A stretch of DNA of 58,123 bases from positions 1-58,123 of IMG/VR virus record IMGVR_UViG_3300028025_003736; one strand, 5' to 3'. The translations under genes were made by a program, and so were the position numbers. This DNA is from a virus. Positions 1 through 58,123 of the stretch are shown here, piece after piece. The first letter of the stretch is position 1, and every line of letters begins with the position of its first letter. The notes beneath the pieces are model-generated. The model saw only the letters and a program-made list of their open reading frames with translations, did no database searches and was not told the DNA's origin.

Positions 1-192
1 CTTATTAAAGAGTCAGAAATCTCCAATGCCCTTTTTCACAATAATTAGTTAATTAACAGACCATTAACATATTAGTTTTTTTTGTAATGTTAGGGTACTC
101 AGTAGTAGAAATCGGTTTTCCTTTCTGTAGAGCTGAAACAAAAAATAATAGGGTCCCTTACGGTGTTACATTCCTCATCCAATCCCTACCTT

Positions 193-200
193 TACTTTTG
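193..200 (+). promoter_or_regulatory. Candidate -7 box TACTTTTG
   Basis: TACTTTTG fits the Bacteroidota -7 consensus TAnnTTTG. No clear TTG lies 18-21 nt upstream, so support is partial. It would give the first gene a leader of about 150 nt. Confidence 0.35.
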
Positions 201-297
201 CATATGTTTAGTTAAGTGATGACTTTACTGCTATATAATACTCACTTAATATATATAAGAAGAAAACCCCATAACTCTATGATTTACAATACTAAGA

Positions 298-349
298 TTC
301 CCCTATTAGGGAATTAAATCCCTGTGTATGGAAAATAAGAGTATATTTG
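298..349 (+). promoter_or_regulatory. Promoter TATATTTG with overlapping inverted repeats upstream
   Basis: TATATTTG at 342-349 fits TAnnTTTG exactly; the ATG of the first gene begins 4 nt after it, so the transcript would be leaderless. Upstream, AGGGA (308-312) and TCCCT (319-323) form an inverted repeat with a 6-nt spacer. TTCCC at about 298-302 can also pair with GGGAA (309-313). The dyads sit roughly where the -33 region should be, which suits an operator. Confidence 0.55.
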
Positions 350-352
350 AGT

Positions 353-874
353 ATGAAAAAGAAACACGAAGAGTACTTGTACAGCCCTTATAAGATTAAT
401 GGAATATCTGAAAAAATGTACATGACCAAGTCTGATGAGACATTAACAATTAATCCTGATACTGGTGAGTACTACACAATGAGAAAGGTGGGTCAAAACA
501 AGAATATACTACATGATGAGCTTGTGTATACAAAGCTGTTTCAAAATGGCGTAAACAGCATTATGGACATGTCTCACTCGTCTTTAAAGATACTGTTGTA
601 TGCAATGAGTATAGTAAGACCGCTTAGTGAGATTGTAGTGCTACACTCATCAGACGTATGTGAAGCTTGCAAAATAGCAGAAAAGACGTTTTATAATAAT
701 CTATTAGAAATACTAGACAAGAAGATACTATCTAGGAAGATGGGTTCTTCTATAGAGTTCTGGTTTGACCCAAACATATTCTTCAATGGTAACAGAATCA
801 ATGTAAGCAGGTATAGGTTGTCTAGTCTAAAAAACGACCTAAATTTGGGCAATGAAGTACGAAATCCCAGATGA
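353..874 (+). CDS. RepL-like winged-helix protein, first gene of the late arm
   Basis: Predicted 173-aa protein. The C-terminal half resembles the winged-helix core of plasmid RepL replication initiators: KLF near the start of the domain, a predicted helical stretch, then a wing ending in FWFDPNIFFNGNR, close to the usual YWINPNIFFNGD-type ending of that family. I chose the ATG at 353; a TTG at 347 lies inside the -7 box TATATTTG and is an unlikely start. It overlaps the next gene by 23 nt. RepL proteins bind DNA and start plasmid replication. At the head of a virion operon it could instead be a transcription regulator or act at a nearby origin. The family resemblance is by eye and moderate. 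Confidence 0.6.
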   Translation: MKKKHEEYLYSPYKINGISEKMYMTKSDETLTINPDTGEYYTMRKVGQNKNILHDELVYTKLFQNGVNSIMDMSHSSLKILLYAMSIVRPLSEIVVLHSSDVCEACKIAEKTFYNNLLEILDKKILSRKMGSSIEFWFDPNIFFNGNRINVSRYRLSSLKNDLNLGNEVRNPR

Positions 875-1466
875 GTTTAAGTCCTTTGTTTCAAATGTAA
901 AAAGAAGATGTAAGAACAATGGGGTGGAATTAGTTCTATCTCCATCAAGGACTGTTGTCTTAACAGATACCTTTAGTTCAGATTGCTCTGGGTATTTCGA
1001 CGGGGAAGATAAAGCATTAGTTGTTGCTTGTGGGAAACCATTTGAAGATTGGATAGAAATCCTAATACACGAATACTCTCACATGGAGCAGTGGCTAACA
1101 GACTCAAGGTGGAAGCACTGGGAGGACACCTGCTTAGCTCTTTGGGATTGGATGGATAAGGCAAGAATGCTTAACAGCACACAACTAAATAATGTCATAG
1201 ACAGCATGATTGAGCTAGAAAGAGACTGTGAGGTTAGGGCCTTAAATAACATCAAGAAGTGGAATCTTCCAATAAACAAGTCTATGTACAAGAGAAAGTC
1301 AAACCTTTATCTGTACAGTTACAGGCTTATGCCAGAGCTTAAGAAGTTCCCAACAGGGATATATGACAATAAACACATACTGTCAATGTGCCCCCCAAGG
1401 ATGCTAAAAAACTATAAAAAAGTTCCTGCCAATATTAGAAAAGCTATTATGGAGGTATATTCTTAA
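852..1466 (+). CDS. Putative zinc metallopeptidase (HEYSH motif)
   Basis: A 204-aa protein with the zincin signature HExxH at residues 73-77 (HEYSH), preceded by a hydrophobic strand (EILI) and followed by a possible third ligand in ELERDCE (residues 121-127). The N-terminal 70 residues look like a small alpha/beta domain. No signal peptide is visible, so it would act in the host cytoplasm or be packaged. Similar small HEYSH proteins occur in Bacteroidota phages, but I know no defined substrate. It starts inside the RepL-like gene (23-nt overlap), implying co-translation. Roles in prohead maturation or host-protein cleavage are possible; nothing here decides between them. Confidence 0.7.
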   Translation: MKYEIPDEFKSFVSNVKRRCKNNGVELVLSPSRTVVLTDTFSSDCSGYFDGEDKALVVACGKPFEDWIEILIHEYSHMEQWLTDSRWKHWEDTCLALWDWMDKARMLNSTQLNNVIDSMIELERDCEVRALNNIKKWNLPINKSMYKRKSNLYLYSYRLMPELKKFPTGIYDNKHILSMCPPRMLKNYKKVPANIRKAIMEVYS

Positions 1467-1473
1467 TTTGTAC

Positions 1474-1481
1474 TATTTTTG
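1474..1481 (+). promoter_or_regulatory. Candidate -7 box TATTTTTG before the small-protein cluster
   Basis: TATTTTTG matches TAnnTTTG and lies 15 nt before the ATG at 1497, in the only gap between the metallopeptidase gene and the small basic genes. No good -33 TTG is evident. Confidence 0.45.
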
Positions 1482-1496
1482 TTAAAATTAAAAACG

Positions 1497-1688
1497 ATGA
1501 AAGCAAAACTCGGAAGCGGAAAAAAGTTTGAAGCTGTAGCCAAGAAAGCGGCAGCGTCTTATGTAAAGAAAGGAATGCCTGCAGCAAAAGCAAAAGCTAT
1601 CGGTGCTGCTATTGCAGCTAAAGCTGGAGCAGCTAAGTATGGCCAAAAGAAGATGACTCAAATGGCAGTAAAAGGTAAAAAGAAATAA
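1497..1688 (+). CDS. Small Ala/Lys-rich basic protein
   Basis: A 63-aa protein made mostly of Ala, Lys and Gly, starting MKAKLGSGKKFEAV and ending with a run of basic residues. Similar short Lys/Ala-rich proteins sit at this position in many Bacteroidota phages. The composition suggests nucleic-acid binding or a packaged virion component. The ATG at 1497 is preferred over a TTG at 1479, which lies inside the promoter-like TATTTTTG. First of seven compact genes read in the same direction. Confidence 0.7.
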   Translation: MKAKLGSGKKFEAVAKKAAASYVKKGMPAAKAKAIGAAIAAKAGAAKYGQKKMTQMAVKGKKK

Positions 1689-1690
1689 CA

Positions 1691-2002
1691 ATGCAACAAC
1701 CTAAAAAACCACTTGGATTAAGTAAGCCACCAAAGATTTCAGTTAAGAAAGCTAAAGAAATGTCTGATTCATTAATGAGAGAATCTTTGGGTAAAAAAAT
1801 GCTAGCTAGTCAACAAGAAAAAATTGGTAGAGCTTTTATAAAAGCAGGTAAGGGAGATTGGAATATGGTTCTTGATATTAAGGGGACAAGTACACCAACT
1901 GCATTTGAAAGATTAAAAATAGCAAAAAACGCTAGAGCCTCAGCATCAGTAGATTCTGCAAAATCGGTAAAACTTAAAAATTTAGTTAAAAATATTAAAT
2001 AA
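1691..2002 (+). CDS. Small basic protein with KKPLGLSKP N-terminus
   Basis: A 103-aa Lys-rich protein of unknown function, starting MQQPKKPLGLSKPPKISVKK. Its first 25 or so residues are nearly repeated at the start of the gene at 2211, including a 27-bp identical DNA stretch, so the two share an ancestral duplication. The remainder diverges. It starts 2 nt after the previous stop. High charge and a proline-rich N-terminus suggest a disordered, possibly virion-packaged protein. Confidence 0.65.
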   Translation: MQQPKKPLGLSKPPKISVKKAKEMSDSLMRESLGKKMLASQQEKIGRAFIKAGKGDWNMVLDIKGTSTPTAFERLKIAKNARASASVDSAKSVKLKNLVKNIK

Positions 2003-2248
2003 CAATGCAACAACCTAAACCCAAAAAAGGACCTGTTCCGACAAAAGAAGATATTGCATTTTCTAAGAAATCAGGGATTTCTATTGAACAAGTTATGGCG
2101 CAGGGGGGTGTAACTCCATCTGCTGTAATTAAGCAGGGAGATAAGAGTCGTGCATATGATGTTAAATATGGCCCTGGTCTTTATAAAAAAATTGTTAAAA
2201 AGAAATAATCATGCCACAGGATAAAAAACCACTTGGATTAAGTAAGCC
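1702..2248 (+). repeat. 27-bp direct repeat (1702-1728 and 2222-2248)
   Basis: Identical 27-bp copies encode KKPLGLSKP near the start of two genes (1691-2002 and 2211-2510). The intervening gene at 2005 shares only the MQQPK start. The arrangement points to a tandem duplication followed by divergence, or recombination between small genes. Confidence 0.8.
2005..2208 (+). CDS. Small basic protein, unknown function
   Basis: A 67-aa Lys/Gly-rich protein starting MQQPKPKKGPVPTKEDIAFS and ending IVKKK. It shares the AACAATGCAACAACCTAAA leader and start with the gene at 1691, so start regions have been copied between neighbours. No domain recognised. Adjacent to both neighbours with 2-nt gaps. Confidence 0.6.
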   Translation: MQQPKPKKGPVPTKEDIAFSKKSGISIEQVMAQGGVTPSAVIKQGDKSRAYDVKYGPGLYKKIVKKK

Positions 2249-2510
2249 TAAAAAGATTTCTGTAAAAAGGGCATTGGAGATTTCTGACTCTTTAATAAGT
2301 GCTCCAACTAAATCCATGAGAGAATCAGACTCTAACTATGAAAAAAGTGAAAGACTTAGAATGCAAGTATATTCTAAAATGACTCCATCTCAGATAAAGG
2401 CACTCGAGAGCAGAAAAGACTCTTTAATTACTAAAAGCTTAAAGTCTGAAGTAAAAAGCCTTCGTGAAGTGATGAATAAGAAATACCCAAAAATTGTTCC
2501 TAAAAATTAA
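2211..2510 (+). CDS. Small basic protein, paralogue of the gene at 1691
   Basis: A 99-aa protein starting MPQDKKPLGLSKPKKISVKR, near-identical over its first 25 residues to the protein encoded at 1691, then diverging into a Lys/Ser-rich helical region. No catalytic motif is visible. Position and composition suggest a small structural or DNA-associated virion protein. Confidence 0.65.
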   Translation: MPQDKKPLGLSKPKKISVKRALEISDSLISAPTKSMRESDSNYEKSERLRMQVYSKMTPSQIKALESRKDSLITKSLKSEVKSLREVMNKKYPKIVPKN

Positions 2511-2513
2511 TAT

Positions 2514-2636
2514 ATGGCAAAGGCTAAGGGAGGTTCTGAGAAAGTAAAAGCATCTTTTGGTAAAAGAAAGAAAGGTGTTGCTCAGAAGTCTTTCAATAAG
2601 CATGACCGTAAAGACCGTAAATACCGTGGTAAATGA
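2514..2636 (+). CDS. Very small Lys/Arg-rich protein (40 aa)
   Basis: The ORF from ATG 2514 to TGA 2634-2636 encodes 40 residues, about a third of them Lys or Arg (starts MAKAKGGSEKVKASFGKRKK, ends DRKYRGK). Such short, highly basic proteins recur next to DUF5872-like genes in Bacteroidota phages. Its stop overlaps the next start as ATGA, so translation is probably coupled. A role in DNA condensation or packaging is inferred from charge only. Confidence 0.65.
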   Translation: MAKAKGGSEKVKASFGKRKKGVAQKSFNKHDRKDRKYRGK

Positions 2637-3019
2637 GTACCGCAATTAAAAAAAATCCTGGATTATGGAAACGTATAGTTGCAAATGTAAAAGCTGGTTC
2701 CAAAGGTGGAAATGTAAACGAATGGTCTGCCAGAAAAGCTCAACTGGCGGTAACATTGTACAAAAACTCTGGTGGTGGATATCAAGGAAAGAAGTCAAGC
2801 TCAAATTCATTGTCGAATTGGACGAAGCAGAATTGGATGACCTCTTCAGGGAAGCCGTCGGCTGGGAAGCGTCGGTATTTACCGGAGAAAGCATGGAAGG
2901 CATTGAGCCCAAGCCAAAGAAGAGCAACAAACCAAGCAAAAGCACAGGGAAGCAAACAGGGAAAGCAGTTCGTTCAACAACCAAAAAAGATAGCTCAAGT
3001 CGTAAAAAAATATAGATAA
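2633..3019 (+). CDS. DUF5872-like basic protein
   Basis: A 128-aa basic protein with the family-like segments WTKQNWMTSSGK, RYLPEKAWKALSPSQ and GKQFVQQPKKIA. I recognise these from a conserved family of unknown function found in phages, large DNA viruses and some bacteria (DUF5872-like). It overlaps the 40-aa gene upstream by 4 nt. A competing frame (2665-3015) gives an unlikely Cys/Trp-rich start and is rejected. Probably a virion-associated or DNA-binding protein. Confidence 0.7.
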   Translation: MSTAIKKNPGLWKRIVANVKAGSKGGNVNEWSARKAQLAVTLYKNSGGGYQGKKSSSNSLSNWTKQNWMTSSGKPSAGKRRYLPEKAWKALSPSQRRATNQAKAQGSKQGKQFVQQPKKIAQVVKKYR

Positions 3020-3039
3020 CTATATAAAAGACTATACAA

Positions 3040-3993
3040 ATGCCAGAAGATAAAAAGCCAAAACCAAGTGTAGTAAAAAAAGAAAAGCCTAAAGCTTCTA
3101 CATTAAGGTCGATTATTAAAGATTTTCTTTCTAGTGCAGGTGGTACTATGGCAAAAGGTGCTGAAAATATGTCTTCCCCTGGTATAGCTAAAGCAACTAG
3201 TCAATTTGCCTTAGATAGAATGTCAAAAAAGATTACTCCTTATGGATATACTACTGGAGAAGGCTCAAGTCTTGTTAGAGGGGCAAAAGTAGTTGGTCTT
3301 AATAAGATGGAAAAAACTAGAGCTAATATAGAAAAGGCAATAAAAGAAAATAAGCCAAAAGTTCTAGTTGGAGAAGACGTATATATAGATACAGATGCAG
3401 CAAAAGTAAGACTTGACTTACTTAATCTACTTTCAAATAAACAACAAAGATTCAAAAATATAATACCTTCAGAATTTACTCCACTAGATTATAAAAAGGG
3501 TACAAAATACGTAAAGTCTAATAAAATTGATGAACTAGTACTAAGTAATTTAGGAATAAAAGGAGACAAGATATCTGGTATAAATGATTTGAAACAGGCA
3601 TTAGATAATATAACTGCTACAAGGCCTTCAGGTAGAAAGCCTACTGAAGAAGAATTAAAGATTTCGCCATATTACACTCCACAAGAAAAGGTAACAGGTA
3701 AATATGGTAATTTAGTTGGAGACCCTGTAATGGGTGATGCTACATATAATGTAGGTGAAGACGATAAAGGATACTTTATATCTTATCGTGACACTTGGGA
3801 TTTAAATCCAAATGAGGGAGGGACATCAGAAGAGGAAGTATTGGCATCTCCCTATAGTGTAGAAGGATTATTACAGAAAGCAAAAGTTTTAGGAAAAGAA
3901 GCTGCTTCTGGGTTATTGAAAGTAAGTTCATCTGCTCCTGAAATTTATGGTAGAATTTATTTTGACAAAAAAACTGGTAAAAGAGTTAAGTAG
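3040..3993 (+). CDS. Hypothetical 317-aa late protein
   Basis: No family recognised. The N-terminus (MPEDKKPKPSVVKKEKPK) resembles the Lys/Pro-rich starts of the small neighbours, followed by a mixed domain with short Ser/Gly linkers and no obvious membrane segment. It may be a minor virion protein. Its last 66 nt are overlapped by the opposing small membrane gene that ends at 3928. Confidence 0.6.
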   Translation: MPEDKKPKPSVVKKEKPKASTLRSIIKDFLSSAGGTMAKGAENMSSPGIAKATSQFALDRMSKKITPYGYTTGEGSSLVRGAKVVGLNKMEKTRANIEKAIKENKPKVLVGEDVYIDTDAAKVRLDLLNLLSNKQQRFKNIIPSEFTPLDYKKGTKYVKSNKIDELVLSNLGIKGDKISGINDLKQALDNITATRPSGRKPTEEELKISPYYTPQEKVTGKYGNLVGDPVMGDATYNVGEDDKGYFISYRDTWDLNPNEGGTSEEEVLASPYSVEGLLQKAKVLGKEAASGLLKVSSSAPEIYGRIYFDKKTGKRVK

Positions 3994-4143
3994 ATATCTC
4001 CAATAAGCCTTAGTAAAAAGAAATATAGTTACTATTGGCCATATAATACAAAATATTATAACATTTATAGCTTGGTATGATATTCCAAATATATTTGCCA
4101 AATAACTTAAGAAAAACATACAATTGTTGAATATTTCATTCAT
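3928..4143 (-). CDS. Small membrane protein in reverse orientation (moron candidate)
   Basis: A 71-aa protein starting MNEIFNNCMFFLSYLANIFG. One strong membrane segment (roughly residues 22-42, INVIIFCIIWPIVTIFLF) is followed by a basic tail. The pattern 'FG-xSY-xxINVIIFCIIWP' resembles short membrane proteins I associate with Bacteroidota phages and mobile elements; function unknown. It is the only likely leftward gene inside the rightward arm. A matching -7 box (TATTTTTG, 4193-4186) and the AACTATG start context typical of minus-arm genes support it. A membrane moron could alter superinfection or host physiology. Confidence 0.5.
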   Translation of the reverse strand: MNEIFNNCMFFLSYLANIFGISYQAINVIIFCIIWPIVTIFLFTKAYWRYLLNSFTSFFVKINSTINFRSR

Positions 4144-4185
4144 AGTTGTAATTTTGATTAAAGTTATAATATAATTGTAAATTAG

Positions 4186-4193
4186 CAAAAATA
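4186..4193 (-). promoter_or_regulatory. Candidate promoter for the reverse membrane gene
   Basis: Read on the minus strand, TATTTTTG fits TAnnTTTG and lies 43 nt before the ATG at 4143. No clear -33 TTG. Confidence 0.35.
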
Positions 4194-4198
4194 TTTTT

Positions 4199-4504
4199 AT
4201 GATTGACTATAGGGGGATAAAGTTTGCAGGATACAATAAGCCCAAAGACGCTAATGATGGAGTTCATAAGAAGGTTGTTCTTGCGAAAGAAGGAGATAAA
4301 GTCCGACTTGTAAGATTTGGGGCTAAAGGATATTCTTCAAACTACTCACCAGATGCTAGAGAACAATATAGAAGCAGGCACGCAAAAGAAGCAAATAGTT
4401 CAAAGTTAACTGCAGGATGGTGGGCATACCATTTTCTATGGTCAAAAAGCTCCCAAGTTTATAGAAGTGGAAAAACTTCTGGAAAAGGAGAAAGGTTTAA
4501 GTAA
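4199..4504 (+). CDS. Conserved phage hypothetical protein (FAGYNKPK family)
   Basis: A 101-aa protein starting MIDYRGIKFAGYNKPK and containing VVLAKEGDKVRLVRFGAKG, RHAKEANSSKLTAGWWAYHF and a basic end. The order 'KFAGxNKPK ... VLAKEGxKVxLIRFGxxG ... FxARHxxN...MSAxYWAxxxxW' is one I recognise from many tailed phages of Bacteroidota and cyanobacteria, usually near the packaging genes. Its function is not established. Found in a position consistent with a small virion or packaging accessory protein. Confidence 0.7.
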   Translation: MIDYRGIKFAGYNKPKDANDGVHKKVVLAKEGDKVRLVRFGAKGYSSNYSPDAREQYRSRHAKEANSSKLTAGWWAYHFLWSKSSQVYRSGKTSGKGERFK

Positions 4505-4552
4505 CTTTACATTCACGGCCATTATAGCCGACAAAACCAAAAACCATAAACT

Positions 4553-5155
4553 ATGTACAACAAATTGTACAACACGATTAAGCCTGTTGGCAGGAGGATA
4601 ATTGTTGCAGTAAATTCCAGGGAGAAAAATAGCCATGAAATAGAAATGGCAGACGGTACAAAAGTTGAGCTTTATGTAGACAATACATACTCATGGGATA
4701 GCCGTATTACTAACCACACACAAGGCGTACTCCTTACAGACTACAAAAACTTAAAAGCAGGAACAAATGTGCTATTACACCACAATTCATTTAACGATGA
4801 AAATAAGCTGGATATCGAGCCAGATATACATACCTCAATTCACGCAGTCGATGAGATGTTCATATACTTTGGTATAGATGGAGAAGATATGATATGCATA
4901 GATGGGTTTATGATTGCTGAAAGGATATACGAAGAAAATGATGTTACCGAAGGTGGAATTATCCTAGTAGAAAAGAAGCAGCATGAGTCTATGCTTAGAA
5001 TACTTGGTAAGCCAGAGTCTATAACAGACTTTGAGGTTGGAGATATAGCAATTGTTTACAAGAAGTCCGATTATGAGATGACTCATAATATAGGCGGTAA
5101 ACTCAAGAAAATAATACGTTTAAAATATTCAGATTGTCTAGGAAAATGTCAATAG
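4553..5155 (+). CDS. Putative GroES-like co-chaperonin, possibly with two Cpn10-type folds
   Basis: A 200-aa protein. The start (NTIKPVGRRIIVAV) matches the 'IKPLGDRVLVK' opening of GroES, followed by KAGTNVLLHH, like the 'VKVGDKVLF' strand. A second set follows: FMIAERIYEEN, GGIILVEKK and FEVGDIAIVYKK, ending in GGKLKKIIRLKYSDCLG. I read this as two divergent GroES-like barrels in one chain; standard GroES is about 95 aa. Phage co-chaperonins such as T4 gp31 adapt host GroEL for capsid folding, and the location just upstream of terminase, portal and capsid fits that role. The assignment is by eye. Confidence 0.5.
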   Translation: MYNKLYNTIKPVGRRIIVAVNSREKNSHEIEMADGTKVELYVDNTYSWDSRITNHTQGVLLTDYKNLKAGTNVLLHHNSFNDENKLDIEPDIHTSIHAVDEMFIYFGIDGEDMICIDGFMIAERIYEENDVTEGGIILVEKKQHESMLRILGKPESITDFEVGDIAIVYKKSDYEMTHNIGGKLKKIIRLKYSDCLGKCQ

Positions 5156-5460
5156 AAGAAAAACTAAAGCTGTACGAAGAGGATGGTATTGTAGGAGCAT
5201 ACTATTCACTAAATAGGAAGCTAAATGAAATAACAGGATTGCTTAATAATAATGACCTAACTAAACTCGACCTAGCAGATAAGAATGATGGGTCATGGGA
5301 GAGGGTGTTAAAGCTATTTAACTCTGTAGGGGAAATAAACGATGTAATGAAGAAGCTAAGAATGGACAACCAACTTTCTGGAGATGAGGAAAAAGATAAG
5401 TCAAGAAGAAAACCAATCATAGAAGAACTATTCTCAAATGACTCGAATAAGTCCCAATGA
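5146..5460 (+). CDS. Hypothetical 104-aa protein upstream of terminase
   Basis: A charged, mostly helical 104-aa protein starting MSIEEKLKLYEEDGIVGAYY. I chose ATG 5146 over TTG 5134; either overlaps the end of the GroES-like gene. No motif recognised. Its place two genes ahead of the large terminase makes it one of two candidates for a small-terminase or packaging accessory role. It overlaps the next gene by 23 nt. Confidence 0.6.
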   Translation: MSIEEKLKLYEEDGIVGAYYSLNRKLNEITGLLNNNDLTKLDLADKNDGSWERVLKLFNSVGEINDVMKKLRMDNQLSGDEEKDKSRRKPIIEELFSNDSNKSQ

Positions 5461-6040
5461 CGATAAGGAAGTAATTTATGATGCGTATCAAAGAGTGCTT
5501 AATAATCTTCGTGTCCAAAGACATAAGAATAAGGAGCATGTGCTACACAAGAGGAAAATAATAAAGGAAAAGAATAAGAAGTATAACACTCTTCATTGGA
5601 AATTGTTCAGGATGAATCAGGTTGTATTTGGTCTTGATGCTGAGATTAAAAAATTAAAGATATTTCATAATAAGAAAAAAGCAGAAGGAAGGAAAGTCGG
5701 ATATAAGGAGGCGATAAAAAGATTTGACAAAATAGCTTTTACCCCAGAAAGTCCATACAAGTTCTTGGCTATGTCAGATTTATTATCTGATATAATTAAA
5801 CACAGTATAAAGGAGATTTCATTTATATTATGGGCTAATCAATTTGACTTCTTCACTAAGAAAGACTTTGATAGAGACCTTTCTAAGTCTGAAATACCAT
5901 ATTATCACATGGTTTCAAAGATGAAGAAAAATAGTATATTGAATGTTGTGGGTTCTGAAAAACAGAGGAATATATATAGTCTTACAGGAATAGGTAAGCA
6001 ATTAGCATTAAAAATAAACAAGTATATTAAAAATATATAA
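5438..6040 (+). CDS. Winged-helix protein next to terminase (small-terminase candidate)
   Basis: A 200-aa basic protein. The first 80 residues are Lys-rich and helical. The last 80 (from about HSIKEISFILWANQ to TGIGKQLALKINKYI) look like a MarR-type winged helix: a recognition-helix region (DRDLSKSEIPYYHMVSKMKK), a short wing, and the common 'Y-x-L-T-x-x-G' ending. Crass-like phages carry MarR-like proteins near packaging genes, and small terminases often contain HTH folds. I therefore see two possible roles, DNA recognition for packaging or transcription control, and cannot choose. The stop is 1 nt before the terminase start. Confidence 0.55.
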   Translation: MTRISPNDDKEVIYDAYQRVLNNLRVQRHKNKEHVLHKRKIIKEKNKKYNTLHWKLFRMNQVVFGLDAEIKKLKIFHNKKKAEGRKVGYKEAIKRFDKIAFTPESPYKFLAMSDLLSDIIKHSIKEISFILWANQFDFFTKKDFDRDLSKSEIPYYHMVSKMKKNSILNVVGSEKQRNIYSLTGIGKQLALKINKYIKNI

Positions 6041-6041
6041 T

Positions 6042-8039
6042 TTGCAACAAGAACATCAAATATATGGTATTACATATAAGACTCCAGAAGTTCCAGAAAA
6101 CTTCTCAGATGGCAATAAGTTTAATAAAATAGTTATACCAGAGGTATTTCAAGAGCTAGAATTTGATGATGATGGGAATGCAATATATGGAGATGAGCAG
6201 ATGAATTTTATTATACAAGAGGTCAATAGAATTAAAAATGGTTATTGGTTCATAAATAGTGATGTAGAGACATACATAACTGGGTTGCATTATTTTTATT
6301 TAAACTATTGGACGCTTGAAGATGGGAATACACCAGACTATAGGGACGCAGACAGGAGATATTTTTACTTCCAAGAATACTGTGAAAAACTTCCGCAGTG
6401 CTATGGAGTTGTGCGCATTAAAAAGCGTAGGGAAGGTGCTACATCTCAAGCTACCTGCTATTTGGTATGGAAGGCCATTACGCAGAAAAAACAATTTTGT
6501 GGAATAATATCAAAGACTGGTAAAGACGCATCTGATGCTTTTATATACATGGTTATGAATGGATATAGAAATCTACCTATATTCCTAAAGCCAAGGGTTG
6601 AGGATGAGGAGACAAAAACAGAAATTGTTTTCAAGAAGAAGAAGGATAAGAGAAAAGTAGTGCAAAGGGAGAAAGGTAAAATATTTGATGATGATATAGG
6701 GATGGAGTCTAAGATAAACTTTAAGAATACTGCCCTAAACTCTTATGACTCTGGAAGGGTATCTGCCCTATTAATGGATGAGGCTGGTAAATGGCCAAGG
6801 GAAATTCCCGTAAATCAGTATTGGCCAATTGTTAGAAAAACACTTATGAGGGGTGCTATAAAAGTAGGGTTCTGCCTTATCCCATCAACAGCTAATGATG
6901 CAAAGAGTGGTGGAGAGCCATATAAGGCACTATTTGACGAAAGCTCACATTTTAATGACTCATATACAGCTACAGGTCTATATAGGTATTTTTGCCCTGC
7001 ATATGACGGCTACGAGGGTTTTATAGACGAGTATGGTAATTCTATAATAGAAGCGCCAACAGAGGAGCAAAAAAAGTATGTATTGCAGCGTTACGGAATG
7101 AAAATAGAGTCTGGTGCAAAAGATTATTTATTGGCTCAAAGAAGACTTATACAAGATAAGAAGGCACTTTCAGAGGAGATTAGGATGAATCCTTTTACTG
7201 AAGAAGAAGCCTTTATGATTGACCAGAAGAAGTGCTACTTTAACTCAGAGAAAATATACAACCAATTAGATGTTATTGCTGAAGACAAAATTAGACTTAG
7301 AAGAGTTAGATTGTATTGGAAAGATGATAAAACTGTTGAGTGGGCGGATGATAAAGAAGGGGCTTGGCTTATTCATAAGTTTCCTTCAGATGGGGAAAAG
7401 AATAGGTTTAAAGAGGATAATGGATATAAGTCTCCAGCCAATAGCCACAAGTATGTTTCAGGTATTGACCCATTCAAGTCTTCTGTAATATCTGGTAAAG
7501 GTTCTATGGGTACTTGCTATGTATTTGAAAGGTTGGATATAAATGACCCTAATAATACTGGGATGCCTATAGCGGAATACGTAGACAGGCCTAGGCTAAA
7601 ATCTCTTTTTCATGAAGACATGTTAAAAGCAGCTGTTTTTTGGGGATACAAGGCATGCTACGAGAATGACGTTGGCGATGATTTTGTGGACTACTTCTCA
7701 AATAAGGGATATAAGGGCTATCTAATGAAAACACCAGATGCCGCTATCGACAGAAATAAAAGAAGGCATGTTTCCAAGTTTGGGGTTACATCTGGAGACG
7801 CATTTGCTCTAGCTAGGCAGCTTGATACTTGTATTACCTATATAGAGAACTATTGTGACAAAATCGTATTCAAGGACCTTCTTGAAGAACTGCTCCAATA
7901 TGACCATGAACATAGGACCGTATACGATAGAACAGTAGCTTTTATGATTAGTTTGCTGTCTGGAGTTTCCCTAGAAAGTAAGAAGGAGGAGAAACCATTA
8001 GTTTCCATACCTTTGAGAACGTACAAACTTTCAATCTAA
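6042..8039 (+). CDS. terL: Terminase large subunit
   Basis: A 665-aa packaging ATPase-nuclease. The ATPase part has a degenerate Walker A (KKRREGATSQ, near residue 130) and a clear Walker B (ALLMDEAGKW, near residue 242). The C-terminal RNase-H-like nuclease shows its acidic residues in SGIDPFKSS, the YENDVGDDF segment and YDHEHRTVYDRTVA. It cuts concatemeric DNA and pumps it through the portal encoded next. I use TTG at 6042, 1 nt after the previous stop; the next in-frame ATG lies too far into the conserved N-terminus. TerL of this length, directly before the portal, is the usual arrangement in Bacteroidota podoviruses. Confidence 0.9.
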   Translation: MQQEHQIYGITYKTPEVPENFSDGNKFNKIVIPEVFQELEFDDDGNAIYGDEQMNFIIQEVNRIKNGYWFINSDVETYITGLHYFYLNYWTLEDGNTPDYRDADRRYFYFQEYCEKLPQCYGVVRIKKRREGATSQATCYLVWKAITQKKQFCGIISKTGKDASDAFIYMVMNGYRNLPIFLKPRVEDEETKTEIVFKKKKDKRKVVQREKGKIFDDDIGMESKINFKNTALNSYDSGRVSALLMDEAGKWPREIPVNQYWPIVRKTLMRGAIKVGFCLIPSTANDAKSGGEPYKALFDESSHFNDSYTATGLYRYFCPAYDGYEGFIDEYGNSIIEAPTEEQKKYVLQRYGMKIESGAKDYLLAQRRLIQDKKALSEEIRMNPFTEEEAFMIDQKKCYFNSEKIYNQLDVIAEDKIRLRRVRLYWKDDKTVEWADDKEGAWLIHKFPSDGEKNRFKEDNGYKSPANSHKYVSGIDPFKSSVISGKGSMGTCYVFERLDINDPNNTGMPIAEYVDRPRLKSLFHEDMLKAAVFWGYKACYENDVGDDFVDYFSNKGYKGYLMKTPDAAIDRNKRRHVSKFGVTSGDAFALARQLDTCITYIENYCDKIVFKDLLEELLQYDHEHRTVYDRTVAFMISLLSGVSLESKKEEKPLVSIPLRTYKLSI

Positions 8040-8043
8040 TTTG

Positions 8044-8051
8044 TAATTTTG
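8044..8051 (+). promoter_or_regulatory. Candidate -7 box TAATTTTG before the portal gene
   Basis: TAATTTTG matches TAnnTTTG in the short gap between terL and the portal gene, 9 nt before the ATG. No TTG at proper spacing. The leader would be only about 6 nt. Confidence 0.45.
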
Positions 8052-8060
8052 CCATATATT

Positions 8061-10367
8061 ATGGAAAACAATAACAACAAGCAGGTTTTAAACTTTCACC
8101 TATCTAGCTTTAAAAGCAAGAGAGACACAAAAGAAGGTCTGAAGATATCTAAGTTTCTTGAGAAAGCTTATAATAGTGGATACTTCTCAAAGAGAAATAG
8201 AAAGTTCGAAAAGAACAGGATGTTTGCCAGGGGCAGGCAACCAATGTCTGAATTTCTTGACCTACTAAATGTAGATGGAAAGGAAGCATTTGTAAATCTT
8301 GACATGAAAGCGCCAGCTATTGCACCTAAGTTTATACAGGTAATTATTGGAGGTTTCATGAAAAGGGATGAGAAGATTAGAGTAACAGCCGTTGACCCTG
8401 TTTCTACAGAAAGGAAAACATATGAGAGAGAAGAGGCTGAGTTTAGAATGAACTTTGGTGAAGATGTTAAGGGAGTTGAAGATATGGCAGGTGTCAAGCT
8501 TATGCCTGAAAATGCCTATACTCCAGAAGATTATGAAGAACTTGAGTTATTCTTTAATGAGTTTCAGATTCCAGAGGAGATAATGTTTGAGAAGGGAATA
8601 AGTTCTGTATTTGATACAAACAGTTGGTCTGTAATAAAAAGAAAGCTAATTGAGGATATTATTGAGACTGGATTGGCTTGCACTAAAGTATCTGTAAACA
8701 GAGGTGGAAAGATAACTACTAGAAGAGTAATACCAGAAAATCTAATATATTCATATTCTGATTACGACGACTTTAGAGATATGTCTTTTATCGGAGAGGT
8801 TCTATCAATGAAGATTGTAGACGTTAGGAATAACTACCCAAGTATGGATGAGGAGCAATTATATAAGATTGCTCAAAAATCAAAGAATTACAATAGTCAA
8901 GTTAAATGGGATGACAGGTATAGATATAATATAGATAGACCATATGATGATTGGACTGTAGATGTTTTAGACTTTGAGATAAAGTCAATAGACAGTATGA
9001 TTTACCAAGCCCGTATTAATAAGTTTGGAAATCTAATTGTAGAAAGGAAAGAAAAAGAGCCACAAAAAGTAGGAGACAATAAGGAGATTATACGCAAGGA
9101 TATGCAAGTTGTATATAAAGGAATATATATTCTTGCTTCAGATATAATGCTTGAGTGGGGTTTAGCAAAGAATATGATTAAGCCTAGTATGGCTAAAGAG
9201 ATTGCTGATGTATATTTTAGTTATAGTGTATTTATGCACGAAAATCTTGACCTACAGAATATGGCCATACCAGAAAGGATGGAGACTTCTATTAGGCAGA
9301 TGACTCTTGCGCATTTAAAAATACAACAGCTAATTGCTAAACTTAGGCCATCTGGTCTTATTATAGATATAGATTCACTATCTGATATTAGTCTTGGACA
9401 GGGTAAAAATATTACTCCTTTAGAAATTCAGAAAATTTACGACCAAACTGGGAATATATACTACAGGAGAAGAACAGAAGATGGAGATGGCATGAATGGC
9501 TCGCCTATTCAAGAAGCTCCAAATAATGCTAGCATAGGACAAATCCAAGAGCTTATAACTGTTTATAACCACTATCTTGAAAGGCTTCGTGATGAAATTG
9601 GTGTAAATGAATATAGGGAAGGTGCTAGTGTAAATCCCAAAATGGGACTTGGCGTACAACAGGCTCAGATATCTGCATCAAATAATGCAACAGACTTTCT
9701 GTATGATGCATATTTGAACATATATACACAAACATCATTTAAGATTGCTTTACTTCTTTATGATTCAGTATTATATGGAGGTCAGGCATATAAGGAATAC
9801 TTATCAAATAATAATGTAGAAGGTAAAGTTTTTGATGTATTTATTGAAGCTTTGCCAGATGATTCTGAAAAGCAGTTTTTAAATCAAATGGTCCAAACTG
9901 CTTTATCTGCTGGTATGATTGAATTTGAAGATGCTTTTAAAGTAAGGAATATAAAGAATTATAAACTTGCTGAAATGTATCTTTCAAAAGCTAAGAAGCG
10001 TAAAATGAAAGAGGATATGCTGAAGTCTCAACAAAACTCACAAATGAATGCAGAGTCTCAACAGCAATCTATTGCTGCAAAGGCTCAAGCCGATGCTCAG
10101 ATGGAGCAAATTCAAGCTCAGAATAAAATATCTATTGTACAAACTGAGATGAAGTTTAAGCAAGATATTATGACTCAAGAGTTTGTTCAGTCCGCATTAA
10201 TGAAGTCATATGAACTTGATAAGGAATTGCCATCAGAAATACAATCTATTATTGACAGCTATTTCTCGGATATAGAGCAAATGAAAATGCAACAGCAGGC
10301 AATGCAGGAGCAGCAAATGCAAGAGCAAGAAATGCAAGAAGGTGGTCAAATGCCTGAAGCAGAATAA
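8061..10367 (+). CDS. Portal protein
   Basis: A 768-aa protein placed directly between terminase and scaffold/capsid genes, the usual portal position and size for crAss-like and related podoviruses. The long mixed alpha/beta body is followed from about residue 645 by a Gln/Met/Ala-rich coiled coil (QQNSQMNAESQQQSIAAKAQ), as seen in barrel regions of large podovirus portals, and a C-terminus almost only Gln, Met and Glu. It would form the dodecameric DNA channel and bind TerL and the tail connector. I use ATG 8061; an in-frame TTG at 8049 overlaps the -7 box region. Confidence 0.85.
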   Translation: MENNNNKQVLNFHLSSFKSKRDTKEGLKISKFLEKAYNSGYFSKRNRKFEKNRMFARGRQPMSEFLDLLNVDGKEAFVNLDMKAPAIAPKFIQVIIGGFMKRDEKIRVTAVDPVSTERKTYEREEAEFRMNFGEDVKGVEDMAGVKLMPENAYTPEDYEELELFFNEFQIPEEIMFEKGISSVFDTNSWSVIKRKLIEDIIETGLACTKVSVNRGGKITTRRVIPENLIYSYSDYDDFRDMSFIGEVLSMKIVDVRNNYPSMDEEQLYKIAQKSKNYNSQVKWDDRYRYNIDRPYDDWTVDVLDFEIKSIDSMIYQARINKFGNLIVERKEKEPQKVGDNKEIIRKDMQVVYKGIYILASDIMLEWGLAKNMIKPSMAKEIADVYFSYSVFMHENLDLQNMAIPERMETSIRQMTLAHLKIQQLIAKLRPSGLIIDIDSLSDISLGQGKNITPLEIQKIYDQTGNIYYRRRTEDGDGMNGSPIQEAPNNASIGQIQELITVYNHYLERLRDEIGVNEYREGASVNPKMGLGVQQAQISASNNATDFLYDAYLNIYTQTSFKIALLLYDSVLYGGQAYKEYLSNNNVEGKVFDVFIEALPDDSEKQFLNQMVQTALSAGMIEFEDAFKVRNIKNYKLAEMYLSKAKKRKMKEDMLKSQQNSQMNAESQQQSIAAKAQADAQMEQIQAQNKISIVQTEMKFKQDIMTQEFVQSALMKSYELDKELPSEIQSIIDSYFSDIEQMKMQQQAMQEQQMQEQEMQEGGQMPEAE

Positions 10368-10373
10368 TATATA

Positions 10374-10381
10374 TATATTTG
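10374..10381 (+). promoter_or_regulatory. Candidate -7 box TATATTTG before the scaffold gene
   Basis: TATATTTG in the 34-nt gap between portal and scaffold genes, 20 nt before the ATG at 10402. The upstream region is an AT repeat and lacks a clear TTG. Confidence 0.5.
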
Positions 10382-10401
10382 CATATAAAATAAACCATAC
10401 C

Positions 10402-11550
10402 ATGTCTGAAACGCAAGAATTCAATCCGTTTAATTTGTCTGAATACTCAGGCACAGAAACAACTCAAGAAACGTCTTCTAATGTTCAACCAGAACAACAA
10501 CAAGCTGTAGAAGTTGTGTCATCTGAAGTTTCACAGGAAACTACACAAGATGGTCAACAACAGTCTGATGTTGTACAAATGAACACAGATTATTCTCAGC
10601 AAGTTCAACAAGAATCTGAGAGTAAGCAAGTTTTTGAAAATCAAGAGCCATCTGAATTTACATTTGAATGGCCAAATGAAGTCTCAAAAGACATATACGA
10701 AAAGCTTATAAATGGTGACATTTCAGAGCTTGCCGATATGATTTATGAGCAAAAAGTTCTTTCTAGTTTAGATGATATGAGTGAGCATGATGTTGTTAAG
10801 CTGAAAATGGCTTATGAATATCCAGACCTTACTCCAGAAGAAATAGAAGACGAATTCAACAGTAAATATAGTGTTGAAGAAGACTTTGATGAATCAATGA
10901 TGACCGATGAAGAAGTTTCTTCAAAAAAGCGTCATATTGAGAAACAAAGAAAATCGCTTGCAAGGGAGATGAAGAAGGACGTTAGAGAAGCAAAAGATTA
11001 CCTTTCAAGCATGAAACAAGAGATTTCGTTTCCAGACATACTTAGTCAAGTAGCTGCTCCACAACAGTATGATACAGAATCAGTTGTGAGTCAATATTTG
11101 GCTAATCAGGAAGAAGAGCAATCTAAGGTCTACAATGTTGCTAGGCAGGAATACCTAAATAGCATCAATGATGGACTTAAATCTTTTGATGGATTTAGCG
11201 TCAATTACAAAGACGAGGATGTCTCATTTGACGGTAAGTATAGCCTAACTCCGGAAGACAAGGCTACTCTTACAAATTCATTAAAGGATTTTGATTTGGA
11301 AGAGTTTTATGGCAATAGGTACTACAAGGATGGTAGGTACGACGCTAAACAACTCGCCGAAGATGTCTACTTCCTGCAAAATAGAGATAAGATTGTTAAT
11401 TCTATGGTGACACAGGCTGTGTCTCGTGCAAAATTGGACATTCTTAAATCTATGAAAAATGTTGATTATAGCGACAGCCCAAGAGTTGCTGCTTCTTCTG
11501 CATCTACAGATGACTATAGTGCAATGGTATCGAAATTGTATAGTTTATAA
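10402..11550 (+). CDS. Probable scaffold protein
   Basis: A 382-aa very acidic, Gln/Ser/Glu-rich protein directly before the major capsid gene. The first 100 residues are low-complexity (QEFNPFNLSEYSG, then Gln-rich). The middle is helical (EELSDLADMIYEQK-like segments and a KKRHIEKQRKSLAREMKK stretch), and the C-terminus is short and polar. This profile and position match assembly scaffolds that line the prohead and are removed before packaging. ATG 10402 is chosen; an upstream GTG would read back through the -7 box into the portal gene. Confidence 0.75.
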   Translation: MSETQEFNPFNLSEYSGTETTQETSSNVQPEQQQAVEVVSSEVSQETTQDGQQQSDVVQMNTDYSQQVQQESESKQVFENQEPSEFTFEWPNEVSKDIYEKLINGDISELADMIYEQKVLSSLDDMSEHDVVKLKMAYEYPDLTPEEIEDEFNSKYSVEEDFDESMMTDEEVSSKKRHIEKQRKSLAREMKKDVREAKDYLSSMKQEISFPDILSQVAAPQQYDTESVVSQYLANQEEEQSKVYNVARQEYLNSINDGLKSFDGFSVNYKDEDVSFDGKYSLTPEDKATLTNSLKDFDLEEFYGNRYYKDGRYDAKQLAEDVYFLQNRDKIVNSMVTQAVSRAKLDILKSMKNVDYSDSPRVAASSASTDDYSAMVSKLYSL

Positions 11551-11572
11551 GTAACAATTAAAATAATTAAAA

Positions 11573-12880
11573 ATGCCAGTATTGCAACCAGGTGGTGTAT
11601 CCACCTCAATTAATAGGCAGTTCGTATCGGACTTGTCTATTTTGAAGCCACAATACTTCCCTCAATTTATTGAGAAGTATGGCTCACAAAACTATGCCCA
11701 ACTCCTTGAGGCTTTGGGTATGAAAGCAACCGTTCCTTCTAAGAAGTTCGGTCACTTCGAATCTCGTGGTAAACTCCATGACAACGTAAAAGTTTCATCA
11801 ATCACTGGTGGTGCTTCTGCAGGTGCTACAATCACTGTCGAAGTTGATGCAGCTTCTGTTAGCAGTAGCCGTAGCCCAGTTCGTCTTGGTGAAGTTGTAG
11901 AAAACGCAAAGAATGGTAAGCAGTATAAAATCACTGCTGTTACCGATTTTAACACGTTCACTATGACTCCGTTTGATTCTACAGAACTTGGAAACGCAAC
12001 TGTAGCAGCTGCTGACTTCCTTTTGTTCCGTGGTATCTCTGAAGCTGGTGAAGCTTCTACTAAGTTTGACAGCTTGGCTGGTCTTATCGAAGAGAAGACT
12101 TTCTACACTACAGAAATCCGTGAAGATTTCACCATTACTGATAGAGCTAAAATTGAAGAATTGTGGTTCGAAGTAAACGGTCAACCTTACTATACCTACA
12201 AAGGTTTGGATGAGGCTGTTCGCCGTTTCATGAATAACAAAGAGTTCAAATTGATGTTCGGTAAGCCAAATGGTGCTACGGGTTCAACTGGTTTGATTCC
12301 TCAAGTTGAGGCTGGTGGTCAAGTAACTACATGGGGTACTAGCTTTGATATTGATGATTTTCATAATCTAGCTCGTCTTGCTGACTTCAATGGTGGAGCT
12401 CAAGAATACCACTTCCTTATGGATAGCTACCTTCGCAGTGCTGTTGATGATGCTTTGTTCGCTAAGTATCAGAACGGTTCTATCGTATGGGCTTCTGTAG
12501 GTGGTTCTAGCGAAGTAGCTGTTAAATATGGCTTCGATTCTCTGAAAGTTGATGGTACTACCTTCCATTTGAAGAAGTATCTTCCTTTCAATGCTGAAGC
12601 TGTTTACGGACAGTCTATCGGTACTGCTGGATACTATGCTCGTACAGGTCTTTTGATTCCTGTTAAAGATGGTCGTGACGCTCAAACTGGCGATAAAGTT
12701 CCTTCTCTACGCATTGTTTACAATGAGGTTGAGCCTGGAAAAGAAATCAAAGTTTGGGAAACTGGTGCTCTTGCTAAAGTTCCAACTTCAGATAAGATGG
12801 AATTGAACGTACACCACATGTCATACTGCGGTATTCAGCTGTTCGCAGCTAACCAATTCATGAAAGTTACTTACGCTTAA
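11573..12880 (+). CDS. Major capsid protein
   Basis: A 435-aa protein of the HK97-type capsid class by position, size and composition, with an N-terminal stretch (LKPQYFPQFIEKYGSQNYAQ, then KKFGHFESRGKLHDN) of the kind seen in Bacteroidota podovirus capsid proteins, and a C-terminal ELNVHHMSYCGIQLFAANQF strand. It forms the icosahedral shell. Arg is mostly CGT/CGC and GC content is higher than in neighbours, where AGA/AGG dominates: this looks like codon selection for very high expression. A strong terminator follows immediately. Confidence 0.88.
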   Translation: MPVLQPGGVSTSINRQFVSDLSILKPQYFPQFIEKYGSQNYAQLLEALGMKATVPSKKFGHFESRGKLHDNVKVSSITGGASAGATITVEVDAASVSSSRSPVRLGEVVENAKNGKQYKITAVTDFNTFTMTPFDSTELGNATVAAADFLLFRGISEAGEASTKFDSLAGLIEEKTFYTTEIREDFTITDRAKIEELWFEVNGQPYYTYKGLDEAVRRFMNNKEFKLMFGKPNGATGSTGLIPQVEAGGQVTTWGTSFDIDDFHNLARLADFNGGAQEYHFLMDSYLRSAVDDALFAKYQNGSIVWASVGGSSEVAVKYGFDSLKVDGTTFHLKKYLPFNAEAVYGQSIGTAGYYARTGLLIPVKDGRDAQTGDKVPSLRIVYNEVEPGKEIKVWETGALAKVPTSDKMELNVHHMSYCGIQLFAANQFMKVTYA

Positions 12881-12900
12881 TCGTAATACTATATGAATAA

Positions 12901-12930
12901 AGAGCCCCGCCTAGTGCGGGGTTTTCTTTT
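12901..12930 (+). terminator. Intrinsic terminator after the major capsid gene
   Basis: CCCCGC (12905-12910) pairs with GCGGGG (12916-12921) over a 5-nt loop; weaker pairs extend the stem, then TTTTCTTTTTTT follows. It lies 21 nt after the capsid stop. Confidence 0.9.
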
Positions 12931-12935
12931 TTTAG

Positions 12936-12943
12936 TATATTTG
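12936..12943 (+). promoter_or_regulatory. -7 box TATATTTG directly after the capsid terminator
   Basis: TATATTTG begins 6 nt after the terminator U-tract and 29 nt before the ATG at 12965. The terminator-promoter pair separates capsid transcription from the connector genes. Confidence 0.55.
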
Positions 12944-12964
12944 CTTAAACCAAAAATTATAACC

Positions 12965-13894
12965 ATGGCAAAAGCAACGCGCAAGACATTAGACGAAAAT
13001 GGCAATATTGTTGAACTATCTGGTAGTATACCATCTGGAGACAATCTTGGATTTGAAAACACAATCGAGCAAGCAGAACTCCCAAAAAAGAAGAAAGAAC
13101 CAAAAGAGTATATTTTTCAGCTAATAGAAAAGTTCTATACTAGTACTTCAAATTACCCTAGACCTCCTTATCCAGAGACATATTTAATTAAAAATACTGA
13201 TGTAATCTACGATGAAGAGTCTGGAACTGAAAGAAATATTAGATATCTAGAAGGAGTTAGTACAGTTTATGAAGATGAGCAAGAGCATCTATCTGATTCT
13301 AAAAAAAGACAAAGGCCTGATATTAAATTTATAAATGGTATTCTTCGGGTTCAGTCAAACAGGACTTCACTATTAAAATTCTTGCTTCTTAGTAACATGA
13401 ATGATGGTAATAGTAACACTATTCATGGAACAAGAAAAATTTATAAAGTGATTGACTTTGACGCTCAAGAGCAAACAGCTATCAATAATGCTGAAATAAG
13501 GATGGATGCTATGAAAATGGCTATGGAAGCTAGTGTAGAAACTATGATTCCACATGCTCAATATCTTGGCGTTAGGTTCAAAAATACATATGGAGAGGAT
13601 AGGGGAGATAAGGCAATTAGGGTAGATTACCTTGATTTTGCTGATAAAAACCCAGATGCTTTTTTAAAGAGCTATAACAATCCTCTTGTTAAGATTGAAT
13701 ATGCAATCAGAAAGGCTATTGCCCTAGATTTAATTAATCTTCATTCTGTTAAGGGACAGGCTATTTGGGGTGATACAAAGAAATTTATCGCACAAATACC
13801 TGATAGGAAAGACCCTAACAAGCACCTAGCAGACTTCGCCTTAAGCGATTCTGGAAGGGATTTTTACTCTCAACTAAAGTCAATGACTTCATAA
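12965..13894 (+). CDS. Hypothetical structural protein downstream of the capsid gene
   Basis: A 309-aa protein starting MAKATRKTLDENGNIVELSG. No known fold recognised. It is largely polar with a conserved-looking aromatic segment (YPRPPYPETYLI) and a helical middle. The start at ATG 12965 is preferred over ATG 12893, which would have to be translated through the capsid terminator hairpin. Its own promoter box and terminator make it a single-gene unit. By position it may be an auxiliary capsid or head-completion protein; this is inference. Confidence 0.65.
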   Translation: MAKATRKTLDENGNIVELSGSIPSGDNLGFENTIEQAELPKKKKEPKEYIFQLIEKFYTSTSNYPRPPYPETYLIKNTDVIYDEESGTERNIRYLEGVSTVYEDEQEHLSDSKKRQRPDIKFINGILRVQSNRTSLLKFLLLSNMNDGNSNTIHGTRKIYKVIDFDAQEQTAINNAEIRMDAMKMAMEASVETMIPHAQYLGVRFKNTYGEDRGDKAIRVDYLDFADKNPDAFLKSYNNPLVKIEYAIRKAIALDLINLHSVKGQAIWGDTKKFIAQIPDRKDPNKHLADFALSDSGRDFYSQLKSMTS

Positions 13895-13927
13895 ACTAGC
13901 TTCGTGTTTCTTATGGTTTGATTGGTT

Positions 13928-13961
13928 TCTCCCGGTAGTTCTCTACTGGGAGATTTTGTTT
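13928..13961 (+). terminator. Intrinsic terminator after the 309-aa gene
   Basis: TCTCCCGGTAG (13928-13938) pairs with CTACTGGGAGA (13943-13953), 11 bp with one G-U, over a 4-nt TTCT loop, followed by TTTTGTTTT. Confidence 0.9.
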
Positions 13962-13969
13962 TATATTTG
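13962..13969 (+). promoter_or_regulatory. -7 box TATATTTG starting the tail-connector operon
   Basis: TATATTTG directly after the terminator U-tract. The ATG at 13974 follows the box by 4 nt, so a Bacteroidota-type start site would make the transcript leaderless. Confidence 0.55.
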
Positions 13970-13973
13970 CTGT

Positions 13974-14642
13974 ATGAATATTAATGAGGTTTATAAAATT
14001 GTGTCATATTTGGTAGACAAATACCAAGGGACATACATTTCGCCAGATGACTTCAATATGGTGATTAATATGGCTCAAAACCAATATTTGGCATTTCTAA
14101 CAGATGATACAGGGCAGCCTAATAGAAATCAAAAGAATCCTGTTGGAATGTCAAATTCTGCTGTAGTTGCAGACGCTCTTTCTTCTTTTCTTTTAGAATT
14201 AAATATAAATGTAGCGTCTCAGTTAGCAGCAAAGCCTAATGACTTATATAAAACAATTGCAATAAGAACTACAGATGACAATTATCCTGTTAAGTTTGTA
14301 CCTGCTGATAAGATTTCGTCTTATATAGACAATGCAATAGACGCACCTAGCGTTACAGCTCCTATATACTATGAGATAGGCTCAAATTATAAGGTATTCC
14401 CTAGCGCACTAGCTACAATAAGGTTAAGTTATATAAAAACAGCTCAAACACTTAAGTGGGCTTATACTGGTAGTTTAATTTATGACGCAGTAAATAGCGT
14501 ACCAGCTAACAATGCATCCCTTGAGTGGGGAGATACAGATGCTTATGAAATAATATATAGGGCTGTGGGTGTTATAGGAATAAATCTTAAGGATGGAGAT
14601 TTAGTTAGGGCAGCTCAATTAGTAAAAAATGATGGACTATGA
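13974..14642 (+). CDS. Head-tail connector / tail ring protein 1
   Basis: A 222-aa protein starting MNINEVYKIVSYLVDKYQG with the 'F-x-x-x-x-N-x-A-Q-x-x-Y-x-x-F' type N-terminal helix. It contains segments (YPVKFVPADKISSYIDN, APIYYEIGSNYKVFP) typical of the ring or adaptor proteins found between capsid and tail genes in crAss-like phages. It should bind the portal and start the tail. The ATG at 13974 is used; a TTG at 13956 lies in the terminator. It overlaps the next gene by 4 nt (ATGA). Confidence 0.65.
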   Translation: MNINEVYKIVSYLVDKYQGTYISPDDFNMVINMAQNQYLAFLTDDTGQPNRNQKNPVGMSNSAVVADALSSFLLELNINVASQLAAKPNDLYKTIAIRTTDDNYPVKFVPADKISSYIDNAIDAPSVTAPIYYEIGSNYKVFPSALATIRLSYIKTAQTLKWAYTGSLIYDAVNSVPANNASLEWGDTDAYEIIYRAVGVIGINLKDGDLVRAAQLVKNDGL

Positions 14643-15262
14643 TAAGGAGAGCTCTTATAGAACAGATTAGAAGAATGTACTACGGAGGGATGCCTAGCGA
14701 CGATGCAAACCTTACTGAGAATGAGGTTAATCAATATATAAACCAGGGAATTGCTTATATAGCAAAGGTAAATTATACGGATTCTATAAAGATAGACGGG
14801 ATAGAGACTGTTAGTGATGCATTTTATACCACATTTAAGAATCTTGCAGTAGCAAAAGACAATGATACTGGATATTATTATGCAACACTACCACAGCCTC
14901 CTGTGGGGCTCTCGAGAGGGTATGGGATAGCTTCAGTAACATTTCCTGTAAGTACAGGTTTAGCAAAAGCTCCAACTGCCGTATCACCTCGTGAGGTTGA
15001 TTATATAGAGCAGATAAAACTTCCACCTAGTAAGATATTTTACTGGGCTGAAGGAGGTAAACTTTGGATGAGGAGCTACACCAACCTAGTTGGTAAGTTT
15101 GCTATAGTGAGGATGATTAGTTCAGAAAATAGCGATTTGACAGCGGAATTAAATGTTCCTGCTGAATATATTTCTGATATTATTAATTGGATTATGGACC
15201 AGTTAAAGTTCAGAAAGCAGATGACAGAGGATTCAACAAATGATGGGTTAGATACTAAATAA
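14639..15262 (+). CDS. Head-tail connector / tail ring protein 2
   Basis: A 207-aa protein starting MIRRALIEQIRRMYYGGMPSD. The ENEVNQYINQGIAYIAK segment and later VDYIEQIKLPPSKIFYWAEGGKLWM resemble second ring/adaptor proteins of crAss-like tails (P22 gp4-like role). It starts in an ATGA overlap with the first ring gene, and the third follows after 5 nt, so the three are probably made in fixed ratio. Confidence 0.65.
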   Translation: MIRRALIEQIRRMYYGGMPSDDANLTENEVNQYINQGIAYIAKVNYTDSIKIDGIETVSDAFYTTFKNLAVAKDNDTGYYYATLPQPPVGLSRGYGIASVTFPVSTGLAKAPTAVSPREVDYIEQIKLPPSKIFYWAEGGKLWMRSYTNLVGKFAIVRMISSENSDLTAELNVPAEYISDIINWIMDQLKFRKQMTEDSTNDGLDTK

Positions 15263-15267
15263 AAAAT

Positions 15268-16038
15268 ATGGCAAAGTCTACAGCACAATGGGTAGGTCTC
15301 GCAGAAATAATTTATCAATACATTGACCAAGCTAAACTAACATCTGCTGAGTTTAGAAGGTTATGGACTATTGGAGTTAGAGGCGTAGAAGAAATTGGTC
15401 TTGATGTACACATGACACCAAAAACTGTAAAGTTGATGGTTAATGCAAACAAGACGGTAACACTACCTTCTGACTTTATTGCCTTCTCAAAAGTTGGAGT
15501 ATTTAATCCTTCTGGGGAAGTAGCTACACTTAGGAGAAATCCTGATTTAACAGCTTATAAAATAGACCAAAACGATAGGCTTACAAGCAATACGGATGAT
15601 ACACAATTAGAGACATTTAGGATGCAGGACCTAGCATATGTGAACTATTTTGATGGAGCTAGATATGTAAATGTGTTTGGCGCTGGCTCTCTTTTAAATT
15701 CTGCTGGACAGTTTGATGTATCTGAAGATGAGGGTATTATGTATCTTGATAATGACTACCCATATAATTATGTAGTAATGGAATATCTTTCTTCTCCTGC
15801 TGATGACGTTGACTATAAGGTTCCATTCCAAGTGAAAGAAGCTGTTTTATCCTATATAGCTTGGAAGGATATTGAGATGCTTCCTTCTGGGAGAAGAGTT
15901 ACATTAGGGGATAAACAAATAAGAAGAAAAGAATACTATAATCAAAAAAGATTAGCTAATCTTAGAGTAAACCCTGTGACTCCTTGGGATGCCAATGAGG
16001 TTATCAGGATGGGTCAAAAACTTGTAGCAAAAGCATAA
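15268..16038 (+). CDS. Tail hub / ring protein 3
   Basis: A 256-aa protein. The segment EFRRLWTIGVRGVEEIGLDVHM followed by TVKLMVNANKTVTLPSDFIAFSKVGV is a pattern I recognise from crAss-like and related Bacteroidota podoviruses, where this protein belongs to the tail-hub/ring complex between portal and distal tail. The C-terminus is basic. It ends 1 nt before the large tail gene. Confidence 0.7.
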   Translation: MAKSTAQWVGLAEIIYQYIDQAKLTSAEFRRLWTIGVRGVEEIGLDVHMTPKTVKLMVNANKTVTLPSDFIAFSKVGVFNPSGEVATLRRNPDLTAYKIDQNDRLTSNTDDTQLETFRMQDLAYVNYFDGARYVNVFGAGSLLNSAGQFDVSEDEGIMYLDNDYPYNYVVMEYLSSPADDVDYKVPFQVKEAVLSYIAWKDIEMLPSGRRVTLGDKQIRRKEYYNQKRLANLRVNPVTPWDANEVIRMGQKLVAKA

Positions 16039-16039
16039 A

Positions 16040-19000
16040 ATGAAGATAGAAAGGAAACAGCTGTCTGGAACACTGAATCTTGATGATTCAAATGATATAC
16101 TTCCGTCTACGCATCACAAAGAGGCAGTAAATGTAGTATTTAGAGGTGGGCAATCTGGGTATTCAGCACAAAGTGCATTAGGGAATAGAAACATATCTAA
16201 CAGTTTGCCTGGTGGAACTAATATGTGTATAGGGACATATTACGACCAACAGAAACAGCGTTTATTTTATTTCAACTATAATTCTAATGGGAATCATGGT
16301 ATTTACATATATAATACAATTCCTAAAACAATACAAACTCTTTTCTTAAATAACACGCATAGTTCTTCGGATGTATTAGGGTTCGATATAAACAATCCAA
16401 TAACATCAGTAAATATTATCTATGGGGCTATTTATAATTCAACAAACGATATAGATGGTGATGTTTTATATTGGATTGATTCTTTAGGAAGGCCTTCTAA
16501 ATTAAATATTGATAGAAAACTTGCTATGGTGTACGCTTCGTATAAGAGGTCGTATATAGATGTTGCAAAGCCATGCCCTTCAATGCCAATTCAATGCACA
16601 TATGAAAACGATTTATTTGTAACAAACAATAACTTAAAAAACGCCCTTTATCAGTTTATTTATAGGTGGGTTTATGATGATGGTGAAAAGTCTGTATGGA
16701 GTACAGGTAGTGAGATTCCACTTCCTTTATTTTCAGAAAATCAAGCCGTGTCTTCAGACCCAAAGAAAAACTCAAGAATAAATCTTTATTATTCTACAGG
16801 AGACCAAACAGTTAGAAAAGTTGAACTAGCTGTTAGGGAATGCGTAGATGGTGTTATTAGTGATTATGGGCTAATTACAAGTATAGACAAGTCTACTACT
16901 ACCACAAATAATGTTGTTTACAACTTTTTATTTTACAATAATAGTGTAATTACTCCAATTGACCAGACTGAACAAAATCTTCTTTTCGATTATATCCCAC
17001 AAAAGGCGAATGCACAAGAACTTTTGAATGGTAATACGATAATTTATGGAGGAATAACAGAAGGGTATAACATACATAAAGACAATAATTTTGTTACAAC
17101 ATCAAATACTACAAACTCCTTTAATAAGATAAATGGATTATTATTTTTTGCTGCACAAGGAGGATTTATGTCATATGGGGATTCAGAATCTGTACAGGTT
17201 ATACTGACAGGTTATGGTACAAATAATGGAAGTACAAATATTCCAACTACAGTAACAACAGCAGTTGGTGCTGACTTTATGATAAACCTAAGAAATGATA
17301 TAACTGGTGTAAATTATTACATAAACTATTTATCTAGCGCTACTGATAGTGTTAGTACAATACTAAATGGACTAGCTTCATCTGCAACATCACAAGGATT
17401 TATTGCATCTGTTTCTGGTAATCAATTAACTATATCTAATAATCCTCCAACAACAATACCAACAATATCGAGATGGTTGCAATCTGCATTTACTTTATCA
17501 AGCAATTCGGAATCTCCATTTACATCTACATATAAAACAAATGTTATAAATGCTAGCATACCATCATCTAATTATAGATATGGTATAGTATACTATGATG
17601 AAAAAGGAAGGACTAATGGAGTCGTTACAACAGATTCTTTAAAAGTTACAACTCCAAGATTTAATGCAAATGAGAATTATCCATCTATTACTATTGACAT
17701 AAGCGGAATACCTCCTTTATGGGCATCATACTATAATTTAGTAAGAACAGAGAACCTTACATATAATAAAAATTTATCTTGGGTTACTAGAAGGGCGTTT
17801 TTCACAGAAGCTACATTCTCTTCAACTACAGATACAATAGTATATCTTGGTATAGATAATATGATTGATTATAACTCCAACATAAAGTCTACATCTGGAT
17901 ATATAGGATATGATTTTGCTCCTGGAGATAGGATTAGGTTTCTTTCTAAGATAGCTAATGATGGAAGTATATATGAATATAATAGTGGAGATGTATTAGA
18001 TTTTGAAGTTATAGGTCTTGAATCTGACCCCAATGCAGACGGTGTAGTTATTCCTGGTACGTATATAAAAATAAAATATCCAACAGGATTTACTTCAGCA
18101 ATGTTTGGATTTTATAGGGCAACTGAATATGTTACACCTCCATTACTGAAGGAAAACTTCCAGAATTACCAAATACAGATTTATAATAATAAAAGGCCAC
18201 AAGGGACAGATATATACTATGAATTTGGTAAGCAGTTTTCTATCGGGCTACCTGGAACATCTAACAGATATCATGTAGGGGAAAATAGTTCTCAAAAAAG
18301 GGGAACAATACCAGGCGGAGCGCAGCCTGCGGTAGTATATGCAACTAGTGGGGATAATTACTATAGATTTAGAGATATCCCTATAGGAGCTAGATATATG
18401 TTTACTGCTGGTTCATATATTCAAAATGGTAGTGCAGGAGGTCAGTTTAGCACTATAGTTATAAATGTGCAAGATAGTACAAATACTGCACAGACCATAA
18501 ATACTGGCACATCTCAATATGAAATAAAGTCTCAAACTACTCCAGCAAGCACTTGCACTCTTGCACAAAGCGATTATCCAAACTGGGCAACATCAGATTA
18601 TTTATTTTATAATAAATCGGGTTCTGCTATAACTGTTAAAGTAAAAGGAACAATACCTGTTTCTAAAAATGCAGCAAATCCTCAATATGTAAAAATTCAT
18701 GCAAAAATATTAACTTCTTCTTCTGTAACTATAAAAACAATAAAAGATAGAGTAGGTTTAAATGAAACTAATCTTCAATATAATATAGATTTTGAAGGTA
18801 GAATATTAGTTCCTGCATTATCAAAACTATTTTTGCTTACAGAGTGTACTTCAACTTCTTCTATAGAACTAATTGTTGGAGCATTTGACTTAGATTTTAG
18901 TGTTGTTAAAAACGCACAAATAGGTGTTGTTGAGGATAGCTTTAGTGATACATATAAGTTAAAGTTAAATTCAAATTCAAGACCTGTTGTATATGACCAA

Positions 19001-20074
19001 AATGCTGTAAATGCATATTATCCAACGCTAATTAGGTACGGACAACAGAATATAGCAGGAACAAACCAAAATAGTTCAAATAGGTTCTACCCTGCAAATA
19101 TGGATGAATATGATAGACAAAGAGGGGATATAATGAGACTTAAAGTTAGGGGTAGTCAAATGAGGGTATTTCAAAAGGTTGGATGTGGAATGGTTGGAGT
19201 ACTTCAAAATATGCTATTCAATGCAGATGGCTCTGGAAACTTATCACAAAGCAACCAATTATTGAATAATATAAACTATTATCAAGGGGACTATGGAATA
19301 GGTAATCATCCTACAAGTCTGGTATCTTCTTCAAATTCGGACTATTTTGTTGATACAATAAGAGGATATCAGGTAAGACTTGGAGGTGATGGCCTAACTC
19401 CAATATCGGCTCTTTATAAAGCTCAATATTATATGACAAATCTTGCCACAAAGTATGCTAACCTAACATCGGGAACACTTGGTGGATACGCTAAAATACT
19501 TGGAGCTTATGATTTTAACGAGGAGGAATACGTATCTGTTTTTCAGGGATATTCTGGACAATCGAATATAACGATAGGATTTAATGAGATGTCAAATAGG
19601 TACACATCTTTTTATGACTATAACCCAGAATGGATTACTTCAGCACAGGGGAATATCATAAGCTTTAAGAATGGCCAGGTTTGGCTTCATGATACATCTG
19701 CCACATACTGCAACTATTACGGAAGTCAATATAAGCCTTCTTTGACATTTGTATTTAATGATATGCAGACTGTTAAGAAAAGGTATAATACCATAAGCAT
19801 GCTTGGAAACAGTGTATGGCTCCCAGATACAAATGGAGATATTGCCACAAATCTAGGTCAGACTTCAAGTCTTCAAACCATAGATTTCTTACAGAAAGAC
19901 GATAAATGGCATGCATCATTTAAAAGGGATTCTGCTAGTACAGGCGGATTGTACAACGGGAATGTGTTGAAGGGGAATTGGGCTCAAATTAAATTAAAGC
20001 CTACAAATGGAAATTCATTCGTAAATTTGTTTTATATAGAACTTAATATTTTAGAACCTTTTTATAATAGATAA
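16040..20074 (+). CDS. Large tail protein (tail stabilisation / 'muzzle'-type)
   Basis: A 1,344-aa beta-rich protein starting MKIERKQLSGTLNLDDSNDI and continuing LPSTHHKEAVNVVFRGGQSG. This opening ('GxLNLDDSxxxLPxxxxxxAxNV') is typical of the large protein placed after the ring proteins in crAss-like phages, called stabilisation protein in older annotation and shown to form the distal muzzle in a crAss-like virion. It is rich in Ser, Thr, Asn and Tyr with no membrane segment. It likely closes the short tail and releases ejected proteins. Position, length and N-terminus agree; I have not aligned it. Confidence 0.65.
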   Translation: MKIERKQLSGTLNLDDSNDILPSTHHKEAVNVVFRGGQSGYSAQSALGNRNISNSLPGGTNMCIGTYYDQQKQRLFYFNYNSNGNHGIYIYNTIPKTIQTLFLNNTHSSSDVLGFDINNPITSVNIIYGAIYNSTNDIDGDVLYWIDSLGRPSKLNIDRKLAMVYASYKRSYIDVAKPCPSMPIQCTYENDLFVTNNNLKNALYQFIYRWVYDDGEKSVWSTGSEIPLPLFSENQAVSSDPKKNSRINLYYSTGDQTVRKVELAVRECVDGVISDYGLITSIDKSTTTTNNVVYNFLFYNNSVITPIDQTEQNLLFDYIPQKANAQELLNGNTIIYGGITEGYNIHKDNNFVTTSNTTNSFNKINGLLFFAAQGGFMSYGDSESVQVILTGYGTNNGSTNIPTTVTTAVGADFMINLRNDITGVNYYINYLSSATDSVSTILNGLASSATSQGFIASVSGNQLTISNNPPTTIPTISRWLQSAFTLSSNSESPFTSTYKTNVINASIPSSNYRYGIVYYDEKGRTNGVVTTDSLKVTTPRFNANENYPSITIDISGIPPLWASYYNLVRTENLTYNKNLSWVTRRAFFTEATFSSTTDTIVYLGIDNMIDYNSNIKSTSGYIGYDFAPGDRIRFLSKIANDGSIYEYNSGDVLDFEVIGLESDPNADGVVIPGTYIKIKYPTGFTSAMFGFYRATEYVTPPLLKENFQNYQIQIYNNKRPQGTDIYYEFGKQFSIGLPGTSNRYHVGENSSQKRGTIPGGAQPAVVYATSGDNYYRFRDIPIGARYMFTAGSYIQNGSAGGQFSTIVINVQDSTNTAQTINTGTSQYEIKSQTTPASTCTLAQSDYPNWATSDYLFYNKSGSAITVKVKGTIPVSKNAANPQYVKIHAKILTSSSVTIKTIKDRVGLNETNLQYNIDFEGRILVPALSKLFLLTECTSTSSIELIVGAFDLDFSVVKNAQIGVVEDSFSDTYKLKLNSNSRPVVYDQNAVNAYYPTLIRYGQQNIAGTNQNSSNRFYPANMDEYDRQRGDIMRLKVRGSQMRVFQKVGCGMVGVLQNMLFNADGSGNLSQSNQLLNNINYYQGDYGIGNHPTSLVSSSNSDYFVDTIRGYQVRLGGDGLTPISALYKAQYYMTNLATKYANLTSGTLGGYAKILGAYDFNEEEYVSVFQGYSGQSNITIGFNEMSNRYTSFYDYNPEWITSAQGNIISFKNGQVWLHDTSATYCNYYGSQYKPSLTFVFNDMQTVKKRYNTISMLGNSVWLPDTNGDIATNLGQTSSLQTIDFLQKDDKWHASFKRDSASTGGLYNGNVLKGNWAQIKLKPTNGNSFVNLFYIELNILEPFYNR

Positions 20075-20076
20075 CT

Positions 20077-20736
20077 ATGGGATTTGGACTAACAAGCGCG
20101 CTTCAGGCAACGGTATCAGCAGTACCTTTGTTTTTCGGAGAGAATAATATTTTCAGCGGAAAAGCTAGAAGAGCTTCAAGAAATTTAGAAAAAACTTTTA
20201 AAGCTGGACAAGCTATATCTGATGTTCCTGAAGAGATACAGAGAGTTAATCAGCAGAGACAAATGCGCCAAAATCAAGGACTTGGTAGTTCGACTCTTGG
20301 ATTATACAATAGAGAGTCACAAAGAGGAATGGCAACAGCATTTGGTCAACTTGGAAGCAAAAGGTCTGCTTTGGCTGGTGTTGGAGATATTGTTAGAGCT
20401 GGTCAAGATTCTTCTCTTAGGTTAGCAGGAATGGAAGAACAGGCAAGGCAAGGAAATCTTGCTTTAGCAGAACAAACAGCTATGAATGTAGGTCAAATGA
20501 AACAATCTTCTCAGCTAAGGAAGATGGATGAGGCAAAGCAATACTATGGAACCCAAAAAGCTGAGGCAAACGCAGCTGTTTCTAGCGCTCTAAAGGGAAT
20601 TGGTTCTGCTATAGGAGGTTCATTAGAATCAGACGCATATGCAGGAAAAGAACAGAAGGGAATTGGGGATGTATTTAAAGCTATGAAAACCAAGAAGCTA
20701 GGTAAAACTTTAGGCAAAGGCCTTACATTTGGCTAG
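20077..20736 (+). CDS. Internal virion (ejection) protein, small
   Basis: A 219-aa Ala/Gly/Gln-rich, predicted helical protein. A short hydrophobic N-terminus (FGLTSALQATVSAVPLFF) and Gly/Ala-rich amphipathic segments are like the smallest of the three ejection proteins in podoviruses (T7 gp14-like role). It starts 2 nt after the muzzle-type gene and is followed by two longer proteins of matching type. It would be packed in the capsid and delivered into the envelope during DNA entry. Role inferred from order and composition. Confidence 0.55.
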   Translation: MGFGLTSALQATVSAVPLFFGENNIFSGKARRASRNLEKTFKAGQAISDVPEEIQRVNQQRQMRQNQGLGSSTLGLYNRESQRGMATAFGQLGSKRSALAGVGDIVRAGQDSSLRLAGMEEQARQGNLALAEQTAMNVGQMKQSSQLRKMDEAKQYYGTQKAEANAAVSSALKGIGSAIGGSLESDAYAGKEQKGIGDVFKAMKTKKLGKTLGKGLTFG

Positions 20737-20769
20737 GCAAGATAATTCGCATTAAATAAAAAAATATAA

Positions 20770-22062
20770 ATGGCACAATACCAACCATCATTCGTAGACG
20801 TAAGCGGATTTTCAAAAGCTATAAGCGATGCTGCATATAAAGCCCAGGTCCTATCTATGAAACAGCAGGATGCTATGAATAAGTCTATAGACAATCAGTT
20901 CAAGACATATTCTGGGAAGCTAAGGAAACAAGATTTAGCTAAGTTTGATGCTTATTTTGGGGAGTATTCAGAGGCATTAAAGGGATACCAAAGGTACAAT
21001 AGAGTTGGTGGGAGAAGTTCTGACATAACGGCTTCTAATCAAACGGCAAATGAAAAGAAGCAGCAAATGCTAGACTTTATTGACAGGTCTACAAAACTAG
21101 GTCAAGTTCAAATAGGACTTGGAAAGTTATATAAAGATGGTGGAAAGCTCATGAATAAGAGCAAGTATAATGAGGTGTATAATAATCTTGCGGCATATGA
21201 TGCAGACCAATTGAATGAGCTGTATGGGGGTGTCGATAAGATACCTACTGATTTTGAACTAAGGAAAGAAGATATAGATACTCCTAAATATTTTTCAACA
21301 ATTAGGAGTTTTAGTAAAATTGGTAATGTTTCTAGCTCTGCTAATTCTCTTAAGCAGCCTAAAATAGACCCTAATACAAACCAACAGCTTACAAGGCCTT
21401 ACCCTATTGGTGAATTTGGACAAATAGATGTTCCTTTAGTTGAGATAAAAGTTGGGATGTCTCCGTCAGAGGCAAAAAATGCTGTATGGGCATCTTCTGT
21501 GCCAGGTTCTAAGTTCCAAGATGCTCCAGACTTATTCTTGAAAGATGTCACTGATGGCATTAACTCAAATAATCCTTCTATTCAACAGCAGTCACAAGAT
21601 TTGTTAAATAGGGCTATGGATACATATGGTATAAAAGACCCAAGTCAAATTACTGGAGTTGATATTCTTTCTCAATCAATTTTAGACCAATCTCAGCAAT
21701 CTATAGAGGTAGAAGACTGGAGTAAGGTTAAGGCTTTGGAAGGAATTGAAAAAGGAAGAAATGCTCAAGAAATATCTAAGAAAAGACTTGCTGCTATTTC
21801 AAGTGCTAAAGGTGGTGCTTCTCTTAAACAAGTGCAAGCTGTTATAAACTTAATGAAATCGATGGTTGAATCTGGATTGGTTAATGACGAAAATGCAATG
21901 AATTATGTTAATACACTACTAGATGATTTTGGCCTTAGAGTGTCACCGGAGCAAGGAGAACAATATAAAATAATGCAGGGAACTGGAAAAGTTAGAACAG
22001 CAGAGGAGATTGCCAGGGAAGCACTTAAGACTCCAAGAAAGATACCTGTACCTGCTCAATAA
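20770..22062 (+). CDS. Internal virion (ejection) protein, medium
   Basis: A 430-aa helical protein, Gln/Lys/Ser-rich (MAQYQPSFVDVSGFSKAISD), lacking membrane segments. It sits between the 219-aa and 2,150-aa genes, copying the small-medium-giant order of podovirus ejection proteins (T7 gp14, gp15, gp16). No enzymatic motif visible. Confidence 0.55.
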   Translation: MAQYQPSFVDVSGFSKAISDAAYKAQVLSMKQQDAMNKSIDNQFKTYSGKLRKQDLAKFDAYFGEYSEALKGYQRYNRVGGRSSDITASNQTANEKKQQMLDFIDRSTKLGQVQIGLGKLYKDGGKLMNKSKYNEVYNNLAAYDADQLNELYGGVDKIPTDFELRKEDIDTPKYFSTIRSFSKIGNVSSSANSLKQPKIDPNTNQQLTRPYPIGEFGQIDVPLVEIKVGMSPSEAKNAVWASSVPGSKFQDAPDLFLKDVTDGINSNNPSIQQQSQDLLNRAMDTYGIKDPSQITGVDILSQSILDQSQQSIEVEDWSKVKALEGIEKGRNAQEISKKRLAAISSAKGGASLKQVQAVINLMKSMVESGLVNDENAMNYVNTLLDDFGLRVSPEQGEQYKIMQGTGKVRTAEEIAREALKTPRKIPVPAQ

Positions 22063-22078
22063 TTAGCCTTTAATTAAT

Positions 22079-22086
22079 TAACTTTG
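22079..22086 (+). promoter_or_regulatory. -7 box TAACTTTG before the giant protein gene
   Basis: TAACTTTG fits TAnnTTTG; the ATG at 22091 begins 5 nt after the box, so a transcript from it would be leaderless or nearly so. No clear -33 TTG. Confidence 0.45.
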
Positions 22087-22090
22087 AGGC

Positions 22091-25000
22091 ATGTCATTAA
22101 GCAAAACTCCAAGTAACGAAGGTCCTAAAAAGCCTACACCAGAAGAAATGTCTCGTATCACTAGATTCATGTCTAGTAGGATTGGTAAACCAAAGCCAAA
22201 GCAAGTAGACAAAGCTGCCGTTAAACAGGCTTTTGAAAAGGCTAAAGAAAAGGGTGTAGTTCCAAAAGCTCTAGAAGTTATTGCACCTATTACAGTAGCC
22301 CCAATAAAAGCTATTGATGCATCTAGGACAGCAGAGTCGGATGCACTAATTAAAGGGGATAAGGAGGCCATTAATACAGCTCTAGAAGGGTATAATGCCA
22401 ATAGGGTTCAGCAAGGATTTATTGAGGCTGATGCTTTTACAAACACTATAAATAGGATGGCGTCATTTGATGGAATAAATACTCCCACTCCAGGCTCTGG
22501 TGCATATAATCAATACAAGGATTTAATAGACTTTAAAAAAAATGATTTATCACTTAGTTCAGATGAATCCGGTAAGCCAATATTTGCCGAGAAGATGGGA
22601 CTAGCGGATTCTTATAAATCTGGATATAATGCATATAATACAGCAATAGCAAGTGGAAAGTATTATCAAGAGAATGACGACAATAAAAATACAAGATTAC
22701 TAGAGAATAAAAGAAGGGGTATTACAGCTGCACCAGAAACAAGATTTACTCAAGAGCCAAATCAGTTTATGGCTACGATTGGAGGGCTTCAGAGGCCAAT
22801 TACAGACGGAGCTGTTATAGGGATTATGACTAGTGCATATGCTTCCGCAACAGGATTTACGGGCCCTGCGTTACAAGCAGCTAGCGGTGTAGGTATGTTT
22901 GGTACTGTTGGGCAGGATATGATAAATTCAAGGTACGGCTCAACTCTTGAAGAAAACTATTTTTTGGCAAGAGAGCAAGGTATTGGTGAAAAAGAAGCAT
23001 ACGGAAAAGCTAAATCAGTTGCAGAGCAAGCAGCTCTTTATGAGACAGCCGTTCAGATACCATTCTCATTTGGTGGGGCTATATCTACAATAGGTAAAGC
23101 AAGGAATCTACCGTCTACAGCCCTAAAGGTTGCGGAGAAACTTCCTGCAATAGATAAGAGCGTAAAAACATTTGCGAGAGGTATAGCAGAGAATTTTAAG
23201 TCTGGTGTACCAATATCTGGTATTGTTGCTCTTAGTAAGGCAGCTACTGACATGAAATCAGAACAGGAAGGAATCAATATCGAGAACAATTTAGAAAGAG
23301 CTATAACTGAAGGTGGACATATGATGGCCATGCACATGGGAATACACACCTTAACATCTGCTCCTAAAGCACTTTCTTTTGTACCAAAGAGCGTAAAGGC
23401 TTTCTCAAAACAATTGCTTGCTGCAGACGAGTCCATTACAATGTCATTTATTGATATTATGGAAGGTGCTGGACTATATGAGCCAGGAACAAAAGATAAG
23501 ATAAAGAAAGATATTAAATCATTTAAGGCTGCAGATAAGAAGACTCCAGATTTTGGCGGAGACAAGGATAGAAAGACAATAGCAGCAGGACTTATTGAGA
23601 AGAGAACTAATCTTGAAAAAGAGATGGCAGGAATAGATAAAGAGTTTCACGCTCCTATTCAAGTCAAGATAGATGAAGTAAATATAAGACTTAGAAAACT
23701 AAACGAAGTATCAAATCCTTTTGAAGTAGAAGTTACTGACGAGGGAGTTCCATTAACAGCTAAAACACAACAAGATGCCACTAAAATCAGCACAGGGGAA
23801 ATCAAAGAAGTCGCTACAGAAGGCGGTGTCAGCCAATATCAGGGACCTGAAGAAAGCAAACCTATCGAAGCCGAAAAGCAAGCAGAGGCCACAACAGCAG
23901 ATACTGGCAATCGCCCTATCAGCGGCCCGGAGGAAGTAGTACAGCCTAAAGCAAATGTCAAGTTTTCTGACCAGATTAGAAGACTTAAGATTGACGAGTC
24001 TATATTGACTGGGGGAGACATGGGTGTTGCTCAGTCTAACATAGCAGGACTTCCAATAGGAATATATAATGCATCTGTTGAAGCTATTGCTATTGGTGTA
24101 GAGGCAGGAGAGACAATTGCTATAGCTGTACAGAAACAAATAAAGTCTTTAAGGGAAGGAGGATACGAGGTGGATGAAGTTAGGTTTACAAAGAATGTAA
24201 ATCTGATTGAGAAATTAAGTACAGACAAAGCAAGAGTATCCGCTGAAGCAGAAATGCAGGGAATTAATTCAGTAGACTATTCTGACCTTCAGAGGTTTGC
24301 TGTTGAGAAGTTTAATGAAAGTGAAGTGTTTAAGGACCCTGTAGAAATGGGAAAGAGGCTAAGGTCTAAGCTATCAGAGAAGATGGATACATCTAATATA
24401 TCTGATGATGTATTTGAAATGATTGGATATGATGCTGTAGTAAATGAAAAACAAGCACCATTCCTACCTGGGACAGCTAAAAGAATACCACTACCAACAG
24501 AATCATACGCCAAAGAGCAGATTCTAACTAACCCTAGAGAGGTTTTTAAGGCGATATACGGAGCTGCTGAAACACAAGCAAAGGGAGTAAAGGAAAGGCT
24601 TTCTATGGCAGCTGATGCTGTCGCAGAGGCAGTATATAAGAAAAGCGGATTAAGGATGAACCCCAAGTCTGTAACAAGGGCTATAAGGATGTTTGTTAAT
24701 GATAACATGGATATTGAAACAGCTTCAATAGCCTTTCAGGAAAACATTAATGATATTACTAGGATGGCTGAAAACTCACAGAAGTTCGGTCAACTTAAGA
24801 AAGCCATATCTGGTATAAGGGCTTCTTCAAAGAGTAAGTCTTTTGGGACAATAGGAACTAAGAAGGCTACTAAGGAAATGGATTTCATGGCTCCGTCTAA
24901 AGTTAGAGACTATGATGAGAACGGGAATGTTCTTGACACTGATACAGCTTTAAATAAATATGAGACTCTACTTGAAGACTATAGAAAGTCTATTAGTGGT

Positions 25001-28000
25001 GAATCTCCAGATGCCTTGAAGGCTAGAGAGAATCTTAGCGATTTCTTGATTCAGCAAAGGGAGTTATATGAGAATGCACAGGTTAAGAAAAGAGAGGCAA
25101 AGAAAGCCCAATATGAGGCTAAGTATGATAAGATGCTTGCAGATGGTAAGATTGCAATAAATGATGAAACGGGAAGGCCTGTAGTATCTAAAGAAGAGTT
25201 TGTTGATGGTAGCATTAATCCAAATAAAGAGAAGTCTCAGGATACAGAAAATCTTATAGGAGAAGCAGAGATGGAAGAACTTCCATCAGTTGTTGACCAA
25301 GTGAAGACAAGGCAAAAGGTTTTGCTTGATGCCATAGAAGATGGAGATGTGTCTCTAGAGCTTATCCAAGATGCTAAAGAGTTGGCTGGTATTGACGCAG
25401 ATAGAGTGTCTCCGCAGAATATTAAAAGATTTAATAATATCATTGAGGATGTTCTAAATGGGGAAGAGCCATCTTGGATTGGTCAAATAAAAACGGACAT
25501 TGAATCTAATAAGCTAAGAGAAGATACTACAAACTTAAATACGCAGATAAGGCCTATGGCCAATATCCAGAAAGCTGGATTAACGAATTGGTTTAAGAGT
25601 CTTTTAAATAAGGATTCTGTAACTGGAAAGGCATTTGATACATTGGGTATAACTAATATGCTTAGGATACTTACAATGAACGATAAGGCAACATCTCTTG
25701 TAAGGGCAATGAGTGTAGGCAATTTTGAAACAGCTGTAAGAGATGTAAATACAAAAGCAAAAGCATTTACTAAACAGCTTTCAGATGTATTTACATGGAA
25801 ATCGGCTATTGTTGGTGGTCAAAAAGTTAAGTTTACTTCAAGCAGACTTACAGAAGCAAATTCTTTTAGAATAGGTATGGTATCTGCGCTAGAGCAAGTT
25901 CAGGACTTCGCAGTCAGCGTAGACAATATGATTGAGAGTCTTATATATCATTCTAAGGTAAATGCAGATGAAGGTGGTTATGATAGTTATATTAAGAATG
26001 CAAAAGACGCACTAACTAGTCTTGGTATAGTTGATGGATTTACTAATTCTAAATATGGTGAAATTACAGGTGTTTCATTGTCTGCAGATGCATCAATAGA
26101 AAAAGTTTTAGGAATGCTAAACGACAGAGAATCTGTAGCATTAAAATTAGCAAAAGAAGGGTTTAGTAATATATCGGGAGATGTAAGACAATCTGCTAGG
26201 GATTATTATGGGGTAGACCTTGATATATCATCTCCAGATTACTTGCCAAGGATTCCTCTAGGTGGACAAAAAGATGTATTAGTAGATTTTGATAATCCGA
26301 TTTTTAGTAGTCTCCCGAATCACATAAAAAAAATGAGGGCTAGTTCTACATTTGAAAGAACTCCTAATCTTAACGCTAGGGGTGGTAATGGAGAGTACAT
26401 ACTGTATGATTTTGATTTCTTTAGGAGAATGCCTGAGAAATACCATGAGTCAGCAACAACAGCGTATACTTCTGAGTCTACATCAACAATGGCAAAGTAT
26501 TTAAGCAGTAAAGAATTTGGGGATTTTATTCAAGGTAAGTTTAATGCAGACCCTAAGAATTATGAAGTAAATAAGAGGGAGTTCATAAAACATGTTAACG
26601 AATATGTTAATATGGAGAGAAAGCCATATGTAGTAACTAAAGAGATGGCACAACAAAGAAATAGATTTACCAGGTTTGTTTATGGTAAACTTCTAAATAC
26701 TTGGGATGCTGCAGCTAAGCAGTACATTCCTGGAACAATTACACTAATGACAGAAGCTGGTGGGGTTCCATTTTTGAAGGCAAACGACCTGTATTATAAG
26801 TCTCTAAAGAGTGGGAAGAATGCTGACCTTCTTTTGCAGTTCCTTTCAAAAACAAGTCAGGTTAATAGAGTTACCTCTGGAGTTGAGGCACTAAGAACAA
26901 AAGGGGCAAACATAGACAATAGCCAATATTCTAGAGGTTTAAAAGATGTTTCAGATTATTTATCTCAAAGCTTTTTAACAGGGTCAAAGTCTCTTGAGTT
27001 TGGAGATAACATGGTTACTATTCAAGGTCTATTGGTGGGCTATATGAAAGGACTTAAGTTAAGTGGTAAGCTAAAGAATTATTCAGACTTTAATCTTGAG
27101 CAAGAATTAGAAAATGGACTTGACCAATATGCATTATCTTATGCAGAAAATTTCTTATCTTTTTTAAATAACGAATCTTCATTTGCAGGCAAGGCTAAGA
27201 TATTCAGAGAGGGAGATTTTACATATCTAAGGATGTTGCAATCATTTAATCACAACCAGACTACCAACTTCCTTATAGACTTAGGAAGGCTTACGGAATC
27301 TAAAATTGGTTCAGATGATAGCAAGCAAGCTATTAAGAGAATAGCTCAATATGCATCAAATCAAATATTATTTGGAGCTACAACATACTTCCTTGGAAAT
27401 CTTTCATTAAATACGGCTAAAACTGGAATGGATGCTTATAGTGTTATGTTTAGCGCAGACGAATCAACGGAGGAGTCTGAAAAGGACAAGACTGCCACTA
27501 GGATTGGGGTAGGGTTGTTTGCAGATGCTGCACTTGGTAGGCAAAACGTGGTTTATGCTCAAGTAGTAAAAGCTGGACTTAAAGGAAGTATAGAATACTT
27601 CCAAACAAAGAAAAGAAAGGAGATGGAAGCTATGGGATATGACGTATCTAAGACATTGTATTCAAAGGGATATTCTCCTATATTCAAAAATGATTATATA
27701 GGAGCTATTGGAACATTTACACAGGATGCGGAGAGGTACTATAATATGGTAATGAAAGACGATGAAGCAGGGGCTGGTCTTGAAGAGTCTCAAACAAATG
27801 CACTTAGAAAGGCTGCAGCAATAAAAGGGTTCTCATTGATTTTCCCTTCAAGAGATTTAGAAAGAATAGCTTCTAGTACTGAGAAAAGTATAATGAATAG
27901 AAAGCTTAATCAGATTGATTATGATGCTCAGGCTCTTTCTTGGTCAAGAAACGATGGTGGAGAAGTTCCTCCATTGCAGGTAAAAGAAGCGTCAGACTAC

Positions 28001-28543
28001 CTTGAAATGAGGAGAAATAAAGACCCAAAGAGATTTGATGATTATTTACCAAGAGTTGTAAAAAGAGCAGATGAGCTAATAGGAAAGCAGGAGATTAGGG
28101 ATATGGCTAAGGCTCAACTTGGCGAAGAGTTTAGCAGGGTTGTAACTAGCATATTTGACAATAAGGTTAAAGATAAGATGCTTGTGCTCAATAACAGATA
28201 CCCAATTGTGTATCAAAGTGTAGACACAATACCTGTTGGTCAGATAGAAAAAACTAACTCTGTTCATAACAAGCAGATTAGATTTATGCTACTAAATGGT
28301 CTATTAACAGCTGATGAATATGCATTTTCTATAGGATTTGACAAAGACGGGAATCCCAGGATAGGCATTAGCGAAGATGATTTGAACCAAGAAGTTATTA
28401 AAAGGTATGCAGATGCTATTTCTTTCCCAGGCGTAAAGAAGACCATTGAGGGCGGTAATGAACAGGTTCAATACGATGAAATACTAAAAGCATTCAAGAA
28501 ATTCTCCGCAGATAGGTATGTTTTAAAACAAAGAGTAAAATAG
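22091..28543 (+). CDS. Giant internal virion / ejection protein (2,150 aa)
   Basis: The largest gene of the window. An N-terminal polar region is followed by a Gly/Ala-rich segment (about residues 245-285, then 310-345) with amphipathic helices. There is a low-complexity linker near residue 575-620 (rich in Glu, Ala, Pro), long Lys/Glu coiled-coil stretches and a helical C-terminus. I find no clear polymerase (DFDGD-like), lytic transglycosylase or protease motif. Size and position after two smaller ejection-type proteins match the giant cargo proteins of podoviruses (T7 gp16-like role), which cross the envelope with the DNA. In crAss-like phages a virion RNA polymerase may occupy this slot, but I cannot support that here. 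Confidence 0.6.
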   Translation: MSLSKTPSNEGPKKPTPEEMSRITRFMSSRIGKPKPKQVDKAAVKQAFEKAKEKGVVPKALEVIAPITVAPIKAIDASRTAESDALIKGDKEAINTALEGYNANRVQQGFIEADAFTNTINRMASFDGINTPTPGSGAYNQYKDLIDFKKNDLSLSSDESGKPIFAEKMGLADSYKSGYNAYNTAIASGKYYQENDDNKNTRLLENKRRGITAAPETRFTQEPNQFMATIGGLQRPITDGAVIGIMTSAYASATGFTGPALQAASGVGMFGTVGQDMINSRYGSTLEENYFLAREQGIGEKEAYGKAKSVAEQAALYETAVQIPFSFGGAISTIGKARNLPSTALKVAEKLPAIDKSVKTFARGIAENFKSGVPISGIVALSKAATDMKSEQEGINIENNLERAITEGGHMMAMHMGIHTLTSAPKALSFVPKSVKAFSKQLLAADESITMSFIDIMEGAGLYEPGTKDKIKKDIKSFKAADKKTPDFGGDKDRKTIAAGLIEKRTNLEKEMAGIDKEFHAPIQVKIDEVNIRLRKLNEVSNPFEVEVTDEGVPLTAKTQQDATKISTGEIKEVATEGGVSQYQGPEESKPIEAEKQAEATTADTGNRPISGPEEVVQPKANVKFSDQIRRLKIDESILTGGDMGVAQSNIAGLPIGIYNASVEAIAIGVEAGETIAIAVQKQIKSLREGGYEVDEVRFTKNVNLIEKLSTDKARVSAEAEMQGINSVDYSDLQRFAVEKFNESEVFKDPVEMGKRLRSKLSEKMDTSNISDDVFEMIGYDAVVNEKQAPFLPGTAKRIPLPTESYAKEQILTNPREVFKAIYGAAETQAKGVKERLSMAADAVAEAVYKKSGLRMNPKSVTRAIRMFVNDNMDIETASIAFQENINDITRMAENSQKFGQLKKAISGIRASSKSKSFGTIGTKKATKEMDFMAPSKVRDYDENGNVLDTDTALNKYETLLEDYRKSISGESPDALKARENLSDFLIQQRELYENAQVKKREAKKAQYEAKYDKMLADGKIAINDETGRPVVSKEEFVDGSINPNKEKSQDTENLIGEAEMEELPSVVDQVKTRQKVLLDAIEDGDVSLELIQDAKELAGIDADRVSPQNIKRFNNIIEDVLNGEEPSWIGQIKTDIESNKLREDTTNLNTQIRPMANIQKAGLTNWFKSLLNKDSVTGKAFDTLGITNMLRILTMNDKATSLVRAMSVGNFETAVRDVNTKAKAFTKQLSDVFTWKSAIVGGQKVKFTSSRLTEANSFRIGMVSALEQVQDFAVSVDNMIESLIYHSKVNADEGGYDSYIKNAKDALTSLGIVDGFTNSKYGEITGVSLSADASIEKVLGMLNDRESVALKLAKEGFSNISGDVRQSARDYYGVDLDISSPDYLPRIPLGGQKDVLVDFDNPIFSSLPNHIKKMRASSTFERTPNLNARGGNGEYILYDFDFFRRMPEKYHESATTAYTSESTSTMAKYLSSKEFGDFIQGKFNADPKNYEVNKREFIKHVNEYVNMERKPYVVTKEMAQQRNRFTRFVYGKLLNTWDAAAKQYIPGTITLMTEAGGVPFLKANDLYYKSLKSGKNADLLLQFLSKTSQVNRVTSGVEALRTKGANIDNSQYSRGLKDVSDYLSQSFLTGSKSLEFGDNMVTIQGLLVGYMKGLKLSGKLKNYSDFNLEQELENGLDQYALSYAENFLSFLNNESSFAGKAKIFREGDFTYLRMLQSFNHNQTTNFLIDLGRLTESKIGSDDSKQAIKRIAQYASNQILFGATTYFLGNLSLNTAKTGMDAYSVMFSADESTEESEKDKTATRIGVGLFADAALGRQNVVYAQVVKAGLKGSIEYFQTKKRKEMEAMGYDVSKTLYSKGYSPIFKNDYIGAIGTFTQDAERYYNMVMKDDEAGAGLEESQTNALRKAAAIKGFSLIFPSRDLERIASSTEKSIMNRKLNQIDYDAQALSWSRNDGGEVPPLQVKEASDYLEMRRNKDPKRFDDYLPRVVKRADELIGKQEIRDMAKAQLGEEFSRVVTSIFDNKVKDKMLVLNNRYPIVYQSVDTIPVGQIEKTNSVHNKQIRFMLLNGLLTADEYAFSIGFDKDGNPRIGISEDDLNQEVIKRYADAISFPGVKKTIEGGNEQVQYDEILKAFKKFSADRYVLKQRVK

Positions 28544-28554
28544 AGGTTTTTGGG

Positions 28555-28562
28555 TATATTTG
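28555..28562 (+). promoter_or_regulatory. -7 box TATATTTG before the tail-appendage genes
   Basis: TATATTTG in the 34-nt gap after the giant gene, 16 nt before the ATG at 28578. No good -33 element. Confidence 0.45.
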
Positions 28563-28577
28563 CATAAATAGAATATT

Positions 28578-29132
28578 ATGCCTTTTACTACAGCATTCAC
28601 TGTTACCCAAGGCGGAGATTGTTCACAGTTTCAAATAAATGATACCTCTACATACAATATAGAGGGAACAGGAACATTCACTGCTAGAAAGGTAACAATC
28701 CAAAAATCAGACGGTACATTTCTCAAGGTTGGTAGCACTACTTATAATGAATATGTATGGCCATTTGCAAGCGGAAATACTCTAACACTTAGTGGAGTAG
28801 ACGTAAACAATGTACCATATATACCTCAAGACTACTCATTCTTGATAACACTCGCTTTAACTTCTTCTTCTCCACAAGGGGGGAGCATTTATAGCAAGCA
28901 AAATACAGCTGTATTGACTTGTTATACAATGAGTGGATTTTATAGTTTTTCAAACAAGATGGCAATAAATCCTTCTCTTGAAAAAGACTATAAGTTTGTT
29001 AAGGATGTGATGAGGCTTTGGATAGAGCAAGAATCTGCAAAGAACTCTGGTATAGATGGTGACTTTCAAAGTTCACAATCGGCTCTAAATAGGGCTAAAT
29101 TCATTATTGACAATCTAACAGTGGGTTACTAA
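28578..29132 (+). CDS. Tail-appendage protein upstream of the fibre
   Basis: A 184-aa protein with a beta-rich N-terminal half (about residues 1-115; FTVTQGGDCSQFQINDTSTY, repeated Thr/Ser strands) and a short helical C-terminal part (YKFVKDVMRLWIEQESA). I recognise similar proteins directly upstream of tail fibres in Bacteroidota podoviruses; they may join the fibre to the tail. It ends 1 nt before the fibre gene. Confidence 0.6.
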   Translation: MPFTTAFTVTQGGDCSQFQINDTSTYNIEGTGTFTARKVTIQKSDGTFLKVGSTTYNEYVWPFASGNTLTLSGVDVNNVPYIPQDYSFLITLALTSSSPQGGSIYSKQNTAVLTCYTMSGFYSFSNKMAINPSLEKDYKFVKDVMRLWIEQESAKNSGIDGDFQSSQSALNRAKFIIDNLTVGY

Positions 29133-29133
29133 T

Positions 29134-32100
29134 ATGGCATACTCAATTGGTCAGATAACTACAATACTGCTTAAGGCGGATAAGACAATGTACAAACTTG
29201 GAGATGTTGCATACGACAACATGTTTTCCGAGCTTGATGAGGCTTATGACTATGAAAGGGATATTATCTTTATCTACAAGAAAGCTGTTGAGTATGCAGA
29301 TGACTACTTTGTAGGAACACTTAAATTAGACCAGATTGTAGATAGGTTGGCTTCAAAGTTAAATATTTATGACTACGGAACACTCTCTCCTTTATATGTA
29401 GATGTTTATACACAAGTTGACCAGGGGCTAAATGTAATATATGTCCTAAAATCAACAGCGCTTAGTTTAGGGGCAGGACTTACAGGTGATTCGGACTTTA
29501 GCCAATCTGATATTAATATAAACTTAGACTACGCATACCTAGACACAGTGTATGTAATAGATGGCCGGACACTAACAATAAACGGAACAACATACGACCT
29601 AAGCGCAAATAGAACTTGGTCTGTTGGAACAGTAACTTCAGTATCAGCCTTAACTTTAGGTACAACAGGGACAGACTTATCTAGTACAGTTGCAAATAGT
29701 ACAACAACTCCCACTATAACATTAAACGTACCTACTGCATCAGCAACTAACAGAGGTGCTTTATCAAGTGCAGATTGGACTATATTTAATGGCAAACAAG
29801 GTGCGATAATCTTAACCACAACAGGCTCAAGTGGGTCATCTACGCTAATAGGAACAACATTAAATATTCCAAATTACACGCTAGGTGGATTAGGCGGTGT
29901 TCCTGCGTCAAGACAATTGACAATTAATGGTACATCGTATGACTTAAGTGCAGATAGAAGTTGGAATGTGGGTACAGTAACATCTGTAGACATGTCCGTT
30001 CCAACAGGGTTAACAATATCTGGTAATCCAATAACTTCATCTGGAACATTAGCAATAGGGTTAGCGAGTGGATACTCTATACCCACAACAGCAAATCAAA
30101 CTAATTGGACTACTGCATATAATGATAGCATAGTAAGTGCAGCAGTTACAGGAACAACTACTAAGACATTAACTTTAACACAGCAAGATGCAGGTACAAT
30201 AACAGCATCTTGGACAGATATAAATACTGATGCAGTAACTTCTGTTTTTGGCAGGACAGGGGCAGTAGTGGCAGCAGAAGGGGATTATACATTAACTCAA
30301 CTTGGAGATGTAACAATCACAACACCATCAACAAATCAAGTATTAAAATATAATGGAACAGCTTGGGTAAATAGTGCAGATACCGATACAGGTATTACTT
30401 CACTAAATGGATTAACTGCATTAACTCAAACTTTTGCAACAGGAACAAGTGGTTCTGATTTTAATATTTCAAGTGGCACTTCTACACATACGTTTAATTT
30501 GCCTACAGCAAGTGCAACTAATAGAGGTCTTTTATCTACTTCTGATTGGACATTATTTAATGGTAAAGAATCTGCTTTAACATTTTCTTCTCCATTAAGT
30601 AGAGCAACAAATACAATAAGTATCCCTGCTGCTACAACTTCTGTGAATGGATATTTAACTTCTACAGATTGGACAACCTTTAATAATAAGGTAGGTGGTA
30701 GTGGAACAAGCGGTCAGATAGCTTATTGGAATGGTACTGCAACACAAACTGGTTCTGCTGATTTTGCTTGGGATAATACAAATAAATATTTAGTTTCTAA
30801 TATAGGTCTTAGTGGATATGTTAAACTTGCACAAACAGGATGGAATAGCGGATTCATTCAAACTGCTTATTCTAATTTTATATTTGGTAGCAATTTGAGA
30901 TATGATGGTACTCAATGGATATACGACCAATCTGGTTTTGGTGTACAATTTCAGGCAGATAGTTTTAATGGATATTTGCAATTAAATACTGCAACAAGCG
31001 GAACAGGTGGAAATACTGCTACAATTAATCCAAGACTTAGAATATTAAATGATGGTAGAACTTTCTTAGGAACTTCTATTGTTACAGATGATACCACAAG
31101 TTCTTTACAAGTTGGTGGAAGTGGTAGGTTTACAGGAACTTTAAAGTTAGATACAATAAATGCAGCTACTACAGATACAGATAAATTTTTAGTATCTGAT
31201 GGTGGTATTATTAAGTTTAGAACAGGAACAGAAATATTATCAGACATAGGTGGTCAAGGTTCTTTAACTCTAACTACTACAGGAACAAGTGGTGCTGCAA
31301 CCTTAATAGGTAACACATTAAATGTTCCTCAATATGAAGCAGAAGGTAATTATGTTACAACGGCAACTACATTAACCATCAATGGAACTACTTATGATTT
31401 AAGTGCAAATAGAAGTTGGTCTGTAGGTACAGTTACTTCTGTAGGTCTTTCAATGCCTGTAGCTTTTTCTGTTTCCAATACACCAATTACATCAAGCGGT
31501 ACTTTAGCGGTAACAGCAGTCGGTACTTCTTCTCAATATATTCGTGGAGATGGTCAATTAGCAACCTTACCAAGTGGTTCAAGTGGTGGTAGTTCTGTTA
31601 ATTACTACCTAAATGGTAGTGTTAATCAAGGAACTATTGGTGGAAGCGTTTACTATGAAATGAATAGGAGTGCTATTATCGGTGTTGGAACTGATTTTAC
31701 AAGAACAAATGGTAGTGGAAATGGTCTTATAGCACAATTTATTACTGATGTAGCAGACCCAAATAGATTAGAAATACCTGGTGGTGCATGGAACTTTGAA
31801 ATGTATTTTTCAGCTTCTTCAAGCGGTGGAAGTCCTACATTCTATGTTGAATTATTAAAATATAATGGAACAACATTTACAAGTATTGCTTCAAATGTAT
31901 CAAATGCTGAAGTAATAACAGGTGGTACAACTATAGATTTATATGTATCATCTCTTGCCGTTCCTCAAACAACATTACTTGCAACAGATAGATTAGCAAT
32001 TAGGGTTTATATAACTACAAGTGGTAAGGATATAACCTTACACACAGAAGACAATCATCTTTGCGAAATAATTACAACTTTTGCTGGAGGTGTAAGTTCA

Positions 32101-34545
32101 CTAAACGGATTAACTGCTAACACACAATATTTTGCAGTAGGAACAGCAGGAACTGATTTTGCAATTAGTTCTTTATCGGATACGCATACATTTAATCTCC
32201 CTACTGCATCTGCAACAAATAGAGGGGCATTAAGTTCTGCCGATTGGACAACATTTAATGGTAAGCAAAACGCTATAACATTAACTACTACAGGAACAAG
32301 TGGGGCTGCAACATTAGTAGGTGCAACTTTAAATATACCACAATATCAAGCAGCAGGTACTTATGTTACATCGGTTACAGGTACAAGTCCTATTGTATCA
32401 AGTGGAGGTACAACTCCTGCTATTTCTATTCCTGCTGCGACTACATCTGTGAACGGATATTTAACTTCAACAGATTGGACAACATTTAATGGTAAGTTTA
32501 ACCTTCCATCCCTTACAAGCGGTTCAGTCCTATTCAGCAACGGCACAACCATAGCACAAGACAATGCTAACTTCTTTTGGGATGATACTAATAATAGATT
32601 AGGTATAGGTACTGCAACTCCATACTCAAGATTATCAATTAATGGAAACGCTGCAGATTTTAACTCTGCAAGTACAAAAATATCTGTATATGCTGATGGT
32701 TCTTCTACTTATGGTATTGGATTTTCAAAATATACGAATTATGGATTAGGTCTTTTCTCGGCTAATAATTTTACAGATTCTCCAAGAGTATTTATTGAAA
32801 GTACAGGTAACGTAGGTATAGGTACTACAAGTCCTGCTGCTAAATTAGAGGTTGCTGGAGATATTAAAGTATTAAGTACAGGTGCAGCTATTTATGCTTC
32901 AACTGAAGGTGTATATTTTGCTGGTACTGTAAATGGAAATTATTTATCATTTTCAACTAATAGTGCCGAAAGAGCAAGAATTACAAATGGTGGTAACGTA
33001 CTAATAGGTAATACAACAAATAGATTAAGGTTAACGGTTAGTGGTGCTGATGCAAATGCACCTACATTAGGAACTGCAAGCGGTACTACTGTTTTTGCAA
33101 ATGCAGCAGTTACTACACAATATGGTATGAACTTCGGCATATCAAGTTCGGGATATGGGTGGATTCAACAACATAGATTTGATGGTACTGCAACTGCATA
33201 CGCATTAGCATTACAGCCAAGTGGTGGTCGTGTATTGATAGGCACAGCAACAGACAATGGCACAGATAGGTTGCAGGTAAGTGGGAGTTCCACATTCTCA
33301 AGTAGTGTAACGGCAACACAGTTTAATGGCAAGTTATATACAGGTGCAACATATAATTTTGAAGGTGGATATTTTGGAAAATCAAGTGGAAATGGTGGTG
33401 CTTTATTAGAATTATTAGGACATGGCGGAGTAAGTACATCAAATGGGTTTGCTCTTAGATATGATACAGATGTTAGCGGAAATTTATTATTTCAGTATGC
33501 AGGTTCTCAAGCTACATATGGTGCTTTATCATACTCTACGATATTACAATTAACAAGTGCAGGTGCAGCCACATTTAGTTCATCTGTAACGGCTTCATCA
33601 CTTATTAAGAGTGGTGGTACATCAGCACAAATATTAGCAGCAGATGGTTCGGTAATAACAGCAGGAACGAACATCACAATAAGTGGTGGAACGATAAGTG
33701 CAAGTGGCGGTGGTACAGTTACAGGAACAGGAACAACTAACTACATACCTAAATTTACAGGTGCAAGTGCATTAGGGGATAGTGCAATATCACAATCAGC
33801 AACTGGCAATAGAATATTGATAGGTGCAACTGATGATACTACAAGTAAATTAAGGGTAAGTGGTGCAACAAGAACATCAACATTGATTGTTGATGCAGGT
33901 ACTGCATCTGTAGCACCAATAAACTTTACATTATCAAGTGCTGCATTAATGACAAACAACCTCGCTGGAGATGTAGAGGTTAATAGTGCTGGTCATTTAT
34001 ATTATAGTTTTTGGGATGAAATTAGGGGTGTAGTAAATGCAGAACAGTTCTTAACAAATACATCTACATATACACTAACATCTACAATATCATCACAAAA
34101 ATTATTTAACGTAGGGCCATTATCTGGTAATGCTGGGGCATTAACTGTAAAGCCTTCTACGACATATTTTTTTGAATGTATGTTTTCATTAACATCAATG
34201 AGTTCTACAAGTGGTAGTGCAAGATTTGATTTAAAAGGTGCAGGAACAGCAGGGGTATCAAGTACAGCTTATTCTGCAACTGGAATTGATATAAGTACTA
34301 TTACAAGTAGTAATTTTCTTAATGGAGTATTTAGCAATAGTATAATTTCTACAGAATTAGTTACTGGTGGAGTTGGAACAGGTATGTGGGTACAAATTAA
34401 AGGGATATTTAGAACTAACGGTACTGCTGGAACAATAATCCCATCAATTCAATTAGTAACGGCAGCAGCAGCAATAGTAGGTGTTAACTCATTTTTTAGA
34501 GTATATCCAATAGGCTCAGATACTGCGAATTATCAAGGTCAATAA
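29134..34545 (+). CDS. Tail fibre, repeat-rich receptor-binding protein
   Basis: A 1,803-aa fibre. The N-terminal 125 residues (helical, DEAYDYERDIIFIYKKAVEY) probably attach to the tail. The shaft is built of degenerate repeats: NGTTYDLSANRxWSVGTVTSV (three copies), SADWTxFNGKQ, GTSGAATLxGxTLNxPQY, ATTSVNGYLTSTDWTTFN (two copies), and several 'GIGT-x-x-P-x-x-KL' or 'LIGTAT' units common in long fibres. The last 150 residues form a Ser/Thr-rich beta domain with TYFFECMFSLTS. I see no C-terminal peptidase-S74 chaperone signature. The protein should bind a host surface glycan or outer-membrane receptor. Confidence 0.85.
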   Translation: MAYSIGQITTILLKADKTMYKLGDVAYDNMFSELDEAYDYERDIIFIYKKAVEYADDYFVGTLKLDQIVDRLASKLNIYDYGTLSPLYVDVYTQVDQGLNVIYVLKSTALSLGAGLTGDSDFSQSDININLDYAYLDTVYVIDGRTLTINGTTYDLSANRTWSVGTVTSVSALTLGTTGTDLSSTVANSTTTPTITLNVPTASATNRGALSSADWTIFNGKQGAIILTTTGSSGSSTLIGTTLNIPNYTLGGLGGVPASRQLTINGTSYDLSADRSWNVGTVTSVDMSVPTGLTISGNPITSSGTLAIGLASGYSIPTTANQTNWTTAYNDSIVSAAVTGTTTKTLTLTQQDAGTITASWTDINTDAVTSVFGRTGAVVAAEGDYTLTQLGDVTITTPSTNQVLKYNGTAWVNSADTDTGITSLNGLTALTQTFATGTSGSDFNISSGTSTHTFNLPTASATNRGLLSTSDWTLFNGKESALTFSSPLSRATNTISIPAATTSVNGYLTSTDWTTFNNKVGGSGTSGQIAYWNGTATQTGSADFAWDNTNKYLVSNIGLSGYVKLAQTGWNSGFIQTAYSNFIFGSNLRYDGTQWIYDQSGFGVQFQADSFNGYLQLNTATSGTGGNTATINPRLRILNDGRTFLGTSIVTDDTTSSLQVGGSGRFTGTLKLDTINAATTDTDKFLVSDGGIIKFRTGTEILSDIGGQGSLTLTTTGTSGAATLIGNTLNVPQYEAEGNYVTTATTLTINGTTYDLSANRSWSVGTVTSVGLSMPVAFSVSNTPITSSGTLAVTAVGTSSQYIRGDGQLATLPSGSSGGSSVNYYLNGSVNQGTIGGSVYYEMNRSAIIGVGTDFTRTNGSGNGLIAQFITDVADPNRLEIPGGAWNFEMYFSASSSGGSPTFYVELLKYNGTTFTSIASNVSNAEVITGGTTIDLYVSSLAVPQTTLLATDRLAIRVYITTSGKDITLHTEDNHLCEIITTFAGGVSSLNGLTANTQYFAVGTAGTDFAISSLSDTHTFNLPTASATNRGALSSADWTTFNGKQNAITLTTTGTSGAATLVGATLNIPQYQAAGTYVTSVTGTSPIVSSGGTTPAISIPAATTSVNGYLTSTDWTTFNGKFNLPSLTSGSVLFSNGTTIAQDNANFFWDDTNNRLGIGTATPYSRLSINGNAADFNSASTKISVYADGSSTYGIGFSKYTNYGLGLFSANNFTDSPRVFIESTGNVGIGTTSPAAKLEVAGDIKVLSTGAAIYASTEGVYFAGTVNGNYLSFSTNSAERARITNGGNVLIGNTTNRLRLTVSGADANAPTLGTASGTTVFANAAVTTQYGMNFGISSSGYGWIQQHRFDGTATAYALALQPSGGRVLIGTATDNGTDRLQVSGSSTFSSSVTATQFNGKLYTGATYNFEGGYFGKSSGNGGALLELLGHGGVSTSNGFALRYDTDVSGNLLFQYAGSQATYGALSYSTILQLTSAGAATFSSSVTASSLIKSGGTSAQILAADGSVITAGTNITISGGTISASGGGTVTGTGTTNYIPKFTGASALGDSAISQSATGNRILIGATDDTTSKLRVSGATRTSTLIVDAGTASVAPINFTLSSAALMTNNLAGDVEVNSAGHLYYSFWDEIRGVVNAEQFLTNTSTYTLTSTISSQKLFNVGPLSGNAGALTVKPSTTYFFECMFSLTSMSSTSGSARFDLKGAGTAGVSSTAYSATGIDISTITSSNFLNGVFSNSIISTELVTGGVGTGMWVQIKGIFRTNGTAGTIIPSIQLVTAAAAIVGVNSFFRVYPIGSDTANYQGQ
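29560..32520 (+). repeat. Degenerate repeats within the fibre gene
   Basis: Related DNA units lie near 29,575, 29,920 and 31,375 (NGTTYDLSANR unit), near 29,745, 30,500 and 32,210 (ATNRGALSSADW unit), and near 30,630 and 32,440 (VNGYLTSTDWTTFN unit). They differ at third codon positions, so they are old duplications that keep the protein sequence, though still similar enough to recombine. Confidence 0.75.
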
Positions 34546-34561
34546 TAATAAAACAAATACA

Positions 34562-34885
34562 ATGACAAACATTCAATTTCAGCTAAATCCTTCGCTCCCG
34601 TTTATTAACGTAGAAGCAGTTAAAGGGTATTTTTACGTTCAGTACCCAAGTGGACTTTCTTATTGGGCAATCCAAGATGATAAAGGAACTAACCTTAAAG
34701 ATGGTAATTACACCTTTAGCCAAGAAGTTTTGGCACAGTGGACAACCTCTGACCAAGTTCTTATTGATGACATCCTTGCTGCTGCCCCTTGGATTGTGGT
34801 AGATAACACCCCTATTCCTCCAGCCCCAGAGCAAACACCAGAGCCAGTATCAGAAATCGTATCTGACGTAGAAGTTTCTGAATAG
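34562..34885 (+). CDS. Small protein after the tail fibre (possible fibre assembly factor)
   Basis: A 107-aa acidic protein starting MTNIQFQLNPSLPFINVEAV, with an aromatic core (YFYVQYPSGLSYWAI) and a Pro/Glu-rich tail (IPPAPEQTPEPVSEIV). Size, charge and position fit small fibre chaperones or tip proteins, but no family is recognised. Confidence 0.5.
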   Translation: MTNIQFQLNPSLPFINVEAVKGYFYVQYPSGLSYWAIQDDKGTNLKDGNYTFSQEVLAQWTTSDQVLIDDILAAAPWIVVDNTPIPPAPEQTPEPVSEIVSDVEVSE

Positions 34886-34905
34886 TATATAATAATTATA
34901 TGTGT

Positions 34906-34942
34906 ATTCTGACTGAAATATAAAAAAAATTTTGGTCAGAAT
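34906..34942 (+). repeat. 14-bp inverted repeat overlapping a -33 element
   Basis: ATTCTGACTGAAAT (34906-34919) pairs with ATTTTGGTCAGAAT (34929-34942), 14 bp with two G-T wobbles, around a 9-nt A-rich loop. It covers the TTTG at 34931-34934 of the promoter described next. Lacking a U-tract, it looks more like an operator than a terminator. Confidence 0.8.
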
Positions 34943-34961
34943 CCTTATATATGTACCTTTG
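34931..34961 (+). promoter_or_regulatory. Canonical Bacteroidota promoter (TTTG-N19-TACCTTTG)
   Basis: TTTG at 34931-34934, a 19-nt spacer and TACCTTTG at 34954-34961. Both elements and spacing match the Bacteroidota consensus. Transcription should start near 34965 and serve the gene at 34984. Confidence 0.75.
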
Positions 34962-34983
34962 AGTATACACAAAATCTATAAAA

Positions 34984-35421
34984 ATGGCAAAAGTAAACAG
35001 AACAAACAGCGAACTATTGAACTTAGTTCAGGTTATTAATATCCTTCTTAGGGATGATAAGTTTAAACAAAACAACACAAAAGGAGTAAAGAAGCTTCAA
35101 AAAATTGGAGAGAAAATAAAGCCTTTTCTAGATTTGTACAATGAAAAAATTGAAGATTTAAGGCTAGATAACGCAAATGTAGATGCAAGTGGGAGTCTAT
35201 TATTCAACGAAAAAGGAGAATATTTGTTTTCAAAAGATGGTCTTAAAAACTTGAATAAGTCTATAAAGTCTCTATTGAATGAAACATTTGAGTTCTATCA
35301 ATTAACATTCTCAACAGAAGGAATTGAGGAATATGATTTTTTAAATGGATGGGTAGAAGGACTTGATTTTCAACAAGTTGAAGATGTTTCATCTGATGTA
35401 ATTGAGGCAGAAGTTATTTAA
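34984..35421 (+). CDS. Hypothetical 145-aa protein with its own promoter and terminator
   Basis: A charged, helical protein starting MAKVNRTNSELLNLVQVINI, with an acidic C-terminus (QQVEDVSSDVIEAEVI). No domain recognised. It is a monocistronic unit: canonical promoter with a dyad at 34906-34961 and a strong terminator at 35445-35476, between fibre and lysis genes. That isolation suggests a regulator or a protein made at its own time. Confidence 0.6.
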   Translation: MAKVNRTNSELLNLVQVINILLRDDKFKQNNTKGVKKLQKIGEKIKPFLDLYNEKIEDLRLDNANVDASGSLLFNEKGEYLFSKDGLKNLNKSIKSLLNETFEFYQLTFSTEGIEEYDFLNGWVEGLDFQQVEDVSSDVIEAEVI

Positions 35422-35444
35422 GTGAAAATTTAATATATATAGTT

Positions 35445-35476
35445 AAAGGCTCCTATCTTTGGGGCCTTTTATTTTT
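35445..35476 (+). terminator. Intrinsic terminator before the lysis cassette
   Basis: AAAGGCTCC (35445-35453) pairs with GGGGCCTTT (35461-35469), 9 bp with one wobble, over a 7-nt loop; TATTTTT follows. Confidence 0.88.
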
Positions 35477-35514
35477 AGCACAATAAACACATTTTAAACA
35501 ATAAATCTAATATA

Positions 35515-36144
35515 ATGAAGTATCATATAATATATTCTGGGATTATACTAGTCTTGGCTATAGTATTATTTAGGTCTGAATGCAGCATGTCTGATAATAT
35601 TAAAAATGAGATAAAGATAGATGGGAAGAAGTACGATGTAATAAAGACCGATACAGACACAGTATTTGTAAAAGTAAATCCAGATGTTGTATATAAATCT
35701 GGTAAAAATATATACCGGGACACTACGATATATAGAGATGTACCATCATTTGGATTGTCTGACGCAGGTGCCGAGGTTATTCAACAGTACTACGACTCTA
35801 TTTTGATGTCTCACTTTGCTACAAACGTATATATTGATACCATAAAATTCGGGAAGTATGGTAGCTTGTACATTAAAGATTCTATACAAGAGAACAAAAT
35901 ACTGTCTAGGGAGTCAAATTCTGACCTAATGTTCCCTAGTGTAACAAATACTACAATAGTTAAGGAAAAGCCCAAGAATCAGCTATATTTAGGTGCTAGA
36001 GGCATATTTGCAAATGGCGCAGTATCTGGAGTGGGTACAGGCCTTATTTTAAAGTCTAAGAAGGACAGGTTGTATGGTGTTGGGGCTATTATAGACGGTA
36101 AAAAAAATATTAACTTTGCCTTAGATTTTTATATTAAACTATAG
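35515..36144 (+). CDS. Membrane-anchored periplasmic protein, inner-membrane spanin-like
   Basis: A 209-aa protein with an N-terminal membrane anchor (residues 4-20, YHIIYSGIILVLAIVLF) and then a polar, charged, partly helical part with 'IYRDTTIYRD' and 'YYDSILMSHF' segments, ending in a beta-rich Gly region. It heads the lysis cassette. The 'DT-x-x-RD' pattern recalls DUF6808-type phage proteins that I associate with Rz-like functions. A spanin would link membranes and break the outer membrane after endolysin action. Moderate inference. Confidence 0.5.
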   Translation: MKYHIIYSGIILVLAIVLFRSECSMSDNIKNEIKIDGKKYDVIKTDTDTVFVKVNPDVVYKSGKNIYRDTTIYRDVPSFGLSDAGAEVIQQYYDSILMSHFATNVYIDTIKFGKYGSLYIKDSIQENKILSRESNSDLMFPSVTNTTIVKEKPKNQLYLGARGIFANGAVSGVGTGLILKSKKDRLYGVGAIIDGKKNINFALDFYIKL

Positions 36145-36150
36145 GGTAAT

Positions 36151-36489
36151 TTGGAAAATTTTATTAAAAACTTTTTAGGAGGTGGATGGGTAGTATTACT
36201 CATTGGAGCAGCCGGTATGGTTGCTAGACTTGTTACAACAAACGAGAATCAATCGGGTATTGATGTAGTAAAAAAGATGGTAAGCTCTATTATAGCATCT
36301 CTTATTGCTTGGTTTGTCATGGAGCAGTTTGAGATAAACTCTATGTATAAGGCCGTTGCTTATGGTCTAGTTGGATTAAATAGTCCAGAGATTATAAATG
36401 GAGTTTTAAAGATAAGTGGGCAATTCGCAGCAGACCCAATGTCATTTATAAAAAAAGAGAAACCTAAACCAACAAGAAGAAGAAAATGA
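36151..36489 (+). CDS. Holin-like membrane protein
   Basis: A 112-aa protein starting at TTG 36151 (ENFIKNFLGGGWVVLLIGAAGM). Membrane segments at about residues 12-27 and 42-57, possibly a third near 66-80, and a highly basic C-terminus (KKEKPKPTRRRK). Length, topology and basic tail fit phage holins, which make inner-membrane holes on schedule. It overlaps the next gene by 4 nt (ATGA). Confidence 0.65.
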   Translation: MENFIKNFLGGGWVVLLIGAAGMVARLVTTNENQSGIDVVKKMVSSIIASLIAWFVMEQFEINSMYKAVAYGLVGLNSPEIINGVLKISGQFAADPMSFIKKEKPKPTRRRK

Positions 36490-37145
36490 AAAATACACTA
36501 CTAATCATATTAACTGCTATAATATTAGCAATAGCAGCATTTGGAAAATATGTAGAAAACACTATTAAGCAAACGGCTATAAGCGTTTATGAGGACAGGT
36601 TAGTACCTCAACCATATTTGAGCCGAAAGTTTGATTATTACGGCTCAACAATACAAGACCAAATTAAAGTTATAAAGGGCGGTAAGATAGACTTGGTTGC
36701 AATCCAAAAGGAAAAAGACATAACAGATACAATGTGGGCAGCCTATCTTAGAACTTACCAAACAGGAGATGAAAAAGAGGTAAGCGACAAAGCTCAAATA
36801 TTTATTGATACGGCAGATGCTTGTTTTGAAAATATTTCAGCAGACGGTATTGTTACAGATGATGAGGCAAAAGAAATGGATGCAAAGATTTATCCTGTCT
36901 TAAAGTATGTAAATGACTTAATAGACATCCAAACAACTATTGGAGCAAGAGATACCAAGGGGATGATTGAGCTTCTTGATAAATTTGCCAATTTTATGAT
37001 AGGAGCTATTGCCATTGCTGTTGTTCTTTTAGGTTCTATCGTTTACGACATGCTTAAAAAACCTATTTCGACAAAGAGAGTAGTAAGGAAAGTTATAAAA
37101 AAGGCACCAGTTAAAAAAGCAGCAGTTAAAAAGAAAATTAAATGA
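36486..37145 (+). CDS. Two-pass membrane protein of the lysis cassette
   Basis: A 219-aa protein with membrane helices at about residues 3-20 (LLIILTAIILAIAAFG) and 172-193 (FMIGAIAIAVVLLGSIVYDML), separated by about 150 residues of charged helical sequence, and a Lys/Ala-rich C-terminus. The ATGA overlaps at both ends show tight coupling with the holin-like gene and the next gene. It could be an accessory holin, antiholin or spanin partner; no family recognised. Confidence 0.55.
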   Translation: MKNTLLIILTAIILAIAAFGKYVENTIKQTAISVYEDRLVPQPYLSRKFDYYGSTIQDQIKVIKGGKIDLVAIQKEKDITDTMWAAYLRTYQTGDEKEVSDKAQIFIDTADACFENISADGIVTDDEAKEMDAKIYPVLKYVNDLIDIQTTIGARDTKGMIELLDKFANFMIGAIAIAVVLLGSIVYDMLKKPISTKRVVRKVIKKAPVKKAAVKKKIK

Positions 37146-37576
37146 GGATAATATTTATTATATTATTTTTTATTGCTTTAGAATCAAAGGCTCAGTATTA
37201 TATTATGGCTGCACCTAACGTAGCTTTTGATACGCCACTGAGAGATACTAAAAACCTATTAGGTGGAACAGTTGAGGTAGGAAAGTATTTTGGAGATATA
37301 GCAGTTGGGATTAATAGTGGTTGGTGGACTTATGATAGTAAGGATTTTTACCAGGAACTTATGGTTACATTTCCTATTTACGGAAGGTTTAGTATAAGTT
37401 CAGCCATTGGGTATTTTTACTATTATAAGGATATTACTATGGAATATGACTTAAATTATACACTACCTTTGAAAAAAGAATATTCATTTGTTTTTAGTTA
37501 TGGCGCTCAAAGTGCTTTTGGTGGAACATTTGGCTCTTATTCCGTAGGTATTAATAAAGATTTTAAAATAAAATAA
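37142..37576 (+). CDS. Secreted outer-membrane-like beta protein
   Basis: A 144-aa protein with a short signal peptide ending in ESKAQ (cleavage expected before Gln, typical for Bacteroidota). Alternating aromatic strands with Gly turns follow (GINSGWWTYDS, RFSISSAIGYFYYYKD, FSYGAQSAFGGTF), ending in an Lys-rich strand. It looks like a small 6-8-strand beta barrel for the outer membrane. In a lysis operon it could help outer-membrane disruption or block receptors late in infection. No enzymatic motif. Confidence 0.55.
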   Translation: MRIIFIILFFIALESKAQYYIMAAPNVAFDTPLRDTKNLLGGTVEVGKYFGDIAVGINSGWWTYDSKDFYQELMVTFPIYGRFSISSAIGYFYYYKDITMEYDLNYTLPLKKEYSFVFSYGAQSAFGGTFGSYSVGINKDFKIK

Positions 37577-37577
37577 A

Positions 37578-37838
37578 ATGAAAAAGTTTTTTAATTTTAT
37601 AGGAGGTTTCTTTTCTTCGGATAGTAATAACTCATCTAAAAGACTTGTAGGTATTATTGGTGCTCTAGTACTATTTTATACACTATGGGACAATTCAAGG
37701 TCTGAGGCACATATTGCTCCAGCAGAATCTCTTGTATGGGGCACTGTAACCCTTGTTGCCGTTTCTCTTGGACTTACCACTGTGGAGTCTATTGGGAATC
37801 TAATTAATTCTTTTAAGGGAAATAAAAAAGAAGATTAA
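37578..37838 (+). CDS. Second holin-like membrane protein
   Basis: An 86-aa protein with an amphipathic start (KKFFNFIGGFFSSDSNN), membrane segments at about residues 22-38 and 50-68, and a charged end (NSFKGNKKED). Small two-helix proteins of this type sit just before endolysin genes in Bacteroidota phages. Likely a holin or antiholin paired with the product at 36151. Confidence 0.6.
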   Translation: MKKFFNFIGGFFSSDSNNSSKRLVGIIGALVLFYTLWDNSRSEAHIAPAESLVWGTVTLVAVSLGLTTVESIGNLINSFKGNKKED

Positions 37839-37840
37839 CA

Positions 37841-38440
37841 ATGAATACTAGTAAGCTAAATGTAAAAATACCACCAGCAGTCTTAGAAGAACTTCCTTCT
37901 GTGATGGAGAAATTTTCAATAAATACTCCACTAAGGCTTGCTCATTTTCTTTCTCAGGTAGCTCACGAGTCTGGGAACTTTAAATTTCTAAAGGAGAACT
38001 TAAACTACGGAGCAGCAGGTCTTAGGACTACATTCCCAAAGTATTTTAAGGATGATATTACAGCAAAACAGTATGAAAGAAATCAAGAGAAGATAGCTAA
38101 CAGAGTATATTCAAGTAGGATGGGAAATGGAGATGAGGCATCTGGAGACGGATGGAAGTTTAGGGGAAGGGGGTATATTCAGCTTACTGGTAAAGTAAAC
38201 TATACAGAATTCGATAAAGTAGTAGATGATGATATATTGTCTAATCCAGATTTAGTATCAAATAAATATCCACTATTATCTGCTGCATGGTTTTGGAATA
38301 GCAGAAATTTAAACGAATTAGCGGATAAAGGAAATACAGATTTAGATGTCACAAATATTACAAAAAAGGTCAATGGAGGAGTACATGGACTAGCTGACCG
38401 TATATCTAAATTTAAACTGTTTATCGTTGAACTTGTGTAG
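37841..38440 (+). CDS. Endolysin, glycoside hydrolase 19 (chitinase-like) family
   Basis: A 199-aa enzyme. The GH19 fold is visible in LAHFLSQVAHESGNFKFLKE with the catalytic acid Glu43, a second acid in GDEASGDGWK (Glu99), and the signature KFRGRGYIQLTGKVNY (about residues 106-121). WFWNSRNLNELAD and the VNGGVHGLADR segment complete the domain. It cleaves peptidoglycan glycan strands. No signal peptide, so it depends on the holins encoded just upstream. Confidence 0.9.
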   Translation: MNTSKLNVKIPPAVLEELPSVMEKFSINTPLRLAHFLSQVAHESGNFKFLKENLNYGAAGLRTTFPKYFKDDITAKQYERNQEKIANRVYSSRMGNGDEASGDGWKFRGRGYIQLTGKVNYTEFDKVVDDDILSNPDLVSNKYPLLSAAWFWNSRNLNELADKGNTDLDVTNITKKVNGGVHGLADRISKFKLFIVELV

Positions 38441-38453
38441 ATTCACAAGCATA

Positions 38454-38485
38454 TTGCGTATATATCTATACATGATTTATATTTG
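38454..38485 (+). promoter_or_regulatory. Canonical promoter (TTG-N21-TATATTTG)
   Basis: TTG at 38454-38456, 21-nt spacer, TATATTTG at 38478-38485; start near 38489 and ATG at 38504. It provides separate expression of the last small genes of this arm. Confidence 0.7.
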
Positions 38486-38503
38486 TATATATATGTAATT
38501 AAA

Positions 38504-38686
38504 ATGAATCAAGACTTTGACATATTAGGGATTCCATCAACAATCATGACCTGGTTATTCTTTTTTGATGTAGTCAAAATCAACCCTTTAGTTACATTCT
38601 TCGTGAGTATTATGTCTTTGGTTTGGTTATCTTTGCAGATATACGGCTGGATTGAAAAGCGTATAAATAAAAATGGCAAAAAATAA
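38504..38686 (+). CDS. Small membrane protein
   Basis: A 60-aa protein starting MNQDFDILGIPSTIMTWLFF with one or two membrane segments (about 12-26 and 32-50) and a basic tail (EKRINKNGKK). The ATG at 38504 is chosen; the TTG at 38483 is inside the -7 box. It overlaps the next gene by 14 nt. Possibly a holin relative or an envelope modifier. Confidence 0.55.
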   Translation: MNQDFDILGIPSTIMTWLFFFDVVKINPLVTFFVSIMSLVWLSLQIYGWIEKRINKNGKK

Positions 38687-38948
38687 TAATGCAGGAAATC
38701 ATCCATCTTATAATGGATGGAGTTCATCTTCCATAGAAAGGAAGAGGAAATATGATAAAGAATATCATCAATCAGAAGAAAGGATAGAATATAGGGCTAA
38801 GTTAAATAAAGCCAATAGGGATGCTGGAACCTATGGGAATGGCGATGGCAAGGATATGAGCCATACAAAATCAGGAAAGTTTAAGTTAGAATTAAGCAGG
38901 ATTAACAGAGCGAGAAATGGTAGGAATGGTAAGTCAACTAAGGCTTAA
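38673..38948 (+). CDS. Conserved small basic phage protein
   Basis: A 91-aa protein rich in Lys, Arg, Asn and Gly. The segment TYGNGDGKDMSHTKSGKFKLE followed by INRARNGRNG matches the 'GNGDGxDVSHKKxGxxxLEPxSxNRARN' pattern I know from many tailed phages, of unknown function. Possibly a virion or nucleic-acid-binding protein. Confidence 0.65.
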   Translation: MAKNNNAGNHPSYNGWSSSSIERKRKYDKEYHQSEERIEYRAKLNKANRDAGTYGNGDGKDMSHTKSGKFKLELSRINRARNGRNGKSTKA

Positions 38949-38966
38949 ATTCACTATTTTCGTTGC

Positions 38967-39161
38967 ATGATTATTTCATTTAATAAGATTGATGACAATT
39001 CAAATAGTCTAGTAGTTCTTCATATGTGCACCACATTTAGTTTTGAAAGAATTTTAGATGAAGTGGCTTGTATTGAAATGAATGATATTATTAATGATGA
39101 TGGAATTGGTCCTATTAATCCATGTGAGCCATTTATGCTAGACCACATATACTTAAACTAA
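38967..39161 (+). CDS. Small hypothetical protein at the convergent junction
   Basis: A 64-aa acidic protein starting MIISFNKIDDNSNSLVVLH. A near-match to a -7 box (TATTTTCG) lies just upstream. Its stop overlaps by 4 nt the stop of the opposing gene, so the two arms converge with no spacer and no obvious bidirectional terminator. No family recognised. Confidence 0.45.
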   Translation: MIISFNKIDDNSNSLVVLHMCTTFSFERILDEVACIEMNDIINDDGIGPINPCEPFMLDHIYLN

Positions 39162-40186
39162 AATATATGACTTATTCTAGCTATTTGTCCTTGTATTGGG
39201 TGATGTATAAATGCATCAATTCCTTTGGGTGAGTGAACATATCCATTCCTATGATGCCAAGAGTCTGGTCCTGATGGACTTCTCATTGACTCAACAGTAA
39301 CACCCATATAATCTTTAGACTTCTTATGGTGTATGTGATGAGTATAGAAGTATTTATGCTTACATTCTGCCCAATCCATTCCCGTCTCATGAGCCATTAA
39401 CAGGGCCAAATCAGACTCTTTAGCACCATCTCCATGAGTAGTTCCAATTATATTATTATGATATCTAAAATACTTCCTATGGTTTATAGATGTATTGAAT
39501 GTAACATTCTTGCTCTTTGAGAACCATGAGCTTATTGTATCGGCTAAAAAATATCCAGACATATAGTCGTGGTTGGATGGGTCGTATTGAACATACACAT
39601 CAGCCAAAGTCATCAACATCTCAATAATCTTTATATGAAGAGACTTAGCTACTAAAAAGTTGTTGTGCCACATACCATCTGTATCTTGTGGCGTACCGCT
39701 AGTGGTAGTTCTTTTTGTATTGTCTGTATGAAGTATATCATTACCTATGACATACATTATCTTATCAAAATAAAAGCCATTGCACTTTTTAAGCAATGAC
39801 TCTACTCCATCAACAACCCTTTTAACAGCTATTTCTACGTTATAATCCTCTCCTGTTTCATTAGCTGTTGCTAGCTTCCCTATATGTATATCAGATGGGT
39901 CTATTACTAATAGATGGCTATCATTTAATTTAGTTCTTTTTATGATTGGGTATACAGGAGTATACTTAGTCATATCACTTAGAATTTCATCCCTAACGTC
40001 TAGGTATGATATAGATGCAGACTTTACGTTTATGGAGAAGTTTTCGCCTTTATACCAATAGTGCTTTACATCTTCAATTGGTATTCCCTTTTCTTCGCAC
40101 TCCTGTTTTAACGCTTCGTGTCTTTGTCTTAGGTGTTTTATTACCTCGTATTCCTCCGGGCTTAATCGTGGGCGAAATGATGACAT
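39158..40186 (-). CDS. Calcineurin-like metallophosphoesterase
   Basis: A 342-aa protein with metal-binding motifs in order: DPSDIHIGK (D-x-H), YVIGNDILH (G-N-D), YDPSNHDYMSG (N-H-D), GTTHGDG and THHIHH. This is the calcineurin phosphoesterase pattern, found in SbcD/Mre11-type nucleases and many phage phosphatases. The N-terminus (RLSPEEYEVIKHLRQRHEAL, then KHYWYKGENFSI) is shared by phage members. It may process DNA ends with the recombination genes upstream. The first 113 nt overlap the preceding gene in another frame. Confidence 0.8.
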   Translation of the reverse strand: MSSFRPRLSPEEYEVIKHLRQRHEALKQECEEKGIPIEDVKHYWYKGENFSINVKSASISYLDVRDEILSDMTKYTPVYPIIKRTKLNDSHLLVIDPSDIHIGKLATANETGEDYNVEIAVKRVVDGVESLLKKCNGFYFDKIMYVIGNDILHTDNTKRTTTSGTPQDTDGMWHNNFLVAKSLHIKIIEMLMTLADVYVQYDPSNHDYMSGYFLADTISSWFSKSKNVTFNTSINHRKYFRYHNNIIGTTHGDGAKESDLALLMAHETGMDWAECKHKYFYTHHIHHKKSKDYMGVTVESMRSPSGPDSWHHRNGYVHSPKGIDAFIHHPIQGQIARISHIF

Positions 40187-40577
40187 CGGTATATGGTTTG
40201 GTTGCTAAATTACAAACATTTTTTATATAATCTAATGTTTTTTGACATTCTTTTTGGTTTTTGGGTAAAAATATCTCAGGAGATTTACCTTCTGAGTACA
40301 TTTTATACTTCAATAGTTTCCACTTTAGCTTGTTGTCATTTCTTTGAAATCCTTTTGTGTCTACAATTATATTAATCCCATGAGTAGTAAAGTCAAAGTC
40401 AACGGTCAAAGTCATTGCTCTAACCGTTGATTTGTTGTACTTGAATGAAGGGTGTAAAGTATATGTTTTTTGAAACGTAAAGTCTATTTTTGAGTTTAAT
40501 ACTAACTCATAGAAATATAACTCAAGTCTTGAGTCAAACTTTACTCCATACTTTTCAACCTTTTTAATCTGCCTCAT
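40074..40577 (-). CDS. DUF1064-type nuclease (PD-(D/E)XK-like)
   Basis: A 167-aa protein: KYGVKFDSRLELYFYELVL (acidic Glu), YTLHPSFKYN, TLTVDFDFTTHGINIIVDTKGF with catalytic-type Asp and 'DTKG', then KWKLLKYKMYSEG. This is the DUF1064 pattern of phage endonucleases related to Holliday-junction resolvases. Its last 37 residues, basic and Pro/Gly/Lys-rich, are encoded in the overlap with the phosphoesterase gene. Likely resolves branched DNA before packaging. Confidence 0.7.
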   Translation of the reverse strand: MRQIKKVEKYGVKFDSRLELYFYELVLNSKIDFTFQKTYTLHPSFKYNKSTVRAMTLTVDFDFTTHGINIIVDTKGFQRNDNKLKWKLLKYKMYSEGKSPEIFLPKNQKECQKTLDYIKNVCNLATKPYTDVIISPTIKPGGIRGNKTPKTKTRSVKTGVRRKGNTN

Positions 40578-40585
40578 ATATAGAA

Positions 40586-40984
40586 TTATAACATGTTCAT
40601 TTCTTGCTTAGAATAAGATAATGCGCTTCTTAGAAGGTCCATTTTATAATGCGCTTCCTTAATTAGCAATTCACAAAGTACGTTATAAAAAGAGCAGTCT
40701 CCTATCTCGTATGCTATTACTATCTTCTTTTCTGTAGCACCCATTTCCTGGTTATTTAAGTTCATACACTTTTGGAATGACAGCTTCTCTGTTAAAAACT
40801 GAAACTGAGCTTTTGCTGTTACTCCTTGTCCCATAACTTCTGTAAGTTCAGACATATGGCCAACTATTTCAGCGGGGTTTGCACAGTCTACTTTTTTAGA
40901 AACAACTTTCCTGAATGTTTCATGCATATCAACACTCTTTTCAAATGCTGACTGCAATCCTTTGTCCGTAAAAACTTCTTTCAT
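40586..40984 (-). CDS. Hypothetical 132-aa helical protein
   Basis: Mostly helical, starting MKEVFTDKGLQSAFEKSVDM and ending SYSKQEMNML. No motif recognised. It overlaps the nuclease gene upstream by 4 nt (ATGA) and lies among recombination genes, so a DNA-metabolism accessory role is possible. Confidence 0.6.
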   Translation of the reverse strand: MKEVFTDKGLQSAFEKSVDMHETFRKVVSKKVDCANPAEIVGHMSELTEVMGQGVTAKAQFQFLTEKLSFQKCMNLNNQEMGATEKKIVIAYEIGDCSFYNVLCELLIKEAHYKMDLLRSALSYSKQEMNML

Positions 40985-41346
40985 AATAATTGATTTATTG
41001 GTATTAAAATAATTTTTGATGTATTTCCATCTCCCGCATTTAGTATGCGTCCACTCTTATACCAAAACCTAGCCAACTCTTTAAGCCTTTCTATTGTAAT
41101 GAAAATAACAGTTTTGTTCTCTCCTATTACAAACGCCCAATAGTCAGCTTTTGTTGTTGCTATACCACTTGGTAAACCCCTTGACGCATACTCTATAGCG
41201 ACATTCCCTGTCATATGAGCCATCCTATCTGTTTTTACTTCTACCTTCTTTACTCCGTTAAGAATCTCAAGAACAAGATTTTCACCATGAGTACCGTAAA
41301 CTACGTCAATGTCAAATGCTCTTTGTTTGCTTCCTACGTTTTTCAT
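40981..41346 (-). CDS. Putative PD-(D/E)XK nuclease
   Basis: A 121-aa protein with the restriction-like core: FDIDVVYGTHGENLVLEILNG (Glu), KVEVKTDRM (E-x-K), and a following helix NVAIEYASRGLPSG with TTKADYWAFVI. This layout is typical of small phage Holliday-junction resolvases or nicking nucleases. It overlaps both neighbours by 4 nt. Substrate not known. Confidence 0.65.
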   Translation of the reverse strand: MKNVGSKQRAFDIDVVYGTHGENLVLEILNGVKKVEVKTDRMAHMTGNVAIEYASRGLPSGIATTKADYWAFVIGENKTVIFITIERLKELARFWYKSGRILNAGDGNTSKIILIPINQLL

Positions 41347-41570
41347 TTTACATATCTTATTGCTATTTCTTTATCAAGGAAAGGTGCGTATATCCTGTTA
41401 CGCTTAGCTGCTGCATTTTTTATTGCAGTATACCCTATTCCAAGTTTCTGTTCAGCAAGTTTAAGGGTCTTGTATTTAATAGCTTTGTTTTTTCTTTCTT
41501 CTATATTTTTTATTGAAACATCGTACACGATTACACTAACTCTTGAATCTTCAATAAACTCATATCCCAT
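41343..41570 (-). CDS. Small putative HTH protein
   Basis: A 75-aa basic protein. The second half (TLKLAEQKLGIGYTAIKNAAAKRNRIYA) reads like a helix-turn-helix of NUMOD1 or excisionase type, 'LGIGYTAIKNAAAK' being the turn and recognition helix. It lies 1 nt after the primase-helicase gene. Could be a small DNA-binding accessory protein. Confidence 0.5.
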   Translation of the reverse strand: MGYEFIEDSRVSVIVYDVSIKNIEERKNKAIKYKTLKLAEQKLGIGYTAIKNAAAKRNRIYAPFLDKEIAIRYVK

Positions 41571-41571
41571 A

Positions 41572-43386
41572 TTACAATAATTTATATTTAATTAAGACTT
41601 GCTCCCTATTAAATGGTAGGTAATCATTATCATCAACAAACTCTATTCCGTTTACCATCTTAAGCCTTACAGGAGAGCCTTGAGAAGTTGCCTTTCCACC
41701 TGTTTCTCTATTTCTAATCTTGTCAATAGATATTTCAGTGTACATCCATTCGTTAGGGTCTTTAATCTTCCTATGAAGTGTCATAAAATTGTCAGACCTG
41801 TTGTATAGTGCAGCACCGCCTTCTGTATCTGATGCGTGAGGCATCTTCTGATGTCCTGAAGAATCTCTGTCTCTTTGTGAAGCTGTAGTGGTATGTACAG
41901 AAAGAAAAATTGTTGTATTATACTTCTTTGTAAAGTTAAGCATTTCGCTATAGGCTTCATAGTCATATATATATTTATTTTTAGCAGCCGTAAGTTCCAT
42001 CTTTAATGAATTATACGGGTCAATAAATACACCTTTTAGAGACTTATATCCCATTAGTATTTTTGCATGCTCCAATAGGTCTTTATAGGAATACATGTTG
42101 TCTGTTGACATCATAAAGAAATGCTCATCAACAAATTTCAATGAGATGTTATGCTCCCTGTCATCCATTTGACTTATTCTCTTACCTACAAAGAACTCCA
42201 TAATCTTCATCTTAACAGATGCTGATTGATTCTCTCCTGTATATACCATCCAATTCCAATCATATTTAAGGGCAGATAGGAATAGAAACCATAGATTTAC
42301 TGTTGTCTTACCTATATGAGAATGAGCAAGAGATGCGTAGAACTCTCCTTCCTTTAGTCTAAAGTATTGGTCTAGTTCGTAGTGCCCAATAGGGAGACCC
42401 ATTGGTATAAGACCTGCCCTAAACTTATATATAAAGTCATCATCTTTGGCATTATTTGAAAGGAATGATAATTCCTCCTCCATAACTCCTATCTCTCTAA
42501 CAGCTTCTCTAAAGTCCTCTTCAATTTCAGATATAGGCCTAGCCATACCATGCCTAAGACCATCTTCTATTGTCTTCCTGGCTAGTATAGGGTCATCTAT
42601 ATTTCTCTTATTAATCTCATGCATCAATAAGTTTAGGGATACATCATATTCAACTGTTTTTGTTGCTACGTATCCGCCTAGAAGATTTGAAGCTCTGAGT
42701 AAAACCATATGCTTGTTCCCATCAGGAGCAGACCTAATCATTCTACAAGCAATATCTACCTTCTTATAGTCTGTATTTCCATCTCCTATTGATATCTTAG
42801 ATGGTTTCTTTTCTTCTTCTATGTCTATATCGTAAAATACAGATGATGATGTATTTATATAAATATCTGGGTCATATGAAACATATAGAACCCTGCTTAC
42901 ATTTTGAGCAGTAGTATCAAGTCCTTTATATCTTTTTATTATTGACCTATAGTGCTGTTGATGCTTATTACCATCACCAATCTTTATTAGTCCGTGAAGT
43001 CCTTTGCCTGATGCTGAACGCCACAGTGCATAAATAAATTGGTCATTAGATAACTGCTCTTTTACACCATCAATATTATCTACATCATCTATGTCTATTG
43101 GTACTAGACAGCTATGCTTTGTAATACTCTTATCATCTCTATAAGAGACATACTCTTTACCAGATGCATTTGTTTTTGTTATTGGCTTATTAAACTCTCC
43201 ACTAAATAGTACGCATGGCAAATTAGACTTTAATATTCTTTTTTCTTCATCATTGGCACATGCTCTAATTGTTTCTACTTTATCCTTATACCTACCATCG
43301 CCTATAGCTTTAAGCACAGCATCAATAGTTACTAGCTTTGGGTTAGATATTGAAAGAATATTCTCAAATATTGTAACTGCACTCAT
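41572..43386 (-). CDS. PrimPol-type primase fused to a DnaB/RecA-like helicase
   Basis: A 604-aa fusion. The N-terminal 200 residues resemble BT4734/VirE-N primases: catalytic-type LVPIDIDDVD (about 95-104) and SASGKGLHGLIKI (about 124-136), as in archaeo-eukaryotic primases. A linker follows, then a RecA-like helicase: Walker A-like AHSHIGKTT (354-362, Ala replacing the first Gly), YTGENQS, and Walker B GVFIDPYNSL. SVHTTTASQRDRD and ALYNRSDNFMTLHR follow near the end. It should unwind DNA and make primers. No phage DNA polymerase is seen, so synthesis would use the host enzyme. Confidence 0.8.
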   Translation of the reverse strand: MSAVTIFENILSISNPKLVTIDAVLKAIGDGRYKDKVETIRACANDEEKRILKSNLPCVLFSGEFNKPITKTNASGKEYVSYRDDKSITKHSCLVPIDIDDVDNIDGVKEQLSNDQFIYALWRSASGKGLHGLIKIGDGNKHQQHYRSIIKRYKGLDTTAQNVSRVLYVSYDPDIYINTSSSVFYDIDIEEEKKPSKISIGDGNTDYKKVDIACRMIRSAPDGNKHMVLLRASNLLGGYVATKTVEYDVSLNLLMHEINKRNIDDPILARKTIEDGLRHGMARPISEIEEDFREAVREIGVMEEELSFLSNNAKDDDFIYKFRAGLIPMGLPIGHYELDQYFRLKEGEFYASLAHSHIGKTTVNLWFLFLSALKYDWNWMVYTGENQSASVKMKIMEFFVGKRISQMDDREHNISLKFVDEHFFMMSTDNMYSYKDLLEHAKILMGYKSLKGVFIDPYNSLKMELTAAKNKYIYDYEAYSEMLNFTKKYNTTIFLSVHTTTASQRDRDSSGHQKMPHASDTEGGAALYNRSDNFMTLHRKIKDPNEWMYTEISIDKIRNRETGGKATSQGSPVRLKMVNGIEFVDDNDYLPFNREQVLIKYKLL

Positions 43387-43395
43387 ATTTTTGTG

Positions 43396-43428
43396 TTAAA
43401 AAACCCCACGCTGTTAAAGCGCAGGGTT
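43396..43428 (-). terminator. Intrinsic terminator between SSB-like and primase-helicase genes
   Basis: On the minus strand AACCC and GGGTT-type arms (43424-43428 with 43402-43406), an internal 2x2 loop, and CGCT/AGCG (4 bp) over a 5-nt loop are followed by TTTTTT. It ends only about 10 nt before the ATG of the primase-helicase gene, so that gene would be reached by read-through. Confidence 0.75.
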
Positions 43429-43451
43429 ATATATTTTAAAGAAAGCAGTTA

Positions 43452-43739
43452 TTAGAATGGTAGTCCATCATCCTTAATTCCATCTTGCAACTCTTGGTTA
43501 GATTGCTGAGAGAATGTTTTTGCTTTTGTAGGGTCAGGCTTCCATGTGTCTAGCATTATATACACATTATTGCCGTATTTATCAGGAGACTTCCTGTCTT
43601 TTACTACTACGTTACAGTATCCTGATTCGTTTGCATTTGCTTTAAGTTCTTCAATGAACTTTTCTACATTAAAGGAAAGTTTTGTTCCGTACATTGTTTT
43701 CTTGCCTCTAGCTGAATTGAAATAAATTGTCTCTGACAT
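43452..43739 (-). CDS. SSB-like single-stranded-DNA-binding protein
   Basis: A 95-aa protein with a beta-rich body (TMYGTKLSFNVEKFIEEL, NVVVKDRKSPDKYGNNVYIML) and an acidic C-terminal tip ending DDGLPF. That ending matches the DD(D/I)(I/L)PF tail by which bacterial SSBs recruit partner proteins. The body is shorter than a full OB-fold SSB (about 110 residues), so it is a divergent form. It sits directly upstream of the primase-helicase and between two terminators. A replication role is well supported by the tail and the neighbours. Confidence 0.65.
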   Translation of the reverse strand: MSETIYFNSARGKKTMYGTKLSFNVEKFIEELKANANESGYCNVVVKDRKSPDKYGNNVYIMLDTWKPDPTKAKTFSQQSNQELQDGIKDDGLPF

Positions 43740-43760
43740 AAAATTGGTTTTTTAAAATTT

Positions 43761-43798
43761 TAAAAATAACCCCATGGCTAAGAATAACCGGGGCGTTA
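43761..43798 (-). terminator. Intrinsic terminator upstream of the SSB-like gene
   Basis: Minus-strand hairpin: TAAC/GTTA, CCC/GGG and GGTT/AGCC-type pairs (one G-U possible only on the minus strand) around a 6-nt loop, followed by TTATTTTT. It overlaps the stop of the gene at 43796. Confidence 0.7.
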
Positions 43799-44056
43799 AT
43801 TGATGCTTATGGTTTGAAATCTTCTCTTATTGGCAATAATATCAATGTCGTATCCGTGCTGTTCAAGTATATCTATAACAGCACCCATAGATACAGCTCT
43901 TGGTTTACCATTCTTGTCTTTGTATTTTCCTAGATAGTTCACAAAGAACCAATAGTTTGTTTGCTTATTTGCATCGTATATCTCATCAAGTATTGACGCT
44001 ATACGTGGATAGGATTCGTGCAACTTATCTCTCGTTATTTGCTTTGTGTTTGACAT
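43796..44056 (-). CDS. Hypothetical 86-aa protein
   Basis: A basic-acidic mixed protein starting MSNTKQITRDKLHESYPRIA, with YWFFVNYLGKYKDKNGK. The C-terminal part (AVSMGAVIDILEQHGYDIDI) could be a helix-turn-helix-like segment. No family assigned. Ends in the terminator described at 43761. Confidence 0.55.
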   Translation of the reverse strand: MSNTKQITRDKLHESYPRIASILDEIYDANKQTNYWFFVNYLGKYKDKNGKPRAVSMGAVIDILEQHGYDIDIIANKRRFQTISIN

Positions 44057-44058
44057 AA

Positions 44059-44409
44059 TTACTTAATAACTCGTTCTATTGAAAACATTACACCTTCTTT
44101 AAAGTTTGACTTAAATATGTAAAAAACATCATACGGTTTACCATAAAAAATAACTTCTCCCGTATAAGTGCTTTCTTTTGTGTTTATGTTTTTTCTACTC
44201 AACTTAAATTTGAATATATCTTCATCTGTTTCAACAAGTTCATACTCGTAGTCCATGTATGTTAACTTTCCGGTTTCATCAATATCATACTCTAAAAACT
44301 CATTATCAAGACTTTTCGTTTGGAACTCAAGATTTGATAAATCCCTTCTTTGAAATGAATTAACTGGTAACAGTTCTTCTTTTATTTTTATATAGTCGTA
44401 CCTGCTCAT
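44059..44409 (-). CDS. Hypothetical 116-aa protein
   Basis: Beta-rich and charged, starting MSRYDYIKIKEELLPVNSFQ, with repeated Tyr/Lys strands (YEYELVETDEDIFKFKLSRK). No motif recognised. Possible -7 box TAAATTTG (44498-44491) lies upstream. Confidence 0.55.
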   Translation of the reverse strand: MSRYDYIKIKEELLPVNSFQRRDLSNLEFQTKSLDNEFLEYDIDETGKLTYMDYEYELVETDEDIFKFKLSRKNINTKESTYTGEVIFYGKPYDVFYIFKSNFKEGVMFSIERVIK

Positions 44410-44490
44410 TTAAGTGTGGAAGAGGTTTTTATTACCCATCTCCCAATTACTACATGTCATTGCGAATATACAAGCGAATTTACAAATATC

Positions 44491-44498
44491 CAAATTTA
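44491..44498 (-). promoter_or_regulatory. Candidate -7 box TAAATTTG
   Basis: TAAATTTG on the minus strand at the end of the exonuclease gene, in the 86-nt gap before the gene starting at 44409. No clear -33 TTG; such boxes also arise by chance in AT-rich DNA. Confidence 0.3.
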
Positions 44499-45248
44499 TT
44501 TAATCCATTGTGGAAGATTTATAGATATTGGGCCATTAAACTCATATCCTGCATCCCAAGAGTTTAGTATCATGCATGTATTAAAGCTGTCTGTCAGCCT
44601 TTGAACCTCCGACCATCCATAATCAAGGTATTCCTGTGATATAGGAGCCATAAAGAAGTTGTATGGTGATTTTGTTTCAGCTACTATATAACTCAGTGGC
44701 TTTCCTGTTGCATGATAATATAGCGCAGCTTGGATATAGTACATTCTATTGTGGTAGTCCTTTATGAATGTTTTTGGATTGCCATCAAAAGTTGTTTTTA
44801 ATTCAATCATAAAGTTATCTGACATAGCATCAATAAATCCTCGAAACGGTAGTCCATTGATGATAGTTGACCACTCTTTCTCAATTTCTGAGCAGGAGTG
44901 TATGGCATTTTTAATATCTGTATTTGAAAATACTCTGACAGCTATTTCGTTTGCCGTATCCACATCTTCACCACTTACAACAATCTTTCCTCCTGCTTCT
45001 GCTGAGAACTGTTCCCATGTGGCTTTCCCTTCCTTAGTTCTTCTATCAACATCAGGAGCAACAGCGAATAGTTCAGTAAACTGTTGGCTGTATAGTAGCA
45101 TGCAATGTACTAGTGAACCGAAGTTCATCTCTTTACTAGGCTCTTTCTTTCTGCTTATATATTGAATATAGTGTGAAGGAGACTTCGCAAACTCTTTCAG
45201 TGAAGAGTATGATAATGGTCTTTTTTTAAGTGTTTCTTGTGTTATCAT
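44496..45248 (-). CDS. RecE-like PD-(D/E)XK exonuclease (DUF3799 type)
   Basis: A 250-aa nuclease. LSYSSLKEFAKSPSHYIQYI followed by NFGSLVHCMLL is the usual start of this family. The catalytic part is FRGFIDAMSDNFMIELKTTFDG (Asp, then E-x-K), followed by YYIQAALYYHATG. It should chew one strand of dsDNA ends, leaving 3' tails for the annealase encoded directly upstream. The two overlap by 4 nt, the usual exonuclease-annealase pairing. Confidence 0.82.
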   Translation of the reverse strand: MITQETLKKRPLSYSSLKEFAKSPSHYIQYISRKKEPSKEMNFGSLVHCMLLYSQQFTELFAVAPDVDRRTKEGKATWEQFSAEAGGKIVVSGEDVDTANEIAVRVFSNTDIKNAIHSCSEIEKEWSTIINGLPFRGFIDAMSDNFMIELKTTFDGNPKTFIKDYHNRMYYIQAALYYHATGKPLSYIVAETKSPYNFFMAPISQEYLDYGWSEVQRLTDSFNTCMILNSWDAGYEFNGPISINLPQWIK

Positions 45249-45814
45249 AGTGATTTAAGTTTATCTGATACAGCTTTTCTAAATAATTGGTTTTGTTTCA
45301 TGGAGTCATCAAGAGACTTTGCGTAGTCTGTAATCTCATTCTTGTCCTTCATTGCTAATATATCGCTTACAGCCTGAGTAACAGACTCTGATTCATAACT
45401 CTGTAGTGCAGAATCATGCTTTCCCTTGAATACATCTATACCTATACCGACATATGAAGATATCTTGGTAATAGCATCTGTTGTTGCTCCTTTACAAGCA
45501 TCTCCTGGGTCATCATTTACAGATGATGCTATGCACTCATAGTATATCTTGTGGTCAGGAATTTCAAAAACTGTCTTAAGTACGGCAGTGAATTCAATCC
45601 TTTCCCTTCCTGATGATGTTACCCTTGTCTTCTCAATGATTCCAGGGCCTACAAGTTCTGTCTTAATTGTCCATGAGCCAACTCCAAACACATCGTTAAG
45701 CCTTTCTGTTACATAGATTGCTTTGATTGTTGACATGTTTTGTCTTGTTGGGTGCTGTGTTACTGCTTCTTTAGGTAAAGGCTTCTTGATTAAGTCTAAT
45801 TGTTCTTTTGTCAT
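45245..45814 (-). CDS. Rad52-like single-strand annealing protein
   Basis: A 189-aa protein. IKAIYVTERLNDVFGVGSWTIKTELV corresponds to the Rad52-type 'N-x-x-F-G-x-x-W-x-x-x' strand region, and DDPGDACKGATTDAITKISSYVGIG is its 'GDAxKGAxTDAxxR' helix. The start ATG 45814 (MTKEQLDLIKKPLPKE) is used; an upstream in-frame start (45886) adds a hydrophobic stretch unlike the family. It would anneal strands resected by the neighbouring exonuclease. Confidence 0.78.
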   Translation of the reverse strand: MTKEQLDLIKKPLPKEAVTQHPTRQNMSTIKAIYVTERLNDVFGVGSWTIKTELVGPGIIEKTRVTSSGRERIEFTAVLKTVFEIPDHKIYYECIASSVNDDPGDACKGATTDAITKISSYVGIGIDVFKGKHDSALQSYESESVTQAVSDILAMKDKNEITDYAKSLDDSMKQNQLFRKAVSDKLKSL

Positions 45815-45893
45815 AATGCAAGCATTAAATAAAATAAAAGGTGAATAAATATAAAATATAAAATCATGTCTCGTATGTCTTTCCAAGTTGGAA

Positions 45894-46148
45894 TCATATG
45901 CTTATTTTACTGTGCTGGTTCATCATTTTAATAAAGTCTGATATGTGTACATACACAAGAAGTGTTTCTCCACTCTTCATGGACACATGTGTGCAGTCTC
46001 CGTTATTTTCATCAGATGGCCTAAATGCATAAACGTCAAATGGATTTATGTACGTATATGTGTCTTTAGTTACTTCTGAACCAGTTAGTTCTTTGTGGTC
46101 AACGTCATAAAGCTTAATAGGTACTTTTAAGAATCTGTCTGTGAACAT
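45894..46148 (-). CDS. Small hypothetical protein
   Basis: An 84-aa protein starting MFTDRFLKVPIKLYDVDHKE, beta-rich, ending FIKMMNQHSKISI. The ATG 46148 follows the upstream stop by a single nucleotide, so translation is probably coupled. No family recognised. Confidence 0.55.
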   Translation of the reverse strand: MFTDRFLKVPIKLYDVDHKELTGSEVTKDTYTYINPFDVYAFRPSDENNGDCTHVSMKSGETLLVYVHISDFIKMMNQHSKISI

Positions 46149-46149
46149 G

Positions 46150-46362
46150 TTAGTTGTTTTTATATGTTTCGTTATAATACTCTTCTGATAATATTCTATT
46201 TCCTTCACTACCTTGCTTAAATCCATCACAATATGCTTCTATTATCTGCTCTTTCTCTATTTGTTTGGCTTGTTCAAACTCTTCATCAAATATAGATTCC
46301 TCATATACTTGTCTTCTATTATATTTTTCTTGCAACCATTCTACTGCTGTTTGTTGTGTCAT
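46150..46362 (-). CDS. Small acidic protein with EQIIEAYCDGF motif
   Basis: A 70-aa protein: WLQEKYNRRQ, FEQAKQIEKEQIIEAYCDGF and an end ILSEEYYNETYKNN. It belongs to a group of short phage proteins with 'EKEQIxxAYxxG...YYNETF' that I know from Bacteroidota phages; function unknown. Paralogue of the next gene. Confidence 0.6.
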   Translation of the reverse strand: MTQQTAVEWLQEKYNRRQVYEESIFDEEFEQAKQIEKEQIIEAYCDGFKQGSEGNRILSEEYYNETYKNN

Positions 46363-46365
46363 AGT

Positions 46366-46575
46366 TTATTTATTTTGGTTATATACTGTTTTGTAATATG
46401 TATCAGAGTCTTTGAATTGTCTTAATACTACATCTGCAGCACCACTTGAATATGCTCTCTCTATCTGCTGCTTCTCTAGTGACATTGACATATCTCTTGC
46501 ATCATTAAGATTGAAGCTATCTTCATGATAATTTGCATCAATAAATTCCCATAATGTTTGCATTGCTGTTTCCAT
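46366..46575 (-). CDS. Small acidic protein, paralogue of the 46150 gene
   Basis: A 69-aa protein (METAMQTLWEFIDANYHEDS, then SLEKQQIERAYSSGA, ending DTYYKTVYNQNK) of the same short family. I prefer the ATG at 46575: upstream in-frame codons to 46611 only translate a tandem leader duplication (IKTNNIKTNN). Confidence 0.55.
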   Translation of the reverse strand: METAMQTLWEFIDANYHEDSFNLNDARDMSMSLEKQQIERAYSSGAADVVLRQFKDSDTYYKTVYNQNK

Positions 46576-46605
46576 GTTATTTGTTTTTATGTTATTTGTT
46601 TTTAT
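46576..46605 (-). repeat. 15-bp perfect tandem duplication in a start leader
   Basis: Two identical 15-bp units (ATAAAAACAAATAAC on the minus strand) precede the ATG at 46575. Each unit contains the A/C-rich sequence typical of start leaders in this arm. Being a multiple of three, it keeps the frame. Confidence 0.8.
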
Positions 46606-46811
46606 GGCCATTCAGGACTTCTGTCTATTATTATTTCTCCTAAACTACTCCATATAGATTCGGCATTGTCTCCCCAATAATGGTCACACTTATCTACTTT
46701 TATTGGAGGATTTGCAAAGTATGATTGATATTCACTAGGCTTTGCGGTAAATCTATAGCAGTTATCTTTATAGGGACAATCAATACCCGAACACATTGTG
46801 ATATCCGGCAT
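46602..46811 (-). CDS. Small Cys-containing protein (MPDITMC type)
   Basis: A 69-aa protein with Cys in MCSGIDCPYKDNCYRFTAKP and a later CDHYW, a possible metal site. Similar 'MPxITMCxxxxCPxxxxCYRxTAxP' proteins are frequent in Bacteroidota phages; function unknown. Confidence 0.6.
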   Translation of the reverse strand: MPDITMCSGIDCPYKDNCYRFTAKPSEYQSYFANPPIKVDKCDHYWGDNAESIWSSLGEIIIDRSPEWP

Positions 46812-46813
46812 AG

Positions 46814-46996
46814 TTATAGTTTATGATGTTTTAATGAATCAATCCATCCTTGGTCATAAGACCTATCTAATTCTTCTTGATAATTAGACTTGATAGATTC
46901 TATAATTCTAATACAGTTGTCTAGTGTTTGTGGGTCAGTGTCTAAGTTTGATTTAATAGACTCGAGTTCGTAGAGTAAATTCTCTAGTGTGTTCAT
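46814..46996 (-). CDS. Small hypothetical helical protein
   Basis: A 60-aa acidic, helical protein starting MNTLENLLYELESIKSNLDT, likely a coiled coil, ending QGWIDSLKHHKL. G-free leader before the ATG. Nothing recognised. Confidence 0.5.
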   Translation of the reverse strand: MNTLENLLYELESIKSNLDTDPQTLDNCIRIIESIKSNYQEELDRSYDQGWIDSLKHHKL

Positions 46997-47045
46997 GTGA
47001 TTTGATTTGGTTTGTGAAATTACAAAATAGTAGTGAAAAGAAAAA

Positions 47046-47354
47046 TTATTTTTCTATAGATTGAAGAAATTTAACAATTGTATCTTCAAGTTGTTGCTGA
47101 TATTCTTCGGGCATATTAGAAAGAAGTCTACATATACTATCGAATCTTAATGTATCAATAGACTTAGATACATCTGTTTGTACTTTTAAGTCCATATTCT
47201 TTTTAATCCAAGACAACTTATCCTTAATAGGTCTTACTGAATCTTTAACAGTTCTTGATGTTTGCTTTTCTATAAGAATATCTTCTGCATATATAAGTGC
47301 GTTGCATACATTTACATATATAAGGAATATTGATTCTCTTTGTCCTTGATTCAT
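47046..47354 (-). CDS. Hypothetical 102-aa helical protein
   Basis: Helical and charged, starting MNQGQRESIFLIYVNVCNAL, with VRPIKDKLSWIKKNMDLK. No motif recognised. It overlaps the end of the small membrane gene upstream by 4 nt. Confidence 0.55.
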   Translation of the reverse strand: MNQGQRESIFLIYVNVCNALIYAEDILIEKQTSRTVKDSVRPIKDKLSWIKKNMDLKVQTDVSKSIDTLRFDSICRLLSNMPEEYQQQLEDTIVKFLQSIEK

Positions 47355-47473
47355 TTACCTCTAATTAAAATGTAAATATACAAAGGAAGCAATAGAAATA
47401 AAAATACAATAAGAAAAAAAATTACTTCAAATATTAATCTTAGTAATTCTAATGATGCTCTAATTGGTTTCAT
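47351..47473 (-). CDS. Very small membrane protein (40 aa)
   Basis: The ORF from ATG 47473 encodes 40 residues (MKPIRASLELLRLIFEVIFF, then LIVFLFLLLPLYIYILIRGK): one amphipathic helix and one strong membrane helix. It overlaps the end of the HTH gene by 14 nt. A longer reading from 47593 in the same frame runs through the HTH gene and is not preferred. Function unknown. Confidence 0.45.
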   Translation of the reverse strand: MKPIRASLELLRLIFEVIFFLIVFLFLLLPLYIYILIRGK

Positions 47474-47762
47474 ATATTTCAATTGATTTTGAATAAACAG
47501 TTTCTCCTTTAGCCTTAAAGTCATCATCAGATAGACACATATTCCAATAGTCGTGTATATGGTGTTGTACTGTGCTATGTTCTGCATATCCAATAATCTT
47601 AGCTACTTCTTCCATCGTTATGCCTCCTACTATATATAGTGCCCAACACGCCATCTTCCTGGGCATAATATATTGTTTATATCTACTCTTATTATTGTAG
47701 TAGTTTTTATCTACTCCAAACTGTTCTGCTATGTAGTCTAGTACTTGTTTGTGCTTTTCCAT
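47460..47762 (-). CDS. DnaA domain-IV-like DNA-binding protein
   Basis: A 100-aa protein. MPRKMACWALYIVGGITMEE, VAKIIGYAEHSTVQHHIHDY resembles DnaA domain IV ('ARQIAMYLxRELTxxSLPEIGxxFGxRDHTTVLHA'), with IIGYAEHSTVQHHI replacing the DHTTV recognition helix. No AAA+ part is present. It could recognise DnaA-box-like sites, recruit or block host DnaA, or regulate transcription. It lies downstream of the 545-nt RNA-rich gap. A second such protein is at 48938. Confidence 0.6.
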   Translation of the reverse strand: MEKHKQVLDYIAEQFGVDKNYYNNKSRYKQYIMPRKMACWALYIVGGITMEEVAKIIGYAEHSTVQHHIHDYWNMCLSDDDFKAKGETVYSKSIEIYETN

Positions 47763-47803
47763 TAGATTATTGTTTTTAAACTATTACTGAATATAGATTT
47801 GAG

Positions 47804-47864
47804 AATAGGTGGTCAGAACAGAAGTTGCCCCCTTCCCCCTAAAGAAAACAACCTCTGACCTATT
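47804..47864 (-). repeat. Hairpin upstream of the DnaA-IV-like gene
   Basis: GGTCAGA (47811-47817) pairs with TCTGACC (47854-47860). An inner GTTG/CAAC and an alternative pairing AATAGG...CCTATT widen it. The loop is pyrimidine-rich (CCCCCTTCCCCC). It would lie in the 5' leader of the gene starting at 47762. Confidence 0.55.
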
Positions 47865-48025
47865 ACGTCATATGAGTTATCGAATGAGGTAGGCTGTATA
47901 GGGATAAAGTTACATCCACACTATACATTTAACAGATAAGGCACGGGAATCTTTGGTAAGGCCATGCCTATATATTCCTTATACTCGGAACTTAGAGAGA
48001 CAGACGACTGCTTGCTAACCAATCC

Positions 48026-48129
48026 AAAACAAAAAACCCACACAGGTCGCAGCTGTATGGGTTCAATGAAATGCGGGTTGCATTAAATCAAACCCGAATT
48101 CATACTGCGACTATCAATTCGGATTGACA
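48026..48129 (-). ncRNA. Candidate small RNA with kissing loops and an intrinsic terminator
   Basis: About 104 nt, read leftward. Hairpin B: CCGAATT/AATTCGG (48122-48116 with 48100-48094), 7 bp, 15-nt loop containing GTCGCAG. Hairpin C: AATGC/GCATT over AACCC. Hairpin A: AACCCATACAG/CTGTGTGGGTT (48063-48053 with 48045-48035), 11 bp on this strand including one G-U that would be an A-C mismatch on the other, loop CTGCGAC, then TTTTTGTTTT. Loops of B and A (GTCGCAG, CTGCGAC) are perfect complements. A canonical promoter lies directly upstream. No ORF of note. Not a family I recognise. Confidence 0.7.
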
Positions 48130-48132
48130 ATA

Positions 48133-48164
48133 CAAAAGTAAATATACTTTTCTTATAATCCAAA
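48133..48164 (-). promoter_or_regulatory. Canonical promoter of the candidate small RNA (TTTG-N20-TACTTTTG)
   Basis: Read on the minus strand: TTTG (48164-48161), a 20-nt spacer, TACTTTTG (48140-48133). Spacing matches the two other complete promoters of the window (19 and 21 nt). Expected start near 48129, just before hairpin B. Confidence 0.75.
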
Positions 48165-48180
48165 TTTAAAATAAAAATTA

Positions 48181-48274
48181 GCTGTTCTGGTACAGCAAAA
48201 CCTCCCTGCTGTCTTTATTGGGTAAAAAATAAACAACACACACTGAACCCAAATATCAAGACAGCTATGTCTTG
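48181..48274 (-). promoter_or_regulatory. Alternating complementary segments (attenuator- or operator-like)
   Basis: Minus-strand order: CAAGACA (48274-48268), GCTGTCTTG (48265-48257), AAGACAGC (48215-48208), GCTGT (48196-48192), ACAGC (48185-48181) followed by TAATTTTTATTTT. Segment 2 can pair with 1 (7 bp) or with 3 (8 bp plus TTGGGT/ACCCAA). Segment 4 can pair with 3 or with 5, the latter forming a weak terminator. The first dyad also lies exactly between a TTG (48278-48276) and a near -7 box GATATTTG (48257-48250), so it may instead be an operator. Confidence 0.5.
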
Positions 48275-48308
48275 CCAACCCCGAGACAAGGGTACAAGGC
48301 TTCATACA

Positions 48309-48941
48309 TCAGTGTGCTGTAATACCTAGCTTACGGAACATAAACTTGACCTTAGTAACTAAGTACTCTATGTCATTGTCGTTATGTAACGTATAATCAA
48401 AATCGTAATTATCTAAAGCAATCTCAGATATGTGTCCATTAACTGGCTTAGAATAAGGCCTTTTAACCCTAACAACTAATCCACCGCACTTTTTTATTTG
48501 TTCGGCTTCGTTAGGGAACCTGCAGTCTGTAACAACCCAATTTGTATTGCTCTTATCAACTAGAGTATTTGTCTTACATGACATACATATAGACATAGTT
48601 GATTCTTTATTACATACTGAGCAAACCTTCTTGAAGCTTATAGACCTGTTATACTCTGATATAAGTGCATTAACCCAAGCATCTTGGTGAAGGTTGTTCC
48701 TGATGGCATCAGTGCCTAATTTCTGAAGGAAATCCCTTACGGTCATGCCGTAACCTTCTAGCGTCATTTGCTTGACTAAATGGTCCTCAAAATCACTTAC
48801 AGATAGTCCTGTCAACATGCTCGCTATTTCCTTCAGCTTGCCCGAAAACTTTTTAACATGCCATTCAGGATATAACTCACATATTGTCTTTCCAACTGCG
48901 TCTTTGCCCGAGCCTGCGTAACCTGACAATGCAATAATCAT
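48309..48941 (-). CDS. Deoxynucleoside monophosphate kinase with zinc-ribbon insert
   Basis: A 210-aa kinase: P-loop SGYAGSGKDAVGK (Gly7-Lys13), LID-like QKLGTDAIRN, and VVTDCRFPNEAEQI, typical of phage dNMP kinases (T4 gp1-like). Residues 107-122 carry two CxxC pairs (CSVC, CMSC), a zinc-ribbon insertion. It phosphorylates dNMPs for phage DNA synthesis and may handle modified nucleotides. It ends before the RNA-rich gap. Confidence 0.78.
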   Translation of the reverse strand: MIIALSGYAGSGKDAVGKTICELYPEWHVKKFSGKLKEIASMLTGLSVSDFEDHLVKQMTLEGYGMTVRDFLQKLGTDAIRNNLHQDAWVNALISEYNRSISFKKVCSVCNKESTMSICMSCKTNTLVDKSNTNWVVTDCRFPNEAEQIKKCGGLVVRVKRPYSKPVNGHISEIALDNYDFDYTLHNDNDIEYLVTKVKFMFRKLGITAH

Positions 48942-49360
48942 ATAATTTTAATTTGTTTATCTAACCCTAATTCTTTAATAAGTCTATTGTGTATGTCTAC
49001 GATTCCATTATTTATCTCAGGGTATACTTCGCTGTATCCTTGGCATGATGCTCTATTGGAGTATAGTGTGGTGTGGTCTCTTAGTCCAAACATATTGTAA
49101 ATCTTTACAGGAGAAAGCATTTCTTTTTCCATTAGAAAGTACTGAAGCCACACCTTCTCTGTGCTATTGTTACGTCTACCCCTGGAGAACAACTTATCTT
49201 TGGCACATCCGAAGTATTCTGATATGGCAGTAGCCCATATGTCTACGGCCTGGGTGTCCCTAGTTACGGACTCGTCTACAAACCTATTGACTTTTATTCT
49301 AGTTCCATAGGTGTTTTCTATATACCTAGAGAACTCGTTGATGTCATCAATCATAGCCAT
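48938..49360 (-). CDS. DnaA domain-IV-like protein (140 aa)
   Basis: A helical N-terminal half (MAMIDDINEFSRYIENTYGT) is followed by AISEYFGCAKDKLFSRGRR, then STEKVWLQYFLM and MFGLRDHTTLYSNRAS. The last part matches the DnaA domain IV recognition motif G-x-R-D-H-T-T, more clearly than the paralogue at 47460. It lacks the ATPase domain. Likely binds DnaA-box-type sites or controls transcription. It overlaps the kinase gene by 4 nt. Confidence 0.68.
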   Translation of the reverse strand: MAMIDDINEFSRYIENTYGTRIKVNRFVDESVTRDTQAVDIWATAISEYFGCAKDKLFSRGRRNNSTEKVWLQYFLMEKEMLSPVKIYNMFGLRDHTTLYSNRASCQGYSEVYPEINNGIVDIHNRLIKELGLDKQIKII

Positions 49361-49595
49361 CTCTTTCTTTTTTATAGTTACTTAGAATATCTGAGGCTAT
49401 TTGGTCTATGTCTTTATCAGACTCCCATCCTTTTGTTGATAGCAACATATCTATGATAACATCTCTCATTTCTGATGATATCGTCATGTACTTACTCCTT
49501 GACTTATTGACCTTTCTGAATGAAATCAATAGCTCATCTAACCTTCTCTCAAGGGTGTCTCGCTCAATCCTGAGCATGCTCTCATTTATACTCAT
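49347..49595 (-). CDS. Small coiled-coil protein
   Basis: An 82-aa protein starting MSINESMLRIERDTLERRLD, helical with heptad-like spacing, Lys/Glu-rich, ending NYKKERDGYD. Overlaps the upstream gene (ATGA) and the downstream one by 14 nt. No family recognised. Confidence 0.55.
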   Translation of the reverse strand: MSINESMLRIERDTLERRLDELLISFRKVNKSRSKYMTISSEMRDVIIDMLLSTKGWESDKDIDQIASDILSNYKKERDGYD

Positions 49596-49807
49596 AAAAT
49601 TTGGAAATATCCGTACCCCTGGATGTCAACAATCTTTGTTGAATTAATCTTATAGAATGTAACTCTACCGTGCTTTAAAACTATAGCTCTTTGGTAAACA
49701 GCTGCCTCGGGTATGCTCTTCCAATCAAGGAAGGCAATGCACTGGGCATCTTCACCAAGTTCTAATAATATTTCACAAGCTATTTTAATTTTAAGTAAAG
49801 TCTTCAT
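49592..49807 (-). CDS. Small hypothetical protein
   Basis: A 71-aa protein starting MKTLLKIKIACEILLELGED with VYQRAIVLKHGRVTFYKI. It overlaps the 56-aa gene upstream by 17 nt and the next by 4 nt. No motif recognised. Confidence 0.5.
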   Translation of the reverse strand: MKTLLKIKIACEILLELGEDAQCIAFLDWKSIPEAAVYQRAIVLKHGRVTFYKINSTKIVDIQGYGYFQIL

Positions 49808-49961
49808 CTACTGCATTTTCTAATCGTTTCAAAGAAGAGTTGTACCCCGAGAAGAAGCAAAGCCTTATAAGAGACATAGGCACTTGCATTTCTTTAAGCG
49901 TTGGGTACTTTGTTAGGAAATCGAGGAAGTCATCCTCTACGGCTTCATGTAATTCTTTCAT
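49791..49961 (-). CDS. Short acidic protein (56 aa)
   Basis: ATG 49961 to TAA 49791: MKELHEAVEDDFLDFLTKYP, ending RLENAVDEDFT. The 'ENAVDEDF' end resembles 'ENAVNQDDF' in the neighbouring 63-aa gene (49984), suggesting a paralogous pair. A -7 box TAACTTTG lies 18 nt upstream. Confidence 0.5.
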   Translation of the reverse strand: MKELHEAVEDDFLDFLTKYPTLKEMQVPMSLIRLCFFSGYNSSLKRLENAVDEDFT

Positions 49962-49978
49962 GCTTGATTGGGTTTTTG

Positions 49979-49986
49979 CAAAGTTA
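49979..49986 (-). promoter_or_regulatory. Candidate -7 box TAACTTTG
   Basis: TAACTTTG on the minus strand, 18 nt before the ATG at 49961, overlapping the end of the upstream gene. No correctly spaced TTG. Confidence 0.35.
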
Positions 49987-50175
49987 AATTATTCTAATTA
50001 CACTATTTACAGAATCAAAATCATCTTGATTTACTGCATTTTCAAATCCTCTTAAAGAATATACACTTCCTTCAAACTCTGAATAATTCATGAAGTCCTG
50101 GTCTGTAATATCTTGACAATTAAGACCTTCTGGGATAGATTTAATACTCATTACGTAAACTTTCATTTCTTTCAT
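49984..50175 (-). CDS. Short acidic protein (63 aa)
   Basis: Starts MKEMKVYVMSIKSIPEGLNC, contains YSLRGFENAVNQDDFDSVNS. ATGA overlap with the Api92-like gene. Related by its C-terminal motif to the 56-aa gene downstream. Function unknown. Confidence 0.5.
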   Translation of the reverse strand: MKEMKVYVMSIKSIPEGLNCQDITDQDFMNYSEFEGSVYSLRGFENAVNQDDFDSVNSVIRII

Positions 50176-50786
50176 AATAGTGGGTTTATTCTATTTGGAT
50201 AAAAATCTTCATCTAATATCTTCTCATTACCTCTCATATAGCAATCGTAATTAGAACTGTATACTACCTTGTTACCATCTTTATCTTGGTACTCTACTTG
50301 AGCTTCTTTGTCTAAAAATTCTCCTTCAATTCCAATAGACAGCCCACAGAACATATCCGCTTCATCAATGTAGTCCATGGTAAAGTGCAAGTTAGGAAAC
50401 ATTTCAACAGCTTTCTTTAGCCAACCAACAGGTGGGCTCCAAGCACTATTAAAACTGCACTCTATTCTATCGATTTCATCAAGACATAAATTGAAGTCAT
50501 ATACCTCCCACTTAGTCTTCCAATTTTGCCACCTCCAATCATACCAATTATCTGCTCCATACAGCTTCTTGTATTTTTTCATACGGGTATCGTATTGCTT
50601 GTCTGTCTCTCCATCTCTTTTTGGAAGTGGTGATACATCAGCGTTCAATTCTTGTGGCATTGGATGTATCCCATTGTATTTGGCGGTATATCCTCCGTCT
50701 TTTTCAATGATAAAAACATTTCTAAAGTCTTGCACATCTTGTGCATCTCCGAAGACGCATAGGTTGTTTTCTACGTGATTTGGCAT
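50172..50786 (-). CDS. Api92-like / DUF1281 ferredoxin-like-fold protein
   Basis: A 204-aa protein with the family opening MPNHVENNLCVFGDAQDV and KKLYGADNWYDWRWQNWKTK, followed by WSPPVGWLKKAVEMFPNLHF. This matches phage Api92-like proteins (also called DUF1281 or YubB-type) found on plasmids and phages. Function is not settled. No signal peptide. Confidence 0.75.
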   Translation of the reverse strand: MPNHVENNLCVFGDAQDVQDFRNVFIIEKDGGYTAKYNGIHPMPQELNADVSPLPKRDGETDKQYDTRMKKYKKLYGADNWYDWRWQNWKTKWEVYDFNLCLDEIDRIECSFNSAWSPPVGWLKKAVEMFPNLHFTMDYIDEADMFCGLSIGIEGEFLDKEAQVEYQDKDGNKVVYSSNYDCYMRGNEKILDEDFYPNRINPLL

Positions 50787-50798
50787 GATGATAGTTGT

Positions 50799-51056
50799 TT
50801 AGCTTGTGAAAAATAATTCTCCATTGTTTTGAAATACTTTCTCTTGCCCTATCTCTACGATAGACACAAGTTCTCCATTTCTGATTCCATCAGAATAGAA
50901 TTTAGCATACGAATCATTTGATTCATCTAGCACCTTTAATACACTTGTTGAGTCTACTATAACACATCCATATATAGGTGTATGAGTGAAAGCTATTCTA
51001 ACCTGCGGGAAATGGTCTCTCAATAAATTCCTGTAATAACCTGTTGGTGGTCTCAT
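50799..51056 (-). CDS. Small hypothetical protein (85 aa)
   Basis: Starts MRPPTGYYRNLLRDHFPQVR, mostly beta with IAFTHTPIYGCVIVDS. Leader AAACAAATCACATG is typical of the arm. No family recognised. Confidence 0.5.
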   Translation of the reverse strand: MRPPTGYYRNLLRDHFPQVRIAFTHTPIYGCVIVDSTSVLKVLDESNDSYAKFYSDGIRNGELVSIVEIGQEKVFQNNGELFFTS

Positions 51057-51069
51057 GTGATTTGTTTTA

Positions 51070-51204
51070 TTATTTAATGTAAATTGTGAATGTAGGTCCG
51101 TAAGCTATTTGATATTCTCTTGCAAGAAATTCTGCTTCTGACTTAGTATCTGCTGTGTCTACTTGCTCTTTTCCGTACTTGCTTAGTGCTATTATTTTAT
51201 ACAT
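51070..51204 (-). CDS. Very small conserved-type protein (44 aa)
   Basis: ATG 51204 to TAA 51070: MYKIIALSKYGKEQVDTADT and a helix KSEAEFLAREYQIAYGP, ending FTIYIK. The 'ALSKYGKExVDxAxTxxEAExLxxEYxxAYG' form recurs as a small phage protein family of unknown function. Confidence 0.55.
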   Translation of the reverse strand: MYKIIALSKYGKEQVDTADTKSEAEFLAREYQIAYGPTFTIYIK

Positions 51205-51219
51205 ATTATTTATTTATTA

Positions 51220-51420
51220 TTAGTTAATAAGCATTTCAACTTTCGTTGAGTGATTAAGAAATACAATGTCATCTACTTTATATCCGCACCGAAGTTCACA
51301 TTTGGTCATCTTAAACAAGTACCCATAGTCGCTAATCTCTAATAAGATTGCAGACTTTTTATATGTGTCGTTTGGGAATAGTTTAACTTCTTTTCCTATA
51401 AAATCTGTTATACTGTTCAT
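51220..51420 (-). CDS. Small hypothetical protein (66 aa)
   Basis: Starts MNSITDFIGKEVKLFPNDTY; beta-rich, could be a small SH3-like barrel. No family recognised. Confidence 0.5.
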   Translation of the reverse strand: MNSITDFIGKEVKLFPNDTYKKSAILLEISDYGYLFKMTKCELRCGYKVDDIVFLNHSTKVEMLIN

Positions 51421-51425
51421 GTTAT

Positions 51426-51689
51426 TTATATTACAGGGATTATATAATTGGTATCTCCTTGCTTGCTGTAGTGAATAGAACCTCCATCATTGCCTTCATC
51501 ATCTGCCACCGGGTATATAATAGTACCGTCATCAAGGGTAATAACTATTGGTCTACTGAACCATCCAATCTCTTCGCACTCATCTTTACTTAAATAGTTT
51601 ATAGACTGAATCTTCCTACCTACTAATACTTTGGCTGCTTTCCCAAGCCAATAATCTTTAATGTCAATCTTTGTCTTTTTTGTACTCAT
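51426..51689 (-). CDS. Small hypothetical protein (87 aa)
   Basis: Starts MSTKKTKIDIKDYWLGKAAK, contains NYLSKDECEEIGWFSRPIVI and an acidic DDEGNDGGS loop. Similar short proteins occur in phages. Function unknown. Confidence 0.5.
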   Translation of the reverse strand: MSTKKTKIDIKDYWLGKAAKVLVGRKIQSINYLSKDECEEIGWFSRPIVITLDDGTIIYPVADDEGNDGGSIHYSKQGDTNYIIPVI

Positions 51690-51704
51690 TGTTTTGAATT
51701 TTAG

Positions 51705-52142
51705 TTATTGAATATTACCGTTATCTAGCATAGAATAGTGTCCGTTACTTGTTACTATAACATGGTCAAGTAGCTTTATGTCAAGGAATGAGCAAGCGTT
51801 CTTTATCTTCTTGGTTATACTTATATCTCCATCAGATGGCTTTAAATTGCCAGATGGGTGATTGTGTTAGAGTATAATTGATGATGCTGCACATTGTAGG
51901 GCTATGGTTAATATAACCTTTGGGTCACATACAGTGCCCGAGAAACCACCTGATGAAACCTTGTGATAACCAACAACCACGTTGGCCCTGTTTAGACATA
52001 CTACCATCATCTCTTCAGTCCAATTGATTGTGTCTGCAGTGAATATACTCTTGCATATCCTAGCCACATCATCCGAGCTAGTTATAGTATGTATTTCACC
52101 CTTGCTAATATATACCTTGATTTTGATTTTTGGTAGCTTCAT
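51705..52142 (-). pseudogene. radC: RadC-like JAB-domain gene interrupted by an in-frame TAA
   Basis: From ATG 52142 the frame reads a RadC family protein (VVCLNRANVVVGYHKVSSGG, then QCAASSIIL), then TAA at 51869-51867. It continues without frame change into HNHPSGNLKPSDGDISITKK and KLLDHVIVTSNGHYSML until TAA at 51705. HNHPSG holds the JAMM metal ligands, so the 91-aa product as written lacks the catalytic site. The stop replaces a position usually held by a small residue (Ala, Ser, Cys); TCA to TAA is a single change. RadC genes are common on Bacteroidota mobile elements. A sequencing error is not excluded. Confidence 0.75.
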
Positions 52143-52153
52143 TGTTAGTTATT

Positions 52154-52417
52154 TTAAAATGATTTTGTTCTTGTCTTAAAATACGCTTTATACTGTGATT
52201 TGTTATATGCCGCCTTGATACCATTATATGTAATCGTGTTCCAAAAGTCATGCCCTTCAGGTGTATTTGCCCAATGCATTGTATTGTTTGTAGCATCACT
52301 AAATTTTTGGTACTTTGAGAAGATAGCATCTATACCTTTTTGCTCAACAACATTTCTCAAGAACCTAATCCTTAAACTTCTTGGCATAAGGTTTGAATAG
52401 TCTAGTACTGTTTTCAT
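52154..52417 (-). CDS. Small hypothetical protein (87 aa)
   Basis: Starts MKTVLDYSNLMPRSLRIRFL, basic and helical, with NTPEGHDFWNTITYNGIKAA. No family recognised. Located between the RadC remnant and the peptidase gene. Confidence 0.5.
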   Translation of the reverse strand: MKTVLDYSNLMPRSLRIRFLRNVVEQKGIDAIFSKYQKFSDATNNTMHWANTPEGHDFWNTITYNGIKAAYNKSQYKAYFKTRTKSF

Positions 52418-52418
52418 G

Positions 52419-53468
52419 TTATATTATTTTAGGGTTATGGTATATTGAACATCTGTCACACAGCCCATCGCTGTTTATTGCTGACTTATCATGCACTTCG
52501 TAACAATCCCAACATGCCTTCCACTTGCTATCTGTCATAGTGTACTTGCCATTGTTGTACTCCCAGTCTGACCAATCTTTATCGTACCAATCTGTTGTGC
52601 TGCCATTAGTTGAATTATTATCGTACCATGATAGCGTCTCAATATCCTTACTTGAATCCTTTCCATATGCTATGCCATTACCACCATCCTTCCACCATGA
52701 GTAGCTTCTTCCTATTTCATGATTGCACTCATAAACATCTGTACACTTATACATTATCTCATACACCATGCGTCTACAATTCTCTACATCCTTTAATGAT
52801 ATCATCTCGTCATCACAATGTGGATTATAATAACCGCAGGACATATTCGCCACACATACTCCGATGCCATTGTCAGCGAGTTGGTATACATCCGTAAGCC
52901 CACCCATATTTTCAGAGTACCCATGTGCCTCAAGTATTGGTGCGATGTCATTGCTAAACTGTTCTGTATAGAGACTTACACCCATGATATTATACACGAA
53001 GTCACTATTACCCTTGCGGTCACATTGTAGTGCGAAGCGAACATCCTTGAAGAATTCCATGTCTGCTTCTGAGCTACCTAAGCATCCTACTTCTTCATCT
53101 ACAAAGAAAGCTGCCTTGCAATGGTCAAGGTCTCGCATCATCTGTAGTGCTATGTATATACCAACCTTGTCATCACCACCAACCCCTGTCATCTCTCTCT
53201 TGATTGGATTGTATGCAAATGCATATTCATCATCACTAATGACCGTATACTCATTGTCAGGAACAATCTTATGTACAGTGTCAAGGTGTGCTACCATACA
53301 TGGATATGTATCAGCGCTACCTTTTATGGCATAGATATTACCCGACTCGTCGTAGTCCATAGAACAACCTAACTCGAACAGCTTCTCTAAGACGAAGTCA
53401 ATCATCTTGTCGCATTTATAGGTCTCTGACTGAACCTTAAGAACTTCTAACAATAGTGGATTTATCAT
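52419..53468 (-). CDS. M20/M42-type metallopeptidase with C-terminal zinc ribbon
   Basis: A 349-aa enzyme: VAHLDTVH (H61-x-D63), TGVGGDDKVGIYIAL (metal Asp100), FFVDEEVGCLGSSEAD (Glu125-Glu126), and SCGYYNPHCDDEMISLKD carrying the last His. This is the peptidase T / aminopeptidase pattern. The order and spacing look intact, so it is probably active. The C-terminal 90 residues add an acidic Trp/Tyr-rich part and CWDC...CDRC, a zinc ribbon. A phage peptidase of this type is unusual; it could release amino acids or trim a host peptide. It overlaps the next gene upstream by 4 nt. Confidence 0.75.
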   Translation of the reverse strand: MINPLLLEVLKVQSETYKCDKMIDFVLEKLFELGCSMDYDESGNIYAIKGSADTYPCMVAHLDTVHKIVPDNEYTVISDDEYAFAYNPIKREMTGVGGDDKVGIYIALQMMRDLDHCKAAFFVDEEVGCLGSSEADMEFFKDVRFALQCDRKGNSDFVYNIMGVSLYTEQFSNDIAPILEAHGYSENMGGLTDVYQLADNGIGVCVANMSCGYYNPHCDDEMISLKDVENCRRMVYEIMYKCTDVYECNHEIGRSYSWWKDGGNGIAYGKDSSKDIETLSWYDNNSTNGSTTDWYDKDWSDWEYNNGKYTMTDSKWKACWDCYEVHDKSAINSDGLCDRCSIYHNPKII

Positions 53469-54781
53469 GCTTCTTGATTTTGATTGTTACCTTTCCTTAC
53501 CCATTCCCCATAAATATTCTCGCAGTCACATTCTAATAGCCATCCATCAGATGTCTCAACGGCATCATCTATACATACCCAATCACCGTCAATAGTATGC
53601 ACTGCATCATCACAATGTATAGGTTCTCCGTTATTATCGTATACAATATCATCTATATGATAGTATTCACTATATTTTTCTACATATACTATGCTACTGC
53701 TATCGAGCATATAGTATGTATTTCCTATATAGATACAGTGGTCAACATAAACATTACTACCTACTTCATCTACATAGTTTGTAGGACATTCTGTATACCC
53801 AGAGTAGCTGCATCCATCATACCGATAATCTACATGTGTGCCATCACACTCTCTGATGTAGTCTCCATTTATAACATCTTCTACCTCCTCATTTAGTTCC
53901 TCATATGTTCCATCCGTACTCCTAAGCTCTCGATATTGTCCATCTGGCCGTCTATTAGATATAACTGACCCATCAAGATAATATAGTGAATCCATGTATG
54001 GGTATTCATCAAAATCCCAGTGCCTTAGTGTTACACTAGCGTAGTCACCTTCTATAGTTGACTCTCCATCAAGCATTTCAAATGAATGATGGTGGCACGA
54101 TTGACTAGCCTTATATCGTATTCCATTCTCTCTAGCAAACTTGATGAACATAGGCCTAATCTCATCCTTCCCATATATTGTATCCATACACAAACCTATG
54201 TTATCGGTCTTCCAAAGCAATGCCCTTCCAAGAACCCTATGCACAGAATCTAGGGCTACAATCATAGATACTTTGTCAGGATTTCGTCTATAGATATCAA
54301 ATGTTTCGGGGTTCATACCCCTCATACAGCTGTTTGATAAGTTACCGCCTGCATACTCAGAATAGTTTTCTCCATCATAATATAATGGTATCAAATCTCC
54401 ATTGCACACAAATAGTGAAACCTTATCACTATCTCCACCTTCTCCATCTCCATTCGCCATGACATATGAGCGTATGGCATTGGTAAACTTCTCTAACTTG
54501 GAATCATTAATGCTGAAGTCATCATACATGTATTGTGGTATAACCTTCTGTATGATACGGGCAGGCTTACCTTCTTGCCTACCTTCTCTGCGCCATCTAC
54601 CATCGTCATTTGTCATATGCTCTCTACCTGCAGGCAGGTATGAAATCATGGACCCACGCATGGTGATGTAGTCGAGTTCATCATTCTTTAAATCGCCCCT
54701 GTGGCAGTAAAGTACATTGGATACTTCGCAGTCATCGCGAAGTTCCGCAATCATCTTGCTGAAACTGTTGCTGAATACCAT
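53465..54781 (-). CDS. Conserved phage protein with 'SCMRG' and 'GRALLW' motifs (438 aa)
   Basis: The central part, LSNSCMRGMNPETFDIYRRN, DKVSMIVALDS and VLGRALLWKTDN, matches a widespread phage family of unknown function ('xxSCMRxxxxxxFxIYxxNPxxVxLxVxxxxxxxxGRALLW'). From about residue 270 the sequence is Asp/Tyr/Cys-rich with short repeats (DYRYDGCSYSGYTECP, HCIYIGNTYY, HIDDIVYDNNGEPIHCDDAV). Clustering with the peptidase (4-nt overlap) suggests they are expressed together. No catalytic role can be assigned. Confidence 0.6.
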   Translation of the reverse strand: MVFSNSFSKMIAELRDDCEVSNVLYCHRGDLKNDELDYITMRGSMISYLPAGREHMTNDDGRWRREGRQEGKPARIIQKVIPQYMYDDFSINDSKLEKFTNAIRSYVMANGDGEGGDSDKVSLFVCNGDLIPLYYDGENYSEYAGGNLSNSCMRGMNPETFDIYRRNPDKVSMIVALDSVHRVLGRALLWKTDNIGLCMDTIYGKDEIRPMFIKFARENGIRYKASQSCHHHSFEMLDGESTIEGDYASVTLRHWDFDEYPYMDSLYYLDGSVISNRRPDGQYRELRSTDGTYEELNEEVEDVINGDYIRECDGTHVDYRYDGCSYSGYTECPTNYVDEVGSNVYVDHCIYIGNTYYMLDSSSIVYVEKYSEYYHIDDIVYDNNGEPIHCDDAVHTIDGDWVCIDDAVETSDGWLLECDCENIYGEWVRKGNNQNQEA

Positions 54782-54796
54782 AGTTGTGTGGTTTGG

Positions 54797-55015
54797 TTAT
54801 GAATGTTTACGTTTTTTGATTAGTCTTTGCATATACGTCCTTTCCCACTTCTTATTGTAATTATCGGCAGCCTTCATTAGTGTAAGTGTTACAAGAATCA
54901 TTACAATGGCATACCCTAGCATTGTGTGTTTATTGGTGGCAATTACTAGCAGTGGGAATATAGATGTACCGCTAACTATAACGAGTACATCAAGGACTTC
55001 GCTTCTCTTTTTCAT
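54797..55015 (-). CDS. Small two-pass membrane protein (72 aa)
   Basis: Starts MKKRSEVLDVLVIVSGTSIF; membrane segments at about residues 9-24 and 29-48; basic C-terminus (YMQRLIKKRKHS). No family recognised. Confidence 0.55.
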   Translation of the reverse strand: MKKRSEVLDVLVIVSGTSIFPLLVIATNKHTMLGYAIVMILVTLTLMKAADNYNKKWERTYMQRLIKKRKHS

Positions 55016-55016
55016 A

Positions 55017-55163
55017 CTACCAACTTATGCCAAGTACAGCCTTTGAATGTTTGGTAATTAATTTATCCCTGCCTACTACATGTGACACTATGAATATTAG
55101 CTGAATGACTAGTGCCAGGAATACTAAGAATAAGACTGCTTTTGCTGTGTTTTCTTGTTTCAT
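55017..55163 (-). CDS. Short membrane protein (48 aa)
   Basis: ATG 55163 to TAG 55017: MKQENTAKAVLFLVFLALVI, a strong membrane segment (about 8-28), then a basic tail. It ends 1 nt before the next gene starts. Function unknown. Confidence 0.5.
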   Translation of the reverse strand: MKQENTAKAVLFLVFLALVIQLIFIVSHVVGRDKLITKHSKAVLGISW

Positions 55164-55174
55164 GTGTTTGATTT

Positions 55175-55426
55175 TTATCTTGTGAAATATAGGTATGACT
55201 CTTGAACTTCGCTTGGTTGTACTACTCTAAAGCTAAACGGACCATCCGCCCATTCTGCATTAGAATCCCACCATTCGTACACATCATCTATAGACTTAAA
55301 CTCTGCATGTCCTCCACTATGTCCTCCATCACAATCCGATGAGTCGTAGTTGATGTGAATTTTACCATATGCAATGATTTGTTTTAGCATCTCATTCTCT
55401 AGCATAAGTTTTGCAATATGTGTCAT
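55175..55426 (-). CDS. Small hypothetical protein (83 aa)
   Basis: Helical start MTHIAKLMLENEMLKQIIAY; then a His/Asp-rich DSSDCDGGHSGGHAEF, a possible metal site, and VYEWWDSNAEW. No family recognised. Confidence 0.5.
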   Translation of the reverse strand: MTHIAKLMLENEMLKQIIAYGKIHINYDSSDCDGGHSGGHAEFKSIDDVYEWWDSNAEWADGPFSFRVVQPSEVQESYLYFTR

Positions 55427-55437
55427 GTGAATGGGTT

Positions 55438-55836
55438 TTATTTAGCCATTTGTTTAATGTATTCTATAAATGATTGGTTATAGCTTATACCCTCATCATG
55501 ATATGACCTTCTTTGTGTATGATATACATACATCTCAAACAGTTCAATGTCATCTGTCCATGACAAGTCCACCCATTCTTCTACGTGGTCAAAAAGGTAG
55601 TTTTCCATAATCCGTCTTGCATGTTTGAAGTTATTGGCGTCTAGACTAGCATTGCCCTTTAATGATTCTGTATTTAATTTAATGAAACTCATTAGCCTTT
55701 CCAACTCGTTTATCTTATCCATTGCATCAAACAGCTTACCCTCCCTTATTGATTCTTTTGCTGATATTAATTTAAGGCTTGATGAAAGGACGTGTTCAGA
55801 TAACTCATTTGATATGTTGATGTAATACTTTGACAT
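55438..55836 (-). CDS. Hypothetical helical protein (132 aa)
   Basis: Starts MSKYYINISNELSEHVLSSS; coiled-coil-like middle (DAMDKINELERLMSFIKLNT), Trp/Asp-rich WVDLSWTDDIELFEMYV. No family recognised. Confidence 0.55.
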   Translation of the reverse strand: MSKYYINISNELSEHVLSSSLKLISAKESIREGKLFDAMDKINELERLMSFIKLNTESLKGNASLDANNFKHARRIMENYLFDHVEEWVDLSWTDDIELFEMYVYHTQRRSYHDEGISYNQSFIEYIKQMAK

Positions 55837-55845
55837 ATGATTGGT

Positions 55846-56028
55846 TTATTTTGTTTGTGAATCTTCGAATATAGCTGTACCTGCCAATGAGAATATAATT
55901 GCAAATGCTACAAAAGCAGCTCTACCCCCAGTATCCCAGGTTGATGGGTTTGGTGCGAGTGAGATGAAGCTTACGATAGCATACAGCGAAATGGTTACGA
56001 TGCCCAATACTTTAATGAATGTGTACAT
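55846..56028 (-). CDS. Small two-pass membrane protein (60 aa)
   Basis: ATG 56028: MYTFIKVLGIVTISLYAIVS with membrane segments about 4-24 and 35-52, short polar tail. I use ATG 56028 with leader AAACTAAACAACATG rather than a TTG at 56052. Confidence 0.5.
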   Translation of the reverse strand: MYTFIKVLGIVTISLYAIVSFISLAPNPSTWDTGGRAAFVAFAIIFSLAGTAIFEDSQTK

Positions 56029-56039
56029 GTTGTTTAGTT

Positions 56040-56177
56040 TTATTTTGCCCAATAATCTATTTCGTACTTAGCGTGTGATAGGGAGTCGAAGCGTACAAAT
56101 TTGCCACCTGCGTACACTTCCCACCACCCATTATCCCTCTCGTAGATAATGTAGCCATTGTGATAAACTTCCTTCAT
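56040..56177 (-). CDS. Short Trp/Tyr-rich protein (45 aa)
   Basis: ATG 56177 to TAA 56040: MKEVYHNGYIIYERDNGWWE, then VYAGGKFVRFDSLSHAKYEI. Likely a small three-strand beta sheet plus helix. ATGA overlap with the gene at 56174 supports it as real. Confidence 0.55.
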   Translation of the reverse strand: MKEVYHNGYIIYERDNGWWEVYAGGKFVRFDSLSHAKYEIDYWAK

Positions 56178-56368
56178 ATTGCTCTGAATTTATCATCTGA
56201 CTTGATAGCCATTTTAAGTTTGAACAGATTGAATTGAGTGACCGCCTCCTCCTTTCCATAGTAGGAGATGAACTTCTCAAACAAAACTTTGTCCGACGTG
56301 ATAGTTGCCTTGATGCGTCTGTGCCTACGTGAGTAGACAAGTGTACCGCTTGTTGCTTGTGTTTGCAT
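56174..56368 (-). CDS. Small basic protein (64 aa)
   Basis: Starts MQTQATSGTLVYSRRHRRIK, then a helical KVLFEKFISYYGKEEAVTQF. Basic N-terminus, no family recognised. First gene after the C-rich non-coding block. Confidence 0.5.
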   Translation of the reverse strand: MQTQATSGTLVYSRRHRRIKATITSDKVLFEKFISYYGKEEAVTQFNLFKLKMAIKSDDKFRAI

Positions 56369-56420
56369 GATTATTGTTGTTCAGTTTACGCTGTCCCCCG
56401 TTCTTTGGTTTATGAAATAG

Positions 56421-56463
56421 GCATAGGGGTTGGAGTCGAACCAACCCTGCGACCATCCTATGC
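56421..56463 (-). other. tRNA-like minihelix (acceptor plus T-arm, no D or anticodon arm)
   Basis: Minus strand: GCATAGG, a 10-nt linker, GGTTGG, loop TTCGACT, CCAACC, CCTATGC. The 7-bp outer stem stacked on a 6-bp stem with a 7-nt TTCRANY-type loop copies the acceptor and T-arm half of a tRNA. No encoded CCA; D and anticodon arms are absent. Confidence 0.55.
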
Positions 56464-57135
56464 TTTTTATAGGTTATTTACTCGTGTTTCTGTTTGTATG
56501 TAGCGACATCCCGTCGCCCATAGTCTTTTGCTCCCTGCTTAATCAACAGACAACGCCCACTTATAGCGTTGAATGGCTTTCGCCCAGGAGGGGTATATTA
56601 CACCGCTTGACGGTCAGCGTACCCGAACCCGCTTATATACGTTTACCACAACCCCTTAAAACGTATGAAAATCACATGGGTTTTCCTCGCATACCCCTAC
56701 CATTACACAATCCGAACTATGTAGGTAGTATGCTCACTTGGTACTAATTTACGTATGCGTCGCCATGCCCATAGCTTACAAATTACTTGTAAGGGCAATG
56801 ATGCGTCAACCCAATTTAACCTACCCAATAGTTACACTACCCACTTTCCCACTCCTTTGTGTGCATAGCACAGCCCGTTATGGTATTTGCAAATAATGAA
56901 CCTCTCCCCTCATAGTGCATTTCGCCCCATATGAGTTTAAGGTAGGCGAATCATTCGGACCGCCCATAAATAGTCAATATGTCAAAGAGTGTTTTAGTGG
57001 TCAAGCACAGGACGTCGGGAATTACTCCCTAGCTAAGCCATTAGTCGGAATTACTCCGCTCTATATGGCACACTTCGCCCCACACTTTGTTTTGTCAGAC
57101 CGCCCCCTTATTTATTAGGAGCAGCCCCCACATTT

Positions 57136-57153
57136 GCGATATGTTTATATCGC
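57136..57153. repeat. Perfect 7-bp inverted repeat
   Basis: GCGATAT (57136-57142), GTTT loop, ATATCGC (57147-57153). It overlaps the last CGCCC motif. Confidence 0.7.
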
Positions 57154-57180
57154 CCCCATTGGGATATCATAAATAGAAAA

Positions 57181-57240
57181 AAGTGGGGGAGTTGAACCCC
57201 CATACATTCAGATTTTTAGAATGTTTTTACCTTACTTTTT
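57181..57240 (-). other. Degenerate tRNA-like element with a perfect T-arm
   Basis: Minus strand: AAAAAGT could pair with ACTTTTT as a 7-bp acceptor. The T-arm GGGGG-TTCAACT-CCCCC is perfect and matches TTCRANY. An anticodon-arm-like hairpin (ACATTC/GAATGT) has a 9-nt loop and the D-arm is missing, so it is not a functional tRNA as read. It overlaps the last codons of the gene at 57232. Confidence 0.4.
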
Positions 57241-57618
57241 GTTGGCATAATAACGACGTATCAATGTCATTATAAGCCATGAGCTAAATTTCCCGTTAAT
57301 TGCTTCTTTGCCCTTGAGCAATGGGAGCAAATTTTTGGGGGAGCAGTCAAGCTCATTGAAATTTACGAAGGATGAAATGAAACCTTTGTCAAATTTTACT
57401 ACACTTTTGAGGCAAAAAGAAAATGATGTATTTTCCTGCTTCACCGCATTATTGGTAGCAATTTTGTTTTGTACCAATTTTTTACCTGTCATGCCTTCAG
57501 CCAAAAAGACAATTTTTTCAGTCTTTTTTGCGGCCTGTTTGCCTTGCAAAGGTTTTTTGTTTTCTGTCTTAACTTGCTTTCTTGCTGCCTTTGTAGCTTG
57601 TGTTGTCGCTGTTTTCAT
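57232..57618 (-). CDS. Lys/Ala-rich protein, first gene of the leftward arm
   Basis: A 128-aa protein starting MKTATTQATKAARKQVKTEN, a strongly basic, probably disordered N-terminal 55 residues, and a mixed C-terminal part (FCLKSVVKFDKGFISSFVNF, ending RRYYANKK). It heads the early arm. The basic N-terminus suggests nucleic-acid binding, perhaps an early regulator. No family recognised. Confidence 0.5.
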   Translation of the reverse strand: MKTATTQATKAARKQVKTENKKPLQGKQAAKKTEKIVFLAEGMTGKKLVQNKIATNNAVKQENTSFSFCLKSVVKFDKGFISSFVNFNELDCSPKNLLPLLKGKEAINGKFSSWLIMTLIRRYYANKK

Positions 57619-57920
57619 GTTGAATTTTTAAATATGAATGAATGAATGAATAAACAAGTTTAGATGATATGCCCAATATGTCAAGGAACTACTGACGGGA
57701 ATAATAGTATTACACTATATATGAGATGAGAAAATAAGTTACTTATTTTGATCTCATCAACACATTGCCGCCATATATAAAAGAACTGAATGCAAGGTAA
57801 AGGATATTTTTTGAAATTTTGCAATTTTACAAAATCAAAATAGTTAAAAATATGTTAAGAAAAAAAATCTTAATTACATAAGAACGTGTGCGTGTGCGTA
57901 GGGTATTATTTCTTAAAAAA
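57619..57920. other. Non-coding AT-rich upstream region of the leftward arm
   Basis: Contains a (GAAT)4 run (57635-57651) right before the first leftward gene and a large imperfect inverted repeat GATGAG-AAAATAAG / CTTATTTT-GAT-CTCATC (57725-57758). One TTAACATATT copy lies on the minus strand (57849-57858). No exact TAnnTTTG box points left, so the early promoter is not identified by this motif. Confidence 0.55.
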
Positions 57921-58121
57921 ATGTTAACGGGACTAGAATGCATGGATATTAACGAGACTTTAACATATCCTCAAATTTCAATTATCTTGGCATTGGTAAG
58001 GGTAAGGTATCAAAACAAAGTCAAGGGGCTTAAATTGGCTGAAAATGCCTTAAAACGTGTTAATGCATTTTAACATAAATCTTTGTTAATATGTTGATAG
58101 TTAACAGCTTATTAACATATG
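57849..58121. repeat. TTAACATAT-type repeats near the right end
   Basis: Copies of TTAACATAT or close variants at 57849-57858 (minus), 57960-57969, 58088-58097 (minus, TCAACATATT) and 58112-58121, with another at 64-73 at the other end. A weaker TTAACATAAA lies at 58070. If the molecule is circular they cluster within about 350 bp between the two arms, like origin iterons or operators. Confidence 0.5.
57921..58073 (+). CDS. Possible small protein (50 aa) in the end region
   Basis: ATG 57921: MLTGLECMDINETLTYPQIS, helical middle (IILALVRVRYQNKVKGLKLA), ending NALKRVNAF. Codon use looks normal, but there is no promoter or neighbour support, and the region is repeat-rich. Weak call. Confidence 0.3.
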   Translation: MLTGLECMDINETLTYPQISIILALVRVRYQNKVKGLKLAENALKRVNAF

Positions 58122-58123
58122 GC

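Follow-up and report, generated by a model that had tools for sequence, protein, structure and literature searches.

A family of predicted small phage RNAs with two mutually complementary, covarying hairpin loops

Comparison of viral contigs identifies a new family of phage RNAs, predicted to be about 100 nt long, in which the loops of the first and the third hairpin (loops 1 and 3) are exact Watson-Crick complements over 6, 7 or 8 nt in 59 of the 59 records (in three of them, L101-L103, as read by eye). One member is encoded by the minus strand of the window, i.e. the whole stretch of DNA analysed, a 58-kb (58,123 nt) virus record with a G+C content of 35.7% that contains portal, terminase and other phage genes. 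We are very nearly certain that it is a real small RNA with selected loop pairing: the comparison establishes that its sequence is conserved from the predicted +1 onwards, that there is a single copy and that the loop-loop pairing is under selection. The original prediction of a small RNA with its own promoter and terminator, self-kissing loops and no known family is supported, as 58 relatives were found and Rfam 15 at the gathering cut-off gave no match to any family at the small RNA locus. Taken as a whole, the best explanation, to which we give an even chance, is a new family of ~100-nt RNAs with three adjoining hairpins whose loops pair over their full length (6-8 bp). Two unrelated phage groups (I and II) carry the RNA, the window belonging to group II; they are probably many uncultured phages of Bacteroidota.

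Hairpins, promoter and terminator

The small RNA gene of the window comprises the following features:

48160..48163, minus strand: -33 element TTTG, at -35 to -32 relative to the predicted +1, from the sequence
48133..48140, minus strand: -7 box TACTTTTG, at positions -12 to -5, after TTTG and an N20 spacer
48029..48128, minus strand: small RNA of ~100 nt, predicted +1 at 48128 (predicted 5' end GUCAAUCC), end within the U-tract
48091..48125, minus strand: hairpin 1 (H1), base AAUCC:GGGUU invariant, upper stem covarying
48105..48111, minus strand: loop 1, GUCGCAG, 7 nt, partner of loop 3
48091..48095, minus strand: GGGUU of H1 (G1), pairing with AAUCC of H1 or, in a competing fold, with AACCC of H3 (48063-48059)
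48070..48084, minus strand: hairpin 2 (H2), loop with AACCC, stem with compensatory A-U/U-A pairs
48035..48063, minus strand: hairpin 3 (H3), intrinsic-terminator hairpin, from covariation and terminator scan
48046..48052, minus strand: loop 3, CUGCGAC, 7 nt, partner of loop 1
48029..48036, minus strand: U-tract UUUUUUGU after H3, a U-rich tract also being present in the members read

Folding of the 109-nt minus-strand RNA gives three hairpins at -36.1 kcal/mol (z = -4.0; none of 200 shuffles did as well), and these, with their perfectly complementary 7-nt loops (GTCGCAG/CTGCGAC), are present exactly as originally stated. The covariance model assigns the window 103.7 bits (E 1e-17), the window itself being among the source sequences of the model. 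The minus-strand orientation, which had been argued from a G-U pair, holds and generalises, since the column pair 80/96, with U-G in 22 members and C-G in 12, can form only on this strand. The claim that an AACCC loop can also pair with GGGUU stood in part: this pairing has some support from a compensatory variant in relatives (see below), but the hairpin in question is the second of the transcript and not the third. Within the loop of H2, AACC is invariant in the alignment described below.

The proposed promoter, TTTG-N20-TACTTTTG, was confirmed by direct reading (TTTG at 48163-48160, box at 48140-48133). In the 55 records with upstream sequence a box of the TAnnTTTG type ends exactly 4 nt before the G of GTCAATCC (TTCG replaces TTTG in 8 of them, and GTACTTTG of L049 deviates at the first base), and this spacing is constant in both phage groups, though the surrounding sequence is unrelated. 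The sigma-A box TAnnTTTG of Flavobacterium psychrophilum sits at -12 to -5 according to the geometry of mapped transcription start sites (PMC9723704), and because of this position we take the first conserved base as +1. The small RNA would be transcribed from its own sigma-A-type promoter with a predicted +1 at 48128. Many group I records also exhibit a conserved palindrome-like TCTAAAATATTTAG in the promoter spacer, at most 45 nt upstream, which is a possible operator.

H3 shows the composition of an intrinsic terminator, a GC-containing hairpin and then a U-tract, and is completed as such because the U-tract stands 3' of it. Within the 1.4 kb that were scanned, no other strong site of the terminator type was found (H3: 12 pairs, 7-nt loop and U tail, on the minus strand; shuffles averaged 0.6 matches), and the plus strand of 47300-48700 yielded no terminator-like site.

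Relatives, loop alleles and covariation

The best sub-threshold Rfam alignment was to the trpB ncRNA motif (RF04312; 27.7 bits vs a gathering score of 59), which was rejected as a generic hairpin plus terminator without loop pairing. A blastn search of the small RNA against 50,697 phage and 72,556 plasmid records yielded no real match, two weak plasmid pieces being due to chance. Relatives were retrieved by patterns: H1 with the window's loop reported one true relative (L004; L002, L003 and L006 were chance matches), the terminator loop five more, all of which had the complementary H1 loop that the pattern did not specify, and a pattern fixing only the H1 base retrieved 52 contigs. Two further usable relatives were added by a search with the downstream module and three by a slightly wider pattern, which brought the family to 59 records including the window, the 58 other viral contigs being mostly retrieved without specifying the loops or H3. 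The neighbouring dNMP kinase as a route to relatives gave only a distant locus (L005) without the small RNA. A scan of genome contigs with the window's own H1 allele returned 22 matches, taken as chance; only one of them (L010) held a loop pair, itself a chance match with the loops 162 nt apart. A covariance search of elemoE, phi19:3, phi40:1, Panino and MW202828 reported only one match, of 23 bits in phi19:3, which was rejected as it was without the H1 sequence.

The original prediction had named loss of the loop complementarity in related phages as the observation that would speak against it, and all 58 relatives (58/58) retain it. There are 19 different loop alleles (counted in 56 contigs). 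A loop 1 of 6 nt goes with a loop 3 of 6 nt (GTAGAG/CTCTAC), and the complementarity is co-extensive with the loops, stopping at their borders. The small RNA is single-copy in each of the 40 records searched whole, including the window; the other matches listed score weakly and for the most part reflect the same place in antisense.

Alignment A1 contains 35 distinct members and was scored for H1, H2, H3 and the loop pairing. Its cells were paired in 96.2% of cases, vs 84.9% in shuffles and 31-43% in slid versions; 18 of the 35 pairs had changes on both sides, with 114 double-change cells vs 30 in shuffles, and the observed covariation values were reached by 0 of 500 shuffles, bearing in mind that related sequences may exceed shuffles without structure. 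Such an effect of kinship is disfavoured here because of the slid control and the number of alleles. In the loop helix, 7 of 7 pairs displayed compensatory double changes and 98.3% of the cells were paired, the misfits fitting one misaligned row (L051) whose loops are really complementary. The column pair 83-93 of H3 is U-A in 19 cases and A-U in 15. The bases at the base of H1 are invariant and hence by themselves no evidence for pairing.

Loop partner, competing fold and termination

Outside the loops, the contigs contain no excess of their own loop 7-mers (100 occurrences vs 86 expected from the other alleles), and none occurred in the 320 nt downstream of the small RNA (0 vs 0.8 expected). 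Given a single copy of the RNA and no excess of its loop sequence elsewhere, the two loops are most likely meant to pair with each other, and the partner is probably the RNA itself, via a lock within one molecule or a contact between identical copies. The same counts did not bear out the suggested antisense control of another phage gene. A trans-acting antisense RNA against another phage message or a host message would agree with the general behaviour of small RNAs with exposed loops, but we consider it very improbable given these counts, which cover the contigs themselves, and the free change of the alleles provided that both loops still match. We infer that the RNA folds or assembles in a 'self-only' manner, and it seems built to recognise itself. 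It appears likely to us that two hairpin loops truly kiss, and that the pairing is more than a nested helix. Covariation alone cannot separate pairing within a molecule, which we judge somewhat probable, from pairing between copies, for which the chances fall a little short of even. A 7-bp end-to-end kissing helix would be geometrically tight for a single molecule, as the hairpins adjoin without linkers when H2 is extended; opening of the lower part of H2 would leave ~6 nt on either side.

If loop 1 paired with loop 3 of the next copy, dimers or rings would result, as for the pRNA of phage phi29, whose right- and left-hand loops are complementary and covary between phages (PMC12670572), and, with the gene just behind terL in most group I records, a role in packaging would be conceivable. 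The likeness is that of a phage-encoded small RNA with two mutually complementary, covarying loops; in group II, the window included, the gene is however far from terL and beside the dNMP kinase gene. The pRNA forms 3-4 nt pairs between molecules and a three-way junction, whereas here the pairs comprise 6-8 nt, the consensus is three consecutive hairpins with a terminator, and no Rfam family matches. The pRNA is moreover described with gp16-type ATPases, whereas the phages considered here have an ordinary TerL that matches common terminase families (phrog_2 in group I, where terL was assigned by PHROGs, and phrog_6681 in the window, whose portal matches phrog_6547); this comparison covered TerL and portal, which are of other families. 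Such assembly of identical copies, with or without packaging, is in our opinion a minority possibility. The small RNA may work somewhat like pRNA but is not filed as a member, since sequence and fold differ and the packaging proteins found belong to other families. GOLLD and ROOL resemble it as structured RNAs of phages or prophages with covarying kissing contacts, GOLLD often being located near tRNA islands (PMC12286853); they are however far larger (several hundred nt vs 100 nt here) and form nanocages, and neither was matched in Rfam.

In a competing rod fold, GGGUU of H1 takes AACCC of H3 and the freed AAUCC pairs with GGGUU of the terminator; the rod keeps the loop pairing as an ordinary nested helix, opens the terminator and excludes the hairpin fold. 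It consists of the AAUCC:GGGUU outer helix, the loop helix, GGGUUUGAUU:AAUURAACCC and H2. The functional RNA could be this rod, with the loop complementarity serving the nested fold and not kissing, and with the hairpins only transient. By computation the rod comes within ~0.5 kcal/mol of the optimum in about 60% of the distinct members, and in many members it is the minimum-energy fold or close to it. It is also preferred by the complete 363-nt read-through RNA of the window, while the window's own small RNA favours the hairpin state by 4.5 kcal/mol. GGGUUUGAUU is invariant and the opposite strand shows purine-only changes. The alternative helix is paired in 94.9% of cells vs at most 60% when slid, with compatible changes only and no compensatory pairs. 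It is broken in L091, L092 and L101-L103, of which L091, L092 and L103 have the GGGU region re-paired as GGUCU/AGACC, compensatory to GGUUU/AAACC, and L101 and L102 have a shorter re-pairing, GGUC/GACC. All 35 members have a wobble at the base pair U6-G36, as would follow if G36 also had to pair with C76 of H3. We nonetheless regard the rod as an unlikely functional form, as the upper stem of H1 and the stem of H3 (columns 83/93, see above) covary without being needed by it, the complementarity ends at the loop borders, and the loop pairing persists in L091 and L092, where the helix is lost. A folded cloverleaf was rejected, its energy being ~5-9 kcal/mol above that of the hairpins (bulged members, e.g. 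L035, L044 and L057, left out).

The near-isoenergetic rod in many members suggests a switch between the two folds. In the hairpin state H3 would terminate transcription and release the small RNA; in the rod state the loop pairing would join a long duplex, AAUCC would take GGGUU from the terminator, and the polymerase could run on into the conserved downstream module. On this model a switch controlling termination is plausible, and a bistable small RNA acting as an attenuator is possible, if somewhat less than probable. RNA transcription attenuators of the pT181 type and others rely on a separate antisense RNA and control a protein gene, whereas the candidate downstream product here is a non-coding module. 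The likeness lies in the loop-loop contact and the terminator hairpin, which such attenuators have at the 5' end of the transcript (PMC4878617, PMC3753616).

Gene neighbourhood, exchangeable modules and significance

The genes and the module relevant to the genomic context of the window are:

6042-8039: terL, far from the small RNA gene
47460-47762, minus strand: gene for a DnaA C-terminal helix-turn-helix protein, one flank, downstream of the small RNA
47785..48024, minus strand: conserved non-coding module 'type A', downstream of the small RNA, with compensatory pairs in a hairpin
48309-48941: dNMP kinase gene, the other flank of the small RNA gene

The window's terminase is ~30% identical to the terminase of Flavobacterium and Cellulophaga phages. 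In group I the small RNA is located between terL and the tail genes, terL being immediately upstream in most records, and in group II near dNMP kinase or other genes. The product of 47460-47762 (100 aa) is barely more than the DnaA domain IV helix-turn-helix (PF08299, E 5.7e-10), and cluster c33, upstream, resembles it by eye. Some group I phages carry an inserted c8 cluster gene on one or the other side of the RNA locus, its position being between the RNA module and gene c0 (L035, L050, L077, L087); longer members of c8 resemble a ParB-methyltransferase fusion. Elsewhere in the window, a non-coding stretch of ~830 nt on the minus strand (56400-57230) folds strongly (z = -3.57, 20 shuffles), and two hairpins resembling tRNA T-arms (GGGGGTTCAACTCCCCC and GGGTTGGTTCGACTCCAACCC) lie towards its ends; it is a candidate large phage RNA, for which ARAGORN and Rfam give no match.

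The terminator is followed by ~250-300 nt of conserved non-coding sequence, which belongs to one of several mutually unrelated types (window; L029-L103): A in 30 cases, B in 13, C in 4, D in 6 and E/F in 3, plus three late finds. When the modules were searched alone, all assessable loci of type A (27/27) and type C (4/4) had the small RNA in front. The single-sequence fold energies are mostly unremarkable, and modules are called structured only where covariation shows pairing, i.e. in type A, whose hairpin has compensatory columns 97/128 (A-U, U-A, C-G) and 99/126; there was no Rfam match in the loci scanned. By eye, a TAnnTTTG- or TTCG-like box lies directly behind the U-tract in L045, L046, L055 and L080 and is a possible module promoter; read-through is perhaps unneeded because some modules may own such a box just after the terminator. 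A tRNA-like GTCAGGTGGCGGAA with an abnormal middle part precedes module A in L052 and follows it in L046, and L052 also carries a tRNA-like CAGGTTCGAATCCTGTCCTGACT; ARAGORN makes no call for these sequences.

Identical small RNAs can have different modules behind them (L057 and L066), loop alleles recur with different modules, and module exchange is independent of the loop type. Of the 49 pairs whose TerL sequences are at least 98% identical, 10 have a common loop and 27 a common module (many of the pairs are non-independent and some TerL sequences partial); near-identical phages by this threshold usually differ in loop allele. The exchange of modules between near-identical phages could point to a DNA element instead of an RNA, for instance a recombination or cassette-insertion site acting as a single-strand DNA hairpin, but the G-U pairs on one strand only, the promoter at constant spacing, the U-tract and the lack of an integrase seen adjoining make us discount this almost entirely.

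In ColE1 RNAI/RNAII, hairpin loops begin the loop-loop interaction and the loop alleles define plasmid incompatibility (PMC9458437). By analogy, the small RNA could confer identity or immunity, its loop alleles setting which copies recognise each other, so that co-infecting phages avoid cross-talk or a resident phage silences one like itself. The 19 alleles, the small share of TerL pairs with a common loop and the full compatibility of only 16 of 272 cross-allele combinations (G-U allowed) agree with this. Yet neutral compensatory drift with recombination could give the same diversity, the other helices of the small RNA vary to a degree similar to the loops, and the TerL counts carry the reservations given above; ColE1 moreover uses two antisense transcripts of the same DNA, whereas in the present family one RNA carries both loops, and neither an antisense gene nor an antisense partner is apparent, the plus strand of 47300-48700 having been scanned for terminators. 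We therefore hold an identity function to be quite improbable. A broader model, which is doubtful but marginally less so, is that of an allelic self-recognition RNA: each phage would have one, with two loops that respond to RNAs of their own allele alone; copies would join, or sense their own concentration, through the loops, whereupon transcription would stop or enter the swappable module, and the alleles would diversify, keeping co-infecting phages separate.

The RNAs presented here form a phage RNA family that had not been described before; its members keep a loop-loop contact of the RNA with itself, whereas the sequence of the contact is free to change. Their 19 natural alleles are a ready-made set of compensatory mutants for questions of kissing, orthogonality and loop-controlled termination, and the downstream locus, with its swapped unrelated modules, is a second source of unknown structured RNAs.
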